The notes beneath the pieces are model-generated. The model worked only from the letters and a program-made list of their open reading frames with translations. It was not told where the DNA came from and ran no database searches. From Pannonibacter phragmitetus DSM 14782 (GTDB lineage Bacteria > Pseudomonadota > Alphaproteobacteria > Rhizobiales > Stappiaceae), in the NCBI RefSeq assembly GCF_000382365.1, contig NZ_KB908217.1, positions 248,001-312,000 of the forward strand: a stretch of DNA of 64,000 nucleotides, read 5' to 3'. The position numbers and the translations under genes were made by a program. Position 1 is the first letter of the stretch; each line of letters opens with the position of its first letter. Positions 1-64,000 of this stretch are shown in pieces.

Positions 1-327
1 CGGGAGTTGTCGAAACTCTACGCTGAGCGCGAGCCGCTGCTTAAGCCGGTCGCGAAAATGCGAAGAGAAATCAAAATTCTAGAGACGGCACAGGAGACCC
101 GGCAAGCAGCACATGACACAGCCCGCCGGACCGAGCTTGTCCGTCTGCAAGGCGAGCTCGCCTTGCTGCGCGACGCCCGCGCGGCTCTGGCCGCTGACCC
201 GGCGATTGCCCAGGGCGGCGGAAAAGCCCTAGCAGATGCCGCGCGGCGTCACCAGCGGGAACGTGAGCTTGAGCAGCAGCGCGATGCAGATCGCCAGTCC
301 TTCCGAAGCCCGACCCTTCGGAGGTGA
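1..327 (+). CDS. C-terminal part of an unrecognised coiled-coil protein
   Basis: The reading frame is open from the first base of the window to a TGA at 325-327, so this is probably the 3' end of a gene that starts upstream. A TTG at position 7 is the first possible start inside the window, but nothing favours it. The visible 108 residues are very rich in Arg, Glu, Gln and Ala (for example RRHQRERELEQQRDADR), which predicts a long charged helix or coiled coil. No catalytic motif is visible. Such tails occur in relaxases and other plasmid or island proteins, but that is a guess. The neighbouring genes are small unknowns, consistent with accessory DNA. Confidence 0.5.
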   Translation, partial: RELSKLYAEREPLLKPVAKMRREIKILETAQETRQAAHDTARRTELVRLQGELALLRDARAALAADPAIAQGGGKALADAARRHQRERELEQQRDADRQSFRSPTLRR

Positions 328-396
328 ATCTCCTGATGGCGCTTCCGCCGAAGCGCCGGCCGGCACATCCTGAGATCAGCTTAAGGAGTGCTCAGG

Positions 397-588
397 ATGT
401 CATATTACGACGATGATGAGTTGGTGACTTGCTCAATCTGCGACAATGACCTGCGTCCGCAGGCAGGGAACTGCAATGCGTGGGGGGACTACATCTGCGA
501 CAGCTGCGATTTTCAGGATCGCATCGATAGCAATCCGAATGACGACAATGGACCGCTTCCGGATCGAGGGAGCTTCTTTGATCGTTGA
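397..588 (+). CDS. Small zinc-ribbon-like protein, unknown function
   Basis: This encodes a 63-residue acidic protein. Two CxxC pairs (CSIC near residue 12 and CDSC near residue 36) give a four-cysteine set typical of a small zinc ribbon, so metal binding is likely; the function is unknown. The ATG at 397 is preferred over the in-frame GTG at 388 because AAGGAG at 383-388 lies at normal spacing before it. The C-terminal third (SNPNDDNGPLPDRGS) looks disordered. It sits between the truncated coiled-coil gene and another short unknown gene on the same strand. Proteins of this kind are common on plasmids and integrated elements, which fits the region but does not identify the gene. Confidence 0.6.
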   Translation: MSYYDDDELVTCSICDNDLRPQAGNCNAWGDYICDSCDFQDRIDSNPNDDNGPLPDRGSFFDR

Positions 589-832
589 ACAGAGAGGGAG
601 TGACTTATGCCAGACGAGCGCGGTGAAGAGATCCGGACAAGATCCGTCGACGCCGCTCGACGCCGGATAAGACGGCGCCGCTCATGCCGTGACCGCGCCC
701 GGATGGCCGTCCTCATCCGCCGCCGGCGCGACCCAGGACGCAAACTTTGGGCGATCATATTGAGCGTAGTGCTCAGTCTTGCGCTCAGCACCACGCCCCC
801 GCCACCGCTAATTTTTGCAAGGAGAAAAGAGG

Positions 833-1189
833 ATGGCAAAAGATTACAGCCGAGCGTCGATGTCGAGGCTCGTGAAAGACTGCACGTCCGCGAGAAACAG
901 CCGGAGAGGCTATCTGGAACATCCGTCGACCGCCGAGATCTTCCGTCGTTTGCCGATCGACTTGCGGCTCTGGTACGCGAAAATTATGTACGAGATCAGC
1001 GACCCTCTTGCACTTCGCGGAGGCCCGATCAACGCCCGCGAAGACGACTATTTTGAGCTCTGGCGCGCAAAAAGGGATCGCTATCATCCGGAGACACACC
1101 CGAACTATCGACCGGACAACCGGAAGCGCGATGAAGACGACGATGACGAAGGCGACGGTGGCTCTCCGGTATCTCCTCCTGGTCCGTGA
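833..1189 (+). CDS. Hypothetical protein with acidic C-terminal tail
   Basis: This encodes a 118-residue protein of unknown function. The ATG at 833 (MAKDYSRAS) follows AAGGAG at 819-824 with normal spacing, so I chose it over an in-frame ATG at 815. The first 40 residues are basic. The middle carries aromatic residues (LWYAKIMYEISDP, DDYFELWRAKR), suggesting a small folded core. The end is a low-complexity acidic run (EDDDDEGDGG) followed by a Pro/Ser tail. A different-frame open frame from 607 overlaps its first two thirds. I prefer this one for its residue composition and ribosome site. It may share a transcript with the zinc-ribbon gene at 397. Confidence 0.5.
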   Translation: MAKDYSRASMSRLVKDCTSARNSRRGYLEHPSTAEIFRRLPIDLRLWYAKIMYEISDPLALRGGPINAREDDYFELWRAKRDRYHPETHPNYRPDNRKRDEDDDDEGDGGSPVSPPGP

Positions 1190-1311
1190 AGTCTGCAAGG
1201 AGATTTTGATTTCATTTCGCGACTCACGAAACCGCCACCCGGCCGGAGGTCAGGGGGAGTTCGCTACAGCGCTTGATGGGGAGCGCGCTTCACTCCCCCT
1301 TGACCTTCGGC

Positions 1312-1755
1312 CTACCCAATTGTTCCTTGACCGCACGACAGACAAACGACGCTAGATTGCGCTGGAGGCTTTTCATTATCAGCGGCATCAAGCCTATCCG
1401 CTGCTTCAAGATGAGCATACGTGATGTCAATATTTTGCTGATCAAGATCACCAACAGAATTATCAGAGAATCCGTAAACTTCATCCAACTCTTGAATGGC
1501 ATGTATGAGAGCAGTCTCTTGGCGCTCTAAATCCTCGATTTTATCGAGAGAATCAAAGTAATCACTGATTACAAAGTAGGCAAGTCCGTACTCGTCTTTT
1601 GACAAAGACTCGCGCTTAACATTCGTTACATCGATCCTAGCGAGTAGCGTGAGAGCGCTCCTGAGTGAATTTGCAGTACCGCGAACAGCATATGCTTCAC
1701 GCTGAAGGTACTGAAGTTCAACTCTGAATTCGGTTTTATATGCATCATAGCTCAT
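1312..1755 (-). CDS. Hypothetical protein, last gene of a five-gene unknown operon
   Basis: This encodes a 147-residue, mostly helical, acidic protein with no recognised domain. Features are a Tyr/Leu/Glu-rich helical first half (VELQYLQREAYAVRGTANSL), a second helix pair (SLDKIEDLERQETALIHAIQEL), and a C-terminal CLSCG pair that could contribute to metal binding. The ATG at 1755 has AAAGAG about nine bases upstream; another ATG at 1764 lacks a spaced ribosome site. It begins 13 bases after the stop of the 53-residue gene and is probably co-transcribed with the four genes upstream. The coding sequence is visibly more AT-rich than the core genes of the window, which suggests transfer. Confidence 0.65.
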   Translation of the reverse strand: MSYDAYKTEFRVELQYLQREAYAVRGTANSLRSALTLLARIDVTNVKRESLSKDEYGLAYFVISDYFDSLDKIEDLERQETALIHAIQELDEVYGFSDNSVGDLDQQNIDITYAHLEAADRLDAADNEKPPAQSSVVCLSCGQGTIG

Positions 1756-1768
1756 TCGACACATCTCT

Positions 1769-1930
1769 TTAGCTTTTCATCTCTTTTATTTCTTCTTCGG
1801 GATGCAGACCCGCTTTCCCAGCCTCGGCGAGGACGGACCATTGATCGATCATCGCTTGAACCTCTTCTGGGGTCGGCCTTAGTGCCTCGAAATAGGCGTT
1901 TATCACGTCGTCTACTGTCGGCTTTTTCAT
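1769..1930 (-). CDS. 53-residue hypothetical protein
   Basis: This short frame runs from ATG (1928-1930) to TAA (1769-1771) and encodes 53 residues. The start has a good GGGAG ribosome site about seven bases upstream and overlaps the stop of the preceding gene as ATGA (1927-1930), the usual sign of translational coupling. The sequence reads as two amphipathic helices: TVDDVINAYFEALRPTPEEV, then QAMIDQWSVLAEAGKAG, then a Lys/Glu tail ending EEIKEMKS. It has no Cys, no membrane segment and no recognised family. Its size and amphipathic character fit a partner or regulator subunit for a neighbouring protein, but this is inference. Confidence 0.65.
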   Translation of the reverse strand: MKKPTVDDVINAYFEALRPTPEEVQAMIDQWSVLAEAGKAGLHPEEEIKEMKS

Positions 1931-2229
1931 GTCGATCTCCCGCAAATCGTGACGTCCGACGTCACACCATGTTGCCTGAGGTGAACCGCGCTTTCCGCAG
2001 CCCGGCGGGCATCGTCGGCACTGTCCTCAATGCCGACCGCAAGGGTCTTCACGAACCCGTCTTCACCGGGGCCGTCGAGCATCCAGATCCATCTCCGGCC
2101 ACCTGGATAATCTCGAAGTCGCTCGACCCAGAGCTCGTAGATTCCAGAATCGGCGGAATAGAAATCTGGGCCACCAGGACCGGAGAGAGCTGCCGGGCGG
2201 GGAACACCCGGCGTCCAACTGGGTTTCAT
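1927..2229 (-). CDS. Hypothetical protein, operon member
   Basis: This encodes a 100-residue protein of unknown family. The start ATG at 2229 overlaps the stop of the upstream gene as ATGA (2226-2229), and its own stop overlaps the next start the same way, so it is translationally coupled on both sides. A Pro/Gly-rich N-terminus is followed by an aromatic strand-like core (IYELWVERLRDYPGGRRWIWMLDGPG) and an Ala/Glu helix (DSADDARRAAESAVHLRQHG). A small alpha/beta domain is plausible. It has no signal peptide and no obvious active-site motif. The tight packing argues that it works with its neighbours. Confidence 0.65.
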   Translation of the reverse strand: MKPSWTPGVPRPAALSGPGGPDFYSADSGIYELWVERLRDYPGGRRWIWMLDGPGEDGFVKTLAVGIEDSADDARRAAESAVHLRQHGVTSDVTICGRST

Positions 2230-2594
2230 CGATCGTCTGCCTCACTGCTCTCTGGAGGCCTTCTGAACGTTCGATCAATTAGCACTGAAAGTTCGAGGCT
2301 TTTTTTGCGCAAATAGCGGTAGTTAGTTCTGCCGTGCCAATCTGCGAACTTCCGACCTTCCGGAAGAAACTTGGCAATTAAGGGGCCATCCCAGTTTTCC
2401 CGCATTCCGTCATAGTTGAGTTCGCTATGATTTATTTCGGAACTCAGTTTGAGTTTTTGCCCCGGATTTGGGAGTCGGCCTTCAATACGCTCGAATATAC
2501 GGATGAACTCGGCGGGAAGATCCTCGTTGAGGTTTTGAAGATTGTTGATCGCCTGCCTAATTTGATTGAGTAGTTCTACTATCTCTTCGTCCAT
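2226..2594 (-). CDS. Hypothetical protein, operon member
   Basis: This encodes a 122-residue soluble protein, unrecognised. I place the start at the ATG at 2594 (MDEEIVELLNQIRQAINN), which follows a TGGAG site. The frame stays open upstream to 2714, but that extension is Arg/Pro-rich and overlaps the neighbouring gene in another frame, so it is unlikely to be coding. The N-terminal 45 residues are strongly helical with Asn and Glu. The C-terminal half is mixed and basic (WDGPLIAKFLPEGRKFADWHGRTNYRYLRKK). The stop overlaps the next start by four bases. Base composition is lower in GC than the chromosomal core genes nearby. Confidence 0.65.
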   Translation of the reverse strand: MDEEIVELLNQIRQAINNLQNLNEDLPAEFIRIFERIEGRLPNPGQKLKLSSEINHSELNYDGMRENWDGPLIAKFLPEGRKFADWHGRTNYRYLRKKSLELSVLIDRTFRRPPESSEADDR

Positions 2595-2653
2595 GGGACA
2601 TTCACTCCAGTGTCCTGAGGGAGCTGGAAACCCGACTCCCAGCTGTCGAGGGA

Positions 2654-2995
2654 TCAAGCAACGTCTTGGACGTTCGCGAGGCCTGCCTCGCTGTAGATCA
2701 ATTTCGCGAGCCATTCTTGACCGAAGAACTCAATGACCCCGGCCGCGTCACTTACAACGGCGGCTTGCCGGGTGTTGCGTTCCCCCGCCCAGGCCGTGCA
2801 ATTTTCGATCACACAAACGAAGTTTCCGGCGGCAGTTCGGTATAGCTCGAGCTCATCCCAGTTGCCGGTCTGACCGCTGTAGAGCCTGCTCTGGCGGTCT
2901 TGGCTGGATTCAACGGACGCAATCAACTCTCCCTGAAACCGCAAGTCCGGTCCGTCGTCCCGCTTGATGAGATATTCCCTAAAATCTGCACTCAT
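2654..2995 (-). CDS. Hypothetical protein, first gene of the five-gene operon
   Basis: This encodes a 113-residue protein, first in the minus-strand operon, with a perfect AGGAGG upstream of the ATG at 2995. The pattern of short strands with aromatic and acidic residues (YLIKRDDGPDLRFQGELIASV, WDELELYRTAAGNFVCVIE) followed by a helix near FFGQEWLAKLIYSEAGL suggests a compact alpha/beta domain. I cannot name a family. A TTGACA on the minus strand near 3074-3079, in the AT-rich stretch upstream, could belong to its promoter, but the -10 is weak. There are 59 bases to the next gene, which still allows one transcript. Confidence 0.65.
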   Translation of the reverse strand: MSADFREYLIKRDDGPDLRFQGELIASVESSQDRQSRLYSGQTGNWDELELYRTAAGNFVCVIENCTAWAGERNTRQAAVVSDAAGVIEFFGQEWLAKLIYSEAGLANVQDVA

Positions 2996-3141
2996 GAAGC
3001 CTCCTGTGCTTTCGAGTTCGTGTATTCGTCGATAAATTCGACCTTCTTATGGTTTTTCGACCAGATCAAAATGTCAATCAAAAAATAATTGTTGACATAA
3101 ATTTTTTTTAGAAAGGCATTTTAATAAAATTTCTTCTCTGC

Positions 3142-3287
3142 GAATCCTTTGGAACTACATGAAGGATTCAAGGATTCTGCCTTTAAGGATTCGAATACAT
3201 TTAAAGGATTCGATTTAACTTCACGAAGGACTCGGTGCGCGGCTTGCGCCCGCTAAGGGCATGGCGCAAGGACTCGTTCAAGGACTC
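3142..3287. repeat. Cluster of eight AAGGA(T/C)TC repeats in an AT-rich intergenic region
   Basis: The 681 bases between the operon and hipA hold no convincing gene. Inside lie eight copies of an 8-bp word: inverted at 3142-3149, then direct AAGGATTC at 3162, 3170, 3185 and 3204, and AAGGACTC at 3226, 3268 and 3280. The copies at 3162 and 3170 are exactly adjacent. Between the sixth and seventh copies lies a perfect inverted repeat, CTTGCGCC at 3243-3250 with GGCGCAAG at 3263-3270. Flanking DNA (3085-3140) is strongly AT-rich. Repeated short words next to an AT-rich tract resemble an iteron array or a multi-site operator; which one cannot be told from sequence alone. Confidence 0.6.
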
Positions 3288-3601
3288 GAGCGCTCGCGAA
3301 CCCGCCGACAGGGATTCAGAAAGTTGACAAAATGGGGTGGAGCGTACACACAAAGGTGCACGTCGGATCATCCGGCGCCGTTCCGGGTTTCGGGCCGTTC
3401 TGAAAAAATAAATGAAATCAATTTATTGCGGGAAGAGGCCCTAGAACTCCCTCCGGGCCCACCATTTTCAAATTCCATGACTGACCAGCCAGCTTTTCTG
3501 ATGAAGCCTCTTGGATGAGCGCTGGCTTGCCCATGTTGCCAATCCTTGAAGCCGCTATGCGGCGGGTTCGTGGCTGTCTTCATGGATCACAGCCCTATTG
3601 G

Positions 3602-3655
3602 CGTTTATATAACCCATTATGATGGGTTGAATAAACTCAAATAATGCATTATTTG
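3602..3655. promoter_or_regulatory. Two palindromic operators upstream of the hipA-hipB pair
   Basis: Two dyads lie just before hipA. The first has arms AACCCAT (3611-3617) and ATGGGTT (3622-3628) around TATG, with outer arms GTTTAT (3602-3607) and ATAAAC (3631-3636). The second is a perfect 18-bp palindrome, CAAATAATGCATTATTTG, at 3638-3655, ending 21 bases before the start codon. HipB-type antitoxins are known to repress their own operons by binding such dyads, so these are the likely autoregulatory sites. Confidence 0.55.
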
Positions 3656-3676
3656 AACCATTGAAGGGGTCAATTA

Positions 3677-4999
3677 ATGCAGCTGACGCTCCAAACTCAT
3701 TTTGATGGCGGGTGGCATGGCGCCGCCATGCTGGAACTCAAGGACGGCGAGGGCGGTTTCCTGGGGGCGTCGATCGTCGATTACGATCTCGACTATTTCG
3801 TCACCGTCGCATCCGCGGACTTTTCTGCTGGAAAAACGGTCCGGGACCATCGCGCCTTATCAGTCCGTTACCCCGTCGATCTCGAAAATCGATACAGCCG
3901 CAGCTGGCCGCCCTTCCTCTTGGATCTTATGCCCCAGGGGCATGCACGGCGACAGCTTGCTGGCCATCTCGGTCTTCCTGAGGGCTCGCGGGCTTCCGAT
4001 TTGCCGCTGCTTCTGCGATCGGCAACGGGCGGCATAGGCAATATCCGGATCAGGGAAGCGGCGGACGCAGAAACGGAACGGCTACGCGGTGTAGAGCGCC
4101 AAGGTGTAACAGAGGCGGAAATCCTTGAGCGCTCGGATCGTTTCATGGAAGTTGCCGATCGCTTCGGAATGCTCGCCTCCGGCTCAAGCGGCCTGCAAGG
4201 CGAATGGCCGAAGGTTGCGATGACGCAGGCGAATGATGGCCTCTACTATCCTGACAGCTTCGTGGGGGATGATGAGGCCGTACGCCATGTCATCGTCAAG
4301 CTGGTTCGCAGCAACGAGCCTGCGGACCGCCTCATTCTTGAAGGCGAAGCCCTCTATTCGCGGATCGCTCAAGCGATTGGCCTGACTGTCAGCGAACCTT
4401 CGACCTATTCTGAAGGCGTCCTGATCATTCCCCGTTTCGACCGGAAGAAGAAAGAAGGCGGCGGCACTGTCCGGCTAGGGCAAGAAAGCCTCGTATCTGC
4501 GATCGGCGTTGCCGATTTCGGTCATGTCGGCACGCACGAGACCTATATCGGTGTTCTGCGCCAATTTTCGGCCGATCCCTTCGCGGACATTGTTGAATAC
4601 CTGAAGCGCGATATCGCCAATCTGGCGCTCGGCAATCCCGACAATCATGGCCGGAACTCGGCTCTCAGCAAGCATCAGGACGGCACGATCCGCCTGTCTC
4701 CGCTGTTTGACTTCGCACCCATGCGGCTCGCAAAGGAGGGGATCGTTCGCTCCACCCGCTGGGCCATGATGCGGGACGTTGGCCGCGATCATCTTCCCGA
4801 CTGGAAGCGCATTTGCGCTGAACTGATGCCAGATTCTGCTGAGCAGAAAGCGCTGGCAGCTATGCTTGCCGAGTTTGCCGAACTCCTGCGGCAGGCTCCC
4901 GCCATGGCGAAAGAGCTGGGGGCGGCTTCGGACATTCTGGACCGTGCGATGGGGCGCTGTATCGAAATCACCGATAGCGTGCTGGTGGCGTGTCAGTGA
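3677..4999 (+). CDS. HipA-family serine/threonine kinase toxin
   Basis: This encodes a 440-residue HipA-family kinase, the normal length. In known systems HipA phosphorylates glutamyl-tRNA synthetase or another target and induces growth arrest. The N-terminal subdomain reads PPFLLDLMPQGHARRQL near residue 80. The phosphate loop lies around SGSSGLQGEWPK (residues 166-177), not the E. coli form AGAQEKT. The catalytic loop NPDNHGRN and the metal-binding LFDFAPM are both intact near residues 318 and 341, so it should be active. The N-terminal region recalls the YjjJ/HipH branch; I am unsure of the subfamily. It precedes its HTH partner by 17 bases, which is the reverse of the classical hipB-hipA order. 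Confidence 0.85.
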   Translation: MQLTLQTHFDGGWHGAAMLELKDGEGGFLGASIVDYDLDYFVTVASADFSAGKTVRDHRALSVRYPVDLENRYSRSWPPFLLDLMPQGHARRQLAGHLGLPEGSRASDLPLLLRSATGGIGNIRIREAADAETERLRGVERQGVTEAEILERSDRFMEVADRFGMLASGSSGLQGEWPKVAMTQANDGLYYPDSFVGDDEAVRHVIVKLVRSNEPADRLILEGEALYSRIAQAIGLTVSEPSTYSEGVLIIPRFDRKKKEGGGTVRLGQESLVSAIGVADFGHVGTHETYIGVLRQFSADPFADIVEYLKRDIANLALGNPDNHGRNSALSKHQDGTIRLSPLFDFAPMRLAKEGIVRSTRWAMMRDVGRDHLPDWKRICAELMPDSAEQKALAAMLAEFAELLRQAPAMAKELGAASDILDRAMGRCIEITDSVLVACQ

Positions 5000-5016
5000 T
5001 GGCGAAGGACTGATAG

Positions 5017-5340
5017 ATGGCTAGATGGAAGAAGCCCACGAAAGAACAAGTCCTCGAGAACCGGCGCATATTGGCAGAACGCGCCCGAACCGGGGAGTTG
5101 AGGCTGCCCGGCGCTGTGGCCGAAATCCGCAAGGGCTTTGGTTTTACTCAAGAGGAGTTTGCCAGGATGCTTGGTTTGACCAGACGCCAGATCGCTGAAA
5201 TAGAAGCTGGCACAGCAAACCCGACGCTGGAGACACTGGAAAAGATCGGGCGCCTGTTTGGGTTCGAGGTTGGTTTCGTGCCGAAGAATGCCCATGTGGA
5301 GCGGGCACCTAAACACCTAGATCCTTTGCACCCTGAATGA
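5017..5340 (+). CDS. XRE-family HTH antitoxin, HipB-like
   Basis: This encodes a 107-residue DNA-binding protein with an XRE/Cro helix-turn-helix at about residues 35-85 (FTQEEFARMLGLTRRQIAEIEAG, then a NPTLETLEKIGRLFGFEVGF helix). It lies 17 bases after hipA with GAAGGA upstream and is very likely the antitoxin and autorepressor of that kinase, acting on the dyads at 3602-3655. The N-terminal 30 residues are basic and helical (KKPTKEQVLENRRILAERAR), an extension that could contact the toxin. Its last 32 bases overlap the convergent unknown gene. Assignment as a HipB partner rests on context and the HTH fold. Confidence 0.8.
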   Translation: MARWKKPTKEQVLENRRILAERARTGELRLPGAVAEIRKGFGFTQEEFARMLGLTRRQIAEIEAGTANPTLETLEKIGRLFGFEVGFVPKNAHVERAPKHLDPLHPE

Positions 5341-6010
5341 TCTCTCGATACACTGAACTGCGATAATAAAATGTGCCGCCAATTTGGCTCGGCCTATCGG
5401 ATGACGTGAGAATGCCGCGGCAACCCAGCTCATGGAGCCATTCTTGACATTGGATTGCCTTCACATCTACACCGACTTCTGCGAAGCTGGCGATAAGTTC
5501 GGGTGCGTCGATACAGATCCAATATCCATCGCATTCATCTGTAGTCTCGTAGATTTCGAATGCTCGCTCGCAGCGTGAGAGGGCGATCAATACTTCCTTT
5601 GGTAACATCTCAAGCTTTGATGCTGCTCGCCCAATCTTGCCAATATCAGGGAGGGTGTCTGTTGCCCGCAGATCGCCTGCTATAAGTTTGGCCAAGACGG
5701 ATAGATTGTGTTCATATTCACCAAGGCGCACCTGCTCGAAGAAACGGTATGCCGATGGCAAATAATAGTCCCACTTCTCATTGGATAAGGCGTCTACCCC
5801 GCTGCTTCTGATCTCTTCCATTAAAAGTGCCTGTCCGGCCTCCAGTCGCTTTCTTATCAAGACATCTGCGCCAGCCTTGAAGGCTGCCAGCGGTGGCACA
5901 AGCGTGGTAACAACCGCAGCGGAAATTTCGTATATATCTCTGGCGGACTTGGACGGTTGTGGCAGTTCGGTCAAACGGGTCTCCATTGATTGTATTCCAG
6001 CATGGATCAT
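5309..6010 (-). CDS. Hypothetical protein convergent with hipB
   Basis: This encodes a 233-residue protein with no recognised family. A segment near residues 30-50 (AAVVTTLVPPLAAFKAGAD) is moderately hydrophobic but probably amphipathic rather than a membrane anchor. The middle is helical and Leu-rich. The C-terminal half (DECDGYWICIDAPELIASFAEVGVD, then QEWLHELGCRGIL) looks like a small alpha/beta domain. An alternative start lies at 5986 (METRLTELP). Neither start has a strong ribosome site. The gene runs toward hipB and overlaps it by 32 bases at the 3' ends. Its AT-richer composition and position mark it as part of the accessory segment that ends near 6050. Confidence 0.65.
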   Translation of the reverse strand: MIHAGIQSMETRLTELPQPSKSARDIYEISAAVVTTLVPPLAAFKAGADVLIRKRLEAGQALLMEEIRSSGVDALSNEKWDYYLPSAYRFFEQVRLGEYEHNLSVLAKLIAGDLRATDTLPDIGKIGRAASKLEMLPKEVLIALSRCERAFEIYETTDECDGYWICIDAPELIASFAEVGVDVKAIQCQEWLHELGCRGILTSSDRPSQIGGTFYYRSSVYREIIQGAKDLGV

Positions 6011-6051
6011 ACACTTGTCGTTTGACTTCTAGCCCACCATTTTCCATCAGA

Positions 6052-6125
6052 AACCAATTCTCGATGAGGCTGGCCCACCGAGAATTGGCATAAGCCCTTG
6101 CAGTTCAGGGCTCAAGGCGCAAGCT
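6052..6125. repeat. Dispersed hairpin repeat, copy C (partial)
   Basis: A 10-bp perfect stem, CCAATTCTCG (6054-6063) and CGAGAATTGG (6079-6088), is followed by a tail with CATAAGCCCTTGCAG. Stem, loop and tail align with the copies at 52493-52594 and 12861-12962. This copy lies between the end of the accessory segment and the stop codon of the dioxygenase gene. Confidence 0.6.
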
Positions 6126-6132
6126 CCCCGCG

Positions 6133-7131
6133 TCACTTCTTGCCGAAGTTCGCTCCGAGGCGCATCTGGATGTAGTCGTGGGCGGTCATCGGTTCGTATT
6201 TGCCTTCCGGCCCGGCCAGCACGGTGTCCATGTTGGCCTGTGCGAAATAGGCCATGGAGTAGCGCGGGCCCAGATATTCGCCGGGCTTGGGCATGCGCAC
6301 CCGGTGCAGGTTGGACAGGAGCTTGTCGTCTGACCAGCGCATCAGCATGTCGCCGATGTTGCAGGTGATCACCCCTTCCAGTGGCGGCACGTCGGTCCAG
6401 GCGATGGCGCGGCCCATGCTGTCCTTGCCGGGGCAGACCTGCAGGCCGCCTTGACCAGCCTTCTGGTGCAGCAGGGTGAGGCAGTCGAAGTCCGTATGGG
6501 CGCCTGCCCGCCAGAACTTGAAGTCCTCCGGTTTGGCGCCTTCCATGCCGAGATAATGGATCAGGCGCAGGGTGGACTGGTATTCGGCCCGGTCGGGATC
6601 ATGACCATCCGTGAAGAAGCCCGGGCGGAAGTTCAGGCGGCCTGCAAAACAGTCCAGCACCTTCATGGCCAGCGACCAGTTGTGGCGCTCGAAGGCGAGC
6701 ATGATTTCCTTGAAGCCGTTCAGCTCCTCTCCGGTGGGCCAGAGCTCGCGCATGCGCGGCAGGGTGATCTGGTAGCTTTCCTTGTGGTCCGGAGTGCCGG
6801 TGGAGGGGCGTACCTGCGCCTTGTATTCCCAGCCGGAGTTGGTGCCGGGCCGGAGCGGATACTTTCCCTTCACCTCTGCCGGGAGATCGAAAAAGGCTTC
6901 GGAAAGGGTGAAGGCCTCGTCAATAAGCGCCTGCGGAATGCCATGCCCCGTCAGCTGGAAGAAACCGATGCCGGTGGCTGCATCCCACAAGGCATCTGCT
7001 ATCTCTTCCTTGCGGTTGAAGTAGTCCGACATGTCCACGCGGGGAATGTCGCGCTCCACTTCCTCGCCATAGCCGCCGAAACCGGTTTCCTTGTTCAGTT
7101 CGGCAAGGCCGTAAGTTTGTGCCGTTGTCAT
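6133..7131 (-). CDS. Isopenicillin-N-synthase-family Fe(II)/2-oxoglutarate dioxygenase
   Basis: This encodes a 332-residue non-haem iron oxygenase with the two-domain IPNS layout: an N-terminal DIOX_N region (residues 28-140, with FFQLTGHGIP) and a C-terminal 2OG-FeII domain. The iron triad is visible as H212 and D214 (AGAHTDFD) and H276 (SNLHRVRMP), with the 2-oxoglutarate-binding R290 in GPRYSM. The start at 7131 is chosen because AAGGAG lies eight bases upstream. The upstream genes encode a base-type ABC importer and two deaminases, so the substrate may be a purine or pyrimidine. Thymine 7-hydroxylase is a known IPNS-family precedent in fungi. The specific reaction is inference; the fold and cofactors are not in doubt. 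Confidence 0.85.
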   Translation of the reverse strand: MTTAQTYGLAELNKETGFGGYGEEVERDIPRVDMSDYFNRKEEIADALWDAATGIGFFQLTGHGIPQALIDEAFTLSEAFFDLPAEVKGKYPLRPGTNSGWEYKAQVRPSTGTPDHKESYQITLPRMRELWPTGEELNGFKEIMLAFERHNWSLAMKVLDCFAGRLNFRPGFFTDGHDPDRAEYQSTLRLIHYLGMEGAKPEDFKFWRAGAHTDFDCLTLLHQKAGQGGLQVCPGKDSMGRAIAWTDVPPLEGVITCNIGDMLMRWSDDKLLSNLHRVRMPKPGEYLGPRYSMAYFAQANMDTVLAGPEGKYEPMTAHDYIQMRLGANFGKK

Positions 7132-7234
7132 GCTGTAGTCTCCTTTGAGATTGAGGAGCAATGACCCACGCCGGGATGGCGCTGACAGCTTCTACTCCGG
7201 GGTAATCCTGTTCTCTCTCCCGGCGGGAGAGGGA

Positions 7235-8608
7235 TCAGGCGGAAAGAGCCTCCTTCTGATTGGCAAGCCGGGCGGTTGCTTCCGCAGCGGCGAGGCCAAG
7301 ATCCGGAAGGCTGATGCCGGGCAGGCGCCCGTCCTGCACCACCGGCCTGCCGGCAACAAGGCTGTGGCGCACCTGCAAGGGGCCGCAGATCATTGGGGCA
7401 AGGGCCGGATCATGCATGCCGAAACAGGCAGGACTGCCCAGATCGAACAGGGTGATGTCCGCCGCCATGCCCGGTGCCAGCAGCCCCGTGCCGCCGAGCC
7501 CAAGCGTGCGCGCGCCGCCCTGCGTTGCCCAGTGCAGCACGGCTTCCGGCACAAGCGCCTGCACGCCATGGGCAGCCCGGTGCAGCGCGAAGGCCGTGTA
7601 CATGGCCATGCCCATGCCGGCGGCCTCGTTGGCGCCGGCCCCGTCCACGGCGAGCGATACGGTGCCTCCGGCTGCATGAAGGGCTGCTGCCGGGGCTATG
7701 CCGGAGCCGAGCCTTGCATTGGCCTGCGGGCAGTGGGCCATGGCTGTGCCTGTCTCGGCCAGAAGCGCGACTTCATAAGGGCTAAGGTCAACGAGATGGG
7801 CAAACCAGACGTCATCGCCCAGCCAGTCCTTCTTGGCGAGCCAGGGTACAGGCCTCTGCCCGAAATCCCGTAATGTCTGGCTGGCATAGGCTTCATTTTC
7901 CGAAAGATGCGCATGCAGCCTCAGGCCAAGGCGCCGGGCCTCCTGGGCAATTTCGGGCAGGGCCTGCGCATCGAAATTGAAATTCGGCGTGGCCGGGGCG
8001 CAGGCAACCCGCCTCATCGCCACGTCTGATGGATCATGCCACTGGCTTGCTGCACGGCTGATGCCGTCGAGAAATCCGGTCAGGGTTTCCATGGGGGCGG
8101 GCGGTGTGCCGGGCGTGGTGAAGCTGCGCCCGCGTGTCATGCCGCCGCGTGCCAGCACGAAGCGCAGGCCAAACCTTGCCGCTTCCTCGAAGAGAACGGC
8201 AGCCGGATCATAGTCATACTGGCTGGAGAAGATGTAGTGATGGTCGCAGACGGTGGTGGTGCCGCTGAGGGCGAGTTCGGCAAGGCCAATGCGCACCGAG
8301 ATCCGGAAAGTGTCTTCATCCAGCAGTGGCCAGAGCCGGTAGGGCACCAGCGCCAGCCAGTCGTCCAGCGGCACGTTGAGGCCGGCCGGCACGCCCTTCA
8401 TGACCGACTGGAACAGATGGTGATGGGTGTTGACGAGGCCTGGTGTCACCACGCAGCCGCTGGCATCAATCACCTGTTCGCCCGGCAAGGGGGAAAGATC
8501 ACCGATGCTGGCAATCTTCTGGCCTTCGATGCGGATGGCGCCGGAGAAGCGGGTTCCGGCGGCGTCGCCGGTCCAGCCATGGGCGATGTTTGTGATCAGC
8601 CGGCTCAT
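7235..8608 (-). CDS. Amidohydrolase, 8-oxoguanine deaminase-like
   Basis: This encodes a 457-residue amidohydrolase of the guanine/8-oxoguanine/triazine deaminase group. Metal ligands are visible: HHH in VNTHHHLFQ near residue 68, H in LRLHAHLSEN, H in VWFAHLVDLS, and D in SLAVDGAGANE. It probably hydrolyses the amino group of an oxidised or modified purine taken up by the adjacent transporter. The start ATG at 8608 overlaps the permease stop by four bases (ATGA), so it is translated as part of the transporter operon. A longer reading upstream would run antisense-like through the permease gene and is rejected. Substrate specificity within this family cannot be read reliably from the motifs alone. 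Confidence 0.8.
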   Translation of the reverse strand: MSRLITNIAHGWTGDAAGTRFSGAIRIEGQKIASIGDLSPLPGEQVIDASGCVVTPGLVNTHHHLFQSVMKGVPAGLNVPLDDWLALVPYRLWPLLDEDTFRISVRIGLAELALSGTTTVCDHHYIFSSQYDYDPAAVLFEEAARFGLRFVLARGGMTRGRSFTTPGTPPAPMETLTGFLDGISRAASQWHDPSDVAMRRVACAPATPNFNFDAQALPEIAQEARRLGLRLHAHLSENEAYASQTLRDFGQRPVPWLAKKDWLGDDVWFAHLVDLSPYEVALLAETGTAMAHCPQANARLGSGIAPAAALHAAGGTVSLAVDGAGANEAAGMGMAMYTAFALHRAAHGVQALVPEAVLHWATQGGARTLGLGGTGLLAPGMAADITLFDLGSPACFGMHDPALAPMICGPLQVRHSLVAGRPVVQDGRLPGISLPDLGLAAAEATARLANQKEALSA

Positions 8609-9459
8609 CTGTCTGCCTTTGCCATGGACCAGGGGAAGAAAAGCCGCTGGACCAGGCTGACCGCCTGAAACAGCAGCAGCGACATGGCAACCAGAACCGC
8701 GAGCCCGGCCCAGGCCTGCGGCAGCTTGAACATGGAGGTGGAGAACTGGATGAAGAAGCCAAGCCCCTTTTCGGCCGCGACAAACTCTCCCACGACGGCG
8801 CCGATCACGGCCAGTGTGATGGAGATTTTCAGCCCGGCGAAAATATGCGGCGTGGCATAGGGCATGCGGATTTGCAGGATTTCCCTGTGCCGGGGGGCCC
8901 GCAGGCTGCGCGACAGCTCGATCAGCTCCGGCGGCGTTGCCATCAGGCCGGTGGTCATGGAAACGACCAGCGGGAAGAAGGTGATCATGAAGGTGATGAC
9001 CACACGCGGGGCATCGCCCGTGCCCAGAACCACGATGATGATGGGCGCCACGGCGACGACCGGCACCGACTGGATGACCACCAGAAGCGGGTAGAAGGCG
9101 CGGGAGGCAAGGCGCGAGCGTGACAGGCTGATGGCAATGGGCAGCGAAATAACGATGGAAGCCGCATAGCCCAGCAGCGCCACCCGCAAGGTGGCCCAGA
9201 CATGGCCGATCCAGCGCCCGGCATCCAGCGCGGCAAAGCCACCGGCAATGCGGCTGGGCGCAGGCAGGATGTAGCTTGGCACGGCACAGAGCCAGGTTCC
9301 CGCCTCCCACAGCGCCAGCAGGGCCGCAAAGGTGATCAGCGGCAGCACGAAAGGCATCTGCACTAGTCTTTCGCGCAGGTGCAGGGCCTGCCGGGCTTGC
9401 TGCGCCTCGTGGCGGGCGGCAGGCGCTCTGTCTGCAAGGCTCGTCGTTTCTGCGCTCAT
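8605..9459 (-). CDS. ABC transporter permease (SsuC/ThiX/RibX type)
   Basis: This encodes a 284-residue inner-membrane permease with about six hydrophobic segments starting near residue 37 (FVLPLITFAALLALWEAG). The coupling-loop region lies near LIELSRSLRAPRHREILQIRMPYATPHI, the EAA-like motif of the binding-protein-dependent transporter family. It is related to permeases for sulfonates, pyrimidine precursors of thiamine and riboflavin. It forms the membrane channel for the ATPase encoded one base upstream and for the binding protein at 10246-11283. The stop overlaps the amidohydrolase start. The solute is unknown; the flanking deaminases suggest a nucleobase. Confidence 0.88.
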   Translation of the reverse strand: MSAETTSLADRAPAARHEAQQARQALHLRERLVQMPFVLPLITFAALLALWEAGTWLCAVPSYILPAPSRIAGGFAALDAGRWIGHVWATLRVALLGYAASIVISLPIAISLSRSRLASRAFYPLLVVIQSVPVVAVAPIIIVVLGTGDAPRVVITFMITFFPLVVSMTTGLMATPPELIELSRSLRAPRHREILQIRMPYATPHIFAGLKISITLAVIGAVVGEFVAAEKGLGFFIQFSTSMFKLPQAWAGLAVLVAMSLLLFQAVSLVQRLFFPWSMAKADR

Positions 9460-9460
9460 G

Positions 9461-10240
9461 TCAGGCGGCCTCCCGGTGGATCAGCAAGTTGCGCAGATGG
9501 GCCATGTAGTCATGCATCTCCGCTGTCCTGAGCGCGTTCTCGTCTCTCGGGCGGCCCATGGGCACGGGCAGATCCGCGATGATGCGGCCGGGGCGGCGGC
9601 TCATCACGACCACCCTGTCGGCCAGAAGCACGGCTTCGGGGATGGAATGGGTGATGAAGAGCACCGTCTTCGGGCTCGCCTGCCAGAGGCGCAGCAACTC
9701 GTAGCCCATGGCGTCACGCGTCAGGGCATCGAGGGCCGAGAACGGCTCGTCCATCAGCAGGATGTCCGGATTGAGAAACAGGGCGCGGGCGATACCCACC
9801 CTCTGCTGCATGCCGCCGGACAGTTCGCCCGGCAGGCGCTTTTCAAACCCTTCCAGCCCTACGGCGGCAATGATGCGCCGTGCCTGCTCGCGGTCCTGCG
9901 CATCCACCCGGCCGCGCATGTGCCGGGCGGGAAAGACCACGTTGTCCTCGACATTCGCCCAGGGCAGCAGTGTTGCGTTCTGGAAGACGATGCCGATGTC
10001 TTCACGCGGGCCGGTTACTTCCAGCCCGAAAACCGACACGTGTCCGCTTGCAGGCTTCATCAGACCGGCCGTGAGCCGCAGCAGCGTGGACTTGCCGCAG
10101 CCTGAGGGGCCAAGAACGGCCACGAACTCATGCTGGTCGATCCTGAGGTTGACATCCTCAAGCGCAACCAGAGGGCCGGAGCCGGTCAGAAAGGTCTGAC
10201 CGGCCCGCTCGAAGCAGATGGCATCCTTGACGAGGGCCAC
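9461..10240 (-). CDS. ABC transporter ATP-binding protein
   Basis: This encodes a 259-residue ABC ATPase with Walker A GPSGCGKST (residues 44-52), Q-loop VFQN (near 86), signature LSGGMQQR (140-147), Walker B ILLMDEP (160-166) and the H-loop in FITHSIPEAV. It belongs to the SsuB/TauB/ThiZ group that energises nitrate, sulfonate and pyrimidine importers. It lies between the binding protein (five bases upstream) and the permease (one base downstream) and is clearly part of the same operon. All nucleotide-binding motifs are intact. It needs the permease SsuC-type dimer to function. Confidence 0.9.
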   Translation of the reverse strand: MALVKDAICFERAGQTFLTGSGPLVALEDVNLRIDQHEFVAVLGPSGCGKSTLLRLTAGLMKPASGHVSVFGLEVTGPREDIGIVFQNATLLPWANVEDNVVFPARHMRGRVDAQDREQARRIIAAVGLEGFEKRLPGELSGGMQQRVGIARALFLNPDILLMDEPFSALDALTRDAMGYELLRLWQASPKTVLFITHSIPEAVLLADRVVVMSRRPGRIIADLPVPMGRPRDENALRTAEMHDYMAHLRNLLIHREAA

Positions 10241-10245
10241 AGGCG

Positions 10246-11283
10246 TTACTCCGGCAGGAAGGAGCGGTCTACGACGGTTTCCGGATCAAGGGACGCTGGG
10301 TCGAGCCCCTGCGCTTCGGCCACCCGGCTCCAGGTTGCGGCCAGCCTGTCCTTGTCGAAGGTGCCCAGGCCGTATTTCTCCGTGATGCTGTTGAAGGCAA
10401 GCTTGGAGGCATCGAGCCAGGAGCCCTTGACGTCCTCAGCCGTCAGTTCCGGCACTACGGCTGCAACGGCTTCTGCCGCCTTGTCCGGGTTGTCATGGGC
10501 AAAGATCAGCGACTTCTGGAAGGCTGCCAGGAACCGCTTCGCCACATCGGGCCGTTCGGCAAGGAAGGTATCGGAGGCCACGAGTGAGGCGGAGTAGAGT
10601 TCAAGCCCGGCATCGGCCCAGGGCAGAATGACAAGCTCCTTGCCCGCTTCCTTCGCCTGTCCGGTGTAGCGCGACACATCCGTCAGCCAGGCGATGATGG
10701 CATCGGCCTGTCCGGTCATCAGCAGCGGGCCAAGGGCGCCGGGGTCGGCCTTGGTCAGGGTGATATCATCTTCCGACATGCCGTTTTCCTTCAGCACCAG
10801 CGGCAGGAACACGTTGGAAGAGGTGAAGGGCGAAGTGGCGACCGATTTGCCTTTTACATCCATGATCGAGGTGATGCCGGAGCCTTGCAGCGTGTAGAAG
10901 GCATGGGGGCCGGTGTTGAACACATTCATCACCGCCGTCACTGGCACCTTTTCCGTGGCCCGTGCGGCCATCAGGGCTTCGATGCCGGCGCTGCCGATGT
11001 CGGAAGTGCCGGTCGCCAGCTTGGTGATGGCTTCGGACGAGCCGCGTCCCGGCTCAAGGGTGACTTCCAGGCCTGCGTCCTTGCAGAAGCCTTCATGGAT
11101 GCAGACGTAGATGGGGGCCTTGTCGCCGCCCGGCAGCCAGTCCAGCTGATAGGTCACCTTGTCGAGCGCCAGTGCCGCGCCGGACAGGCTGATGCCGGCG
11201 AGGAAGGTGCCTGTCAGCATGGCGGAGGCCTTAAGGCCGCGGGCGATGGAAAGGCGGGAAAGTCCTGTCTTGCGCTGTGTCAT
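10246..11283 (-). CDS. THI5/NMT1-type substrate-binding protein of the ABC transporter
   Basis: This encodes a 345-residue periplasmic binding protein. A signal peptide spans about residues 1-39 (positively charged start, then LKASAMLTGTFLAGISLSGA, cleavage after ALA). The mature protein begins DKVTYQLDWLPGGDKAPIYV, the typical start of THI5/NMT1-like proteins that bind pyrimidines or related bases. The conserved GTSDIGSAG and LTKADPGALG segments shape the ligand cleft. The start at 11283 has AAGGACGG upstream; the frame extends further without a plausible start. It lies upstream of its ATPase in a compact operon. The ligand is probably a nucleobase or precursor, judged by family and neighbours. 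Confidence 0.85.
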   Translation of the reverse strand: MTQRKTGLSRLSIARGLKASAMLTGTFLAGISLSGAALALDKVTYQLDWLPGGDKAPIYVCIHEGFCKDAGLEVTLEPGRGSSEAITKLATGTSDIGSAGIEALMAARATEKVPVTAVMNVFNTGPHAFYTLQGSGITSIMDVKGKSVATSPFTSSNVFLPLVLKENGMSEDDITLTKADPGALGPLLMTGQADAIIAWLTDVSRYTGQAKEAGKELVILPWADAGLELYSASLVASDTFLAERPDVAKRFLAAFQKSLIFAHDNPDKAAEAVAAVVPELTAEDVKGSWLDASKLAFNSITEKYGLGTFDKDRLAATWSRVAEAQGLDPASLDPETVVDRSFLPE

Positions 11284-11348
11284 CGTTCCGTCCTTTGTTG
11301 CGCCCAGGGAGGCTGGCGCGTCTTGCCTTTTCACCGGTAGGTCTCGTG

Positions 11349-11840
11349 TCACCAGAAGCCCTTGTGGGCCTCGGCGATTTCGTCTTCGAGTTCTGGAAAG
11401 GGCCCTTCCACCTTCACCTGCCTTTGCCCGGCGGCCAGAACCTGCCGGCAGGGCAGGGACATGGTGAGGTTCTCGGGGTTGCTGCCGGTCAGTTCGCCAA
11501 GGCGGGCCTCCGGCATGCCATAGACAAGCCGTCCGATACCTGCCCAGTAGACGCTGCCTGCGCACATGCTGCAGGGCTCGACCGAGGTGTACAGCGTACA
11601 GGTTGCCAGAAATTCCGGTTCATAGGCGCGGGCGGCAGCACGGGCGACATTCAGCTCCGCATGGCCGGTTCCCCGGTCCTCCAGATAGGTGTTGCCGCTC
11701 GTCAGCAGCACCGAACCATCAGCCGAGGCCAGCAGCGCGCCAAAGGGATGATTGCCTGCCTCGCGCGCCTCGCTGGCGATCCTGATCGTTTCCCGGAGCA
11801 GGAGAAGGTCATCGTCAGCCACTGTCATCCGCCTTGCCAT
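11349..11840 (-). CDS. CDA-fold nucleobase/nucleoside deaminase
   Basis: This encodes a 163-residue zinc deaminase of the cytidine-deaminase superfamily. The zinc and catalytic motif is HAE in RGTGHAELNVARAA (near residue 60), followed by PCSMC in SVEPCSMCAGSVYW. The arrangement is closest to guanine deaminase (GuaD) and TadA-like enzymes. Against TadA, it heads a nucleobase-transport operon and lacks the tRNA-binding C-terminal helix pattern I would expect, so deamination of a free base is more likely. AAGGAAAG precedes the ATG at 11840. It is the first gene of the minus-strand operon and faces the LysR gene across 115 bases. Confidence 0.78.
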   Translation of the reverse strand: MARRMTVADDDLLLLRETIRIASEAREAGNHPFGALLASADGSVLLTSGNTYLEDRGTGHAELNVARAAARAYEPEFLATCTLYTSVEPCSMCAGSVYWAGIGRLVYGMPEARLGELTGSNPENLTMSLPCRQVLAAGQRQVKVEGPFPELEDEIAEAHKGFW

Positions 11841-11905
11841 CCGTGCTTTCCTTGATGATGGAGGAAGCGTAGCGGCTTGACCGGCGTTAAAAAAAGAACA
11901 AAGAA

Positions 11906-11925
11906 TTTTGCATCGTGGAACAAAA
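11906..11925. promoter_or_regulatory. Candidate LysR-type binding site between deaminase operon and LysR gene
   Basis: The 115-base divergent region contains TTTTG (11906-11910) and CAAAA (11921-11925) separated by ten bases. The inner TTG-N10-CAA fits the T-N11-A pattern bound by LysR proteins. The site lies 31 bases before the regulator's start and would allow autoregulation and activation of the nucleobase operon. Confidence 0.4.
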
Positions 11926-11955
11926 AACTTTCCACGCGTCCCTCAGGCAGGCGCC

Positions 11956-12858
11956 ATGTCCGCATTCTCGCGTGAAATCAGATCCTTCATCGTGGTGTCC
12001 CAGTCGGATTCCATCCGCGCGGCTGCCGAGCGGCTGAATATTTCTGCGCCCGCGCTGGGCCGGCAGATGCTGATCCTTGAACGCAGCTATGGCGCGCCGC
12101 TGCTGGTGCGCAGCACGAGCGGGGTTGCGCTCACGGCCGCAGGCGAGGAACTGCGCAATCAGGCACTGCGCTGGATGGAAGCGGACACCAAGTTCAGTCA
12201 GCACCTTCAGCAGTCGAAGCGGGCGATGGATCTGCGCCTGCGCATGGGGGTGATGGAGGGGCTGGTGCCAACACTCGTGCATCCGCTGATGGACCGTCTG
12301 GAGGCGATCTTCGGCGCGGTCGAGCTGGAACTGACGGTCGGCACCACGCGGGACATCATAGACAGAGCCGAGGCGCTGGATCTGGATCTGATCGTCGCCT
12401 TCAACATGCCCCGGCTGTCCCGCCTCGCCGTGGTGCAGAGCGAGGAATATCATCTGGGCGTCGCCTATGCCCCCGGTTCCGGCCCGGCAGGGGAGGGGCC
12501 GGTTTCCCTGTCCGAGGCGCTGCAATGGCCGCTGTGCCTGCCCAGTGCCGCGCTGTCCATGCATACCCGGCTCTTGGCCGAAATCCTGAGCGTGCGCGTC
12601 AATCCGCGTGTCAGGTTCAACAGCAATTCCATCGGAGCATTGCTGAACATGCTCCGGCGCGGCAAAGGGATCGGCTTTCTCACCTGGATCGACGTCTGCG
12701 CCGATGTCGAAGCCGGCAACCTTGTCTTCCGCCCGCTTGCCAGCCGAAGGCTGACCGAAACCCTCAGCGTCACCATCTGCCGTGGCAACAGCCTTGGCGA
12801 TGCGACCGGTCCCGTGCTCGCCGAAATCAGCAGTTTGCTGGCCGGGTTGGGGAAGTGA
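11956..12858 (+). CDS. LysR-family transcriptional regulator of the nucleobase cluster
   Basis: This encodes a 300-residue LysR regulator. The N-terminal winged HTH (residues 5-65) has SDSIRAAAERLNISAPALGRQMLILER, and the effector domain follows from about residue 90. It is divergent from the deaminase-transporter operon, the usual arrangement for a LysR activator of an adjacent catabolic pathway, and a T-N11-A box lies between. I chose ATG 11956 (MSAFSREIRSF) because it places the HTH at the normal distance from the N-terminus. An upstream in-frame TTG at 11908 would add 16 residues that overlap the candidate operator. The inducer is unknown. Confidence 0.85.
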   Translation: MSAFSREIRSFIVVSQSDSIRAAAERLNISAPALGRQMLILERSYGAPLLVRSTSGVALTAAGEELRNQALRWMEADTKFSQHLQQSKRAMDLRLRMGVMEGLVPTLVHPLMDRLEAIFGAVELELTVGTTRDIIDRAEALDLDLIVAFNMPRLSRLAVVQSEEYHLGVAYAPGSGPAGEGPVSLSEALQWPLCLPSAALSMHTRLLAEILSVRVNPRVRFNSNSIGALLNMLRRGKGIGFLTWIDVCADVEAGNLVFRPLASRRLTETLSVTICRGNSLGDATGPVLAEISSLLAGLGK

Positions 12859-12860
12859 TG

Positions 12861-12962
12861 CCCATCAGCTCCGATGAGCTGGACACATCGGGAGCAGGCC
12901 AAGCCTGTACGGCGTCTGAACTGCTTCAAGGCGTGATGCATCAGCACTGGAAGCCTTGGCAT
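12861..12962. repeat. Dispersed hairpin repeat, copy A
   Basis: This about 100-bp intergenic element lies just after the LysR stop. It shares with the copy at 52493-52594 the stem region (CGATGAGCT), the CAAGCC(T/C)GT block, and the end block GCGTGATGC(A/G)TCAGCA followed by AAGCCTTGG(C/T)AT. The stem here is imperfect (GCTCCGATG against CATCGGGAGC). Order and spacing of the blocks are the same in both copies. Confidence 0.65.
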
Positions 12963-12982
12963 GACTGACTGTGTGCTGAACC

Positions 12983-13945
12983 TCAGCGCGGAAAGTCGTT
13001 GGTGTCAAACCTGGGCAGCAGCAGAGGGTCATGACGGCCAATTTCCGCCGTACTGACTTCTGTTGTCAGGCCCAGTGTGCAATTACGGCTTCTGAGGACG
13101 TCGAGCAGGCCTTCGTTCCAGCCGCCATAGGGGTAGCACATCACCCAATGGTCATCGACTGGTGAGCCTATGCGGCGCAGAAATGCGAGGCTGCGGTCCA
13201 CTTCAGCCTCCTGGGTCTCGCGCGGAACGTGGTTGAGCCAGTGATGCGAAGCCCCGTGCGAGCCGAAATACATGCCGCAACTCTGCATCAAACGGGCCTG
13301 CTGTTCGCTCATGTAGAGTTCGCCCGCGAAGGCCTTTTCATCCACCGATACGAAATGGGAGAACAGATCGGCGGCAATCCTGTGGCGAAGCGCCTCGGGC
13401 AGGGCGGTTTGCAGCATCCGCTTGATGTAGATCGTCTCGGCATCATCGAACCGGCTTGAATGGGCCCATTGCGCGCGGTAGGCCTCGACAGTTTCCAGCT
13501 TCCATTCGGCTTGCGCCTCTCGCAGGGCTGCATCCAGTTGCGCCGATATCACTGCCGGATCCCCGCCCTGTGCGGCATTTGCTGCGAGAATGAAATGGAT
13601 CCGGTTCACATCCAGCAGTTTTCCGTGACAGACCGGATCGACAGGCGCGAAGAACGCGCCTTCCAGCTTGCGTTCGTAAAGCTCGGGAAAGACCAGCGCG
13701 TAATGCTCTGCGTAGGCATCGTCAAAAGTCAGGAGCGCCGCATCAGCCGGCAAGCTGCTTTCGCCGCGCTGAGCCGCGACTACATCGCGCACCCGGACGA
13801 TGGTGTGGCGTGATTGAAGATAGTCCAGCTGACGCCGGAATCCTGCCAGATCCAGCCCTTTTATCCCTGGATAACGGGTCCGCGTGAAATCGCGGATGTA
13901 ATGGTACATGACAATCGTGAGTGGCTGCACATGAGGCATCATCAA
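12983..13945 (-). CDS. Polysaccharide deacetylase family (NodB-like) protein
   Basis: This encodes a 320-residue carbohydrate esterase-4 family protein. Motif 1 is TFDDAYAEH at residues 73-81 (catalytic base and metal Asp). Motif 2 is SHGASHHWLNH near residue 230, an HxxxHH variant of the usual H(S/T)xxH, and the later CYPYGGWNEG matches motif 3 (RxPYG-like). It is probably a metal-dependent N- or O-deacetylase acting on a glycan or oligosaccharide. There is no signal peptide, so the substrate is cytoplasmic or membrane-linked. Three consecutive ATG codons begin the gene, and the exact start is uncertain by two codons. Copy A of the dispersed repeat lies between its 3' end and the LysR gene. 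Confidence 0.8.
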   Translation of the reverse strand: MMMPHVQPLTIVMYHYIRDFTRTRYPGIKGLDLAGFRRQLDYLQSRHTIVRVRDVVAAQRGESSLPADAALLTFDDAYAEHYALVFPELYERKLEGAFFAPVDPVCHGKLLDVNRIHFILAANAAQGGDPAVISAQLDAALREAQAEWKLETVEAYRAQWAHSSRFDDAETIYIKRMLQTALPEALRHRIAADLFSHFVSVDEKAFAGELYMSEQQARLMQSCGMYFGSHGASHHWLNHVPRETQEAEVDRSLAFLRRIGSPVDDHWVMCYPYGGWNEGLLDVLRSRNCTLGLTTEVSTAEIGRHDPLLLPRFDTNDFPR

Positions 13946-14156
13946 ATGGCCTTGTCAAAAGGACTGCTCCATCTGTGCGCGAGTCCGTAAGGATAGACAA
14001 GAGCCGGGCAATCGCGAGGCTGGATTTCCAAATGGGGTTTGCTGCTCCGGTCCCCGTTACACTTTTTCTTCCCCCATGCCGTAATGGCAAGCTTCACAAG
14101 GGCTTCGGCCTGTCTTACGGTTGCGTGGCACCTTCGAGGGCAGGAGGGGTGCGGAT

Positions 14157-15497
14157 GTGCCAACCGGGGTCTTCAGTTTGCCGCAGCTTGATCTTCTGAC
14201 CGCCAATGACCGTCCGGGGCATCACCCCTCGTCCTGGTATGCCGCAACCGCGAGCCGGCGGAGTGATCATCCGGTGCTGCAAGGCGCCGTTCAGGCCGAT
14301 GTGGTGGTGATTGGCGCAGGCTTTACCGGGCTTTCGGCGGCGCTGTCGCTGGCGCAGTCCGGCCATTCGGTGGTGGTGCTGGAGGCCAACCGCATCGGCT
14401 GGGGCGCTTCGGGGCGCAATGGCGGGCAGGTGGGCTCGGGCCAGCGGCTCGATCAGATCACGCTGGAGGACATGCTCGGCAAGTCCGATGCCCGGCTGCT
14501 GTGGGATCTGGCCGAAGAATCCAAGGCCGTGGTGCAGGACCTGATCCGCGACCATGCGATTGACTGCGACTACCGGCCGGGCATCCTCTATGTGGATCAC
14601 CGCCCTGACATTGCCCGTGACCACGCGGACTATGCCCGGCATCTGGAACAGGTCTACGGCTATGAGGGCAACGAGGTGCTGGGGCGCGATGCGGTGCGCC
14701 AGCGGCTGGCGAGCCCGCTCTATCACGGCGGCATCCTTGATCGCGGCGCAGGGCACCTGCATCCGCTGAATTTTGCGCTGGGCATCGGCGCGGCGGCGGT
14801 GGCCGCCGGGGCGCAGATCTTCGAGCGCACCCGGGTGACCGGTTACACGGCCAGCCCGTCCCGCGTTGTGGTGAAGACGGATGCGGGCGAGGTGACGGCC
14901 AGCCACATGGTGCTCGCCTGCAACGGCTATCTCGGCCGGCTGGAGCCCAAGGTGTCGGCCCGTGTCATGCCGATCAACAATTACATCATCGCCACGGAGC
15001 CGCTGGGGGCGGAGCGGGCGCAATCGCTGATCCGGGACGGTGTTGCGGTGGCGGACAGCAAGTTCGTCATCAATTATTTCCGCATGAGCGGCGATCACCG
15101 GCTGCTGTTCGGCGGCGGCGAGAATTACGGCTACCGCTTTCCCTCGGACATTGCCGCCTTCGTGCGCAAGCCCATGGCCAAGGTGTTCCCGCAGCTGGCG
15201 GACATCGGCATCGACTATGGCTGGGGCGGCACGCTGGCCATTACGCCCAAGCGGATGCCCTTCTTCGCAAGGCTTTCACCCAACGTGATCACCGCCTCGG
15301 GCTATTCCGGCCACGGGGTGGCGATGGCCTGCCTCGCGGGGCGGCTGATCGGCGAGGCCATCAGCGGGCAGACCGGGCGTTTCGAGGTGTTCGAGCGGAT
15401 CAAGGTGCCATCGTTCCCTGGCGGCTCGCGCTTCCGCTTCCCGCTGCTGGTGCTGGCGATGACCTGGTTCTCCCTGCGCGACCGGCTGGGGTTCTGA
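14157..15497 (+). CDS. FAD-dependent oxidoreductase, PuuB/DAO type
   Basis: This encodes a 446-residue D-amino-acid-oxidase-fold flavoenzyme. The dinucleotide-binding motif VIGAGFTGLSAA is at residues 51-62, followed by the conserved GWGASGRNGGQVGSGQ segment near residue 83 and a C-terminal GYSGHGVAMACLAG. The N-terminus (LDLLTANDRPGHHPSSWYAATA) matches gamma-glutamylputrescine oxidoreductase relatives, so it probably oxidises a primary or secondary amine. I chose GTG 14157, preceded by AGGAGG at 14142-14147; TTG 14121 has no such site. The second flavoenzyme gene follows after three bases, so the pair is co-transcribed. The natural amine is unknown. Confidence 0.85.
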   Translation: MPTGVFSLPQLDLLTANDRPGHHPSSWYAATASRRSDHPVLQGAVQADVVVIGAGFTGLSAALSLAQSGHSVVVLEANRIGWGASGRNGGQVGSGQRLDQITLEDMLGKSDARLLWDLAEESKAVVQDLIRDHAIDCDYRPGILYVDHRPDIARDHADYARHLEQVYGYEGNEVLGRDAVRQRLASPLYHGGILDRGAGHLHPLNFALGIGAAAVAAGAQIFERTRVTGYTASPSRVVVKTDAGEVTASHMVLACNGYLGRLEPKVSARVMPINNYIIATEPLGAERAQSLIRDGVAVADSKFVINYFRMSGDHRLLFGGGENYGYRFPSDIAAFVRKPMAKVFPQLADIGIDYGWGGTLAITPKRMPFFARLSPNVITASGYSGHGVAMACLAGRLIGEAISGQTGRFEVFERIKVPSFPGGSRFRFPLLVLAMTWFSLRDRLGF

Positions 15498-15500
15498 ACC

Positions 15501-16832
15501 ATGCAGACAGACGGCGGCGGACCCACCGGCAGTTACTGGGAAGACAGCGCTGCCGGTGCCGCCCCGTATGACCATGCAGATCCGGAGCTGGAGGAGGCGC
15601 TGGCGGTGGATGTGGCCGTCATCGGTGCGGGCTTTACTGGCCTCAACGCCGCCTTGCGGGCGCAGGCGCTGGGCGCTTCCACCGTGGTGCTGGACCGGCA
15701 CCATGTGGGCTTTGGCGCCTCGGGGCGCAACGGCGGATTCTGTTGCCTTGGCGGCTCAAAGCTCTCTCCCGAAGACATGGTTCAACGCTATGGCGCAAGG
15801 GAGGCCGAGCGCTTCTCCCACATGCAGCGCGAGGCGATTGATCATGTTGCCGCGCTTCTGGACACCCATTCCATTCATGCGGACCGTTCCGGCAGCGGCG
15901 AGGTGGTGCTGGCGCACAAGCGCTCTGCCCTGAAGGGGCTGGAAGAGGAAGGTGCCTTCGTCAATGCCCGCTTCGGCCTCGGCACGCAGATGCTGGATGA
16001 AACGGCACTGGAGGCGAGGGGGCTGAGGGCGGCGGGCACATATGGCGGGCTGTTCTATCCTCACGGCTTCGGCCTTCATCCGCTGAAATATGTGCGCGGC
16101 CTTGCAAGGGCGCTGCGGGAGGCTGGGCAACCGATCTTTGCCCGCTCGCCGGTGACGCATATCCGGCCGGAGCTGGGCCGCTGGCGGCTGGATACGCTGA
16201 AGGGCACCGTCCATGCCCGCCGCGTGATCCTTGCCAGCAATGGCTATACGGATGAAAGCCTGCTGCCCTGGCTGGAAGGGCGTCTGCTGCCGGTGCTGTC
16301 CAATGTCATGGTCACCCGGCCGCTGACGGGCGTAGAGATGGTGACACAGGGCTGGACCAGCCCGGTGATGGCCTCCGATGCCCGCACGCTGCTGCATTAC
16401 TTCCGCCTGCTGCCGGACGGGCGGATGCTGTTCGGCATGCGCGGCGGCATTTTCGGCACGGCTGGGGAAGAAGCGCGGCTGCGCCTTGCCATCCGTGAGG
16501 GCTTCGACCGGCTGTTCCCGGCGCTTGCCCATGTGGAGGCGACGCATCACTGGTCCGGGCGGGTGTGCCTGGCGCTGGATCTCAATCCCTATATCGGCCC
16601 CATACCGGCGTGGCCCGGCGTCTTTGCAGCGCTTGCCTATCACGGCAACGGGGTGGCCATGGGCTCCTATGCCGGGGCGATGGCGGCGGAACTGGCGCTG
16701 GAGGCCCGCTCCCCCTGGCAGCTGCCGCTGCCGGTTCACACCCCCTTGCGCCGTTTCCCGCTGCCCGCCCTGCGCCGCCACTACCTGCAGATGGCCTACT
16801 GGTGGTACGGGCTGAAGGACCGCTGGGGGTGA
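15501..16832 (+). CDS. FAD-dependent oxidoreductase, second PuuB/DAO-type gene
   Basis: This encodes a 443-residue paralogue of the preceding flavoenzyme. The FAD motif VIGAGFTGLNAA is at residues 40-51, GFGASGRNGGFCCLGG near 73, and the C-terminal YHGNGVAMGSYAG closes the FAD site. It belongs to the same DAO superfamily but differs throughout, so the two are diverged enzymes rather than a recent duplication. It starts three bases after the upstream stop. The C-terminus (HYLQMAYWWYGLKDRWG) parallels the LAMTWFSLRDRLGF ending of the first enzyme. Together they may act on two related amines or as a hetero-complex. No aldehyde dehydrogenase or glutamine-synthetase-like partner is present nearby. 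Confidence 0.83.
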   Translation: MQTDGGGPTGSYWEDSAAGAAPYDHADPELEEALAVDVAVIGAGFTGLNAALRAQALGASTVVLDRHHVGFGASGRNGGFCCLGGSKLSPEDMVQRYGAREAERFSHMQREAIDHVAALLDTHSIHADRSGSGEVVLAHKRSALKGLEEEGAFVNARFGLGTQMLDETALEARGLRAAGTYGGLFYPHGFGLHPLKYVRGLARALREAGQPIFARSPVTHIRPELGRWRLDTLKGTVHARRVILASNGYTDESLLPWLEGRLLPVLSNVMVTRPLTGVEMVTQGWTSPVMASDARTLLHYFRLLPDGRMLFGMRGGIFGTAGEEARLRLAIREGFDRLFPALAHVEATHHWSGRVCLALDLNPYIGPIPAWPGVFAALAYHGNGVAMGSYAGAMAAELALEARSPWQLPLPVHTPLRRFPLPALRRHYLQMAYWWYGLKDRWG

Positions 16833-17023
16833 GGGGCTGAAAGGCTGTGCCCGGCCTGCTTCCTGTGGGTTGGCTGGCGTGCGCGGCGCAAACCGCGGCC
16901 ATCCCCGCTTCAAACACCGCCCGGAATCCGGATATCCTTGGTTGTGGATTTATGGGGGCAGGCATGAAGGATGGTGGTTTTGGGGCGGGCTGGCATGCCG
17001 GGTCGGCGCTGATTTATTTTCGA

Positions 17024-17758
17024 TTATGGTGATTCTTTTTTAGACGTCTTGCTCATCAATTCATTCAGCTGCCGAGTTATTTCTTCTTTTTCTGAGTCAA
17101 TTTCCTCCTCCGAAGCGCTTAGACTTGCCTCAATTGAAGAGGCGCCAGAGCCGATACTTATCATTAGATCGTTCGTTAATAAACTGTTTTCAGACTTGGA
17201 ATTTAGAGCGTTTTCGAGATCTGCTCTCGCTTTGTTGGTTTCTCGTATCGTTTTTGCAGCTTTCGAAATTGTGGCTGCTGCTTTGGAGTAACTTATTGTT
17301 GCTGCATAAAAATCTAGGATGTCTGGGTCTGGTCTGTATGCTTCTTCAGCATATTGATTGTTAATAAAATAATTTATTTGAGGGATATCTGTAGTGAATT
17401 CTGAAGATGATTTCCTTTGAATTCTGATAAGATTTTGATTCCATTCTCTAAATAACATAATTTTAAGTGAAATTGCCTCAAACTTAGATATTTCTTTCTT
17501 GCAATCATTGATGTGTGGTATCAATGAGACGTCGTAATTTGCTTGGATCTGCTCTTGAACTCCTGAATAGGCCTTGTTTGCGGCCCAGATGGCTGCCGCA
17601 ACCGCTATGATGCCTGTAATGAGCGTTTCCCACTGCCGTACGCACTCGATCAATTTTGGTCCCGCCTCGCTGTGAATGAGCAGAACCAGGGCGAGGCCAG
17701 CCGTCATGGCGACGCAATAGGCGATTGCGAAGTGGGAGTTATTGTCCGAATCTTTCAT
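17024..17758 (-). CDS. AT-rich orphan gene, two-TM protein with coiled-coil cytosolic domain
   Basis: This encodes a 244-residue protein of unknown family. Two membrane segments are visible: residues 10-28 (FAIAYCVAMTAGLALVLLI) and 44-60 (ETLITGIIAVAAAIWAA). The rest is soluble and largely helical, rich in Ser, Lys, Glu and Asn, with a C-terminal region (SLSASEEEIDSEKEEITRQL) suited to a coiled coil. Base composition is much lower in GC than either flank, and codon choice (AAA, ATT, TTA) differs sharply, so the gene was probably acquired. It stands alone between the amine-oxidase pair and a tandem repeat. Two-TM proteins with a cytosolic domain occur among phage-defence effectors, but no motif here proves that. 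Confidence 0.65.
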   Translation of the reverse strand: MKDSDNNSHFAIAYCVAMTAGLALVLLIHSEAGPKLIECVRQWETLITGIIAVAAAIWAANKAYSGVQEQIQANYDVSLIPHINDCKKEISKFEAISLKIMLFREWNQNLIRIQRKSSSEFTTDIPQINYFINNQYAEEAYRPDPDILDFYAATISYSKAAATISKAAKTIRETNKARADLENALNSKSENSLLTNDLMISIGSGASSIEASLSASEEEIDSEKEEITRQLNELMSKTSKKESP

Positions 17759-17839
17759 GCCAGTTGTGCCCCTCGTTTAAGACACGCCAGCCTGAATGCT
17801 TTCTGTTGTCAACACGCATTGGGGGCATTCCCTCAGTCC

Positions 17840-18375
17840 CCCATCCCCCCTGCGTCACCCCGGACGAAGCGGAGCGGAGATCCGGGGGCTACTCGCTTGC
17901 AGAGCGGTGAGGACGGGCCCCAGCGTGAAGGCTTGCGCAGGTCATGCTGCCTCGCCGCCTCCCACAATCGCGCTTCTTTGCAAACGAGTGGACCCCGGCG
18001 CGAAGGCCGGGGTGACGGCCGAGGGTGCCGCAAGGCCTTGCGTTCCTGACAGGTCCCCGCTCAAGGCGGGGACGGCGCGGAGTTGGTGGATGGCTCTTCA
18101 CCTCCGCCATCCCCTCCGCGTCGCCCCGGACGAAGCGGAGCGGAGATCCGGGGGCTACTCGCTTGCAGAGCGGTGAGGGCAGGCCCCAGCGTGAAGGCTT
18201 GCGCGGGTCATGGGGCCTAAATGCCTTCCGCAATCGCGCTGCTCTGCAAACGAGTGGACCCCGGCGCGAGGGCCGGGGTGACGGCTGAGGGGGCGGCATG
18301 GCCTTGCGTTCCTGACAGGTCCCCGCTCAAGGCGGGGACAGCGCGGAGGTAGTGGATGCGTCTTGGCTGCCGCCA
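17840..18375. repeat. Tandem repeat, two copies of a 266-bp unit
   Basis: Two long copies lie head to tail with an offset of exactly 266 bases; for example CCCCGGACGAAGCGGAG starts at 17858 and again at 18124. They share the blocks GGGGGCTACTCGCTTGCAG, CCAGCGTGAAGGCTTGCGC, AAACGAGTGGACCCCGGCGC, GGCCGGGGTGACGGC and TCCTGACAGGTCCCCGCTC. Each copy contains several GC-rich dyads. Open frames on both strands run through it in parallel in each copy and match nothing, so I treat it as non-coding. Repeats built around the CCCCGGC...GCCGGGG dyad are common between genes in alphaproteobacteria. Confidence 0.75.
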
Positions 18376-18687
18376 TTTCCTCCGCCTGTGCATCCCCTCC
18401 GTACCGTCCCGGCCTTGTGCCGGGACCTGTTAGGGTTTGCCTGCTTGTGACCTTGCGAGCGTGATCAGATGCCCTGTCGCGCTGTGGTGCTCTCCGGATT
18501 TTCGGAGGTTCCGTGGCGTCCGGGAGAACTCCGGCTCGCGTTTCGCGCCGCGGGCTTGATTGCCTGCCCCATCGGGTTCACCAACCGCCATTGCCCCGGC
18601 CCGCTGCATGGCGTAAAAGGGCGGCCAGTTTCGATCAATTGTCGATCAGATTCCCGGCACAATTCCAAAACGGAGATGCGAGGCCCC
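18376..18687. other. Non-coding leader region before ettA
   Basis: No gene is supported here. A hairpin GTCCCGGC/GCCGGGAC lies near 18406-18426, probably the ruined end of the repeat array. The ettA promoter must be in this stretch or inside the repeat; I see no convincing -35/-10 pair. Confidence 0.4.
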
Positions 18688-20337
<1,650 letters not shown>

Positions 20338-20377
20338 TATCTCTGCGTTTCAAACTGCGGTTTTGCAAAAAGAAAGA

Positions 20378-20409
20378 CCCCGGGCCGATGGTCCGGGGAT
20401 TTTTGTTTT
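20378..20409 (+). terminator. Rho-independent terminator of ettA
   Basis: The hairpin CCCCGGGCC-GATG-GTCCGGGG is followed by ATTTTTGTTTT. It lies 40 bases after the ettA stop. A virtually identical sequence ends the hipBA module at 22233. Confidence 0.85.
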
Positions 20410-20430
20410 GGGGCGTTGAGTGTGAAACGT

Positions 20431-20558
20431 GTCCAAAATTATGGACGTGAGAAGCTCTTGCGGCCAGAATTTTGGACGTGGCTTGATGTAGCTCGAAAGA
20501 TCGGGCAGAGTGTCCATAATTATGAACGCAAAGCCCTTTGTGTTCATTCAAATGAACA
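20431..20558. promoter_or_regulatory. Operator cluster of the second hipBA module
   Basis: Three dyads lie before and across the antitoxin start. GTCCAAAATTATGGAC is at 20431-20446. GTCCATAATTATGAAC is at 20512-20527, with perfect core CATAATTATG. TGTTCATTCAAATGAACA, arms of seven bases, is at 20541-20558. A half-related AATTTTGGACG occurs at 20468-20478. The spacing and shared GTCCA/TGGAC arms fit cooperative autorepression by a HipB-type protein. Confidence 0.5.
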
Positions 20559-20905
20559 AACAGGCGATCTCCATGCCGCGCCAGAGAAGCTATTCAAGGG
20601 GTACGCGCCAGGCGCTTGCGATGCTGGGCAAGCTGATCCGTGCCGGGCGCATCGAGCGTGGCATGACGGCGCGGGAGCTGGCGGAACGGGCCGGTATCAG
20701 CCGCACGACGCTTTCCAGCATCGAAAAGGGCGCAGCGGGCCCCGAGATAGGCATTGTCTTTGAAGTTGCAGCTCTCGCCGGGGTGCGCTTGTTTGACCCT
20801 GATGAGCGTAGTCTGCAGATGGAAAATGCCCGTCTTGACGAGAAGCTGACCCTTCTGCCCAAGAGTGTCCGGCCCAAGGTGAAGGAGCCCGATGATGACT
20901 TCTAG
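20552..20905 (+). CDS. hipB: XRE-family HTH antitoxin, HipB
   Basis: This encodes a 117-residue regulator with an XRE helix-turn-helix at about residues 35-90 (MTARELAERAGISRTTLSSIEKG, then IGIVFEVAALAGVRLF). It overlaps the hipA start by 14 bases, the classical hipB-hipA order with translational coupling, so it is very likely the antitoxin and autorepressor. The start is uncertain: ATG 20552 lies inside the third operator dyad, ATG 20573 (MPRQRSYSRG) has a weak AGGCGA site, and ATG 20524 is also in frame. The C-terminal tail (LTLLPKSVRPKVKEPDDDF) is extended and acidic at the end, as in HipB proteins. Confidence 0.82.
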   Translation: MNKQAISMPRQRSYSRGTRQALAMLGKLIRAGRIERGMTARELAERAGISRTTLSSIEKGAAGPEIGIVFEVAALAGVRLFDPDERSLQMENARLDEKLTLLPKSVRPKVKEPDDDF

Positions 20906-22217
20906 GGCAGCAGCGGGCCAAGCCTTTGTCTGGATCTGGCTGCGGGGAGCAACGGAGCCGGTGGTGGCCGGCCGTGTCGATCAGGACGGCGGGCGTCTGT
21001 TCTTTACCTATGGCGCCAGCTACCGTGCCCGCAAGAATGCCATTGCCATTTACGAACCGGAGTTGCCGCTTCGGGAAGGGGTGATTGCGCCTGCGGCCGG
21101 TCTGCAAATGGCCAGCTGCATTCGCGATGGTTCACCCGATGCCTGGGGCCGCAGGGTTATCATCAACAGGCTGACAGGCATGAAGCCTGACGCGGACGGG
21201 GTGCCTGAACTCGGAGAGCTGACCTTCCTTCTTCAGTCAGGATCAGACCGGATTGGTGCTCTGGACTTTCAGGCATCGGCCACGGAGTTTGTTCCAAGGC
21301 TTTCTGCCGGGGCTTCGCTCGATGAGCTGATGGAGGCGGCAGTCCTCGTTGAAAAAGGCCGGCCACTGCCTCCTGCGCTTGATCAGGCGCTCCGGCATGG
21401 CACGTCGATCGGCGGGGCACGGCCCAAGGCGATGATTGATGACGGGGCGCAGAAGTTCATCGCCAAATTTTCAGCCAGCAATGACACCTACAGCGTGGTG
21501 AAAGGCGAATTCATTGCGATGACCCTCGCAAGCGCCTGCGGCCTTAATGCTGCTCCGGTTTCGCTGGCCCGCGCCGCACACAAGGACGTGCTGCTGATCG
21601 AACGCTTTGACAGGACTTTCACGAAGGATGGCTGGACGAGACATGCCATGGTCTCGGCTCTGACGATGCTGGGCCTTGATGAGATGATGGCCCGCTATGC
21701 GTCCTATGAAGACCTTGCCGAACTGATCCGTCATCGCTTTACAGATCCAAAAGCCACGCTTCGGGAACTCTACGGGCGGATGTGCTTCAATGTGCTGTGC
21801 GGCAACACGGACGATCACGCCCGCAATCATGCGGCCTTCTGGGATGGCCGGATGCTGACCCTGACACCGGCCTATGACATTTGCCCGCAGGGGCGCACGG
21901 GCAACGAAGCCTCGCAGGCCATGCTGATCAAGGGCGATTCCCGCTCCAGCACGCTGGCCACAGTGCTTGCTGCCGCACCGGATTACCACCTAAGGGAAGC
22001 GGAGGCGGTGGCGCTGATCGAACATCAGATCAAGACCATGGCGGCGCGGTGGCATGAGGTCTGCTGCGCAGCAGATCTCAGCCCGGTTGATCGCAAGCTG
22101 TTTGCCGGGCGCCAGTTTCTCAACAGCTATGCGCTGGACGGGCTTGAGGGGCACAAGGCCTTGCGGGAGGAGTTCCTGGCCGCAAGGAATGCGCTGCTCG
22201 CAAGCGGGCGTTCGTGA
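20892..22217 (+). CDS. hipA: HipA-family serine/threonine kinase toxin
   Basis: This encodes a 441-residue HipA kinase, the family length. The ATP-binding loop reads TSIGGARPKA (near residue 177; the Ser corresponds to the autophosphorylation-loop region of HipA). The catalytic loop is CGNTDDHARNH near residue 302 and the metal-binding site PAYDICP near residue 324. All catalytic residues are present, so it should be an active kinase causing growth arrest when free of HipB. An AAGGAG site is present just before the two start ATG codons. It shares little obvious sequence with the first HipA at 3677, so these are two distinct systems. A terminator follows. Confidence 0.9.
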   Translation: MMTSRAAAGQAFVWIWLRGATEPVVAGRVDQDGGRLFFTYGASYRARKNAIAIYEPELPLREGVIAPAAGLQMASCIRDGSPDAWGRRVIINRLTGMKPDADGVPELGELTFLLQSGSDRIGALDFQASATEFVPRLSAGASLDELMEAAVLVEKGRPLPPALDQALRHGTSIGGARPKAMIDDGAQKFIAKFSASNDTYSVVKGEFIAMTLASACGLNAAPVSLARAAHKDVLLIERFDRTFTKDGWTRHAMVSALTMLGLDEMMARYASYEDLAELIRHRFTDPKATLRELYGRMCFNVLCGNTDDHARNHAAFWDGRMLTLTPAYDICPQGRTGNEASQAMLIKGDSRSSTLATVLAAAPDYHLREAEAVALIEHQIKTMAARWHEVCCAADLSPVDRKLFAGRQFLNSYALDGLEGHKALREEFLAARNALLASGRS

Positions 22218-22232
22218 AAGCCATCTGATGAT

Positions 22233-22264
22233 CCCCGGGCCGATGGTCCGGGGATTTTTTGTTT
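22233..22264 (+). terminator. Rho-independent terminator of the second hipBA module
   Basis: The hairpin CCCCGGGCC-GATG-GTCCGGGG is followed by ATTTTTTGTTTG, 15 bases after the hipA stop. The hairpin is identical to the one after ettA. Confidence 0.85.
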
Positions 22265-22283
22265 GTGTGCCTTAAGGCTCGCT

Positions 22284-23078
22284 TCAGTTGCCGCTGCTGA
22301 TGTGCAGGTCCAGCTTGTTGGCAGCGGACCAGACGTTCGGGGAAATGTCGCAGCTGAGGCCCTTCAGATCGCTGAAGTTCATCCCGACCTGATAGTCGCC
22401 CTCGACTATGGGGCAACTGCAACTGGTCAGGCCATTCTCGTCCGTCTTGCAAGGGGCTGTCATGCAGCCGGCATAGAGCCCCGAGCAGGACTCGCCGTCT
22501 CCCGTCAGCGGATGCTGCGTGGCGTGGGCGAGGCTGAAGGTGGAGACCATGTCCACATCCGGATTGTCCGGGTACAGCGTCGGCTTGGTGCCGTCCGCGA
22601 TGCTGCCCAGATAGCCGCAGACAGGGGCAGTCTGACAGAAGCCGGCCTTGATGCCTGACATGCAGGTTTTCAGGTTGTCGCCATTCAGGCAGTTTTCCCC
22701 GGTTTCGCCGCAGGCCGCGACCGTCTCTTCATGCACCTTCGGATTGAGGATCGAGGTGATCAGCACGAAGTTGTATTGCGGTGTCCCCTTGGCCTCTTCC
22801 GTTACGGCGTAGCAGGTGCAGGTGGAGTTGCCCTTTCGGTCTCCCGGCGTCGTGCAGGGCAGGGCCGGGACGCTCTGGGAGGGATCACTGGGGGTAGGCG
22901 CATCCGGTCCGGAGTAGAAGCACATGGCATAGGGGTTGCCGGTACAGGCCAGGAATTGGGAGTTCGTGAACCAGCTGTCCGATCTTGGCGGCAGATCCTG
23001 CGCCAGAAGCGGGTTCGCCGCCGTCAAGATCATCAGCATTGCAAGCCAGAGTATGCCAGTCAGTCGCAGAGGTTTCAT
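22284..23078 (-). CDS. Secreted cysteine-rich hypothetical protein
   Basis: This encodes a 264-residue exported protein. The start ATG at 23078 follows GGGAGG. A signal peptide spans about residues 1-26 (KPLRLTGILWLAMLMILTAA, cleavage near LLAQ). The mature part has sixteen cysteines, including TCTC, TSCSC and pairs spaced six to ten residues apart. These can form several disulfides in the periplasm or outside the cell. Thr, Pro and Gly are frequent and there is no membrane anchor or lipobox. I know of no family. It stands alone, convergent with hipA and upstream of the MscS gene on the same strand. An extracellular structural or binding role is possible. Confidence 0.7.
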   Translation of the reverse strand: MKPLRLTGILWLAMLMILTAANPLLAQDLPPRSDSWFTNSQFLACTGNPYAMCFYSGPDAPTPSDPSQSVPALPCTTPGDRKGNSTCTCYAVTEEAKGTPQYNFVLITSILNPKVHEETVAACGETGENCLNGDNLKTCMSGIKAGFCQTAPVCGYLGSIADGTKPTLYPDNPDVDMVSTFSLAHATQHPLTGDGESCSGLYAGCMTAPCKTDENGLTSCSCPIVEGDYQVGMNFSDLKGLSCDISPNVWSAANKLDLHISSGN

Positions 23079-23172
23079 GTGGGCCTCCCATCCAAGGTGG
23101 AGGTTCATGGTACGCTAAGTTTGTACTCTCAATAAGGGTGAAAATTGCGAGCGCTCGCGGATTAATTTGACT

Positions 23173-25455
23173 TCAGGTTGCCTTTTCCTCTTCCATGCCA
23201 GCTTGTGCCGCGATCAGCCCTGCATGCGCGCCGGCGGCGGCAGTGGCGGTCTGGGCCGGGGTGGGATTGGGCAGGAGGTTTCCGCTCGCATCGGCGACGC
23301 GGACGGTGACTTCCCGGTGGGCGAAACGGATGCCGTTTTTCTCGAACAGGTCCTGCAGCCCGGCATAGACCACCTTGCGCAGCTCGAATTGTTTGCCGGG
23401 TTTTGACATGAACTTCACCCGCGCAATCATGGCGCTGTCTTCCATGGAGAGGATGCCCTGCGATTTCAGCGGATCAAGGAACATCGGCCCGTAATAGGGA
23501 TCATCCAGCAGTTCCTGGCCGAATTTCTTGATGATCTTGCGCATCTTCTCGGTGTCCGTGTCATAGGTGACGCGGAAGGCAAGCTTCATGATGGCCCAGT
23601 CGCGCGAGTAGTTCTGCACGTGCTTGATCTCGCCGAAGGGCACAGTCGTCAGCGCGCCGCGATGGTGGCGCAGTTGCATGGAGCGGATGGAGATCTTCTC
23701 CACCGTGCCCTTGGCGCTGCCGATGTCGATGTACTCGCCTTTGCGGAAGGCGTCGTCGATGAGATAGAAGGCGCCGGAGAAGATGTCCCGGATCAGCGTC
23801 TGCGCGCCAAAGCCGATGGCAAGGCCGACGACACCGGCACCGGCAAAGAGCGGGGCAATGTCGATGCCGATCTGCGAGAGGATCAACATGCCGGAAATCA
23901 CCACGATGGTGATCAGCAGGAAATTGCGGAAGATCGGCAGGAGGGTGGAGAGGCGGCTGTCGCCGGTGCCGCCAATCTCGATCTCTCCCGCCTCATGGGC
24001 ATTGCCGCCAAGGCGTTGCATGTCGCGCCGCACGGCTTGGGCCACGGCAATCTCCACCGCCTGATAGGCCATGTAGCCGAGGAAGCCGACGATGGCGACT
24101 TCCACCAGATTGCCTAGGATGGAGTTTTGATCATGGATCGATATGCCCCAGACCTTGAGCAGCAGCCAGGCGGAAAAGACGAGGGTGAGGATGGCCGCGC
24201 CATGGTCGAAAAGCGCGCGGTAGGGTGCGCGGGCGGCCTCTGCCTCCAGTGCTTCGGCTTCGGCCTGCGAGGCATTGGCGGTGGTGTCGGGTGCTTCTCC
24301 GGCGGCTGTCTCGGCGCGGGCAAGGTCATCCATCAGCACGGCCTTGGCCCTGCGCGTGTCGAGGCGCGGCAGCAGCCGGTCGATCAGCAGCATCAGCACC
24401 GCTTGCAGCAGCAGCGCCGCCACCAGCACCAGCACAGGCGCGCTGACAAGGCCGGAGGCAAAAGGCCTGTCGAGGAGGATGCGGAAGCTGGCCGTGCCGA
24501 AGGCAAAGAGAAAATACAGGATCGCTGCCACGTGCCAGATGGTAGCGATGAAGTGGAGGGCAGGGTGCACCGTGCTTTCGTCTTCTGCGCCCCCCATGAT
24601 GGCATTGGCGACGCTCTTGCGCCAGACAATGGCAATGGTGGATAGAATGCAGGTCGACAGGGCGGCGGAAAAGACAAGCGCCACCTTGTGCGCGCTGGCC
24701 TCCAGCCCGAGGGCGCGCATCCAGATGGAGAGCGAGATGACGATGGCCGACAGGCCGAGCCCGGTGACCAGCGCCGTATTGAGCCTTGCTGCGGATTGAT
24801 CGTCAAAGGCCAGCATGCGGCAGGAGGGCGTGTCCGGCGCAATGATGTTGAACAGCACCAGCCGGATCAGGCTCCAGGCGGAGAAGCCCAGAATGCCGGT
24901 CTGCACGGTCATCCGGGAGGCATGCAGATCCTCATGCAGCAGCACGGCGACCAGCCAGGCGGTGATCAGGAAGACGGCCAGTTCCAGCAGCATCACCGTG
25001 CCGCGCCCGAGCAGGAAGGCGACCTTGCCCGCACGGGTTTCGGGTGCCGGGGGAAAGCGGTGCAGATAGACCGCCTCTGCCCAGCGGCGGAACAGGGCCT
25101 GCACGGCTGTGCCCGCAACCAGCGCGGCCGCGAGCACGGCAAGGGCGGACCACAGCCAGTCCAGCGAGCCATCCGGCGACATGGCGCGGAGCGTTGCCGC
25201 CATTTTCTCTGGCAGGGTGGGCAGTTCTGCGGCCAGTTGCTGCAGCGCGCCGCGCAGCTGGAAGCTCTCCTGCATCGCGTCGGTCATGGCCATGGCAGCG
25301 GCGTTGCTGCCTGTTGACGTGTCTTGCGCCGAGGCTGGGTCATAAGCTGCGGCACCAGTGAGGGCGGCGGCCAGCGTCAGGCCGGGGATCATGCCGCAGA
25401 TACGGCGCGCAGCTGCTGTCAAACCCTGCCCGATTGTGCCTGCAAACGCCATCAT
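23173..25455 (-). CDS. Large MscS-family mechanosensitive channel
   Basis: This encodes a 760-residue membrane protein with an N-terminal signal-like segment, a periplasmic region to about residue 95, about ten further membrane segments and a C-terminal MscS domain. The pore-lining helix is recognisable as LFAGAGVVGLAIGFGAQTLIRDIFSGAF (near residue 560), followed by the beta domain EYIDIGSAKGTVEKISIRSMQLR. It resembles the long MscK/YbdG/YnaI-type proteins rather than the 286-residue MscS, and probably opens under hypo-osmotic membrane tension. A cytoplasmic loop near residues 385-415 is Ala/Glu-rich. It is transcribed alone. Confidence 0.88.
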   Translation of the reverse strand: MMAFAGTIGQGLTAAARRICGMIPGLTLAAALTGAAAYDPASAQDTSTGSNAAAMAMTDAMQESFQLRGALQQLAAELPTLPEKMAATLRAMSPDGSLDWLWSALAVLAAALVAGTAVQALFRRWAEAVYLHRFPPAPETRAGKVAFLLGRGTVMLLELAVFLITAWLVAVLLHEDLHASRMTVQTGILGFSAWSLIRLVLFNIIAPDTPSCRMLAFDDQSAARLNTALVTGLGLSAIVISLSIWMRALGLEASAHKVALVFSAALSTCILSTIAIVWRKSVANAIMGGAEDESTVHPALHFIATIWHVAAILYFLFAFGTASFRILLDRPFASGLVSAPVLVLVAALLLQAVLMLLIDRLLPRLDTRRAKAVLMDDLARAETAAGEAPDTTANASQAEAEALEAEAARAPYRALFDHGAAILTLVFSAWLLLKVWGISIHDQNSILGNLVEVAIVGFLGYMAYQAVEIAVAQAVRRDMQRLGGNAHEAGEIEIGGTGDSRLSTLLPIFRNFLLITIVVISGMLILSQIGIDIAPLFAGAGVVGLAIGFGAQTLIRDIFSGAFYLIDDAFRKGEYIDIGSAKGTVEKISIRSMQLRHHRGALTTVPFGEIKHVQNYSRDWAIMKLAFRVTYDTDTEKMRKIIKKFGQELLDDPYYGPMFLDPLKSQGILSMEDSAMIARVKFMSKPGKQFELRKVVYAGLQDLFEKNGIRFAHREVTVRVADASGNLLPNPTPAQTATAAAGAHAGLIAAQAGMEEEKAT

Positions 25456-25587
25456 TCCACGCCCCTAAGTCCCCACAGGCTGCCTCAGCATGCCGTTGGG
25501 GAGTCATGGTAATGCCAGAGTGTTTACGTCTGCTGTCTTTTTGACGGCCTGCCGCAGCACAGGGCAATTGCGGCGGCAGGCGCTGTC

Positions 25588-27042
25588 TCAACTCGTGGGT
25601 TGGGCAGGAGCTGTGGCGCCCGGCACCCATTGCAGGTTCGCAGGCCAGCTGTAGACAGTCTGTCCTTCGTTCCAGCTGCCGGTGGCGTTCAGGCAGTTTC
25701 CTGCGGAGATCTGGCCGTTCTTCACCCAGATGTAAGCGCCGGGGCCGGCGCCGGTAAACTGCATCTGAGTCCAGTCTGACAGATCCGGCAAGTAGCCGCC
25801 GAAGGCGCCGCCCGGGCTTCCGTCCGTGTTGGGCGATGCCTCATAGACCCAGTTTCCGATGCGTATCGGTCCCAGTGCGCCACTGCCTGCACCGATGCCG
25901 AATTGATAGGTGCCGGTCGAGGGCTGGTTGCTGCCTCCGCCCGGATTGTCCGTGTAGCCATAGGCCATGCTGTCGGCGAGGATGGAGACCGTCACCGGCT
26001 GGGCCGGATCTGCCTGGATGAGCACCTTCAGATTGCTGTCTGCGTAGGGAAAACCGTAGGAATTGGTGCCGTTGTGGATCGCCTGCGCATAGAGGTTGCC
26101 ATTCCCGCCGGCGAAAGGCGTCTGGCCCGGAAACTGGCTGGAGTTGTTGGGCCCGGCGGCGGTGAAATAGCCCTCGTTGAAGCCGATCATCAGGTTGCGG
26201 AACACCGAGTTGCTGATGATCTGGGAGGCTGGCTGGCCCGATGGATCATTCGTTGAGGTACGGTTCTGCGGCACGACGCGGCCGTTGAATATGACCGTGC
26301 CACCATCGCAGCGGTAAATGATCGAGCTGCTGAGATTGATCGCCGTCAACTCGAATGTGTCACCCTGGTCACCCTTCAGGGAGAGGATCACGCCCGTTTT
26401 CGGATCGGCTGTCTGGAAGTTGCCGGTAAAGGTCTCGGGAGACCCGCCGGGCGGGGTGTCGGAAACGATGGTGACGGGGGCTTTTGCCTGCACGAGACTC
26501 ATCACGTAGGGCGTCATGTCGGGATATGCTGACGGCATGATGGTGGGCCCGATCACCAGCTGCTGGCCTGAAAAGGTTGTCACCACTGCCCCCTGACCTG
26601 ACTTGGTCAGCACCGAATTCTTCATGGTGTTGAGAAGGGTGGGGGTCATCGGGCTCTTGTAGCCGAGCGAAAAGCTGCTTCCCCCTGCTTCCGTGCCCGA
26701 GATGCTGAGCGGCAGGCCGAGCAGATCCACATTCGACATGTTGATCCAGAGGTTGTCTACCGCCGTCAGGCAGCTGAACTCGATCCATCCGTAATAGATG
26801 CCACCGGTCGGGGTGGGCGGATTGGGAAACTGCCCAAGCCCCGCATAAAGCCTGCCGGAATTGATGGTGGTGAAGCTGATGGCGGCGTTCGTGATCTGCG
26901 ACAGCGGCGTGACCGTGCCAAGCGTAATGCCGCTGAGCCCGGTCACGTCTTTGCCGGTCAGCAGGATATAGATGTCCTCGTCTGCGGCCGTTGGCGCACC
27001 GCGCAGGTTGACGAGATTCATTGTGATGCTGCTGGTGCTCAT
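25588..27042 (-). CDS. Beta-rich protein resembling GH64 beta-1,3-glucanases
   Basis: This encodes a 484-residue beta-rich protein with many Gly, Ser, Thr and Asn. The N-terminal part (IYILLTGKD, RLYAGLGQFP, IYYGWIEFSC, LWINMSNVDLLGLPLSISG) follows the pattern of the thaumatin-like glycoside hydrolase family 64, in which such segments frame the glucan-binding groove (IEFT..., NxSxVDFxxLPI). The later region (KVLIQADPAQPVTVSILADSMAYGYTDNP) may belong to the second half of that fold. No N-terminal signal peptide is seen, which is odd for an extracellular glucanase. I cannot place the two catalytic acidic residues with confidence, so activity is uncertain. The RBS is GGAG eight bases before the ATG. 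Confidence 0.55.
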   Translation of the reverse strand: MSTSSITMNLVNLRGAPTAADEDIYILLTGKDVTGLSGITLGTVTPLSQITNAAISFTTINSGRLYAGLGQFPNPPTPTGGIYYGWIEFSCLTAVDNLWINMSNVDLLGLPLSISGTEAGGSSFSLGYKSPMTPTLLNTMKNSVLTKSGQGAVVTTFSGQQLVIGPTIMPSAYPDMTPYVMSLVQAKAPVTIVSDTPPGGSPETFTGNFQTADPKTGVILSLKGDQGDTFELTAINLSSSIIYRCDGGTVIFNGRVVPQNRTSTNDPSGQPASQIISNSVFRNLMIGFNEGYFTAAGPNNSSQFPGQTPFAGGNGNLYAQAIHNGTNSYGFPYADSNLKVLIQADPAQPVTVSILADSMAYGYTDNPGGGSNQPSTGTYQFGIGAGSGALGPIRIGNWVYEASPNTDGSPGGAFGGYLPDLSDWTQMQFTGAGPGAYIWVKNGQISAGNCLNATGSWNEGQTVYSWPANLQWVPGATAPAQPTS

Positions 27043-27223
27043 TCGGATCTCCTTGGAGAGGCCATTCCTCTTCCGGCAGGACGCAGGGCGGCCGTGATTG
27101 TGCGCCTTCGGCGTGCAATTTGCGTGATACTCCCTTCAAGCCAATTCATTGGCCGCTCCTACCTGCATGCGCTAAGTATCCCAGCCTTGGGCAAGGTCAG
27201 GAAAAGCCGGGAGGCAAGGCGTC

Positions 27224-27862
27224 ATGGATGTGGAAACGGGTGAGGCAGGGCAGGCGGCGCTTGAGGACAGGCTGGCGCGGCTGCAACGGGTGCCCGCGCG
27301 CAAGATTTCCGGCAAAGTGGCGGACGTGCTGCGGACGGGGAAGAAGTCAGACTTCGCCACGGTCCCCTGCGCGGCGCTGGATCTTGGCTTCGACGGTATC
27401 GAGGGCGACCGGCATGGCGGACGCACCCGGCGGTCGGGCGGGCGCGAGCCCTGGTATCCGCGCGGCACGGTGATGGTGAACGAGCGTCAGCTCTCCATCC
27501 TGTCGGTGGAGGAACTGGCACTGATTGCCTCGCGGATGGAACTGGATGCGCTGCCCGCCGGCTGGATCGGCGGCAATGTGGTGACGCAAGGCATCCCCAG
27601 CCTCAGCCTGCTGCCGCCGCGCACGCGGCTCGTGTTTGAGAGTGGGGCCGTGCTGCGTGTGGATGGCTACAATTCACCCTGCCGGGCTGCTGGCCGGAAA
27701 ATCGCGGAGCACGTGCCGGAGCGCGAAGGGCTCGATCTGCTGTTCCCGAAGACCGCGCAATATCTGCGCGGCCTTGTCGCTTTCGTCGAACTGCCGGGGC
27801 GCATCCTGCCGGGCGATGCCATTACAGCGCATCTGCCGGAGCACTGGATCTACCCGGGCTGA
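27224..27862 (+). CDS. MOSC-domain protein
   Basis: This encodes a 212-residue stand-alone MOSC (molybdenum cofactor sulfurase C-terminal) protein, YiiM-like. The conserved segments are GIEGDRHGG (near residue 58), a central NVVTQGI (near residue 116) and the MOSC cysteine in YNSPCRAAGR (near residue 150), which carries sulfur or contacts the cofactor in known members. It is probably involved in molybdenum-cofactor-dependent detoxification of hydroxylated or oxidised compounds. It is a single gene. Its 3' end faces the hydrolase gene 15 bases away, with a hairpin AGAAGGGG/CCCCTTCT (27870-27891) at the junction that could stop both transcripts. Confidence 0.83.
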   Translation: MDVETGEAGQAALEDRLARLQRVPARKISGKVADVLRTGKKSDFATVPCAALDLGFDGIEGDRHGGRTRRSGGREPWYPRGTVMVNERQLSILSVEELALIASRMELDALPAGWIGGNVVTQGIPSLSLLPPRTRLVFESGAVLRVDGYNSPCRAAGRKIAEHVPEREGLDLLFPKTAQYLRGLVAFVELPGRILPGDAITAHLPEHWIYPG

Positions 27863-27877
27863 AGAGGGCAGAAGGGG

Positions 27878-29200
27878 TCACTTCCCCTTCTCCAGATGCT
27901 CGAAGCGCAGGCCGATGGCACTGCCTTGCGGGAAGCCTTCCCAGTAGGTGTGGTCCGCGTTGGGCTTGCCATCCGCATTCATCGACCAGACCCCATCCTC
28001 GGCATAGGGCAGGAGCTTGAGGTACTTGCCCTCGTCCGTCTTGCTCTTGAGGTTGATGCTGAGGAAGGCCGTGGTGAAGTGCTGGAGGATGTTGTTCATC
28101 CGCACGCTGTCCCACACCGGATCGGCATAATGCTGGAACGGCGGGAAGCCGATGGCCTCGCTGTAGGCGTAGCTTTCGGCTGGCGCGGGCATGGGGGCGG
28201 CTGCGTTGTGTCCGGCGTTGACGAAGGTCAGTAGATAGCGGTCGGTGCCCTTGGCCTCTTGCCAGATCTTGCGGATGCCGTCGCTGTAGCCGGAAATCTC
28301 GTCCTGATTGCCACCCACGATCAGCGCCGGAACGCGCAGGCCCGCAAGACCGTCCGCATTCATGGCATTGGATTTGCGCGCCCAGGGCCCGACAGACACG
28401 ATGGCCTTGAGGCGCGGATCGACCAGCGCTTCATGGCTCTCGCTTCCGGCGAGATGGCGCTCAAGGAACGCGCCCTTGCCATCAGCCCATGAAGCCTCGC
28501 GGGCAAAATCGGCAAGGCCTGCACCGCCCGAAATCAGCGTGCCGTAACCGCCCATGGAATAGCCGATGAGGCCGGTCCGCTCTGTGGACAGAAGCCCCTC
28601 CAGCGGGCCGCCCGGCGTCTTGCCCTGCTCTTCCATGGCGTTGAGCACGAACATCTGGTCCAGCGGCCGGTTGACCAGTGTCGAGATGAAAGCGGCCCTG
28701 TTGTCATAGGTGGATTCGGTGTGGTCGATCGAGGCGACGACATAGCCCTTGCTGGCAAGGTTCTCCGCCAGCGGGCTCATCAGGAAGCGGTTGCCCGGAT
28801 AGCCGTGGGAGATGATGACCAGAGGGTAGGGGGCGCCGCTTCTGTCAGGCTCGGCAGCGCGTGATGAACGGCCATTGAGCTCGATCATCGTGCTGCCGTC
28901 CCGCATCATCGCCTCGAGCGGCACGGGCTTCGCGCCGGCGGCGGCCGGATAGAACACCTCGACCGTCAGAGGCCTGTCATAGAGGACAGGCTCCTTGCCA
29001 GGCTCCGATTTCAGCACATCGATCTGGCCCGGATTGGTCAGTTCAACCGTGGTCACACCGACCCCATAGCTTCCATAGGCCGCAAGCACGGGCGCATCGG
29101 GGCGGATGGTGTCTATTCTGTTGTCGGCCATTGCAGTTCCAGGGGGGACAGCGAGGGAGAGAAGCAGCGGGGCCACTGCCAGCAAGTGCCTGATTTTCAT
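27878..29200 (-). CDS. Exported alpha/beta hydrolase (dienelactone hydrolase/PAF-AH-like)
   Basis: This encodes a 440-residue secreted hydrolase. A signal peptide spans about residues 1-25 (MKIRHLLAVAPLLLSLAVPPGTAMA). The oxyanion strand is PYPLVIISHGYPGNRF, the nucleophile elbow is GYSMGGYG (Ser near residue 228), and the His is in FVNAGHNAA. The size and these blocks fit the platelet-activating-factor acetylhydrolase/dienelactone hydrolase group, an esterase acting in the periplasm. ATG 29200 gives a proper signal peptide; the upstream extension to 29365 runs through the terminator at 29292 and is rejected. A 19-base motif shared with the chemoreceptor at 31025 lies 23 bases upstream. Confidence 0.82.
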   Translation of the reverse strand: MKIRHLLAVAPLLLSLAVPPGTAMADNRIDTIRPDAPVLAAYGSYGVGVTTVELTNPGQIDVLKSEPGKEPVLYDRPLTVEVFYPAAAGAKPVPLEAMMRDGSTMIELNGRSSRAAEPDRSGAPYPLVIISHGYPGNRFLMSPLAENLASKGYVVASIDHTESTYDNRAAFISTLVNRPLDQMFVLNAMEEQGKTPGGPLEGLLSTERTGLIGYSMGGYGTLISGGAGLADFAREASWADGKGAFLERHLAGSESHEALVDPRLKAIVSVGPWARKSNAMNADGLAGLRVPALIVGGNQDEISGYSDGIRKIWQEAKGTDRYLLTFVNAGHNAAAPMPAPAESYAYSEAIGFPPFQHYADPVWDSVRMNNILQHFTTAFLSINLKSKTDEGKYLKLLPYAEDGVWSMNADGKPNADHTYWEGFPQGSAIGLRFEHLEKGK

Positions 29201-29291
29201 GATGACCTCGAAGGAAATGCAAGCGTGAAAGTGTTCCGGATGCAACTTGTGCAGGGATAGTGCGGCCTCAATGTGCCCGTCCTGTGGCAAT

Positions 29292-29324
29292 GAAAAGGCC
29301 GGGCCAAGGAGGCCCGGCCTTTTC
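29292..29324. terminator. Bidirectional terminator between hydrolase and chemoreceptor genes
   Basis: A 14-bp perfect stem, GAAAAGGCCGGGCC with GGCCCGGCCTTTTC, encloses the loop AAGGA. On the minus strand it lies 25 bases after the chemoreceptor stop and gives a T tail, so it ends that transcript before the hydrolase promoter. Confidence 0.85.
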
Positions 29325-29348
29325 AGCCAGAACAGTTGTTCCTGCCCG

Positions 29349-31025
29349 TCAGGCGGCGCGGACACCGCTGAGGAAGCTTTCCACCTCGGTGCGAAGCGCC
29401 AGCGCGTCGCGCGTCACCGCTGCTGCGGCCTGTTCCACACTGTTGGCAGCGCCGCGGGTTTCGCTGGCCGCGTGGGAGACTTCGAGGATGTTGTCCGTCA
29501 CATCCTGCGTGCCGCGCGAGGCCTGCTCGACGTTGCGGGCGATTTCGCTGGTGGCAGCACCCTGTTCCTCGACGGATGCCGAGATGGCGGCCGCAATGTG
29601 GTTCATCTCTTCCACCGTCTTGCCGATGGATTGCACCGCGTCCACGGCCACCCGCGTTTCCGACTGGATGGCCGAAATCTGCGTGGTGATTTCCTCGGTT
29701 GCCTTGGAGGTCTGCGAGGCCAGTTCCTTCACCTCGGCGGCCACGACCGCGAAGCCCCGGCCTGCTTCACCGGCTCGCGCCGCCTCGATGGTGGCGTTGA
29801 GGGCAAGGAGGTTGGTCTGCTCGGCGATGGCGCGGATGAGGTCGACCACTTCGCCGATCTTGTTGGCGGCGTTGGCAAGGCCCTGGATCTGGCCGTCCGT
29901 GCGCCGGGCTTCATCCACCGCCTGCATGGCAATCTGCGACGAACGGGAAACCTGGGACGCAATCTCGGAGATGGAAGAACTCAGCTCTTCCGTGGCGGAG
30001 GCAACCGTCTGCACATTGGCAGCAGCCTGCTGGGCAGCCGAGGCAACGGCGGTCGAGCTGGAGTTGGTGCCTTCGGCAATGCGGGCCATGTTGCGGGCGC
30101 TGCCCTCCATGCCGGAGGCGGACTGGGTGACCGCCTGCAACAGAGCCGCGGCACTTGCATCGAAGCTGCGGGTCAGCTCCTCGATATGCAGGGCACGCGC
30201 CTCGCGCTGGCTCTGTTCGGCCGCCTGCGACTGAGCCAGATCACGGGCGCGGATCATGGTGTCACGGAAGATTTCCGTGGCCTCCGCCATATGGCCGATC
30301 TCGTCCTTGCGGCCGGTGCCGGGGATGGTGACGGTCATGTTGCCGTCGGCCAGCTGACGCGTCACGCTGGTGATGGCCTCCAGCGGGCGGGTGATGCTGT
30401 TGGAGAGCACGAATGTGCCTGCGGCAATCGCAAGGATCAGCGGCACCATCCACATCAGCATCGTGAAGAGTTCCGAATAGAAGGCAGCGCTGATGTCGTC
30501 GATGTAGAGCGCGGATGTGATGGCCCACTGCCACGGGTCATAATTCATGGTGTAGGCAAGCTTGGGAGCTGCCACCGTCTCATTCAGGCGCGGAAACAGG
30601 AACTCGGAGAAGCCGCCGCCCTTGCGCCCTGCTTCGATCTCGCCCTGAACAAAGAGATTGCCCGCAGGGTCCTTGGAGTTCCAAAGGTTCTTGCCTTCGA
30701 CGGCTGCGCTCGGATGCGCCAGAATGAGGCCCTGATTGGCTGGGCTCGCATCAATGGCGAGGAAATAGTCATTGCCGTTGAAGCGCATGGTGCGCAGCAC
30801 GGCCTTTGCGTTGGCCTGGGCCGTCTCAAGCGGCACACCGGCTGCCTTGGCTTCCTCGGCAATGGCCTTCACGACGCTCTGTGCCGTCTCCACCTGTGAG
30901 CGGATCAGATCGCGCCGGTCTTCGAGCATGGTGCTGCGCAGTGAAAAAATCTGTATTAGCCCGGTCAGCAAAACGGCACTGAGTGCCATCAGCGACAAAA
31001 CGAGCATCTTCTGCTTGATCGTCAT
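29349..31025 (-). CDS. Methyl-accepting chemotaxis protein with single-Cache sensor
   Basis: This encodes a 558-residue chemoreceptor. TM1 spans residues 8-30. The periplasmic sensor (about 35-190) has the sCache_2 signature ([35 protein letters not shown]). TM2 is near 195-210 ([18 protein letters not shown]), then a HAMP domain, then the signalling domain with the conserved hairpin tip [28 protein letters not shown]. Sensors of this type bind small organic acids or amino acids; the ligand here is unknown. There is no C-terminal CheR-binding pentapeptide. It stands alone with its own terminator, as dispersed MCP genes usually do. Confidence 0.92.
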
Positions 31026-31528
31026 TCTTTCGCCCCTCGCGTGAAAGTGTTTCGGATCAAAACATCAGAATCTTTACGTGAAATTAATTGGACGAATTTC
31101 CGGTTGTTCGAATTTTGTCTGTAAAATTTGAAAAATACGCAGGGTAATTTTTGAATTCGGCGTGCCATATGAAGTATTTGATTTGGTGAGAAAGAGGGTC
31201 GGGCTGCATTCTTTTTGTTTGTGTGCAAACGAAAAAGATCTCTGTCAGTCCTGTTGACGCGTGTCATCCTCTGCAGGCCGGACGGGGGCGGCTGTGTCTG
31301 GGAAAATACCGATGATCGCTGCTTCTGGCGGTTCCGTGTCTTGAAGCTGTGCTTGCCGTCCGGGTTCTGCGAAAGTTGTTCCGATGATCCCCGACGCTCC
31401 CGTCGCTGGCACGGAGAGAAGAATTCCTGTTAGATCGGCTTGCGGAATGTGTCAGCGGGCATGCCGGACTGTCCGAATGCTGCCGGCGCGGCGGAGAAGA
31501 TAAGAGACAAAGGACAAGGGGAACTGAC
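31026..31528. other. AT-rich intergenic region upstream of the chemoreceptor and RidA genes
   Basis: About 500 bases carry no supported gene. Short open frames on both strands have atypical composition. The left half is AT-rich and contains the shared 19-base motif (31039-31057) and a dyad AATTTT-GTCTGT-AAAATT at 31111-31128, candidate promoter elements of the minus-strand chemoreceptor. The right half is GC-rich and must contain the ridA promoter, which I cannot locate. Confidence 0.45.
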
Positions 31529-31921
31529 TTGCTTCCAATCCATCACATGATTTCCGGCGGGCCGCGGCCCGTGGCGCCGTTCTCCCACGCGGTCGAGGCC
31601 GATGGCTGGGTGTTCATCACCGGGCAGATGCCGACGGATCCGGCTGCCCCGGACGCGCCGCTGCCGGAGGGGATTGCCGCCCAGACGGCACGGGTGGTGG
31701 AAAACCTGAAGCTGGTGCTGGCGGGCGTTGGGCTCGGGCTGGAGCATGTGACCATGGCCCGTGTCTATCTGACGGACTTCCACCGCGATTATGCGCTGAT
31801 GAACGAGACCTACAGCAGCTACTTTGAACCGGGCAAACTTCCCGCCCGCACCTGCATCGGCGTGACCGGTCTTGCCGTTCATGCGCTTGTGGAGATCGAT
31901 CTCGTCGCGCGGCGGCCGTGA
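31529..31921 (+). CDS. RidA/YER057c/UK114-family protein
   Basis: This encodes a 130-residue RidA-family protein. Family members hydrolyse reactive enamine/imine intermediates formed by PLP enzymes. Typical features are PVAPFSHAVEADGWVFITGQMP near the N-terminus, the helix VVENLKLVLAGVGLGLEHVTMARVYLTDF, and ARTCIGVTGLAVHALVEIDLVA at the end. The Arg of the archetypal active site corresponds to R110 in LPARTCIGV. TTG 31529 is preferred as the start because AAGGGGAA lies seven bases upstream; ATG 31547 has no ribosome site. It is likely a trimer in the cytoplasm. It belongs to a RidA subgroup, not necessarily to true RidA. Confidence 0.85.
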   Translation: MLPIHHMISGGPRPVAPFSHAVEADGWVFITGQMPTDPAAPDAPLPEGIAAQTARVVENLKLVLAGVGLGLEHVTMARVYLTDFHRDYALMNETYSSYFEPGKLPARTCIGVTGLAVHALVEIDLVARRP

Positions 31922-31957
31922 AGCGTCAGTGCCCGGGCATCTGATATGAGGCGGGGG

Positions 31958-32299
31958 CTAGTCCGCGTCTGCTTCGGCGATGCGCAGGCCGGAGCCCCAG
32001 TCTGCGAGCTGGTCATTGAGATCCTCCAGCACGAAATGCCGGGCCGAGTCCCGGTCGTAGCCTTCGGCAAGCAGCGCGTCATATTCGGTGGCGGTGTGGC
32101 GGATGTGGGAGGTCAGGGCCTGCTGCACGGCAATGGACGGCGGCAGGTGGCGCAGATGCCCGGCCATGGCGCTGGACAAAACGGCCTGCGCATCAAACAA
32201 GGGAATGCGCGGGGCCAGCTGGCGCAGCGCCTTGCGCATGTCTTTCTGCCGGCGTGTGCCCCCGGTCTTGGGCACCGCAAGTTCGGTTTCATCCGGCAC
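31958..32299 (-). CDS. DUF2293-family protein
   Basis: This encodes a 113-residue helical protein. The sequence RQKDMRKALRQLAPRIPLFDAQAV, followed by LRHLPPSIAVQQALTSHIRHTATEYD and DRDSARHFVLEDLNDQLADWG, matches the DUF2293 pattern as I know it. The function is unknown. His residues in HIRHTATEYD are conserved in the family and could bind metal. The gene ends near ridA (convergent, 36 bases apart) and begins 19 bases after the stop of the GGDEF-EAL gene on the same strand, so it may be read from the same transcript. A link to c-di-GMP signalling is only suggested by that position. Confidence 0.75.
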   Translation of the reverse strand: MPDETELAVPKTGGTRRQKDMRKALRQLAPRIPLFDAQAVLSSAMAGHLRHLPPSIAVQQALTSHIRHTATEYDALLAEGYDRDSARHFVLEDLNDQLADWGSGLRIAEADAD

Positions 32300-32318
32300 C
32301 GGCCGTCTCTCCTGATCC

Positions 32319-34307
32319 TCAGTTCAGAGGCAGGGGTACCACACCTGCCGCCGCTACAGGCTGATGATAGTCCGAGTGCTCCAGCCATGAAGCCGCATCC
32401 TTGGCGGGCATCGGGCGGGCGATCAGGTAGCCCTGGATATAGCGGCAGCCCAGGCTTTGCAGCCGGTCGCGCTGTGTGTCCGTCTCGATGCCTTCCACCA
32501 CGCAGTCGAGGGACATGGAGCGGCACAGGGCAATGATCGAAGAGACGATGCCGTGTCCACTCGGGTCATCGATCCCTGACACGAAACTCTTGTCGATCTT
32601 CACCCGGTCTATCGGCAAGCGGTGCAGGTAGCCAAGGCTTGAGTATCCTGTGCCGAAATCATCGAGAGCCAGCCTTGCGCCTGTCTGGCGCAGCAGGCGC
32701 ATGGACTGCTCGGCGCCTTCATAGCTGCGCATGACCGCCGTTTCCGTGATCTCGAATATCACCCGGTGTGCGGGAATGCGGCTGCGTCCAAGCTGTGTCA
32801 GCAGGGCGAGCACGGTCTCCTTGCACGTGATGTCATGAGTGGAGAGGTTGAAGGACAGAGACAGATGCGGCGGCAACTGGCTGATCGCCGTCAGTGCTTT
32901 GGCAAAAAGGCAAACGGTGAGCCGCCGCATCAGGCCGGAGCGCTCGGCCTGCGGAATGAACTGGTCGGGCGGAACCTGACCGAGCAGGGGGCTGTTCCAG
33001 CGGGCAAGAGCCTCGAAGCCTGTCACCCGGCACTTTTGCAGATCAAGAATCGGCTGCAGATAGATCTCGAATTCCTTTTCGAGGTCTGCTCCCTGCAATG
33101 CGCTTTCGATGGCCCGGTCGGAGCGGATCTGCCTTTCGTGTTCCACGGAATAAAGCGTCGCCTGACCGCGCCGTCCGGTCTTGGAGTTGTAAAGCGCGTA
33201 GTCAGAACGATCGAACAGTTCGTGGACTGTGCGCCCGGCATCCGGGAAAACCGCGAGGCCGCAGGAGCAGCCAATCCGGACAAAAATTCCCTCAATTTCA
33301 TAAGGGGTTGCGATGATGTCACAGATCGACTGGCCAAGCGCCTCCAGATCCTCAGCCGAAGCCTCGATGATCATGCCGAACTCGTCGCCGCCGAGGCGGC
33401 TGATCTGAAGCCTGGTGCTGCTGCTGACGAGTCCCTTCAGCCGGTCACCCGCTTCTGCCAGCAGAAGGTCGCCAAAATGGTGGCCATAGGTGTCGTTCAC
33501 CGGCTTGAACCGGTCAAGGTCAAGGACGCCGACAGCAAAACTGGTGCGCGTTATGGAGGCGTCCTGGATGCGCTTTTGCAGGGCAGAAAAGAAATGGCGG
33601 CGGTTTGGCAGGCCGGTGAGCACATCCGTATGGGCGAGGATGGCATTTTCCTCACTCAGCCGCTCGGTCTCCTGCTGCTTCTGCGCCAGTGCCCGCTGCG
33701 CCTGGATCACGTTGGTGAAGGCCTTGTGGCCATTGAACAGCACCTGGATCAGCACAAGGCTGACGAGGAAAATATTCATCGAGATGGCGTGAAAGACCGT
33801 CAGATCAAGGCGGCTGTAGTAGACAATGTAGGGCACTGTCACCAGCGCCATCACCAGAAGCGCAGCCTGAGGCAGATTCATCAGGCAGAAGATGCAGCCG
33901 ACCACCGTGATGGCGATGAAGAGAGCGACATGCCCGCGCTCCAGCGGTCCGCCATAGCTGTCGAGGGCCAGCGACCAGGTCACATATGCAAGCGCCAGAA
34001 CGCCACTCAGAAAGAGGGTCCGGCGCAGCTGGTAAAGGGCTTCCTCTGGAGACACGGCATCGGCAGACCGGCGCAGCCAGGCCACGGCCCGCACCGAACA
34101 GATGATGAAAAGCGGCAGGAGCAGCCAGATCGTCAGATAGTCCGGGGCCAGACCGTAATGTGTAAAAGACACGGCGCCCGCGTTGACCATCAGCAAGGCA
34201 TAGAGAAGCGGCACCTGCCGGCGCAGTTCCCTGAACTGTGCCAGAAGGATTTCCGGTTGCTGGCCTGACAAAGTCATCCAGTCAAGAAATCGGCGCATCG
34301 TTGTCAC
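32319..34307 (-). CDS. Membrane-anchored GGDEF-EAL cyclic-di-GMP enzyme
   Basis: This encodes a 662-residue bifunctional c-di-GMP protein. About six N-terminal membrane segments (residues 33-190) form a MHYT/MASE-like sensor of unknown ligand. A short coiled coil (QAQRALAQKQQETERLSEENA) leads to a GGDEF domain with an intact GGDEF motif (SRLGGDEFGMII) and then an EAL domain. EAL motifs are intact: FEALARW, FNLSTHD, EITETAV, DDFGTGYSS, KIDKSFV, VVEGIET and QGYLIARP. Both cyclase and phosphodiesterase active sites appear functional. No I-site RxxD is obvious directly before GGDEF. It is followed closely by the DUF2293 gene. Confidence 0.92.
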   Translation of the reverse strand: MTTMRRFLDWMTLSGQQPEILLAQFRELRRQVPLLYALLMVNAGAVSFTHYGLAPDYLTIWLLLPLFIICSVRAVAWLRRSADAVSPEEALYQLRRTLFLSGVLALAYVTWSLALDSYGGPLERGHVALFIAITVVGCIFCLMNLPQAALLVMALVTVPYIVYYSRLDLTVFHAISMNIFLVSLVLIQVLFNGHKAFTNVIQAQRALAQKQQETERLSEENAILAHTDVLTGLPNRRHFFSALQKRIQDASITRTSFAVGVLDLDRFKPVNDTYGHHFGDLLLAEAGDRLKGLVSSSTRLQISRLGGDEFGMIIEASAEDLEALGQSICDIIATPYEIEGIFVRIGCSCGLAVFPDAGRTVHELFDRSDYALYNSKTGRRGQATLYSVEHERQIRSDRAIESALQGADLEKEFEIYLQPILDLQKCRVTGFEALARWNSPLLGQVPPDQFIPQAERSGLMRRLTVCLFAKALTAISQLPPHLSLSFNLSTHDITCKETVLALLTQLGRSRIPAHRVIFEITETAVMRSYEGAEQSMRLLRQTGARLALDDFGTGYSSLGYLHRLPIDRVKIDKSFVSGIDDPSGHGIVSSIIALCRSMSLDCVVEGIETDTQRDRLQSLGCRYIQGYLIARPMPAKDAASWLEHSDYHQPVAAAGVVPLPLN

Positions 34308-34457
34308 TCTTCGAACTCTCCTCTGCTGTGGAGTATGAGGTCAAAGTAATAACCTGCATTTAACATGCCCAAGCGTTTTTTGCGATGATGCCGCAAGGGT
34401 ATATTCATTTTTTGTGGTGGCATTTCTTTGGGTATGCTGAGTGCCGCTGCGCGCTTT

Positions 34458-34676
34458 TCATCTCCGGAAGAGAAGCGGGAGGCCGCGTTGCTGCTGGATT
34501 TCCTCGCGCTGCAGCAATTCACGCATGTCCTGAGGAAGTGCAATGTCGTCAATGAGTTCGGGCGGCAGGTCGCGCAGTTGCCTGTGGCGCCTCAGCCTGC
34601 CGGCCGGCCGCAGGATGTGCCTTGCAGCGAAAGCCGCAAGGCTGCAGGCAAACTGGAAAGTACGGCTGGAAAGCAT
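34458..34676 (-). CDS. DUF1127-family small protein
   Basis: This encodes a 72-residue basic protein. The Arg-rich core (RPAGRLRRHRQLRDLPPELIDDIALPQDMRELLQ) fits the DUF1127 pattern, a short helical domain found in many copies in alphaproteobacteria. Members influence RNA metabolism, phosphate or stress responses in studied species. The N-terminal FQFACSLAAFAARHIL is a mildly hydrophobic helix. The ATG at 34676 has AGAGGTC upstream. The last residues (QREEIQQQRGLPLLFRR) are family-atypical. It lies alone, on the minus strand, between the GGDEF-EAL gene and the divergent SufR-like gene, sharing an AT-rich promoter region (34677-34776) with the latter. Confidence 0.7.
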   Translation of the reverse strand: MLSSRTFQFACSLAAFAARHILRPAGRLRRHRQLRDLPPELIDDIALPQDMRELLQREEIQQQRGLPLLFRR

Positions 34677-34776
34677 GATGACCTCTAATAAAGAAAGTTT
34701 TTTATTTCTAAATTAGATTCCAGAATATGAAAAGTGAAATCTTTTTATATGGCCGGTCCCGTGCTATGTTCAGCCC

Positions 34777-35412
34777 ATGTCAGACAGAACCCGCACCCGT
34801 ATTCTCAATGCCCTGAAGGCTGGCGGCCCGCAGACTGCGGCCGAGCTTGCTGCATCGCTTGCTGTCACTCCCGTTGCCGTGCGCCAGCATCTGGACGGCC
34901 TGCTGCAGGAGGATCTTGTCGCCTTCGAGGACATGAAGGGGGCCGTGGGCCGTCCGCGCCGTGTCTGGGCGCTGAGTGCTGCCGGCCATGCCCGTTTTCC
35001 GGACAACCATTCGGCCCTGATCCTGTCGCTGCTGTCCGGATTGCGGGAACTTCACGGGGAGCAAGGCGTGGAGGATCTGATCGCCTTCCGCGAGAAAGAA
35101 ATGCAGGCGAGTTACGAAAAGGAACTGGCCGGCGCTTCAGCGCTGCCGGACCGGCTGTCCTGTCTTGCGGACCTGCGCAACCGCGAAGGCTACATGGCCG
35201 AAGTGGAGCAGGAGACGGACGGGAGCTGGCTCTTCATCGAGAACCACTGTTCCATCTGCGCGGCGGCGTCTGTTTGTCAGGGCCTTTGCCGGTCGGAACT
35301 ATCGCTTTTTGCCAGTGTCCTCGGGCCGCAGGCCGAAATCGAGCGCTGCGAGCATCTGCTGTCCGGCGGACGGCGTTGTGTCTACCGCATTCGTGAGCGG
35401 GCTGCCGCCTGA
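34777..35412 (+). CDS. SufR-like HTH regulator with C-terminal cysteine cluster
   Basis: This encodes a 211-residue transcriptional regulator of the COG2345 group. A winged helix-turn-helix lies at residues 5-70 (TAAELAASLAVTPVAVRQHLDGLL). The C-terminal half has seven cysteines: C129, C158 and C161 (NHCSICAAA), C167, C171, C191 and C201. In SufR and relatives such cysteines hold a [4Fe-4S] cluster that sets DNA binding, so iron-sulfur or redox sensing is likely. No suf or isc genes are nearby. It is convergent with oxyR, separated by nine bases, and two redox regulators side by side suggests a stress-response neighbourhood. The targets are unknown. Confidence 0.8.
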   Translation: MSDRTRTRILNALKAGGPQTAAELAASLAVTPVAVRQHLDGLLQEDLVAFEDMKGAVGRPRRVWALSAAGHARFPDNHSALILSLLSGLRELHGEQGVEDLIAFREKEMQASYEKELAGASALPDRLSCLADLRNREGYMAEVEQETDGSWLFIENHCSICAAASVCQGLCRSELSLFASVLGPQAEIERCEHLLSGGRRCVYRIRERAAA

Positions 35413-35421
35413 GAGAGCGCC

Positions 35422-36345
35422 CTAGTTGTCTTCCAGCGGCGTTGCGGCCACGCCAAGCCCGCTGAGTGTGGCCGCCAGCGTGTCGCGCAGGATCTCGAAG
35501 TCCTTGCGGCGTGGGGATGTGCGCCGCCATGCGAGGCCCACCATGCGGGCAGGCTGGGGGTCCTGAAAACGCAGCAGGGCAACGCGGTCGTCGCGCACCT
35601 CTACATCGGCGCAGATTTCCGGCAGCAGGGTGACGCCATAACCGGCGGCGACCATCTGCATCACCGTGGCAAGGCTGGTCGCACCCAGCGAGGACCGGCG
35701 GCCGGAGGTGACGATCTGGCAGTAGTTGAGCGCCTGATCGCGCAGGCAATGCCCTTCCTCCAGCAGCAGCAGTTCCTCCTGGCGGATCTCGTCAATCCCG
35801 ATCCGCCGCCGCTCGTCGAGATCGGGCGTGTTGTGGACCGCCAGAAGGAAGCGGTCTTCGAAAAGGGGCAGGGTGGTCAGTTCCGGCTGGCCGAGGGGCA
35901 GTGCAGCGATGATGGCGTCAAGCTCTCCGGCCATCAATTCCTGCACCAGCACGTCCGTCAGGGTTTCGCGCAAGGTCAGCCGCAGATCCGGATGGCCGCT
36001 TTGCAGTTTCGGCAGGACGCGGGGCAGAAGATAAGGCGCAATCGAGGGGATGATGCCAAGACGCAGAGGCCCGGTGAGCGGCTGGCCCCGGTGGCGCGCA
36101 TAATCCATCAGATCGCGCACATCGGCCAGGATCCGCCTCCCGCGCCGTACCACTTCCTCGCCTTCCTGCGTCAGCCGCGCAAGGCCGGAGCGCCGTTCGA
36201 CCAGCATGACGCCCAGGCTTTCCTCCAGCTCCTTGATCTGCATGGACAGGGCAGGCTGTGTGACGGCAACGGCCTCCGCCGCCTTGCGGAAGTGGAGGTG
36301 GGTGGCGAGGGCGTCGAGATAGCGAAGCTGGCGAAGCGAGATCAT
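35422..36345 (-). CDS. oxyR: Hydrogen-peroxide-responsive regulator OxyR
   Basis: This encodes a 307-residue LysR-family activator. The HTH is at residues 3-60 (RKAAEAVAVTQPALSMQIKELEE). The redox pair is C200 and C209 in EEGHCLRDQALNYC, with the exact nine-residue spacing of E. coli C199/C208, and the downstream ATSLATVMQMVAAGYGVTLLPE is also OxyR-typical. Peroxide should form the disulfide and activate catalase and peroxidase genes. No katG or ahpC lies adjacent. A T-N11-A box lies 17 bases upstream of the start, suggesting autoregulation, and a possible divergent small RNA is described separately. Confidence 0.9.
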   Translation of the reverse strand: MISLRQLRYLDALATHLHFRKAAEAVAVTQPALSMQIKELEESLGVMLVERRSGLARLTQEGEEVVRRGRRILADVRDLMDYARHRGQPLTGPLRLGIIPSIAPYLLPRVLPKLQSGHPDLRLTLRETLTDVLVQELMAGELDAIIAALPLGQPELTTLPLFEDRFLLAVHNTPDLDERRRIGIDEIRQEELLLLEEGHCLRDQALNYCQIVTSGRRSSLGATSLATVMQMVAAGYGVTLLPEICADVEVRDDRVALLRFQDPQPARMVGLAWRRTSPRRKDFEILRDTLAATLSGLGVAATPLEDN

Positions 36346-36362
36346 TTGATCAGCTTATCTTA

Positions 36363-36375
36363 TTCGAGGAGCGAA
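36363..36375. promoter_or_regulatory. LysR-type T-N11-A box upstream of oxyR
   Basis: TTCGAGGAGCGAA is a dyad TTCG-N5-CGAA fitting T-N11-A (arms extend to ATTCG/CGAAT at 36362-36376). It lies 17 bases before the oxyR start codon and would let OxyR control its own gene and a divergent transcript. Confidence 0.45.
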
Positions 36376-36379
36376 TCAA

Positions 36380-36478
36380 TCCTATTAGACCTTATCAACC
36401 TGCTTCGGCATCATGGGCAAATGAGTAGTTTCCAGCTACTGGTGCCAGACTGGGCGGTCCTGCGGGCCGCCCTTTTTT
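36380..36478 (+). ncRNA. Candidate small RNA divergent from oxyR
   Basis: Between oxyR and the DUF2336 gene the plus strand carries a strong Rho-independent terminator with no open frame before it. Two stem-loops can form: AGTAG/CTACT (36424-36440) and the terminator stem at 36452-36472 followed by six T. The 5' end is a guess placed after the T-N11-A box. E. coli oxyS is encoded in the same position relative to oxyR, but no sequence likeness to OxyS is claimed. Confidence 0.35.
36452..36478 (+). terminator. Rho-independent terminator with no upstream gene
   Basis: The stem GGGCGGTCC (36452-36460) pairs with GGGCCGCCC (36464-36472) over the loop TGC, followed by TTTTTT. Nothing on the plus strand before it is an annotated gene, which is the main argument for a small transcript. 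Confidence 0.7.
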
Positions 36479-36739
36479 ATATTTGGTCAATAAATTACGC
36501 TACGTAATTTTCCTCTGAGGCGTGTTTTCGCAAGCTTCGCACAAGCTTCAGGGGAGGGAATTTTGCCCGAATTCGCGGTTATATCCAGTCCAAGCTCTTG
36601 AACTCACAATCAAATTCGAGTTGATTAAAATTTTACACGATAGTTGGTAAAACAAACTTAGAGAATACGTTTTGCCGTTACTCTTATCTTCAAGAATCGC
36701 TATTAGGGTGCTGGCGTGTCCTCGAATGTGGGTTGAGAG

Positions 36740-37825
36740 ATGACAGAAGCGTTGCAGACGGAGCTTGTGAATTTTGGCGGACTATCGTCCGAAGCCAGCG
36801 CAGACCGGAAGGCGGAACTCGCCCGTCACGTTGCCGTTCTCTTTTCTCTGACCTCAGACAAGTGCTCCGACGAACAGATCGGCATATATGACGCGGTCCT
36901 GTTGCGGCTGGTCAATATGGTGGAAGTGGAAGTCCGGCGCTTCGTTGCCGAGCGGCTGGCCGAACTTCGCAGGGGCCCCGAGCGCACCATCCGCCAGCTG
37001 GCGGGCGACGAGATCGAAGTCGCTGAAACTCTCCTGCGCCGTTCCTCCGTGCTGAAGGATCCCGAACTCGCCGGAATTGCCGATGTAAACAGCAACGCCC
37101 ACCGCCTTGCCATCGCCCAGCGTGAAGTTCTGTCCGAGGAAGTCACTGACGTTCTGGTCCGCCGCGGCGACATCCGCGTCAAGCGCCGCGTGGCCTCCAA
37201 CCCAGGTGCTGCGTTCTCTCTGGAAGGGTTCGAAGGGCTGCTGGATGCTGCGGCTGAGGACCATGCCTTGCAGCTGGCGCTGAGCGAGCGCCGCGATCTT
37301 GCCGACGCGCACATCGCCCAGCTGGTGGAAGTGGCCACCGAGTCCGTCCGGCAGAAGCTGGTGATTGCCGGTGCGCTGGCCGATGCGGAGCAGCTGCCGC
37401 AGGCCGCCCGGATTGCCGAACAGCGCATGTCGAATGACTACTGGCTGAGCCGTTACGACTTTGAAGCGGCTCGCACCCGGGTGCTGACCCTGATGCGCGA
37501 CGGGCGTCTCAACGAAAGCAGCCTGCGCTGGCTGGCGGCCGATGACCGGTTTGCAGAAGCGGTGGTGGCTTTCGCCTCCCTGACCAAGGTCAGCGTCACT
37601 GAGGCCAGCAACTGGATGGTCCGCCTTGACGTGGAGCCTTTCCTCGTCGTGGCCAAGGCCAACAATCTGTCGTCACTGACGGTGGCGACCCTGCTGAAGG
37701 TCGGCCCCTGGCGCCACCGGCTCACGGTTCAGGCCCGTGCGCAGGCACTGGCGCGCTTCGATGCCATGCGTGTTGACGATGCCCGCCAGCGCTTCGCCCT
37801 GCGGTCCGATCTTCCCGCAGACTGA
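36740..37825 (+). CDS. DUF2336-family protein (first copy)
   Basis: This encodes a 361-residue helical protein of the alphaproteobacterial DUF2336 family, function unknown. The repeated helical hairpins (VEVEVRRFVAERLAELRRGPERTIRQLAGDEIEVAETLLRRS, then RREVLSEEVTD-like VLVRRGDIRVKRRVASNPGA) recall HEAT-like solenoids, which serve as protein interaction surfaces. No catalytic motif is seen. A paralogue is at 54652-55722. The upstream 260 bases are AT-rich and probably hold its promoter. A strong terminator follows at 37852, so it is a single-gene unit. Confidence 0.8.
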   Translation: MTEALQTELVNFGGLSSEASADRKAELARHVAVLFSLTSDKCSDEQIGIYDAVLLRLVNMVEVEVRRFVAERLAELRRGPERTIRQLAGDEIEVAETLLRRSSVLKDPELAGIADVNSNAHRLAIAQREVLSEEVTDVLVRRGDIRVKRRVASNPGAAFSLEGFEGLLDAAAEDHALQLALSERRDLADAHIAQLVEVATESVRQKLVIAGALADAEQLPQAARIAEQRMSNDYWLSRYDFEAARTRVLTLMRDGRLNESSLRWLAADDRFAEAVVAFASLTKVSVTEASNWMVRLDVEPFLVVAKANNLSSLTVATLLKVGPWRHRLTVQARAQALARFDAMRVDDARQRFALRSDLPAD

Positions 37826-37851
37826 GCTTCTACAGCGCCTCAAGCTGATCT

Positions 37852-37883
37852 GGCCCGGCTCGCAAGAGATCCGGGCCTTTTTT
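37852..37883 (+). terminator. Rho-independent terminator of the DUF2336 gene
   Basis: The stem GGCCCGG (37852-37858) pairs with CCGGGCC (37871-37877), followed by TTTTTT. Confidence 0.8.
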
Positions 37884-37972
37884 CAAGGGTTTGGTGGCTG
37901 CCGCAGCTTTTCACGCTGTTATGATCCAGGCGCAGTGGCCTTACCAGGCAATGATGCCACGGTGTCATGGTT

Positions 37973-38773
37973 TCAACGGGCGGCGAATATGTCCCGGGAA
38001 AGCCAGTGATGGACCGGAGCTGTTCCAGCCAGAATGGATCCATCCTGCGGAGTGCTGCCCGAAAGTGAGGTCACCAAAGCGCCTGCTTCCTGCGCCAGCA
38101 GCTTGCCGGCTGCATAGTCGTAATAGCTCAGGCTATCCTCGAAGTAGCCGTCGAGCCGGCCTGCTGCGATATAGGCAAGGTCGAGTGCAGCCGAACCAAG
38201 GCGCCTGACGCCTGCGGCCGTGCTGGTAACCGTATCCACGCCCCGGAAAAATACGTCGCGGCCGACCGCTTTCAGCTGACCCTGAACCGGCATGGAGAGC
38301 GAGATGATGGCATCCTCCGGCTGTTTGCCGGTCAGCGCGGGCAGGGCATCGCCGTTCAAACGCGCGCCCTGGCCCCGGATGGCCGTGAACATTTCCTCGC
38401 GCAAGGGATCGTAGACCACGCCCAGCAACTCCCCCTGCTTGCCGCAAAGGGCGATGCTGACGGCGAAATAGGGGATGCCCCAGATGAAGTTGGTGGTTCC
38501 GTCGAGCGGATCGACGACCCATTGCGTCCCGGCTCCGGCCCGGCTGATGCCCGTCTCCTCTCCCAGGAAGCCGTAACTGTCACCTGCGGTGGCAAGGACT
38601 GCGGCGATGGCCTGCTCGGCAGAAAGGTCTGCCTGTGAGGCATAGTCGCCATGCGCCTTCTTCTCGATGGTGTCACGGGATGTGCGGCCGAAGCGGGACG
38701 TCAGTTCCTTGCCGCCGACGCGCGCTGCCGCGCAGGCGATGCTCATGAGGCTGTCGAGCGGAAGATCAGTCAT
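37973..38773 (-). CDS. Inositol-monophosphatase-family phosphatase
   Basis: This encodes a 266-residue Mg-dependent phosphatase. The family motifs are complete: GEET (residues 71-74), WVVDPLDGTTNF (85-96) and YYDYAAGKLLAQEAG (near residue 217, the WDxAAG motif with Tyr in place of Trp). Members hydrolyse inositol, sugar, histidinol or nucleotide monophosphates. It is the last gene of an operon after an AfuABC-like importer, two bases from the ATPase stop. That points to dephosphorylation of an imported phosphorylated sugar or polyol rather than housekeeping. The exact substrate cannot be read from sequence. Confidence 0.87.
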   Translation of the reverse strand: MTDLPLDSLMSIACAAARVGGKELTSRFGRTSRDTIEKKAHGDYASQADLSAEQAIAAVLATAGDSYGFLGEETGISRAGAGTQWVVDPLDGTTNFIWGIPYFAVSIALCGKQGELLGVVYDPLREEMFTAIRGQGARLNGDALPALTGKQPEDAIISLSMPVQGQLKAVGRDVFFRGVDTVTSTAAGVRRLGSAALDLAYIAAGRLDGYFEDSLSYYDYAAGKLLAQEAGALVTSLSGSTPQDGSILAGTAPVHHWLSRDIFAAR

Positions 38774-38775
38774 GG

Positions 38776-39834
38776 TCAGGCTCCTGCCGGAAGAAAGGTG
38801 TAGCCCTCGAAGCTGAGGCCGGCACGCGCGCCAATTTCGAGCGCGCTGCGGGTCTCTGCCTTGATGATCTGGCCGCTTTCACTGCGCAGGCTTTGCACCC
38901 AGGCTTTGCCGACGAACCGCCGGTCCTCGACGGTTGCATCGAGCAGGCCTTCACCGCAGTTCTTGACCAGTACCTGTTCCGGGCGGATCATGAGGGTGGC
39001 AGGGCCCGGCTCGCCAGTGCTGCCGAGTGGAAGCATGGGGCCGTCTGCAAGCCGGAACCCCCCATCCTCGTGATGGCCATCGAGGAAGTTGGCACTGCCG
39101 ACGAATTCGGCAACAAAGCGGTTGGCCGGCCGGGAGTAGATCGTCACGGGATCAGCCAGATGCTGAACGATACCTCCCTGCATGACGGCAATCCGGTCGG
39201 ACATCTCAAGCGCTTCCTCCTGATCATGCGTGACATAGATCGCCGTGAGGCCGAGGCGCTTCTGCAGGTCGCGCAGTTCGTGCCGCAGCGCGACGCGCAG
39301 ACGGGCATCGAGATTGGACATGGGCTCATCAAGCAGCAGCAGCGGCGGGTCGATGACCAGGGCGCGGGCGAGGGCGATACGCTGTTGCATGCCGCCGCTC
39401 ATCTCTGCTGGATAGCGGCCGCCCACTCCATGCAGTTCCACCTGAGCCAGAGCTGCATTGACCCGGCCGGTGATCTCCCTGACCGGCACCTTCCGCAGCT
39501 TCAGCCCATAGGCGACGTTGTCGAAGACCGTCTTGTTGGGCCAGAGCGCATAGTTCTGGAAGACGAAACCGATGTTGCGCTCCCATGCGGGGATTGCCGT
39601 CACATCGGTGCCGTTGAACAGGATGCGGCCGCTGTTGATGGGGTGAAACCCGGCAATGGCCCGCAGCAGGGTGGTCTTCCCGCAGCCGGAGGGGCCAAGC
39701 AGGGTGAAAAACTCGCCCGGCTTGATTGTGAAGTTGATGTCCTTGAGAACGGTTGTGGGTCCGAACGCCTTTGAAACGGCATCGATGACAACGTCACAGC
39801 CGCGCGCCGCGGTCTTGGAAGAGGTATCAGACAC
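38776..39834 (-). CDS. ABC transporter ATP-binding protein, AfuC/FbpC/PotA-like
   Basis: This encodes a 352-residue ABC ATPase with a C-terminal TOBE regulatory domain. Walker A is GPSGCGKTT (residues 47-55), Q-loop VFQNYALWP, signature MSGGMQQR, Walker B LLLLDEPMSNLD and H-loop THDQEEAL. The GTG start at 39834 is supported by AAGGA upstream and an eight-base overlap with the permease stop; ATG 39858 or 39867 are alternatives deeper in the permease gene. The permease and binding protein genes precede it. The group includes ferric and hexose-phosphate importers (AfuC) and 2-aminoethylphosphonate importers. Confidence 0.88.
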   Translation of the reverse strand: MSDTSSKTAARGCDVVIDAVSKAFGPTTVLKDINFTIKPGEFFTLLGPSGCGKTTLLRAIAGFHPINSGRILFNGTDVTAIPAWERNIGFVFQNYALWPNKTVFDNVAYGLKLRKVPVREITGRVNAALAQVELHGVGGRYPAEMSGGMQQRIALARALVIDPPLLLLDEPMSNLDARLRVALRHELRDLQKRLGLTAIYVTHDQEEALEMSDRIAVMQGGIVQHLADPVTIYSRPANRFVAEFVGSANFLDGHHEDGGFRLADGPMLPLGSTGEPGPATLMIRPEQVLVKNCGEGLLDATVEDRRFVGKAWVQSLRSESGQIIKAETRSALEIGARAGLSFEGYTFLPAGA

Positions 39835-41833
39835 CTGATTTTCCTTCGGTTTGGCCATACCGTACAATGAAATAGAGCGGGACGTAGATGATCAGCATGA
39901 GCAGGATGGTCTGGGCGGCGGAAACGCCGAAGTCGGCATCGACAAGCGTGTTCTCGAAGATGACTGCGGTCATGGGCTTCCACGGCGGACGGTAGAGCAC
40001 GATGGTGGAAGACAGCTCCGTGACGATGTGGAGGAAGGTAAGCGTTGCGCCGGTGATGGCTCCGGCCAGTACAAGCGGCGCCGTGATCGTTGCGAACACC
40101 CGGAAGGGTCTTGCGCCGAGGCTGAGCGCGGCTTCCTCCAGTGCCGGGTGAACGCGGCGCAGGGCCGCTTCCGAGGCCTTGACCGTGAAGGGCAGGTTGC
40201 GGATCAGATAGGCCAGCGCAAGGATGAACCACGTGCCGGTCAGTTGCAGCGGCGCCTGATTGAACATCATGATGAGGCCGATGCCGAGCACGGTTCCGGG
40301 GATCACGTAGGGCATCATCACGGTCAGCCCGAGAACAGGTGCCACCAAGGCGTAGCGCTTGCGGATCAGCACAAAGGCAATGCCGAGGCCAAGGCCTGTG
40401 GCGGCCAGCGTGCCGGCAATGCCCAGTGACAGGGTGACCCAGGCCGGGCCGAGACCCGTGCGCATCATCGTCTCGTAATTTACGAGGGTGAAGCTTGCCC
40501 TTGGCAGGCCGACGCGCCACTCCATGAAACTGGAGACAAGCACGGTCAGATGCGGAGTGAAGGCCATCAGCAGGGCGAGCGCGGCGCAGCACAGGGCCAG
40601 GGCATGGGCGAAGGGCGACAGGTGCTTGCGCTGCAGCGGGCGGGAGGCAACAACAGCAAAACCCCGCCGCGCCAGATAGATCTGTTGCGCCATCAGGAAC
40701 AGGCTGGAGATGACGATCAGCACCACTGACCCCGTCGCAGCAAGAGCCGGATTGCGGCCTGCCTCGCTGAGGAAGGACGTATAGATCAGCACTGGCAGGA
40801 CATTCACATCCAGCCCGATGATGCGCGGTGTTCCGAAGTCGGAGAGGGCGGCCATGGTCGCAAGATAGAGCCCCGTGATGATGCCGGGCAGCGCGAGGGG
40901 AATTTCGACCGAAAACCGCACGCGGGAGGGCGCAGCCCCAAGGCTTTCGGCGGCTTCAATGTGACCTGCATCCAGGCTGCGGAATGAGCCGTAGCTGAGC
41001 AGGAAGATGATCGGGAACACCAGCCAGGTGATCACCCAGATGACGCCGTGCATGCCCACGATCGACATGTCATAGCCCAGATAGGAGGTTATGACGCCGT
41101 TCCGCCCCAAAAGCAGCCGCCAGGCATAGGCGCCAAGGAAGGGCGGCGAGACGGAGGCCATGGTGACAAGGAAGACGATGGCCGTACTTCCGGCAATCTC
41201 GTAACGGGCCAGGATGTAGGCGAGGGAAATACCGGCAACCGCTGCCAGTGCCGTCGAAATGAGGGCGATCAGCAGGCTGTTGACCGTCGCTGTCACGGTT
41301 GGAGACTGGGTGAAGAAGTCGAAGTAATGCCGCGCCGACAGGGACAGCGCCTTGTTCTCAAAGGTAATGTAGGCATTGGCCGCATGGCTGAGGCGGATGG
41401 ATGTGGCGGATTGGGGCTCAAGGACCAGCGGTGCCGGTGCCGCCGTTGCAAAAAGACCGCGCGGCGCCTGCTGGGAGAGGCTGAGACTCGTGCCGTCATA
41501 GTCGAGCGCTGGTCTGCCCTCCGCATCCTCGCCTGGTGCGAGTGGCTGGCTGCTGGTGATGAGAAGCGACTGTCCGCCCTCAACCGCGACTGTCAGGGCA
41601 GCGCCGGAACCCATTGCAATGACGAGGCCATTGGCCTGTGGCGTCACCGCGTAGCCGCCGGTCATCTCCGGCACCACCTGCAGTCCATCCCGGTTATGCA
41701 GGAGAGTGAACTGCCCCCCTTCTTCAAGAAGGGAGGCAGCCATCAGGCGGATTTGCGGAATGATGATCGTCAGGCCGCAGAGCATGAGCGCGACGATGGA
41801 GAAGAGGAACCAGGTGTCGCGCAGCAGCTTCAT
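39827..41833 (-). CDS. Fused two-domain ABC permease, AfuB/FbpB-like, with periplasmic insert
   Basis: This encodes a 668-residue permease with two BPD-type transport domains in one chain, about twelve membrane segments, as in FbpB/AfuB. Each half has an EAA-type loop (HIEAAESLGAAPSRVRFSVEIPLALPG near residue 290, and ALEEAALSLGARPFRVFATITAPLVLAG near residue 580). Unusual is a roughly 150-residue hydrophilic region between TM1 (residues 10-32) and TM2 (near residue 185), rich in Gly, Ser and Gln and presumably periplasmic. The start overlaps the binding-protein stop as ATGA. It forms the channel for the importer whose other parts are encoded on either side. Confidence 0.87.
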   Translation of the reverse strand: MKLLRDTWFLFSIVALMLCGLTIIIPQIRLMAASLLEEGGQFTLLHNRDGLQVVPEMTGGYAVTPQANGLVIAMGSGAALTVAVEGGQSLLITSSQPLAPGEDAEGRPALDYDGTSLSLSQQAPRGLFATAAPAPLVLEPQSATSIRLSHAANAYITFENKALSLSARHYFDFFTQSPTVTATVNSLLIALISTALAAVAGISLAYILARYEIAGSTAIVFLVTMASVSPPFLGAYAWRLLLGRNGVITSYLGYDMSIVGMHGVIWVITWLVFPIIFLLSYGSFRSLDAGHIEAAESLGAAPSRVRFSVEIPLALPGIITGLYLATMAALSDFGTPRIIGLDVNVLPVLIYTSFLSEAGRNPALAATGSVVLIVISSLFLMAQQIYLARRGFAVVASRPLQRKHLSPFAHALALCCAALALLMAFTPHLTVLVSSFMEWRVGLPRASFTLVNYETMMRTGLGPAWVTLSLGIAGTLAATGLGLGIAFVLIRKRYALVAPVLGLTVMMPYVIPGTVLGIGLIMMFNQAPLQLTGTWFILALAYLIRNLPFTVKASEAALRRVHPALEEAALSLGARPFRVFATITAPLVLAGAITGATLTFLHIVTELSSTIVLYRPPWKPMTAVIFENTLVDADFGVSAAQTILLMLIIYVPLYFIVRYGQTEGKSGV

Positions 41834-42789
41834 TTGCCGCGAGCCTCATGGAAGCGGGCGGTGACGACAGGGCGGGGCTCAACCGCCGAAATGATGTTGA
41901 GCGAGCCCAGGTCCGGCAGCACTGAAGGCGGGGTGATGTCCTGGCGGGCCGAGCGGCGCACCGTGGCATCGCGGACGATCTCATGAGCGGCCTTTGTGCC
42001 CAGGAAGTCGATGAAGCTCTTTGCGTCTTCCAGATTGGGCGCGCCCTTGACGATTGCCTGCGCGTCGATCTGGCCGGTCACGGCGTCGGTGGGGTAGATG
42101 ATTTCGATAGGCAGGCCTTCGGCCCTCCACTTGGCGCCCAGATCCTCGTTGATCCAGCCGGCTGCGGCTTCACCATCGCGGACGGCGTTGAAGGCGTCGT
42201 CGGAGCCGGGCGCAAGACGTGCGGTCTTGGCAAGCTTGCCTGTGAAGTCCCAGCCAAAGTTGCCTGCGAGTGCCGAAATGATGGTGTAGCCGGTGCCGGA
42301 CTTCGCTGGATCCGGAATAATCACGCCGCCTGCGGATTCAAAATCTGCGGACAGCATGTCCTCCTGGGTCTTCGGCATCTTGCCGGCCTCAACCCGCTTG
42401 GTGCTGATGATCAGGGGCTGAAGCAGCACGGTGAAAGGGTGCCAGATATGATTGGGATCGCTGGTCACCATATCAGCGTCAGAGGGGCTCTGATACGGCT
42501 GGAACAGGGCGGCGTTCTCATCAAATGTCTGGGTCGGGCCGCCCCACATGACATCGGCAGACGGGTTTGCCGCTTCTGCGCGCAGGCGTTCGACAATCTC
42601 GCCGGTGCCGCCGCGCACCACGGTAACCTTCACATCCGGATGGGCCTGTGCGAAGGCGTCCAGAATGGGTGTGGAGGTTGTTTCGCCATGGGCAGTGTAG
42701 ATGACGAGTTCGCTCGCCTGCACACTTCCCATAATGGATGCTGATGCCAAGGCTCCTGCCAGAAGCTGCTTTAAGGTCCAAGTCAACAT
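41830..42789 (-). CDS. Periplasmic binding protein, AfuA/FbpA-like (family 1 extracellular)
   Basis: This encodes a 319-residue exported binding protein. A signal peptide spans about residues 1-25 (LKQLLAGALASASIMGSVQA). The mature part starts SELVIYTAHGETTSTPILDAF, with the ligand-shell segments RGGTGEIVERLRAEAANPSADVMWGG and AKSGTGYTIISALAGNFGW characteristic of ferric, hexose-phosphate and aminoethylphosphonate binders. It lacks the tandem Tyr pair that holds iron in FbpA (GGTGEIVER and SGTGYT suit phosphate), so an anionic phosphorylated ligand is more likely than Fe(III). It is the first gene of the minus-strand operon, divergent from the ROK regulator. Confidence 0.82.
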   Translation of the reverse strand: MLTWTLKQLLAGALASASIMGSVQASELVIYTAHGETTSTPILDAFAQAHPDVKVTVVRGGTGEIVERLRAEAANPSADVMWGGPTQTFDENAALFQPYQSPSDADMVTSDPNHIWHPFTVLLQPLIISTKRVEAGKMPKTQEDMLSADFESAGGVIIPDPAKSGTGYTIISALAGNFGWDFTGKLAKTARLAPGSDDAFNAVRDGEAAAGWINEDLGAKWRAEGLPIEIIYPTDAVTGQIDAQAIVKGAPNLEDAKSFIDFLGTKAAHEIVRDATVRRSARQDITPPSVLPDLGSLNIISAVEPRPVVTARFHEARGK

Positions 42790-42822
42790 GCCATTCCCTT
42801 TCGTTAGCAGAGGAGATGCCGC

Positions 42823-42847
42823 ATTAATTCCATTAAAAGGAATAAAT
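42823..42847 (-). promoter_or_regulatory. Candidate ROK operator, importer side
   Basis: Read on the minus strand, this 25-bp site contains TTTATTC and TTTTAATGGA. It matches the plus-strand site at 42954-42978 at 20 of 25 positions. It lies 34 bases upstream of the binding-protein start. Confidence 0.5.
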
Positions 42848-42932
42848 TGACGCGGTCAAGGTGCTGAATAGAGGTATTTTATTGCAGGCTTGTGACGCAA
42901 TCTCGGGCTGTTTGCGGGAAACTTCTCGCTTC

Positions 42933-42978
42933 TTGACAAGGTGTATGGCCTTTGTTTATTCTTTTTAATGGATAAAAT
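42933..42978 (+). promoter_or_regulatory. Promoter and candidate ROK operator, repressor side
   Basis: TTGACA (42933-42938) and TATTCT (42957-42962) are separated by 18 bases, a plausible sigma-70 promoter for the ROK gene. The 25-bp operator-like site at 42954-42978 (TTTATTC...TTTTAATGGA) covers the -10, so binding there would block transcription. Confidence 0.5.
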
Positions 42979-42986
42979 GGATCGCC

Positions 42987-44240
42987 ATGATGACTCTCGC
43001 TGGCAGCAATCACACCTTCTCCGGCCGGTATAACCGGCGGCTTGTATTCGACCTCATTCGAGCTGGGGCGGGGGCGAGCCGGCGGAGCCTTGTCGAGCTG
43101 ACGGGGTTGAAGCCCCAGACAATGTCCAACATCTGCAAGGAGTTGATCGACCGGAGTCTCGTACTTGAGGCCGTCCGTCAGGAAGGCGCGCGCGGAGCGC
43201 CGCTGAAGGAGTTGCGAATCCGGCCGGAGGCAGGGTGCGGCATTGGTGTCCATATTGATCATCATGGCCTGACTGCGATCCTCTGCGACCTGACCGGCAG
43301 GGAGCTGGCCCGGGAGGCGGCTGATGTGCGGCTTGATGATCCGGCGGAGACTGCCAGCGTGGTTGCTGCCATCGTGCAGCGGCTGCGCTCTGTGGTGCCT
43401 GAGGTTCCTGCCTGGGGGGTGGGTGTTGCCATGCCAACCCTGCAAGAGGCTGAATTCGAGCATTCTGTCGGTCCGCAGGGCTGGGGTGCATGGACTGGTG
43501 TTCCCGTTGCGGAGACAATCGAAGCAGCTTGCGGCCTGCCTGTGATCATCGAGAATGATGCAACAGCTGCCGCCTTGGCCGAATTGGGGGCAGGGCGTGG
43601 CGCGGGCCTCAGTCACTACGTCCATATTTTCGCAGGTCACGGCCTGGGCGCGGGCATTATCAGCGAAGGAATGCCTTTTCAGGGCTTCATGAACAATGCA
43701 GGCGAAATCGGGCTTCTGACCTGGCCAGCAGATCTTGTGAACCCTGAAGCTGAAGGTCTGACCCCTTTCTCGATCGATGAACTGGCGGCCATGCTCGGCC
43801 GTGATGCCCGGCACATTGCCGCTCCCGGAGTGCTGGAGCAGCTCTACAGTCAGCGAAACAGTGCGCTGATGCGCTGGCTTGACGTCAACTCCCGGCGGTT
43901 GCGGCTGCTGGTGTCCCTGCTTGAAAACATCCTTGATCCGCAGACCATCATCGTTGGCGGGCATTTTCCCTCCATCGTGATCCATTCCCTGATCGACCGG
44001 GCCTATCCTCTGCTGCCTTCCGTCAGTGCGCGGGGGCAGCGGGAGATCCCGCGACTGTGTGCGGGGGCGCTCGGACAGGAAGCTGCTGCGGCAGGGGCGG
44101 CAATGCTGCCCGTCATTGCCCACGGCAGCCCCAGCTTCCGGCGGCTTTCCCTGATGCGTGGGCGCAGCCGGGAGATCGATTTTGAAAGTTGCTTTGACCG
44201 CGTCGCCGGTGCGCCTTCTGAAAAAGACGCTGCGCTCTGA
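42987..44240 (+). CDS. ROK-family transcriptional regulator
   Basis: This encodes a 417-residue ROK repressor. An N-terminal winged HTH (residues 12-70; ASRRSLVELTGLKPQTMSNICKELIDRSL) is followed by a sugar-kinase-like domain with VGVAMPT, IENDATAAALAELGAG and FAGHGLGAGIISEG. The zinc-binding CxCGxxGC motif of NagC and true glucokinases is absent, so it is a sensor, not a kinase. It faces an importer operon and precedes a sugar-type dehydrogenase, and two operator-like sites lie in the divergent region. It probably represses both directions until a sugar or sugar phosphate binds. The start follows two ATG codons with a weak ribosome site. Confidence 0.85.
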   Translation: MMTLAGSNHTFSGRYNRRLVFDLIRAGAGASRRSLVELTGLKPQTMSNICKELIDRSLVLEAVRQEGARGAPLKELRIRPEAGCGIGVHIDHHGLTAILCDLTGRELAREAADVRLDDPAETASVVAAIVQRLRSVVPEVPAWGVGVAMPTLQEAEFEHSVGPQGWGAWTGVPVAETIEAACGLPVIIENDATAAALAELGAGRGAGLSHYVHIFAGHGLGAGIISEGMPFQGFMNNAGEIGLLTWPADLVNPEAEGLTPFSIDELAAMLGRDARHIAAPGVLEQLYSQRNSALMRWLDVNSRRLRLLVSLLENILDPQTIIVGGHFPSIVIHSLIDRAYPLLPSVSARGQREIPRLCAGALGQEAAAAGAAMLPVIAHGSPSFRRLSLMRGRSREIDFESCFDRVAGAPSEKDAAL

Positions 44241-44269
44241 ACCGGCCTTTCCGTGAACAGGATACCAGT

Positions 44270-45430
44270 ATGAGAATCGCCGTTGCCGGTCTTGGTTTCC
44301 GGCTCGCCAATGTGATCGCGTCTTTCCGCAAGGCGCATGCAGGGCTTGAGCTTGTTGGAGTGGCTGACCCGGCGCCCGCCGGTTTGCCGCAGCTGCTGTC
44401 GGCAGGCATGCGCGCCCCGAAAAGTTTCGACTGCGTGCGGGGAATGCTGGCGGAAACGAAGCCGGACCTGCTGATGGTTGGTTCTCCCAATGTGTTCCAT
44501 CTGGAGCATGTGCGGGAGGGGCTGCGCGCAGGTGTCCGGGTGTTTACAGAAAAGCCCGTGGTAACCGATGAGGCGCAGACGCTGGAAATGGCCCGTCTGC
44601 TGGCCGAATATGGCACGCAGAGCGTGCTTGTCGGGCTGGTTCTGCGCTACTCGGACCTCTACCGGGATCTGCGGGCCGCTCAGTCAGCCGGGTATCTGGG
44701 GGAAATCACCTCCATCGAGGCCTCGGAACATATCGCCCCCTATCATGGTGCTTTCTTCATGCGCGACTGGCGCAGGCATACGCGCTATGCGGGGCCTTTC
44801 ATCCTCGAAAAGTGCTGCCATGACATCGACCTCTACGGCAGCATCGCCGGGCGGCGGGTCTCTGCGGTGGCAAGTTTCGGAGGGCGGAAATCCTTTGTGC
44901 CTGAAAACCGGCCGGATGAACTGTCCGCCTATCAGGCCGCGCAATACTACATGAAGCCGAGCGGCTGGGAGCGGGCAGAGGCCGTATTCGAGAGCGACGG
45001 CGACATCATCGACTACCAGACGGCGCTCGTTGAATATGAGGGTGGCGCCACGATGGCTTTTCACACCAACCTCAATGTGCCGGATCAGTTCCGCCGCTTC
45101 TGCATCATCGGCACGAAGGGCATGGCGGAAGGGGATTTCATCCGCAATTATTTCAGCGTTCACTCTGCCGTGTCGGGTGAGAAACTGGCCGGGCGCAGCT
45201 ATGACGGTCATGAGAGTGATCACTATGGCGCCGACGACCAGATGGCTGCCGACATCTTCCAGCATCTGACGGCAGGAGCCGCTCTTCCGGTCAATATTGT
45301 TGCGGCGCTGGAGGCAGGGCTTGTCGCGATCAAGATTGACGAGGCGCGCCGGTCCCGGCGGACGATTGAGCTTGATGAAACCTGGCAGCAGTTTGATGAC
45401 GCGCTGGGCGCGTGGCACCGTCCGGTTTGA
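44270..45430 (+). CDS. Gfo/Idh/MocA-family NAD(P)-dependent oxidoreductase
   Basis: This encodes a 386-residue oxidoreductase. The N-terminal Rossmann fold begins MRIAVAGLGFRLANVIASF, the substrate-binding EKPVVTDEAQTLEMARLL is near residue 93 (K of EKP), and the C-terminal domain has ILEKCCHDIDLYGSI near residue 180, the conserved H/D pair region. The family oxidises sugars, inositols and their phosphates at a hydroxyl, or glycosidically activates them. It lies 29 bases after the ROK gene in the same direction and before a GNAT gene. With the phosphatase and importer across the divide it likely belongs to one catabolic pathway. Confidence 0.87.
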   Translation: MRIAVAGLGFRLANVIASFRKAHAGLELVGVADPAPAGLPQLLSAGMRAPKSFDCVRGMLAETKPDLLMVGSPNVFHLEHVREGLRAGVRVFTEKPVVTDEAQTLEMARLLAEYGTQSVLVGLVLRYSDLYRDLRAAQSAGYLGEITSIEASEHIAPYHGAFFMRDWRRHTRYAGPFILEKCCHDIDLYGSIAGRRVSAVASFGGRKSFVPENRPDELSAYQAAQYYMKPSGWERAEAVFESDGDIIDYQTALVEYEGGATMAFHTNLNVPDQFRRFCIIGTKGMAEGDFIRNYFSVHSAVSGEKLAGRSYDGHESDHYGADDQMAADIFQHLTAGAALPVNIVAALEAGLVAIKIDEARRSRRTIELDETWQQFDDALGAWHRPV

Positions 45431-45443
45431 GGAATTGGTAAAA

Positions 45444-46073
45444 GTGAGTGTAATTCCGGGCTCTTCTGCGTCCTCTGTTTCCATCCGTGCTGTGGCAGTT
45501 GCCGATGAAGCCGCGATCCTTGGTATCTGCCTCAAAACATCGGACTGTGGGCGTGACGGGGCGCGGCTCTTCAATGACGGGCGGCTTCCCGGGCTCGTCT
45601 GGGCGCTGCCCTATGCAAGGCTGTATCCGTCTCATGCTTTCGTGCTCATGCAAGACGGCGAGGTGATGGGCTACTGCGTGGCAACTCCCGATACGGCTGC
45701 CTATGAAGCGCGTCTTGAAGCGGAGTGGTGGCCGGAACTGCGGGCAGAGTTCTGCGGGCGCCGGCCTGCAACGCTGGCGGAAGAGGGCTTGCTCGCCTAT
45801 ATCAAGGCTCCGCAACGGACGGCGGCAGAGATCACAGATGCCTTCCCGGCGCATCTGCATATCAACATACTGCCCCAGATGCAGAAGGGCGGGCATGGCT
45901 CGCGTCTGCTGCGACATCAGCTTGAGGCACTGCGGGCTGCTGGCGTGGGTGGTGTTCACCTTGGCATCGATCCCCGCAACGAAAGCGTGACAGCATTCTA
46001 CCGCAGGTTCGGCTTTACCGGGCTTGTCAGGACGCCTTCCATCATCATGGGCATGAAGCTTGAAACCGTCTGA
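45444..46073 (+). CDS. GNAT-family N-acetyltransferase
   Basis: This encodes a 209-residue acetyltransferase. The acetyl-CoA motif is QMQKGGHGSRLLRHQLEAL near residue 150, followed by GIDPRNESVTAFYRRFGF, the usual motif B. The block AHLHINILPQMQKGGHG resembles the GNAT domain found alone in bacteria and fused to some O-GlcNAcases. The start is GTG 45444, which is preceded by AGGA and follows the dehydrogenase stop by 13 bases; longer readings overlap that gene in another frame. The substrate is probably a small amine or amino sugar connected with the locus, but direct evidence is lacking. Confidence 0.8.
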   Translation: MSVIPGSSASSVSIRAVAVADEAAILGICLKTSDCGRDGARLFNDGRLPGLVWALPYARLYPSHAFVLMQDGEVMGYCVATPDTAAYEARLEAEWWPELRAEFCGRRPATLAEEGLLAYIKAPQRTAAEITDAFPAHLHINILPQMQKGGHGSRLLRHQLEALRAAGVGGVHLGIDPRNESVTAFYRRFGFTGLVRTPSIIMGMKLETV

Positions 46074-46224
46074 ACTGGCGCGGAATTGCGAGTCGCCAGA
46101 GTCACTTGGCCTGGGTGGCTGATGCTCTGAGTCCGCTGCTTCACCTTGCCGCTCACATGAAGCCTTTCTTCACCTTGTGCCGGAACATGAGGCACCTCAG
46201 GGCTTGCACGTACGCTGAGCGTGG

Positions 46225-46242
46225 TATAAAGATATCTTTATA
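46225..46242. promoter_or_regulatory. 18-bp perfect palindrome before the ArsR-MT/metF operon
   Basis: TATAAAGATATCTTTATA is a perfect palindrome 38 bases before the start codon of the ArsR-methyltransferase gene. ArsR-family regulators bind such AT-rich dyads. SahR, an ArsR protein of the SAM cycle in Proteobacteria, is the closest known precedent, so autoregulation and control of metF are likely. Confidence 0.6.
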
Positions 46243-46280
46243 TCAAGAAGCGCCGGTTGCGGCGGTATGGTGTGGGCGGC

Positions 46281-47294
46281 ATGAGCGGCGATCAGCATCT
46301 CTCCATTGATGACCTGTTGTCGGGCCTGCGGGCTGCCGGCGAGCCGAGCCGTCTGCGGCTTCTGGCGCTGCTTGCCCGCAGCGAGCTGACGGTGAAGGAT
46401 GCCACCGCAATCCTCGGACAGAGTCAGCCCCGTATTTCCCGGCATCTGAAGCTGCTGGCCGAAGCTGGTCTGGTGCGCCGCTATCCGGAAGGCTCCTGGG
46501 TGTTCTACCGGCTGGCGGAAGATGCTGCCGGGGATCTGGCCCGGGATCTCGTTGCCCGCCTCACGCCTTCCGATGATGTTCTGGAAGCCGATGCGGCCCG
46601 CTTCGATGCGTTGCGCAAGGCCAAGGCCGAAGAGGCGGCTGCCTATTTCGCCGCCAAGGCGCAGGTGTGGGATCAGGAGCGCTCGCTGCATGTGGCCGAG
46701 CGCGATGTGGAAGCGGCCATGCTGCGGGCGCTTGGCAACAAGCCGTTCCAGTCTTTCCTGGATCTTGGCACCGGCACGGGCCGCCTGCTCGAACTGTTTG
46801 CCCCGCTTTACACCTCTGCGCTGGGCGTGGATGCCTCGCATGACATGCTGGCCGTTGCCCGTGCCAATCTGGCGGGGCAGGGGCTGACGCAGGCGCAGGT
46901 GCGCCATGGCGATATCTATGCCCTCAATGTGCCGCCGGCTTCCTTTGATCTGGTGGCGGTGCATCAGGTGCTCCACTTCCTCGATGATCCGGCCCGTGCC
47001 CTTGCCGAGGCCGCCCGGGCGCTGCGCCCCGGCGGGCGGCTGATGATCGTCGACTTTGCCCCGCATGAGCTTGAGTTCCTGCGCGAGGAGCATGCCCACC
47101 GCCGTCTTGGCTTCTCCCGCGAGCAGATGGGCCGCTGGCTGCAGGGGCTGGGGCTCGACGTGGAAGACGTCACCGATCTTGTGCCTGCAGCCGCAGGCAA
47201 TCATTCAGCTCTGACTGTCACCCTGTGGCTGGCGCGCGACCCGAGGGTCGTGACGGACCTGCCGCTGGCTGATCTAACCCGCGAGGTTGCGTAA
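46281..47294 (+). CDS. ArsR-family regulator fused to a SAM-dependent methyltransferase domain
   Basis: This encodes a 337-residue fusion. Residues 12-85 form an ArsR winged helix (ELTVKDATAILGQSQPRISRHLKLLAEAGLV). Residues 140-300 form a class I methyltransferase domain with motif I FLDLGTGTGRLLEL (159-172) and motif IV FDLVAVHQVLHFL. Fusions of this type lie before metF in many alphaproteobacteria. There they probably sense S-adenosylhomocysteine or SAM through the methyltransferase fold and repress the operon. The metF start follows one base after its stop. ATG 46281 is used; the frame is open from 46257 but has no better start. Confidence 0.85.
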   Translation: MSGDQHLSIDDLLSGLRAAGEPSRLRLLALLARSELTVKDATAILGQSQPRISRHLKLLAEAGLVRRYPEGSWVFYRLAEDAAGDLARDLVARLTPSDDVLEADAARFDALRKAKAEEAAAYFAAKAQVWDQERSLHVAERDVEAAMLRALGNKPFQSFLDLGTGTGRLLELFAPLYTSALGVDASHDMLAVARANLAGQGLTQAQVRHGDIYALNVPPASFDLVAVHQVLHFLDDPARALAEAARALRPGGRLMIVDFAPHELEFLREEHAHRRLGFSREQMGRWLQGLGLDVEDVTDLVPAAAGNHSALTVTLWLARDPRVVTDLPLADLTREVA

Positions 47295-47295
47295 C

Positions 47296-48210
47296 ATGTC
47301 CACTTCCTCCGACGCCCGCCGTTCGCGCGGCAGCGAGAGCGCACCGGTCCAGGTGTCCTTCGAGTTCTTCCCGCCGAAGACGGACAAGATGGAAGCGGCC
47401 CTGTGGTCCACCATCCAGCGCCTGGAGACGCTGTCTCCGTCCTTCGTGTCGGTTACCTATGGCGCGGGCGGCTCCACCCGCGAGCGGACGCACCGCACGG
47501 TCGAGCGCATCCTCAAGGAAACGCCGATGCTGCCGGCCGCCCATCTCACCTGCGTCGGGGCATCCCGCGCGGATGTGGACGCGGTGGTGCAGGATTACTG
47601 GGATCTCGGCGTGCGCCACATCGTGGCCTTGCGCGGCGACCCGCAGGAGGGCATCGGCACGGCTTATGTGCCGCGTGAAGACGGCTATGCCTATGCCAGC
47701 GATCTGGTTGCCGGGATCAAGGCCATCGGCGATTTCGAGATTTCCGTCTCGGGCTATCCGGAACGCCATCCCGAAAGCACGGATTGGCAGATCGAGATCG
47801 ACAACCTGAAGCGCAAGATCGATGCTGGCGCGAGCCGCGTCATCACCCAGTATTTCTTCGACAACAATCTGTTCGAAGCCTATCTGGAGCGCATCGCCAA
47901 AGCGGGTCTCTCCATTCCGGTGGTGCCGGGCATCCTGCCGATCCTGAACTTTGATCAGGTGGTGAAGTTCTCGTCGGGCTGCGGAACCACCATTCCGGAC
48001 TGGCTTTCCCGGCGCTTTGCCGGCCTTGATGATGACGCTGAAACCCGCAAGCTCGTCGGCGCCGCCGTTGCCTATGAGCAGGTGATGGATCTTGTCGACC
48101 GCGGCATCAGCGACTTCCACTTCTACACCATGAACCGCGCTGAACTGACCTTCGCTCTCTGCCATATGCTGGGGCTGGGGCAGGGCGAGACGGCACGTCA
48201 GGTGGCGTGA
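47296..48210 (+). CDS. metF: Methylenetetrahydrofolate reductase MetF
   Basis: This encodes a 304-residue FAD enzyme that reduces 5,10-methylene-THF to 5-methyl-THF, the methyl donor for MetH. The N-terminal VSFEFFPPKTDKMEAAL holds the catalytic Glu, then VSVTYGAGGSTRERT, LRGDPQEG, ITQYFFDNNLF and VVPGILPILN are all standard. The start ATG at 47296 follows GAGG; the preceding TTG at 47287 lies inside the upstream gene. It is co-transcribed with the ArsR-MT regulator. A spacer of about 500 bases with repeats separates it from metH, which it supplies. Confidence 0.93.
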   Translation: MSTSSDARRSRGSESAPVQVSFEFFPPKTDKMEAALWSTIQRLETLSPSFVSVTYGAGGSTRERTHRTVERILKETPMLPAAHLTCVGASRADVDAVVQDYWDLGVRHIVALRGDPQEGIGTAYVPREDGYAYASDLVAGIKAIGDFEISVSGYPERHPESTDWQIEIDNLKRKIDAGASRVITQYFFDNNLFEAYLERIAKAGLSIPVVPGILPILNFDQVVKFSSGCGTTIPDWLSRRFAGLDDDAETRKLVGAAVAYEQVMDLVDRGISDFHFYTMNRAELTFALCHMLGLGQGETARQVA

Positions 48211-48668
48211 GGGGTTCATTCTCTGCTTACATCTCTCCCTTCACTATGGAGGTGAGATGAAAAGGGACGGTTATCCGCTGCCGGGCACGAGGGACGAAGG
48301 CACTGGAATGTAGCTGCAGCGTCGCTTTTCTTACGACGGTCTGCCTGTCAGGCACCAACTCCTCTCCCCCCTTGAGGGGGAGATGCCCCCGGAGGGGGCA
48401 GAGGGGGGTATCTGACCGTCAGCTCATGTGAGAAGTGGTGCTGTGCCGGAACGCTGGCACCCCCCTCTGTCTGCTGGCGCAGACATCTCCCCCTCAAGGG
48501 GGGAGAGGGGTGCTGCGGCAAAAGGAGAGTGCGCTGCTCCTCCTTGAGCCCGGTGTAGAAACCCTCCCAAGGCGGACAGGAACATGTGCCTGACCTCTTG
48601 CCGGGAAGGACGCTTTGGAACACATCCGGCGCGGAGCATCAGGCCTGCGCCGGACAGGAATGATCTTC
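48211..48668. other. metF-metH spacer without a gene
   Basis: No coding region is supported here. The spacer contains a dyad near 48228-48258 (CATCTC/GAGATG), the inverted-repeat element at 48361-48508, and GC-rich DNA leading to the metH leader. Open frames read through the inverted repeat on the minus strand have no family resemblance. Confidence 0.5.
48361..48508. repeat. 148-bp inverted-repeat element between metF and metH
   Basis: The outer arms are perfect over 25 bases (48361-48385 and 48484-48508; the arm carries CTCTCCCCCCTTGAGGGGG). The interior (98 bases) has a second, imperfect pairing around CAGAGGGGGG and CCCCCCTCTG. Transcribed, it folds into a long hairpin. Such mobile, non-coding palindromic elements (RIME-like) are frequent between genes in rhizobia and relatives. 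Confidence 0.7.
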
Positions 48669-48690
48669 AGGTCCGCGTGGCGGACCTTTT
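48669..48690 (+). terminator. Terminator-like hairpin in the metH leader
   Basis: The stem AGGTCCGC (48669-48676) pairs with GCGGACCT (48680-48687) across the loop GTG and is followed by TTT before GTGTGACAGG. It sits 26 bases before the metH start codon. It could be an attenuator or a ribosome-site-proximal structure; no known riboswitch motif is recognised around it. Confidence 0.45.
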
Positions 48691-48715
48691 GTGTGACAGG
48701 AACCGGATCACATCC

Positions 48716-52444
<3,729 letters not shown>

Positions 52445-52492
52445 GGCACGGCATCTGAGAGGCAGGCGGCACGGCGGTGCTGTCTGGCCCTT

Positions 52493-52594
52493 ATACCAAC
52501 TCTCGATGAGCTTGGCTCATCGAGAGTTGGTCAAGCCCGTGCAGCGCTTGAGCATTTTCACGGCGTGATGCGTCAGCATCGAAAGCCTTGGTAT
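52493..52594. repeat. Dispersed hairpin repeat, copy B (most complete)
   Basis: This 102-bp element has ends ATACCAA and TTGGTAT in inverted orientation and a perfect 15-bp stem CCAACTCTCGATGAG/CTCATCGAGAGTTGG around CTTGG near its left end. Copies A (12861-12962) and C (6052-6125) share its block order. It lies 48 bases after the metH stop. It lacks a T tail and so is not an ordinary terminator. Confidence 0.7.
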
Positions 52595-52602
52595 TATGCG
52601 GT

Positions 52603-52923
52603 TCAGCGGCCGGTGGAAGACTCGCCCACTGCAATGAACGAGAAGGAACGGTTCTGCTGGGAGCCGTTCGAGGCGCCGGTGATGGCGGTTGCGCTGGCGG
52701 CCGTGAGGTAGGGGAAGACCACGTTGTCGAGCGGGCTTTCGCTCAGGGTACCCCACAGCACCTGCGAGCCGGTGATGGCCGGCAGGCCGGCGAAGTTGCC
52801 GTTGAACGAGATCTGGTAGACCCCCGGCCCTTCGTTGATGACAGCAAAATCATAGTCTCCTTCACCGCCACTGCCAGAGGCGATCGTTCCGTTGGCGTTC
52901 ACAACGCCCCAAATCGTAGTCAT
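52603..52923 (-). CDS. Small Gly/Ser-rich beta-strand protein, unknown function
   Basis: This encodes a 106-residue protein of regular short strands (WGVVNANGTIASGSGG, FAVINEGPGVYQISFNGNF, PAITGSQVLWG). The pattern of a beta sandwich with GVYxIxF suits the small lectin-like or tail-fibre-tip domains often seen in phage proteins, but I do not recognise a family. ATG 52923 has AAGGAG seven bases upstream, so it is the start. There is no signal peptide. The gene is divergent from azoR by 234 bases and ends next to the dispersed repeat. It may be a remnant or moron of phage origin. Confidence 0.6.
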   Translation of the reverse strand: MTTIWGVVNANGTIASGSGGEGDYDFAVINEGPGVYQISFNGNFAGLPAITGSQVLWGTLSESPLDNVVFPYLTAASATAITGASNGSQQNRSFSFIAVGESSTGR

Positions 52924-53157
52924 GGAATTGCTCCTTGTCAGAGGTGACTGGCAAGAAGGAGGACGCAGCGCGGACGGCGGTGTGAACCTGTCAGAACCAA
53001 CTTTGAGCGGGGCGGCTTCAGGGCGGGGTTTCATGATGATCCGAACAGACTGTTCACCAGCCGTGACCTAGTTATCCGCCGGACGGGAGGTTATCTCTAC
53101 CGCGACGAATAACCGGCACTTCACCTCCCCGGTGTTTCATCTCCAAGGAGAGCTTTG

Positions 53158-53760
53158 ATGTCCAAGACCATCCTCAAGATTGATGCTTCTGCCCGCAAGG
53201 CAGGCTCTGCGACCCGTGACCTCACCGAAAAGCTGGTGAACGGCCTCGCTGCCAAGACCGCTGGCGCCACCGTCGTGACCCGTGACGTTGCCGCCGGCTT
53301 CCCGCTGGTTGACGAAGAGTGGATCGGCGCCAACTTCACCGACCCGGCAGCCCGCACCGATGCGCAGAAGGCGAAGCTTGCCCTTTCCGACAGCCTCGTT
53401 GCCGAGCTGAAGGCTGCTGACGTGATCGTCATCGCCGCTCCGGTTTACAACTTCGGCATTCCGGCTGCGCTCAAGTCCTGGATCGATCTGGTGGCCCGCG
53501 CCCGCGAAACCTTCCAGTACACCGAAGCCGGTCCGGAAGGCCTGCTGAAGGGCAAGAAGGCCTATATTGTTGCAGCTTCTGGCGGCACCCCGGTCGGCTC
53601 GTCCTATGACTATGCCACCACCTACCTGCGTCACGTCTTCGGCTTCCTCGGCATCACCGATGTGGAAGTCGTGGCTGCCGACAAGCTGGCCATGGACGCT
53701 GAAGGCAGCATCAAGGCTGCGAACGAAGCCATCGACACTCTCGTCGCCAAGGCCGCCTGA
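53158..53760 (+). CDS. azoR: FMN-dependent NADH-azoreductase AzoR
   Basis: This encodes a 200-residue flavodoxin-like quinone/azo reductase. The N-terminal DASARKAGSATRDL binds the FMN phosphate, PVYNFGIPAALKSWIDL holds the isoalloxazine ring, and ASGGTPVGSSYDYATTYLRHVFGFLG closes the site. Enzymes of this family reduce quinones and azo dyes with NADH and protect against thiol stress. A strong AAGGAG lies before ATG 53158. It is transcribed alone: a tandem 15-base repeat and a terminator follow. The TTG-like upstream codon is not used. Confidence 0.9.
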   Translation: MSKTILKIDASARKAGSATRDLTEKLVNGLAAKTAGATVVTRDVAAGFPLVDEEWIGANFTDPAARTDAQKAKLALSDSLVAELKAADVIVIAAPVYNFGIPAALKSWIDLVARARETFQYTEAGPEGLLKGKKAYIVAASGGTPVGSSYDYATTYLRHVFGFLGITDVEVVAADKLAMDAEGSIKAANEAIDTLVAKAA

Positions 53761-53815
53761 GTTCAGGTAAAACTGGTTCAGGCAAAACCGGTTCAGGACC
53801 GAGTTCCGCATTCCG

Positions 53816-53848
53816 CAGCCGCCCGAAAGGGCGGCTGTGCTGTTTCTG
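53816..53848 (+). terminator. Rho-independent-type terminator of azoR
   Basis: The stem CAGCCGCCC pairs with GGGCGGCTG across a GAAA tetraloop (53816-53837), followed by the weak T tail TGCTGTTTCTG. Confidence 0.65.
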
Positions 53849-54171
53849 TGCCGCGCCTGTGGCCCTGACGAAAACCGTCTGCCCTTCCGGCCTCCTGAGG
53901 CCTTTGGATAATGTCCATTCCTGATGGGTTTCGTCACCGGCAGTTGCTCATGTCCTTGCCGTGCCTGGGCAATTCAGGGCTTGATGCGCCGGTATCGAGC
54001 GATCTGACGTAAAACGCCCGCCGGACGATCATCCTGCGGGCGCTCCAACTGGATCCCTGATTTTTTGCTGCGCATTTTCTGCGCGGCTGCCGGTCCTTCC
54101 GGCCAGCCAGATTTTCATCTGATGCCTATCTTCCACCCAGCTAGCATCAGATCTGCAGTCCTCCAGGTCTC
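53849..54171. other. Intergenic region without a supported gene
   Basis: No coding region, RNA gene or clear motif is seen. A short run of GC-rich dyads (CGCCCGCCGG / CCTGCGGGCG near 54016-54041) may be structured. Confidence 0.4.
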
Positions 54172-54255
54172 CTACAGCGCACCGATCACAATGGCACCGA
54201 GAAAGACGAAAGCTGCACAGACTGCTATCACGTCAAGATTGCGGACAATCGACAT
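54172..54255 (-). CDS. 27-residue hydrophobic microprotein
   Basis: A complete 27-codon gene runs from ATG (54253-54255) to TAG (54172-54174) and has GGAGG eight bases upstream, one of the best ribosome sites in the window. The product starts with a short polar stretch (MSIVRNLD) and continues as one membrane helix (VIAVCAAFVFLGAIVIGAL). It is a predicted single-pass inner-membrane microprotein. Such microproteins often modulate a larger membrane partner; none is adjacent. The strong ribosome site and clean hydrophobic helix argue against chance, but conservation would settle it. Confidence 0.55.
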   Translation of the reverse strand: MSIVRNLDVIAVCAAFVFLGAIVIGAL

Positions 54256-54402
54256 TGTTTTGCCTCCCGATGTCCTTTCCTGCACGTCTATCAATGTAGG
54301 CAAGGCTGCAGCCCGCGCAAAGCAGAAAATGTGCTGCACTGCGAAAGCAGCCGCATAAACTACCTGCCTTGAAGCAGTAAGGCTTTGATTGTGTGTGTGA
54401 AT

Positions 54403-54429
54403 GCCAGTCGTTGTCTGACAACGGCTGGC
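54403..54429. promoter_or_regulatory. 27-bp near-perfect palindrome upstream of the second DUF2336 gene
   Basis: The arms GCCAGTCGTTGTC and GACAACGGCTGGC meet at a central T with one T/G deviation. It is a hairpin or an operator. It lies 223 bases before the DUF2336 start and about 150 bases before the microprotein's start on the other strand. Confidence 0.4.
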
Positions 54430-54651
54430 TGCTATAACCGTATTCTTGCATATAGGTTGTACGCGGCCCTCGACAGCGCTGGCGCTATGTTTGGCGAAGG
54501 CGCGGGGCGGATTTATCGAAACGCAGGTGTGGCAAGATAAATATTTAAGGTTGAAAATCCATTTGTAATAATTATCATCAGCTTAATAAAAAAGTAATAA
54601 GTTCTGCAAAGTGTAGGTTCTTGATCTGGCGCATGTGTTGGGCGGGGGAAA
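54430..54651. other. AT-rich leader of the second DUF2336 gene
   Basis: A strongly AT-rich stretch (54530-54610) precedes the gene and most likely carries its promoter. No confident -35/-10 pair was identified. No open frame is convincing. Confidence 0.4.
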
Positions 54652-55722
54652 ATGCAAAATCTCGGCAGGCTGGCTGAACTTGCGAGGGATAATACCCCGG
54701 CAGGCCGGCGTGCGCTCGTCGATGCGGTCACGGACATGTTCATGACCGCCGCACCTGATCAGGTTGATCACATAAGCCTGCTGTTCGGCGATATCGTCCT
54801 CAAGGTGATCGGCAAGCTTGAGGAAGAAGCCCGCATGGCGCTCGCTGTGCGCATCAGCGAAGCGGATGTCGCACCGCGCGACCTGATCATGTCGCTTGCT
54901 GCAGATCAGATCAATGTGGCAGCTCCCATTCTTGCCGGGTCACCAGTTCTGACCACCGGTGATCTTGTATCCCTTGCCGAAACTGGCAGCATGGATCATC
55001 TCGGCGTCATCGCAGACCGGCGGCCCCTGAACGAGGCTGTGACGAGTGTCATTGTCAACCGGGGAAACACCGAGGTGCTGGCGACCGTTGCCGGCAACGA
55101 ACAGGCCCGGTTCACGGCCAATGCCTTTGATATGCTGCTGGAAAAGGCCCGCCATCATCCGATGATCCAGGAGGCGCTGATCGGCCGGGAGGATCTTCCT
55201 GCCGAGGGGGCCCGTAATCTCGTTCCCTATCTCTCGGAGGAGCTGAAGAAGCGTATCCTCGATCTGGGCGGAGATGGAACGCTGGTGCAGATCCTGGCGG
55301 AGCGGGCCGCGCAGGAGGTACAGGCTCAGGTGCGTGATCTGGGCAGTGCGCAATCGCGTGCGAAGATGCTGATTGACGACGTGAAGGCCCGCCGCCGTCC
55401 GATTGACGATGCAGTCAACCAGTTTTCCAAGACAGACCGCCCGGTGGACCTTGCCCATCTGCTGGCGGAGGTGAGCGAACTGCCAACAGCCATGGTGGCC
55501 CGGGTTTTCTTCAATCCCGATGACGCGCCGCTGATCATTCTGTGCCGTGCCAATGGTGTGACGGACAACGCTTACAAGAACATCGTCAAGCTGCGGGCCC
55601 AGCGGCTGAAGATGAACGGCCAGGACATCAACGAGGCATTTCTCCGGTATGGCCGCATGCAAAGGGCCGAGGCCATGCGCGCGCTCGCCGTGATCCGGGA
55701 GCGCGCGAAAAAGGCGTCCTGA
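54652..55722 (+). CDS. DUF2336-family protein (second copy)
   Basis: This encodes a 356-residue helical protein of the DUF2336 family, unknown function. Repeated helices (ARDNTPAGRRALVDAVTDMF, KLEEEARMALAVRISEADVAPRDLI, ADRRPLNEAVTSVIVNRGNTEVLATVAGNEQARF) form a solenoid-like arrangement as in the paralogue at 36740. The C-terminal 60 residues are basic and helical (IVKLRAQRLKMNGQDINEAF). There is no catalytic motif. ATG 54652 follows a GGGGGAAA stretch. A lysE gene runs toward it from the right, its stop 21 bases beyond this one's. Confidence 0.8.
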   Translation: MQNLGRLAELARDNTPAGRRALVDAVTDMFMTAAPDQVDHISLLFGDIVLKVIGKLEEEARMALAVRISEADVAPRDLIMSLAADQINVAAPILAGSPVLTTGDLVSLAETGSMDHLGVIADRRPLNEAVTSVIVNRGNTEVLATVAGNEQARFTANAFDMLLEKARHHPMIQEALIGREDLPAEGARNLVPYLSEELKKRILDLGGDGTLVQILAERAAQEVQAQVRDLGSAQSRAKMLIDDVKARRRPIDDAVNQFSKTDRPVDLAHLLAEVSELPTAMVARVFFNPDDAPLIILCRANGVTDNAYKNIVKLRAQRLKMNGQDINEAFLRYGRMQRAEAMRALAVIRERAKKAS

Positions 55723-55743
55723 CGAGGGGCGCGGCGCCTCAGA

Positions 55744-56382
55744 TCAGGCTGCAGCCCGGCGCAGCGCGGCTGTCATGGCCGCAGCGCCAATCAGCAGCGA
55801 GCCGCCAAGCCGGTTAAGGGTCCTCATCAGCGAGGGCTTGCGGATCTGCTTGCGCAGGGCAGAGGCGGCCAGCGCATAGACGCCCGCGTTCAAGGCACCC
55901 AGCACCACGAAGGTCACGCCCATCAGCACCAGCTGCGGCGCTACGGGTGCGGCCGGGGCGATGAAGTGGGGCAGGAAGGCTATGAAGAAGGCGATTCCCT
56001 TCGGATTGAGGCTCGTCACCACATAGGTGTTCCAGAAGATCTTGCGCGGCTCCATGGCTGGGGCTGCCGTATCAACCTGGTCCGCTGCAGGAATGAAAGG
56101 CGGCTGCCGCCACATCTTGATGCCGAGCCACAGCAGATAGAGCGCGCCGGCCCATTTCAGCACGGTGAAGGCCGTTGCCGATGCTGCCAGAACAGCGCCG
56201 AGGCCAAGCAGCGAGGCGGTGGCCGCTGTTGCGTCACCCAAAGCGACACCCAGCACGCAGGCTCCGGCCGATTTGCGGCCATGCGACAGCGCATAGCTGA
56301 TCACCAGCAGGATGGTTGGCCCGGGAATGGCGAGCACAACGAGAGTGGCCGCCACATAGGCGATGTAGAGTTCCAGTGTCAT
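55744..56382 (-). CDS. LysE/RhtB-family amino-acid exporter
   Basis: This encodes a 212-residue inner-membrane exporter with about six membrane segments. The signature region AIPGPTILLVISYALSHGRKSAGACVLGVALGDA near residue 18 and the central SLNPKGIAFFIAFLPHF are typical of LysE/RhtB. Members export lysine, threonine, homoserine lactone or related metabolites. The start ATG at 56382 has AAGGA upstream; an extension to 56436 is poor. The substrate is unknown. It is convergent with the DUF2336 gene and its upstream neighbour BA14K is on the same strand but has its own terminator. Confidence 0.87.
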   Translation of the reverse strand: MTLELYIAYVAATLVVLAIPGPTILLVISYALSHGRKSAGACVLGVALGDATAATASLLGLGAVLAASATAFTVLKWAGALYLLWLGIKMWRQPPFIPAADQVDTAAPAMEPRKIFWNTYVVTSLNPKGIAFFIAFLPHFIAPAAPVAPQLVLMGVTFVVLGALNAGVYALAASALRKQIRKPSLMRTLNRLGGSLLIGAAAMTAALRRAAA

Positions 56383-56484
56383 TCCAAAATCCTTCCGCAA
56401 CATGCCCAGTTTCCGCCAACAGGCAAAGCGAGCCACGGCGCAGACCGCGTTGCAAGTGGAATTGTGCAGCTGACACAGTTTGAC

Positions 56485-56519
56485 AGAAAGAAAAAGGGAG
56501 CCCGCAGTGTGGGCTCCCT
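56485..56519 (-). terminator. Rho-independent terminator of the BA14K gene
   Basis: Read on the minus strand, AGGGAGCCC pairs with GGGCTCCCT (56495-56519) and is followed by TTTTTCTTTC. It lies 26 bases after the BA14K stop. Confidence 0.8.
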
Positions 56520-56544
56520 CTGGGGATTGGACTAACGGTCCGTG

Positions 56545-57078
56545 TTACTGGCAGAAGCGCTGCTCGCCGCCATGGGTCGTGAAGGTGCCCGTGCGCGGGT
56601 TGAAGCTGCGGTAGCGCGAGCTGCAGTAGTCGTACCAGGCCGGGCTCCACGGCAGGTAGCCGGGCGATGCCTGTGGTGTGCCATAGACCGGGGCGCCATA
56701 CACCGGGCCGGGGGCCGGAATGGGAGCATGAGCCGGCGGGTAATAGGCCGGGGGAGGCGTGGAGGCGCTGGCGCCGCCGCTCATGGTGCCCAGAAGAATG
56801 GCACCGGCGGCAAGGCCGATCACACCGGCGGCAATGGCTGCATCCGTGTTGTTGCGCTTGCCTCCGCGCTCCTCGTGCCGGTCCCTGCGCCGTTCGATCC
56901 GGTTGCGGTCTTCCCAGCCGCTGTCGTAACCCCGGTCATAGCCGCGCTCGAAGCCGCGGCCATGGCCCCAGCCGCCGTGCCGGTCACCCCAGCCGCCCGC
57001 TTGCGCGCCGGTTGCCAGCGGCGCCAGCAGACTGGCCGAAAGGGCGGCAGTCAGAATGCGCTTGGTCAGGGTGTTCAT
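56545..57078 (-). CDS. BA14K-family exported protein
   Basis: This encodes a 177-residue exported protein. A signal peptide spans about residues 1-27 (LTKRILTAALSASLLAPLATGAQA). The mature N-terminus is Gly/Arg-rich (GGWGDRHGGWGHGRGFERGYD), then a hydrophobic segment (AAIAAGVIGLAAGAILLGT), a Pro/Tyr-rich linker and the conserved C-terminal motif YCSSRYRSFNPRTGTFTTHGG. The last is the BA14K signature, named after a 14-kDa Brucella antigen with lectin-like activity. It supports membership in Hyphomicrobiales. GAAGGAGA precedes the ATG at 57078. It has its own terminator. Confidence 0.85.
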   Translation of the reverse strand: MNTLTKRILTAALSASLLAPLATGAQAGGWGDRHGGWGHGRGFERGYDRGYDSGWEDRNRIERRRDRHEERGGKRNNTDAAIAAGVIGLAAGAILLGTMSGGASASTPPPAYYPPAHAPIPAPGPVYGAPVYGTPQASPGYLPWSPAWYDYCSSRYRSFNPRTGTFTTHGGEQRFCQ

Positions 57079-57305
57079 CTTCCGTCTCCTTCGCGTGAGG
57101 GGGCTCGATCCGTGTGGCCCGTTCCTCTGTGTTCCGATGGTGCCAATTTGCCATGGGGGGACTGAATGCACTCTGAGATGCCCGTTCATCTGCCGTTCAT
57201 GTTGGCAACTGCCTTGGCAGGGCCTTTGCTGGCGGGCCGGGGCTGTCTTTTAGCCGCTGCACGGATAGAATGGCGGCGAGGGAGATTGCTGTTCGGAGAA
57301 CTCTG

Positions 57306-58079
57306 GTGACTGAAGCCGGAAAGGAAAAAGCTCTTCTTCAAGAGGTGGACGGTGAGGTACGCCGTCAGGCCAGGTCGCTGCTGCGCCTCGCACGCCATGC
57401 TGCCCTCGGTGTTCTGGAGGTGGAGACCGGCCATCCGCTGGTCTCGCGGGTCACACCTGTTGCAGCCATGGATGGAACGCCGGTCGTGCTGGCCTCAAAG
57501 CTCGCGGCTCACAAACCGGCCATGCAGGCAGACAGCCGCTGCTCGCTGCTTGTGGGAGAGCCCGGCAAGGGCGATCCGCTGGCTCATCCGCGCATGACGG
57601 TGATGGCCGTGGCACGGGAGATAGAACGCGGCTCGCCGGATCATGACGAGGCCCGCCGCCGCCATCTCGCCCGCCATCCGAAGGCCGAGCTTTATGTGGA
57701 CTTCCCGGACATGAGCTTCTTCCGGCTGGAAGTGGCACGGGCCAGCCTCAATGGCGGTTTCGGCAAGGCCTATGCGCTGAGTGCAGCAGACCTCGTGCTG
57801 CCGGCGGATCTCTGTGCGCCGCTGTCCGGATGGGAGGCTGGCGCTGTCGCCCACATGAATGAGGACCACGCGGATGCGCTTGCCCTCTATGCGCAGGTTC
57901 TGTGCGGCCAGCCCAAGGCGAAATGGCGCCTGACGGGCCTTGATCCCGAGGGGCTGGATCTTGCCGCCGGCGATCTTGCCTGCCGGTTGTGGTTCGACAC
58001 ACCGCTGACGGAGCCAAAGGCCCTGCGCGAGAAACTGGTGGAGCTTGCCAAGGCGGCAAGAGCGAGAGAGCAGGCCTGA
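57306..58079 (+). CDS. HugZ-like haem-utilisation/pyridoxamine-phosphate-oxidase-fold protein
   Basis: This encodes a 257-residue protein with an N-terminal split-barrel FMN-binding-like domain (residues 8-140; ARHAALGVLEVETGHPLVSRVTPVA and SRCSLLVGEPGKGDPLAHPRMTV) and a C-terminal helical DUF2470-like domain carrying AHMNEDHADALALYA near residue 190. The two-domain layout matches HugZ, which degrades or handles haem. GTG 57306 has GGAGA seven bases upstream; ATG 57270 is a weaker alternative adding 12 residues. It is transcribed alone in front of an EEP-fold gene 104 bases away. A haem role is family-based inference; no haem-uptake genes are near. Confidence 0.8.
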   Translation: MTEAGKEKALLQEVDGEVRRQARSLLRLARHAALGVLEVETGHPLVSRVTPVAAMDGTPVVLASKLAAHKPAMQADSRCSLLVGEPGKGDPLAHPRMTVMAVAREIERGSPDHDEARRRHLARHPKAELYVDFPDMSFFRLEVARASLNGGFGKAYALSAADLVLPADLCAPLSGWEAGAVAHMNEDHADALALYAQVLCGQPKAKWRLTGLDPEGLDLAAGDLACRLWFDTPLTEPKALREKLVELAKAARAREQA

Positions 58080-58182
58080 CAGACTGCCGGGGCACTGCGG
58101 TGTTCTGAAGCCTGAGATAAGTGTTGCGTGAGTGTTGCAATTCCCGTCTAAATTGCTTTCCGTAAGGGCAAGGGAGGGGGTT

Positions 58183-59325
58183 ATGACAGACACCATGATC
58201 CAGAGTTTCAAGGTGACGTGCTGGAACATCGAGCATGCGGACAAGCTGCTGGATGATCTGGAGGCCGCCGCAAACGGTGTCCGGGAGAAGGCCGAAGCCC
58301 GCCTTGCCGCGGTGCGCGACGAGATCACCGCCCTTGCAGCAGATGTGCTGATGATCAGCGAGGGGCCGAATGGAGAGGACCGGGCGCAGCGCTTTTTCGA
58401 GAGGGCGGCGCCCGGTTACAAGCTTGTGACGCGTGGCTCGGATGACCGCAAGGCCTATGGCATGCAGGGCACGGATGCGGTGACTGGCCGGCAGTGGATC
58501 TGGTTCCTGTTACGGGACATTCCTGCCCTTTCCGGCTCGCTGCTGCATCTGGACCAGTGGAAGCGTCTGACGGAGGCCAGTTCCGGCGGCGAACACAGGG
58601 CTGGCACCTGGGATGTCGCCTTTCCGGAATTCCGGGATGGCCAGCTCCTGTTTCGTATCACCCGCAACCACAGCCACTGGCGCCACCCGCAGGTGTTGCT
58701 GGCCAACGTGGATGGAGTGAGCATCGAGTTCATCGGCTGTCATCTCAAGAGCAAGATCACCCGCACCTCCGGCAAGGGGGACGTGTCGGATGCCGCCTTC
58801 TTCGACAACAATCCGGGGCTTGTGGCTGACCTGATCAATTCCCGCGTCAAGATCACGACCGAGTGCAATGATATCCGGCACTATATCGATGCCCGCTTTG
58901 CTGCCGATGCAAGTGCGCCGCTGATCGTGCTGGGGGATCTGAATGATGGGCCGGGCAAGGAGCGGATCGAGCGGCGGTTCCTCTATCACGACCTGATCAG
59001 TACGCTGCAGGGCGAAATCTTCTTTGCCCGCCGGTTCCTCAATCACGCCCTGTTTGACGCGCCGGAAGAGGAGCGCTGGTCGGTTTTCTTCCGCGACAGG
59101 CTGGACCCCGGCCGCAGTCCCCGGATCCTGCTGGACCACATCCTGTTCAGTCAGACCTTTACCGGCAACCGGCAGGTAACGGGAAACAGCTTCCGGGCGC
59201 GACAGGGGGGAGGGCTGGTGGAGCATGACGTCCATCACGCCATTACGGGAACGCGGCCAGCCTTTGCCATGACAAGCGATCACAAGCCGGTCTCAATGCA
59301 TTTCGACCGGCGGGCTCCAGCCTGA
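58183..59325 (+). CDS. Endonuclease/exonuclease/phosphatase-fold hydrolase
   Basis: This encodes a 380-residue EEP-superfamily protein. The metal-binding segments are TCWNIEHADKLLDD (near residue 9), VLMISEGPNGED (Glu near 63), GCHLKSKITRTSG, VLGDLNDGPGKERIE (near 250) and MTSDHKPVSMHFD at the C-terminus (catalytic His). These match phosphodiesterases or nucleases of the family. There is no signal peptide, so it acts in the cytoplasm. ATG 58183 with AAGGGAGGGGG is the start; a longer frame upstream has no start with a ribosome site. A terminator follows at 59333. Confidence 0.82.
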   Translation: MTDTMIQSFKVTCWNIEHADKLLDDLEAAANGVREKAEARLAAVRDEITALAADVLMISEGPNGEDRAQRFFERAAPGYKLVTRGSDDRKAYGMQGTDAVTGRQWIWFLLRDIPALSGSLLHLDQWKRLTEASSGGEHRAGTWDVAFPEFRDGQLLFRITRNHSHWRHPQVLLANVDGVSIEFIGCHLKSKITRTSGKGDVSDAAFFDNNPGLVADLINSRVKITTECNDIRHYIDARFAADASAPLIVLGDLNDGPGKERIERRFLYHDLISTLQGEIFFARRFLNHALFDAPEEERWSVFFRDRLDPGRSPRILLDHILFSQTFTGNRQVTGNSFRARQGGGLVEHDVHHAITGTRPAFAMTSDHKPVSMHFDRRAPA

Positions 59326-59332
59326 AACTTGA

Positions 59333-59356
59333 CGGGGCAGCCCAATGGCTGCCCCG
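59333..59356. terminator. Terminator between the EEP and chemoreceptor genes
   Basis: The stem CGGGGCAGCC pairs with GGCTGCCCCG over CAAT. A short T tail (CTTGTC) favours the plus direction, ending the EEP gene; it may also serve the convergent chemoreceptor gene. Confidence 0.6.
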
Positions 59357-59384
59357 CTTGTCACACAGGCCTTGCCGGCCTCCG

Positions 59385-61148
59385 TCAGGCCGCCCGGATG
59401 TTCCGCAGGAAGGTGCCGAGCTCGTTCTGCAGGTTCCGGGACTGTTCGGAGAGTACTCCCACGGTGGAGAGAACCTGGCGGGCGCCGGAGCTTGAATCCA
59501 TGGCGCTTTCCCGGACGGCGCTGATGCTGCGGGTGATCTCGTCGCTGCCCTGTGCCACCTCGTGGACATTGCGGGCGATTTCCGAAGTCACCGCATTCTG
59601 TTGCTCGATGGCCGATGCGATGGCCGAAATCTGGCCGTTGATCTGGCTGATGGCGATGACCACGGCTTCGATGGCGGAGGAGGTGAGGGAGGCGCCTGAT
59701 TGCATTTCGCCGACCTGGCGGCTGATGTCTTCGGTCGCCTGTCCGGTCTGCGTGGCGAGCGCCTTCACTTCGCCGGCAACCACGGCAAAGCCCTTGCCTG
59801 CTTCTCCGGCCCGCGCAGCTTCAATGGTGGCATTGAGAGCGAGAAGATTAGTCTGGGCGGCGATGTCGTTGATGAGCTTCACCACATCGTCGATCCTGCG
59901 GGCCGAGGCGGCCAGAACGCCAACCGTTTCGCTTGAACTGCGCGCGTTCTCGGAGGTGGTGCCTGCGGCGCCCAGAGCAGCGGTGACCTGCCGGCTGATT
60001 TCGCCGATGGAGGCTGAAAGCTCTTCGGCGGCGGAAGCGACCGTCTGCACGCCGCGGCTCGATTCTTCTGCTGCTGCCGCCACCGTATTGGCCGTGGAAG
60101 AAGTGTCGTTGGCGTTCCTGGCCATCATCTGTGCTGTGGCTTCCAGTTCCTTCACGGCAGTGGCGATGCTGTCCGATACGCCCTTGACCGTGGATTCGAG
60201 GCTGTCGGCGAGGCGAAGCGTCGCGTCGCGCTTTTCCTGCTCGATGCGCTCCTCCTCCTCCTTCGCCTGGGCCTGCAGCCGCTTGATCTCGATGGTCTTT
60301 TCGCGGAAGGCTTCGAAGGCAACGGCCAGCGCGCCGATTTCGTCGCGGCTGCGCACGTTGAGCTGTACTGTTGTGTCATCCTGTGCCAGACGGTTAAGGG
60401 CATGGACGACATTGCGCAGCGGGCGGCTGATGCACATGACTGAGAGCATCAGTGCGATGGCCGCGCCCGCAACTATGGCGATGGCGGACACAATCGTCAT
60501 GAGTTTCAGCCCGTGCAGTTCATGCTCCTTGGCTTCGCGCACGGATGCTTCTGTGAAACTGTTGAGGTCTGCCGTCAGCGCAGTCAGTTCTGCGTTTAGT
60601 GCCTGCTGTTCCCGCTCAATCGCCACGGCCAATGCCGAGGCCTTGCCGATGTCTCCGGCGTTGATCCGGGTGACCACTTCACTTATGTGATCGTCATAAG
60701 TCTTATGTTCCTTTTCGATGCGCTTCAGCTGTTCGAGAACGGTTTCGTATTTGCGCCGGTTCTCAGCTGTCGTTGCGAGCTTTATGCCATGCTGAGCCAG
60801 ATCTTCTGCCTCAAGGATCTCTTTCTGAACGGTTTCAGCCAGTTTCGTCAGGCTGGCCGTGAGACTTGAAACCGTGCCGGTGGCTTCGGAGGCCGTCAGG
60901 CCGGCCGCTCTGAGAAGCCGCTCGAGCAGCAGTGCCTGCTCCATCTGATGCATAGTTACATTCGTGACGTTCGCTGTGAGCGGAACAGTCTCATCGGCAA
61001 TCTCAGTCAGTTCACCGCCGATTTTCTGCATTTGCAAAATGCCTGTCGCGGCAATGAGGACCATCATTGCACCGAGGAATGCGACGAGGCACAAGATTTT
61101 CGCTGCGATTGAACGGGAACGGCTGATTTGAGAACGCGAGGATGTCAT
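59385..61148 (-). CDS. Methyl-accepting chemotaxis protein with helical-bundle sensor
   Basis: This encodes a 587-residue chemoreceptor. TM1 is at residues 16-38, followed by a purely helical periplasmic region (about 40-210), without Cache features and probably a four-helix bundle. TM2 is near 215-236, then HAMP and the signalling domain with [35 protein letters not shown] at the tip. Unlike the receptor at 29349 the sensor has no obvious ligand pocket motif. No CheR pentapeptide is present. It is transcribed alone and may feed the shared Che pathway or another. The C-terminus ([11 protein letters not shown]) parallels the FLSGVRAA of the other receptor. Confidence 0.92.
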
Positions 61149-61454
61149 CTTAGAACCCTGTGTTGCGAAACGGCTTCAGTTCGTCAATCGGTCAGGTTGC
61201 GTGTCTGACTCTGCGTTATTATTTGGTGTGCCCTGATAATTCGAGTGGTGAGTTAACAAAAATATAAAAATAACCCTAGGTCAGACTGGGGTGTTGAAAT
61301 ATTTCTGCAGGTTCTTGGGTTACATTGTTATAAATAACGTTGGGTAATATCGATTTTTGCCGCAGGTTCGTAATTTTGCTGATGAAAAATTCAGATCAGC
61401 GCTATGGTGATGAAGTGTAGTGGGGCCGGTAGACGTTCCCGGAGAGTGCGTGGC
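61149..61454. other. AT-rich promoter region of the second chemoreceptor
   Basis: This region of about 300 bases is without a gene. It includes TTAA-N7-ATAA at 61253-61267, one base from the TTAA-N7-TTAA site of the alphaproteobacterial regulator CtrA, roughly 105 bases upstream of the receptor start. Otherwise no motif was recognised. Confidence 0.35.
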
Positions 61455-61484
61455 AAAAAAAAAAGCCGCCCGGTGCGGGGCGGC
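61455..61484 (-). terminator. Rho-independent terminator of the Tim44-like gene
   Basis: On the minus strand GCCGCCC pairs with GGGCGGC (61465-61484) and is followed by a run of ten T. It lies 33 bases after the stop of the Tim44-like gene. Confidence 0.85.
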
Positions 61485-61516
61485 TTCTTCCAGGCAGTTG
61501 TGTCAGCTGCGGGGTG

Positions 61517-62530
61517 CTACTCGGTTCCCTGGATGCCTGCCAGCACCCATTCCCCGCCCTTCTGGCGGCGGAAGGTCCACAGTTCGGTGCTTTCCTGCGG
61601 CTCTTCCAGGCTGCCGGAGAGCACATTGCCGGACTTGCGGTCGAGGATGGCGTCGAGAGCCGAGAAGCGCATTGCGACCGTTGCATAGTCATCGTTGCCC
61701 TCGCTCCAGGCTTCCGAGAGGTCGCCCTGCAGCAGCTTCACATCCGAAACGCTGTTGCGCTTGCCGGAGGAGGCGAGTTCACCCAGTTCTTCGGCGAGGA
61801 AGGACATGGCCTCCGGCGTAGCGAGACGGCGCAGGGCGGTGTAGTCCTCGCGGCCATAGGCTTCCTGAACTTCTGCCAGCATCTGCTCGAAGCGGTCAAA
61901 ATCGGCAGGTTCCAGCTCCAGCGGCGTGTCCATGACGGCCGCCTGCACCGGTGCGGATGCTGCCGGTGCGGCGCTGCCGCCGCCGTTACTGCCAAAGCCA
62001 AACGAACTGCCTGTGTTGCCGCCGTTGCTGGTGCGGAAATCAGGGCGTGCGCCACCGGCTGCGGCTGCTGCAGGCTGTTGACGGCGCGCTGCCAGGAAAC
62101 GCATCACGAGCATTGCGATGCCGGCGATCAGGGCCACCTGCAGGATCAGGCCGAGGAAACCGGCAAAGCCGCCGAGGCCGCCGCCCATCAGCATGCCGAA
62201 CAGGCCACCCATGAGCAGGCCACCCATCAGGGCGCCGCCCATGCCGCCGAAGAAACCGCGTGAAGGCTGGGCTGCCTGCTGCGCGGCCGCACCCGGTGCT
62301 GCCTGCTGCCCCTGTGCGGGCTGCGGCGTCATGGTGCGCTGCATCGGTGCGGCGGTGCCGGGGGCCGTGTTGGTCGGCGCCGGGGCGGAAAAGGTGCGGT
62401 TGCCACGGCTGCCAAAGCCGCTGCTGCCGGCCTTGCGGGCTTCGGCGAAGTCAACGGCGGCAAAAAGGGTGGCAAATCCGAGAACGAAAGCGGCTGTCGT
62501 CTTGCTCATCCGGCGGGCGGCAGCAGGCAT
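61517..62530 (-). CDS. Tim44-like domain membrane protein
   Basis: This encodes a 337-residue protein with an N-terminal signal-like segment (residues 8-30), a Gln/Ala/Pro-rich linker, a hydrophobic Gly/Met/Leu region (GGMGGALMGGLLMGGLFGMLMGGGLGGFAGFLGL, residues 97-130) and a C-terminal Tim44/NTF2-like domain (DRFEQMLAEVQEAYGREDYTALRRLATPEAMSFLAEEL). Bacterial Tim44-like proteins (as in Caulobacter TimA) are membrane-tethered and thought to act in assembly or cell-envelope processes. ATG 62530 has GGAGG upstream. It is a single gene with a terminator. The downstream neighbour is unrelated. Confidence 0.85.
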   Translation of the reverse strand: MPAAARRMSKTTAAFVLGFATLFAAVDFAEARKAGSSGFGSRGNRTFSAPAPTNTAPGTAAPMQRTMTPQPAQGQQAAPGAAAQQAAQPSRGFFGGMGGALMGGLLMGGLFGMLMGGGLGGFAGFLGLILQVALIAGIAMLVMRFLAARRQQPAAAAAGGARPDFRTSNGGNTGSSFGFGSNGGGSAAPAASAPVQAAVMDTPLELEPADFDRFEQMLAEVQEAYGREDYTALRRLATPEAMSFLAEELGELASSGKRNSVSDVKLLQGDLSEAWSEGNDDYATVAMRFSALDAILDRKSGNVLSGSLEEPQESTELWTFRRQKGGEWVLAGIQGTE

Positions 62531-62640
62531 CAGGGTTTCCTCCAATAGGGCCCATTTCGGGCGTAACCTGGCTGATATGGGATGCCCTCAGCCGCTTTAC
62601 CAGAGCCCTGCCAGCGCGGTTTAAGTGTTTTTCCGAGTGA

Positions 62641-62667
62641 AAAAGGGCGGAACCGCAGCTCCGCCCC
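62641..62667 (-). terminator. Rho-independent terminator of the hydantoinase B gene
   Basis: On the minus strand GGGCGGA pairs with TCCGCCC (62646-62667) and is followed by TTTTT (62641-62645). It lies 22 bases after the stop codon. Confidence 0.8.
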
Positions 62668-62689
62668 TTGTTCGTCTCAGGTTTTGACG

Positions 62690-64000
62690 TCAGTCCGTCC
62701 GGCCCCAGCCACCGGCTGTCGGGGTGATCATGGTCACCGCCTCGCCGGGCTCCAGGACGGTCTGGTCGCAGCCTTTCAGCACCTCGATCCGCCCGTCGAG
62801 ACGGCGCACTTCCGTGCGGCCAAGCTGCCCGTCCTCGCCGCCTTCCATGCCCTTCGGGGTGATGTTCCGGTGGGAGCCGAGGATGGCGAGATCCATCTTC
62901 TCCAGGAAGCGCAGGGTGCGGAGCGTGCCGCCGCCGGCGGACCATTTGCCCTTGCCGCCCGAGCCCTTGCGGATGTGGAAATCTTCCAGCAGCACGGGGA
63001 AGCGGAATTCCAGCACTTCCGGATCGGTGAGGCGCGAGTTGGTCATGTGCACATGCACCCCGTCCGTGCCGTTGAAGCCGGGACCGGCGGGCGAGCCGGA
63101 GCAGATGGTCTCATAATACTGGTAGGTGTTGTTGCCGAAGGTCAGGTTGTTCATGGACCCCTGACTGTTGGCCATTGCCCCCAGTGCCGCGAACAATGCG
63201 TTGGTGACGTGCTGGGAGGTCTCCACATTGCCTGCCACAACGGCCGCCGGATACTCCGGCTTCAGCATGCAGCCATCCGGCAGGATGATGCGGATGGGTC
63301 TGAGGCAGCCCGCATTCATCGGGATGTGGCCATCCACCATGACGCGGAAGCAATAGAGCACGGCTGCACGGGTCACCGGCTCCGGTGCGTTGAAGTTGTT
63401 GGCCGCCACCGGGCTGGTGCCGGTGAAGTCAACGGTTGCCTCGCGCTTTTCCTTGTCGACTGTGATCTTCACCTTGATCACCGAGCCCTGATCGGTTGGA
63501 TAGTCGCAAGCGCTGTTCTTCAGGGCCGAGATCACCCGGCGCACGCTTTCCTCGGCATTGTCCTGCACATGGCCCATATAGGCCTGCACCACGTCGAGGC
63601 CGAAGTGGGCGACCATCTTGCGCAGTTCCTGAATGCCCTTCTCGTTGGCCGCGATCTGCGCCTTCAGGTCGGCGACGTTCTGGTGGACGTTGCGCACCGG
63701 ATAGGGATGACTGGTCAGCAGCTCGATCAGCTCCGCCTCGCGGAACCGGCCCTGATCAACAAGCTTGAAGTTGTCGATGAGCACGCCTTCCTCGTCCACC
63801 GTGGTGGCGAGCGGGGTCATGGAGCCGGGGGCCGAGCCGCCCACATCCGCATGGTGGCCGCGGCTGGCGGACCAGAACAGGATCTCCTTGCCTGCATCGT
63901 CAAACACCGGCGAGACGACGGTGATGTCGGGCAGGTGCGTGCCGCCGTTGTAGGGGGCATTGAGGGCGAAGACATCACCGGGGCGGATCTTGCCTTCGTT
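62690..64000 (-). CDS. Hydantoinase B/oxoprolinase-family protein (N-terminal part missing)
   Basis: The frame is open from the right window edge to the stop at 62690 (436 visible residues), so the gene begins beyond position 64000. The visible part includes NEGKIRPGDVFALNAPYNGGTHLPDI, ASRGHHADVGGSAPGSM (His/Asp cluster), VDFTGTSPVAANNFNAPEPVT and SGGKGKWSAGGGTLRTLRF, all typical of HyuB and the C-terminal half of 5-oxoprolinase. It hydrolyses a cyclic amide such as N-carbamoyl hydantoin or 5-oxoproline. In alphaproteobacteria it may be fused to or follow HyuA, which cannot be seen here. All visible family motifs are intact. Confidence 0.88.
   Translation of the reverse strand, partial: NEGKIRPGDVFALNAPYNGGTHLPDITVVSPVFDDAGKEILFWSASRGHHADVGGSAPGSMTPLATTVDEEGVLIDNFKLVDQGRFREAELIELLTSHPYPVRNVHQNVADLKAQIAANEKGIQELRKMVAHFGLDVVQAYMGHVQDNAEESVRRVISALKNSACDYPTDQGSVIKVKITVDKEKREATVDFTGTSPVAANNFNAPEPVTRAAVLYCFRVMVDGHIPMNAGCLRPIRIILPDGCMLKPEYPAAVVAGNVETSQHVTNALFAALGAMANSQGSMNNLTFGNNTYQYYETICSGSPAGPGFNGTDGVHVHMTNSRLTDPEVLEFRFPVLLEDFHIRKGSGGKGKWSAGGGTLRTLRFLEKMDLAILGSHRNITPKGMEGGEDGQLGRTEVRRLDGRIEVLKGCDQTVLEPGEAVTMITPTAGGWGRTD

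Follow-up and report, generated by a model that had tools for sequence, protein, structure and literature searches.

A conserved AAGGAYTC array as a putative multi-site operator in tRNA-targeting integrative mobilizable elements of the Stappiaceae

All eight copies of the word AAGGAYTC in the window (the whole 64,000-base stretch of DNA analysed here) lie in 146 bp just within the right-hand end of a probable integrative mobilizable element, and the sites recur with nearly fixed spacing in related elements. The array probably serves to dock a protein controlling element genes. Judged from sequence, we put at roughly 0.55 the probability that it is a multi-site operator belonging to a Stappiaceae family of integrative mobilizable elements that target tRNA genes, at which a protein binding several sites would control a divergent operon. 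The array follows the mobilization backbone of these elements and not Rep or Int. The work defines a conserved, spaced operator-like array in an element family of which no description was found in the open-licence literature.

The AAGGAYTC array

The eight exact sites start at 3142 on the minus strand and at 3162, 3170, 3185, 3204, 3226, 3268 and 3280 on the plus strand (Table 1), so that the word count over the 64 kb confirms the first-pass annotation, which had reported eight copies, seven on the same strand, in 146 bp. Shuffling the whole window 100 times gives a mean of 3.04 copies and at most seven, spread over all 64 kb. Outside the arrays the exact word occurs ten times in 206,298 bases (ten stretches), a post hoc background in which some bases are counted twice because the window and stretch L025 overlap.

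Two accompanying features fared less evenly. The dyad CTTGCGCC (3243-3250) / GGCGCAAG (3263-3270) between two array sites is perfect, as claimed, but R. aquae has no fold matching it; with a matching fold not kept in all relatives, the dyad as a structure is probably incidental. The AT-rich neighbourhood is also real, with a GC content of 0.41 at 3001-3300 where 60 of the 79 overlapping 300-base windows in the first 12 kb reach 0.55 or more, but an equally low stretch at 1351-1800 (GC 0.42-0.43) means that the array flank is not the sole AT-rich place in that region. Rfam has no match over the array itself and two weak ones close to the AT-rich tract (best E 0.08), neither of which reaches the gathering score. 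The reverse word CGARTCC resembles a tRNA T-loop.

Table 1. Coordinates of the array, its neighbours and related conserved segments (window positions unless a stretch is named).
Feature	Position	Strand	Remarks
MobA/VirD2-type relaxase gene, 3′ end	1..327	+	PF03432, E 1.7e-7; gene starts before the window (L025 13196-15328)
124-aa protein	815..1189	+	relatives in all five elements
Three small genes (150, 100, 122 aa)	1312..2594	-	downstream of 113-aa gene; function unassigned
113-aa gene	2654..2995	-	first gene reading away from array; in 4/5 elements
Leader hairpin GTCGA-N5-TCGAC	3028..3042		GTCGN...NCGAC-type hairpin at same place in 5/5 copies
Possible -35 of operon promoter, TTGACA	3072..3077	-	read by eye
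AT-rich tract	3080..3140		contains TTGTTGACAT (3089-3098), one mismatch off palindrome TTGTNNACAA
Eight-site AAGGAYTC array	3142..3287	+	first site on minus strand; each site encloses GANTC
Ninth, imperfect site AGGGATTC	3310..3317	+	distance kept, 30 or 29 bp
Candidate integrase arm site GAGCGTACAC	3340..3349		left edge of att-side segment; recurs beside attL (L025 1930)
att-side segment	3345..3447		common to R. aquae, not the C20 copy (C20 homology ends at 3344)
attR, 18-bp copy of tRNA-Met 3′ end	3448..3465	+
mobC-upstream conserved segment	L024 about 18400-18600	-
mobC-upstream conserved segment	L025 about 12650-12760
mobC-upstream conserved segment	L003 about 3050-3190
rep leader copies	L025 10640-10875; L026 7150-7390; L032 10668-10910; L027 2610-2862

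Five elements with conserved sites and spacing

Five copies of the array were found in four Stappiaceae genomes, corresponding to about three independent lineages. The window genome has a second copy on another contig (C20), 87% identical over 315 bases. A 24-base array word matches three genome contigs, all of Roseibium (family Stappiaceae): R. aquae, R. polysiphoniae and an uncultured Roseibium. A protein scan of genome contigs found no relative. With a profile of the 113-aa protein, matches are present in 3 of 87 genomes of the family, at four loci that all carry the array, and in 6 of 397 genomes of the order, two within the family and four, weaker, outside it; the latter four have no exact array word in the 3.3 kb examined. 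The uncultured Roseibium has a different first gene in place of the 113-aa gene and keeps both the array and the leader hairpin.

A search for three exact sites spaced 10-40 bp apart matched 2 of the 397 genomes in the order, always within these elements, and thus revealed no helper carrying such an array; the reversed version of the pattern, run as a control, matched 3 of 397, so that a single hit carries little weight. The five loci of distant relaxase relatives (28-35% identity) have no such cluster. In PLSDB a distant blastn search returned no record covering 80% of the array query among the matches listed (20 of 35, and 30 of 50, the latter with E about 1). Distant blastn also did not find the array in phages. 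Several matches were set aside as chance: those in Sinorhizobium (E 1, in the AT-rich part of the query), five exact viral-contig matches to a 19-bp word, with no more than two exact 8-bp sites apiece, and five matches of 22-51 bases in four other genomes in the DNA search of the order (E 2e-4 to 7e-4), with at most one exact site per locus.

In a five-way alignment, five anchored sites are spaced 22, 42 (43 in C20), 12 and 30 (29 in two copies) bp apart, a variation of at most 1 bp; we infer that these distances approximate whole helical turns. Four of the sites have 28 of 32 columns invariant versus 17 of 52 in the DNA between them (Fisher P 1e-6, with copies that are related sequences and not independent). 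The array lies upstream of the same operon position in each copy. It thus behaves, in keeping with the operator-like array first suggested, like a multi-site protein-binding array whose sites and spacing are kept in five copies.

The three Roseibium copies have TTGACT and TATACT/TACACT/TATAAT 19 bp apart between the array and the first gene (read, unscored), and the window copy has no match to this TTGACT plus TATACT-type word pair; a sigma-70 scan of 2600-3700 found 0 promoter-like sites, leaving the window operon without a passing promoter.

The carrier elements and their exchangeable modules

The window element is probably of the integrative mobilizable type and spans ~16.6 kb, from a tRNA-Met gene to 3465. 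Its gene order is integrase, cytosine methylase, histidine-kinase-like, response-receiver, Vsr, Rep, MobC, relaxase, small genes, 113-aa gene, array and attR. Mating-pair genes were judged absent from reading the ORF lists alone. That the array lies in an integrated mobile element is therefore borne out, with attL and attR, integrase, MobC, relaxase and Rep all found; the description of this element as a remnant is too strong for what the sequence shows, because the element retains att repeats as well as open frames for int, mobC, relaxase and rep. Direct att repeats at a tRNA 3′ end are 18 bp long in the window (tRNA-Met), 21 bp in C20 (tRNA-Gln) and 49 bp in R. aquae (a different CAT tRNA). 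The uncultured Roseibium has one 23-bp tRNA-Gln-type att copy, and the ends of the R. polysiphoniae element were not found.

The methylase, HEF_HK/HATPase, Response_reg_2 and Vsr proteins of the window element (L025 3738-10431; the methylase is of the C5 type) look like a defence cluster. In R. polysiphoniae a frame downstream of the array (L030 12350-13306, minus strand), presumably a YifB/ComM relative, breaks off near its Walker A region, and its other half was not found in the 43 kb searched.

MobC, the relaxase and the 124-aa protein are present in all five elements; the 124-aa protein belongs to no family in Pfam, PHROGs or NCBIfam. The array is kept across att types: one tRNA-Met in the window, another CAT tRNA in R. 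aquae, and tRNA-Gln in C20 and the uncultured Roseibium. The window and C20 integrases are 28% identical over 195 aa; a 173-aa stretch in R. polysiphoniae matches the window integrase at 87% identity, and the R. aquae integrase is of the Arm-DNA-bind_3 type with a different N-terminal domain. The window Rep has a Rep_1 match below the Pfam cut-off (E 4e-4) and matched 48 plasmid records, 19 of the 20 among the matches listed being annotated as rep or replication protein. Another Rep, of 471 aa and with a winged helix, is common to C20, R. aquae and R. polysiphoniae and has no match in the window element (tblastn, E 1e-4); five of the seven records of its plasmid relatives are named replication initiation proteins. 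Finding one array under different integrases, att types and Reps argues against both Rep iterons and integrase arm sites.

The DNA to the right of the array also differs among copies. Window 3264-3455 recurs in R. aquae at 83%, and the R. aquae copy of 3345-3455 ends in a partial window-type core immediately after the stop codon of int; the present att repeats of R. aquae lie on the other side of int, and the partial core would be left over from an exchange of ends. C20 and the uncultured Roseibium have a different right-hand segment in common, leading to a tRNA-Gln core. Modules exchanged on their own can in this way be told apart: integrase with att, Rep, and mobilization plus array.

A shared hairpin-rich leader of ~200 bp precedes the two dissimilar rep genes. 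Of its 50 predicted pairs, four have two-sided change and the covariation term is slightly unfavourable (+1.19); the C20 copy, the sole copy searched, has no Rfam match up to E 1. It is possibly a copy-control RNA that has outlived Rep exchange.

Alternative functions of the array

The array could instead consist of P-arm sites for an excisionase or accessory protein beside attP, which we consider unlikely. The position of the array, next to attR and distant from int, resembles that of the P arm in phage lambda; the last exact site lies 161 bp from the att core in the window and 195 bp from it in C20, and R. aquae has motif copies on both sides of att, including one exact copy on the far side. 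However, repeats of a lambda-type arm are specific to an integrase, and this array is common to dissimilar integrases and different att types. Better candidates for arm sites are other words, repeated to either side of each core (GAGCGTACAC; CCCCCACA; GTCGGTAC, with two copies each side), and no Xis/AlpA-like family was found among the small proteins scanned, which cover part of the small frames.

Somewhat less probable again is an iteron reading, in which the sites would belong to a vegetative replication origin used by the excised element and its own Rep would bind them. Phased repeats beside AT-rich DNA do look like an origin, the elements encode Reps (Rep_1-like in the window, the 471-aa type in three others), and an iteron oriV is described for the mobilizable island SGI1 in the cited part of PMC7433901. 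However, the same array lies under two Reps with no detectable similarity at tblastn E 1e-4, and rep is 5.6-11.2 kb away in the integrated form (four elements with rep placed), or 2.9 kb in the C20 circle. The word that we take to be the DnaA box has 0 exact matches in the five copies and a single one-mismatch match in one of them. The 8-bp units are short compared with the 17 bp of SGI1, whose oriV adjoins rep as this array does not (PMC7433901, in the part cited), and no PLSDB record among the matches listed covers 80% of the array query. With neither a cognate Rep travelling with the repeats nor an exact adjacent DnaA box found, the RepA-type iterons proposed earlier are not supported, and the operator remains the better reading.

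It is improbable that the array is part of an oriT or a single-strand promoter of the leading region. The leader hairpin in all five copies and the position of the array at the edge of the mobilization block would suit such a role, but array DNA folds no differently from shuffled sequence (z -1.1 to +1.5, five copies), and the better oriT candidate is the stretch immediately preceding mobC, which is conserved in an alignment of four of the five elements (CTGGCAAGGGG ... CCCGTTGACCCCCACC). Least plausible is a chance or relic repeat with no function, which would fit the lack of an identified binder among the proteins scanned and of an array in distant relatives, but not the fact that, across the five copies in four genomes, sites and spacing have been kept and the intervening DNA has diverged.

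The operator and its candidate binders

As a multi-site operator, the array would be bound by one protein at several AAGGAYTC sites on about one helix face, and the bound protein would control the divergent small-gene operon (the 113-aa gene and its followers). The array could serve int as well in the excised state, in which it would lie upstream of that gene: by arithmetic, through attP, 272 bp upstream in the window circle and 299 bp in that of C20. R. aquae has a second cluster between att and int (L024 11186-11334), with four exact copies, one near copy and a TTGTTGACAA palindrome; four exact copies in 149 bp have a Poisson P of 1e-10 against the outside-array background (post hoc). From this cluster and the circle geometry of the window and C20, all three elements with a complete int placed have an array upstream of both int and the operon.

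Candidate binders are MobC, the activator of a helper element, or a host regulator; the binding itself, the direction of control and the identity of the binder are all predictions. MobC, with an NCBIfam VirD1/TraJ hint far below cut-off (E 0.02-0.03), is possibly DNA-binding. No regulator family was found among the small window proteins scanned (six in Pfam, ten in PHROGs and ten in NCBIfam), and the only DNA-binding hints in the scans come from MobC and from a winged helix in the 471-aa Rep, a protein missing from the window element. The 113-aa protein was considered as a regulator and rejected as not a clear DNA binder: its model is moderate (pLDDT 76, strands and helices), the best PDB fold match has E 0.31, and an NCBIfam EXLDI match (E 0.007) is below cut-off.

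For other mobilizable elements, activators from a helper are described as switching the int and RDF genes (PMC5704250, in the section cited). SGI1/MGI-type elements (AcaCD, SetCD) are likewise integrated with their own mobilization genes and, in SGI1, their own Rep, and in the cited portions of PMC7433901 and PMC5704250 their int, RDF and rep genes are under helper regulators, whereas no helper or regulator was found here. The present arrays differ in having 5-8 AAGGAYTC sites, each with a GANTC, and in being alphaproteobacterial.

GANTC sites and CcrM

All nine array sites contain GANTC, the target of the cell-cycle methylase CcrM, so that 9 of the 64 GANTC in the window are in less than 200 bp. 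The window as a whole is depleted, with 64 in 64 kb versus 271 ± 15 in first-order Markov copies, and the nine per 200-bp stretch at the array compare with a maximum of seven in 200 Markov copies; seven loci of distant relatives have at most three per 200 bp. The host genome encodes a CcrM relative (best PDB match 6pbd, E 1.6e-166) and has a GcrA match, with a model that also matches Sulfolobus among the controls. A GANTC cluster in a host with CcrM is what a CcrM control region would have. A promoter activated by GcrA and CcrM on the Caulobacter model would have the extended GcrA word YGAKTCK (PMC7987155, in the part cited), for which there are 0 matches on either strand of the five array copies; as far as that part of PMC7987155 goes, Brevundimonas has no such preference.

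Control of the array by CcrM methylation would be possible. More specifically, and only tentatively, a regulator might read AAGGAYTC in one GANTC methylation state, with CcrM tying expression of the element, perhaps also excision and mobilization, to host replication. Dam sites tie some enterobacterial elements to host replication. Should the embedded GANTC matter, they would connect the alphaproteobacterial cell cycle with horizontal transfer in a way open to direct testing. CcrM is active late in the Caulobacter cell cycle (PMC6090056, in the part cited). Clusters of CcrM sites are also described in the control regions of repABC origins and promoters, on secondary replicons of Alphaproteobacteria (PMC6090056 and PMC11514494, in the sections cited); in contrast, no repABC is seen here, the GANTC is inside a fixed 8-bp word with kept spacing, and YGAKTCK is absent. 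At MucR-occluded hypomethylated promoters, including some on a megaplasmid, a DNA-binding protein competes with CcrM at GANTC (PMC5172544, in the portion cited).

Genes beyond attR

HipAB genes occupy 3677-5340, outside attR, with a HipB-like HTH protein at 5017-5340. Because this protein lies outside the element and two perfect palindromes stand directly before hipA, HipB was rejected as an obvious binder of the array. The palindromes, at 3611-3628 and 3638-3655 (AACCCAT-TATG-ATGGGTT and CAAATAATGCATTATTTG), are perhaps HipB operators. Further right, a xanthine riboswitch (NMT1, RF03054, 53.9 bits) at 7151-7202 on the minus strand is directly upstream of a 2OG-Fe(II) oxygenase gene (6133-7131).
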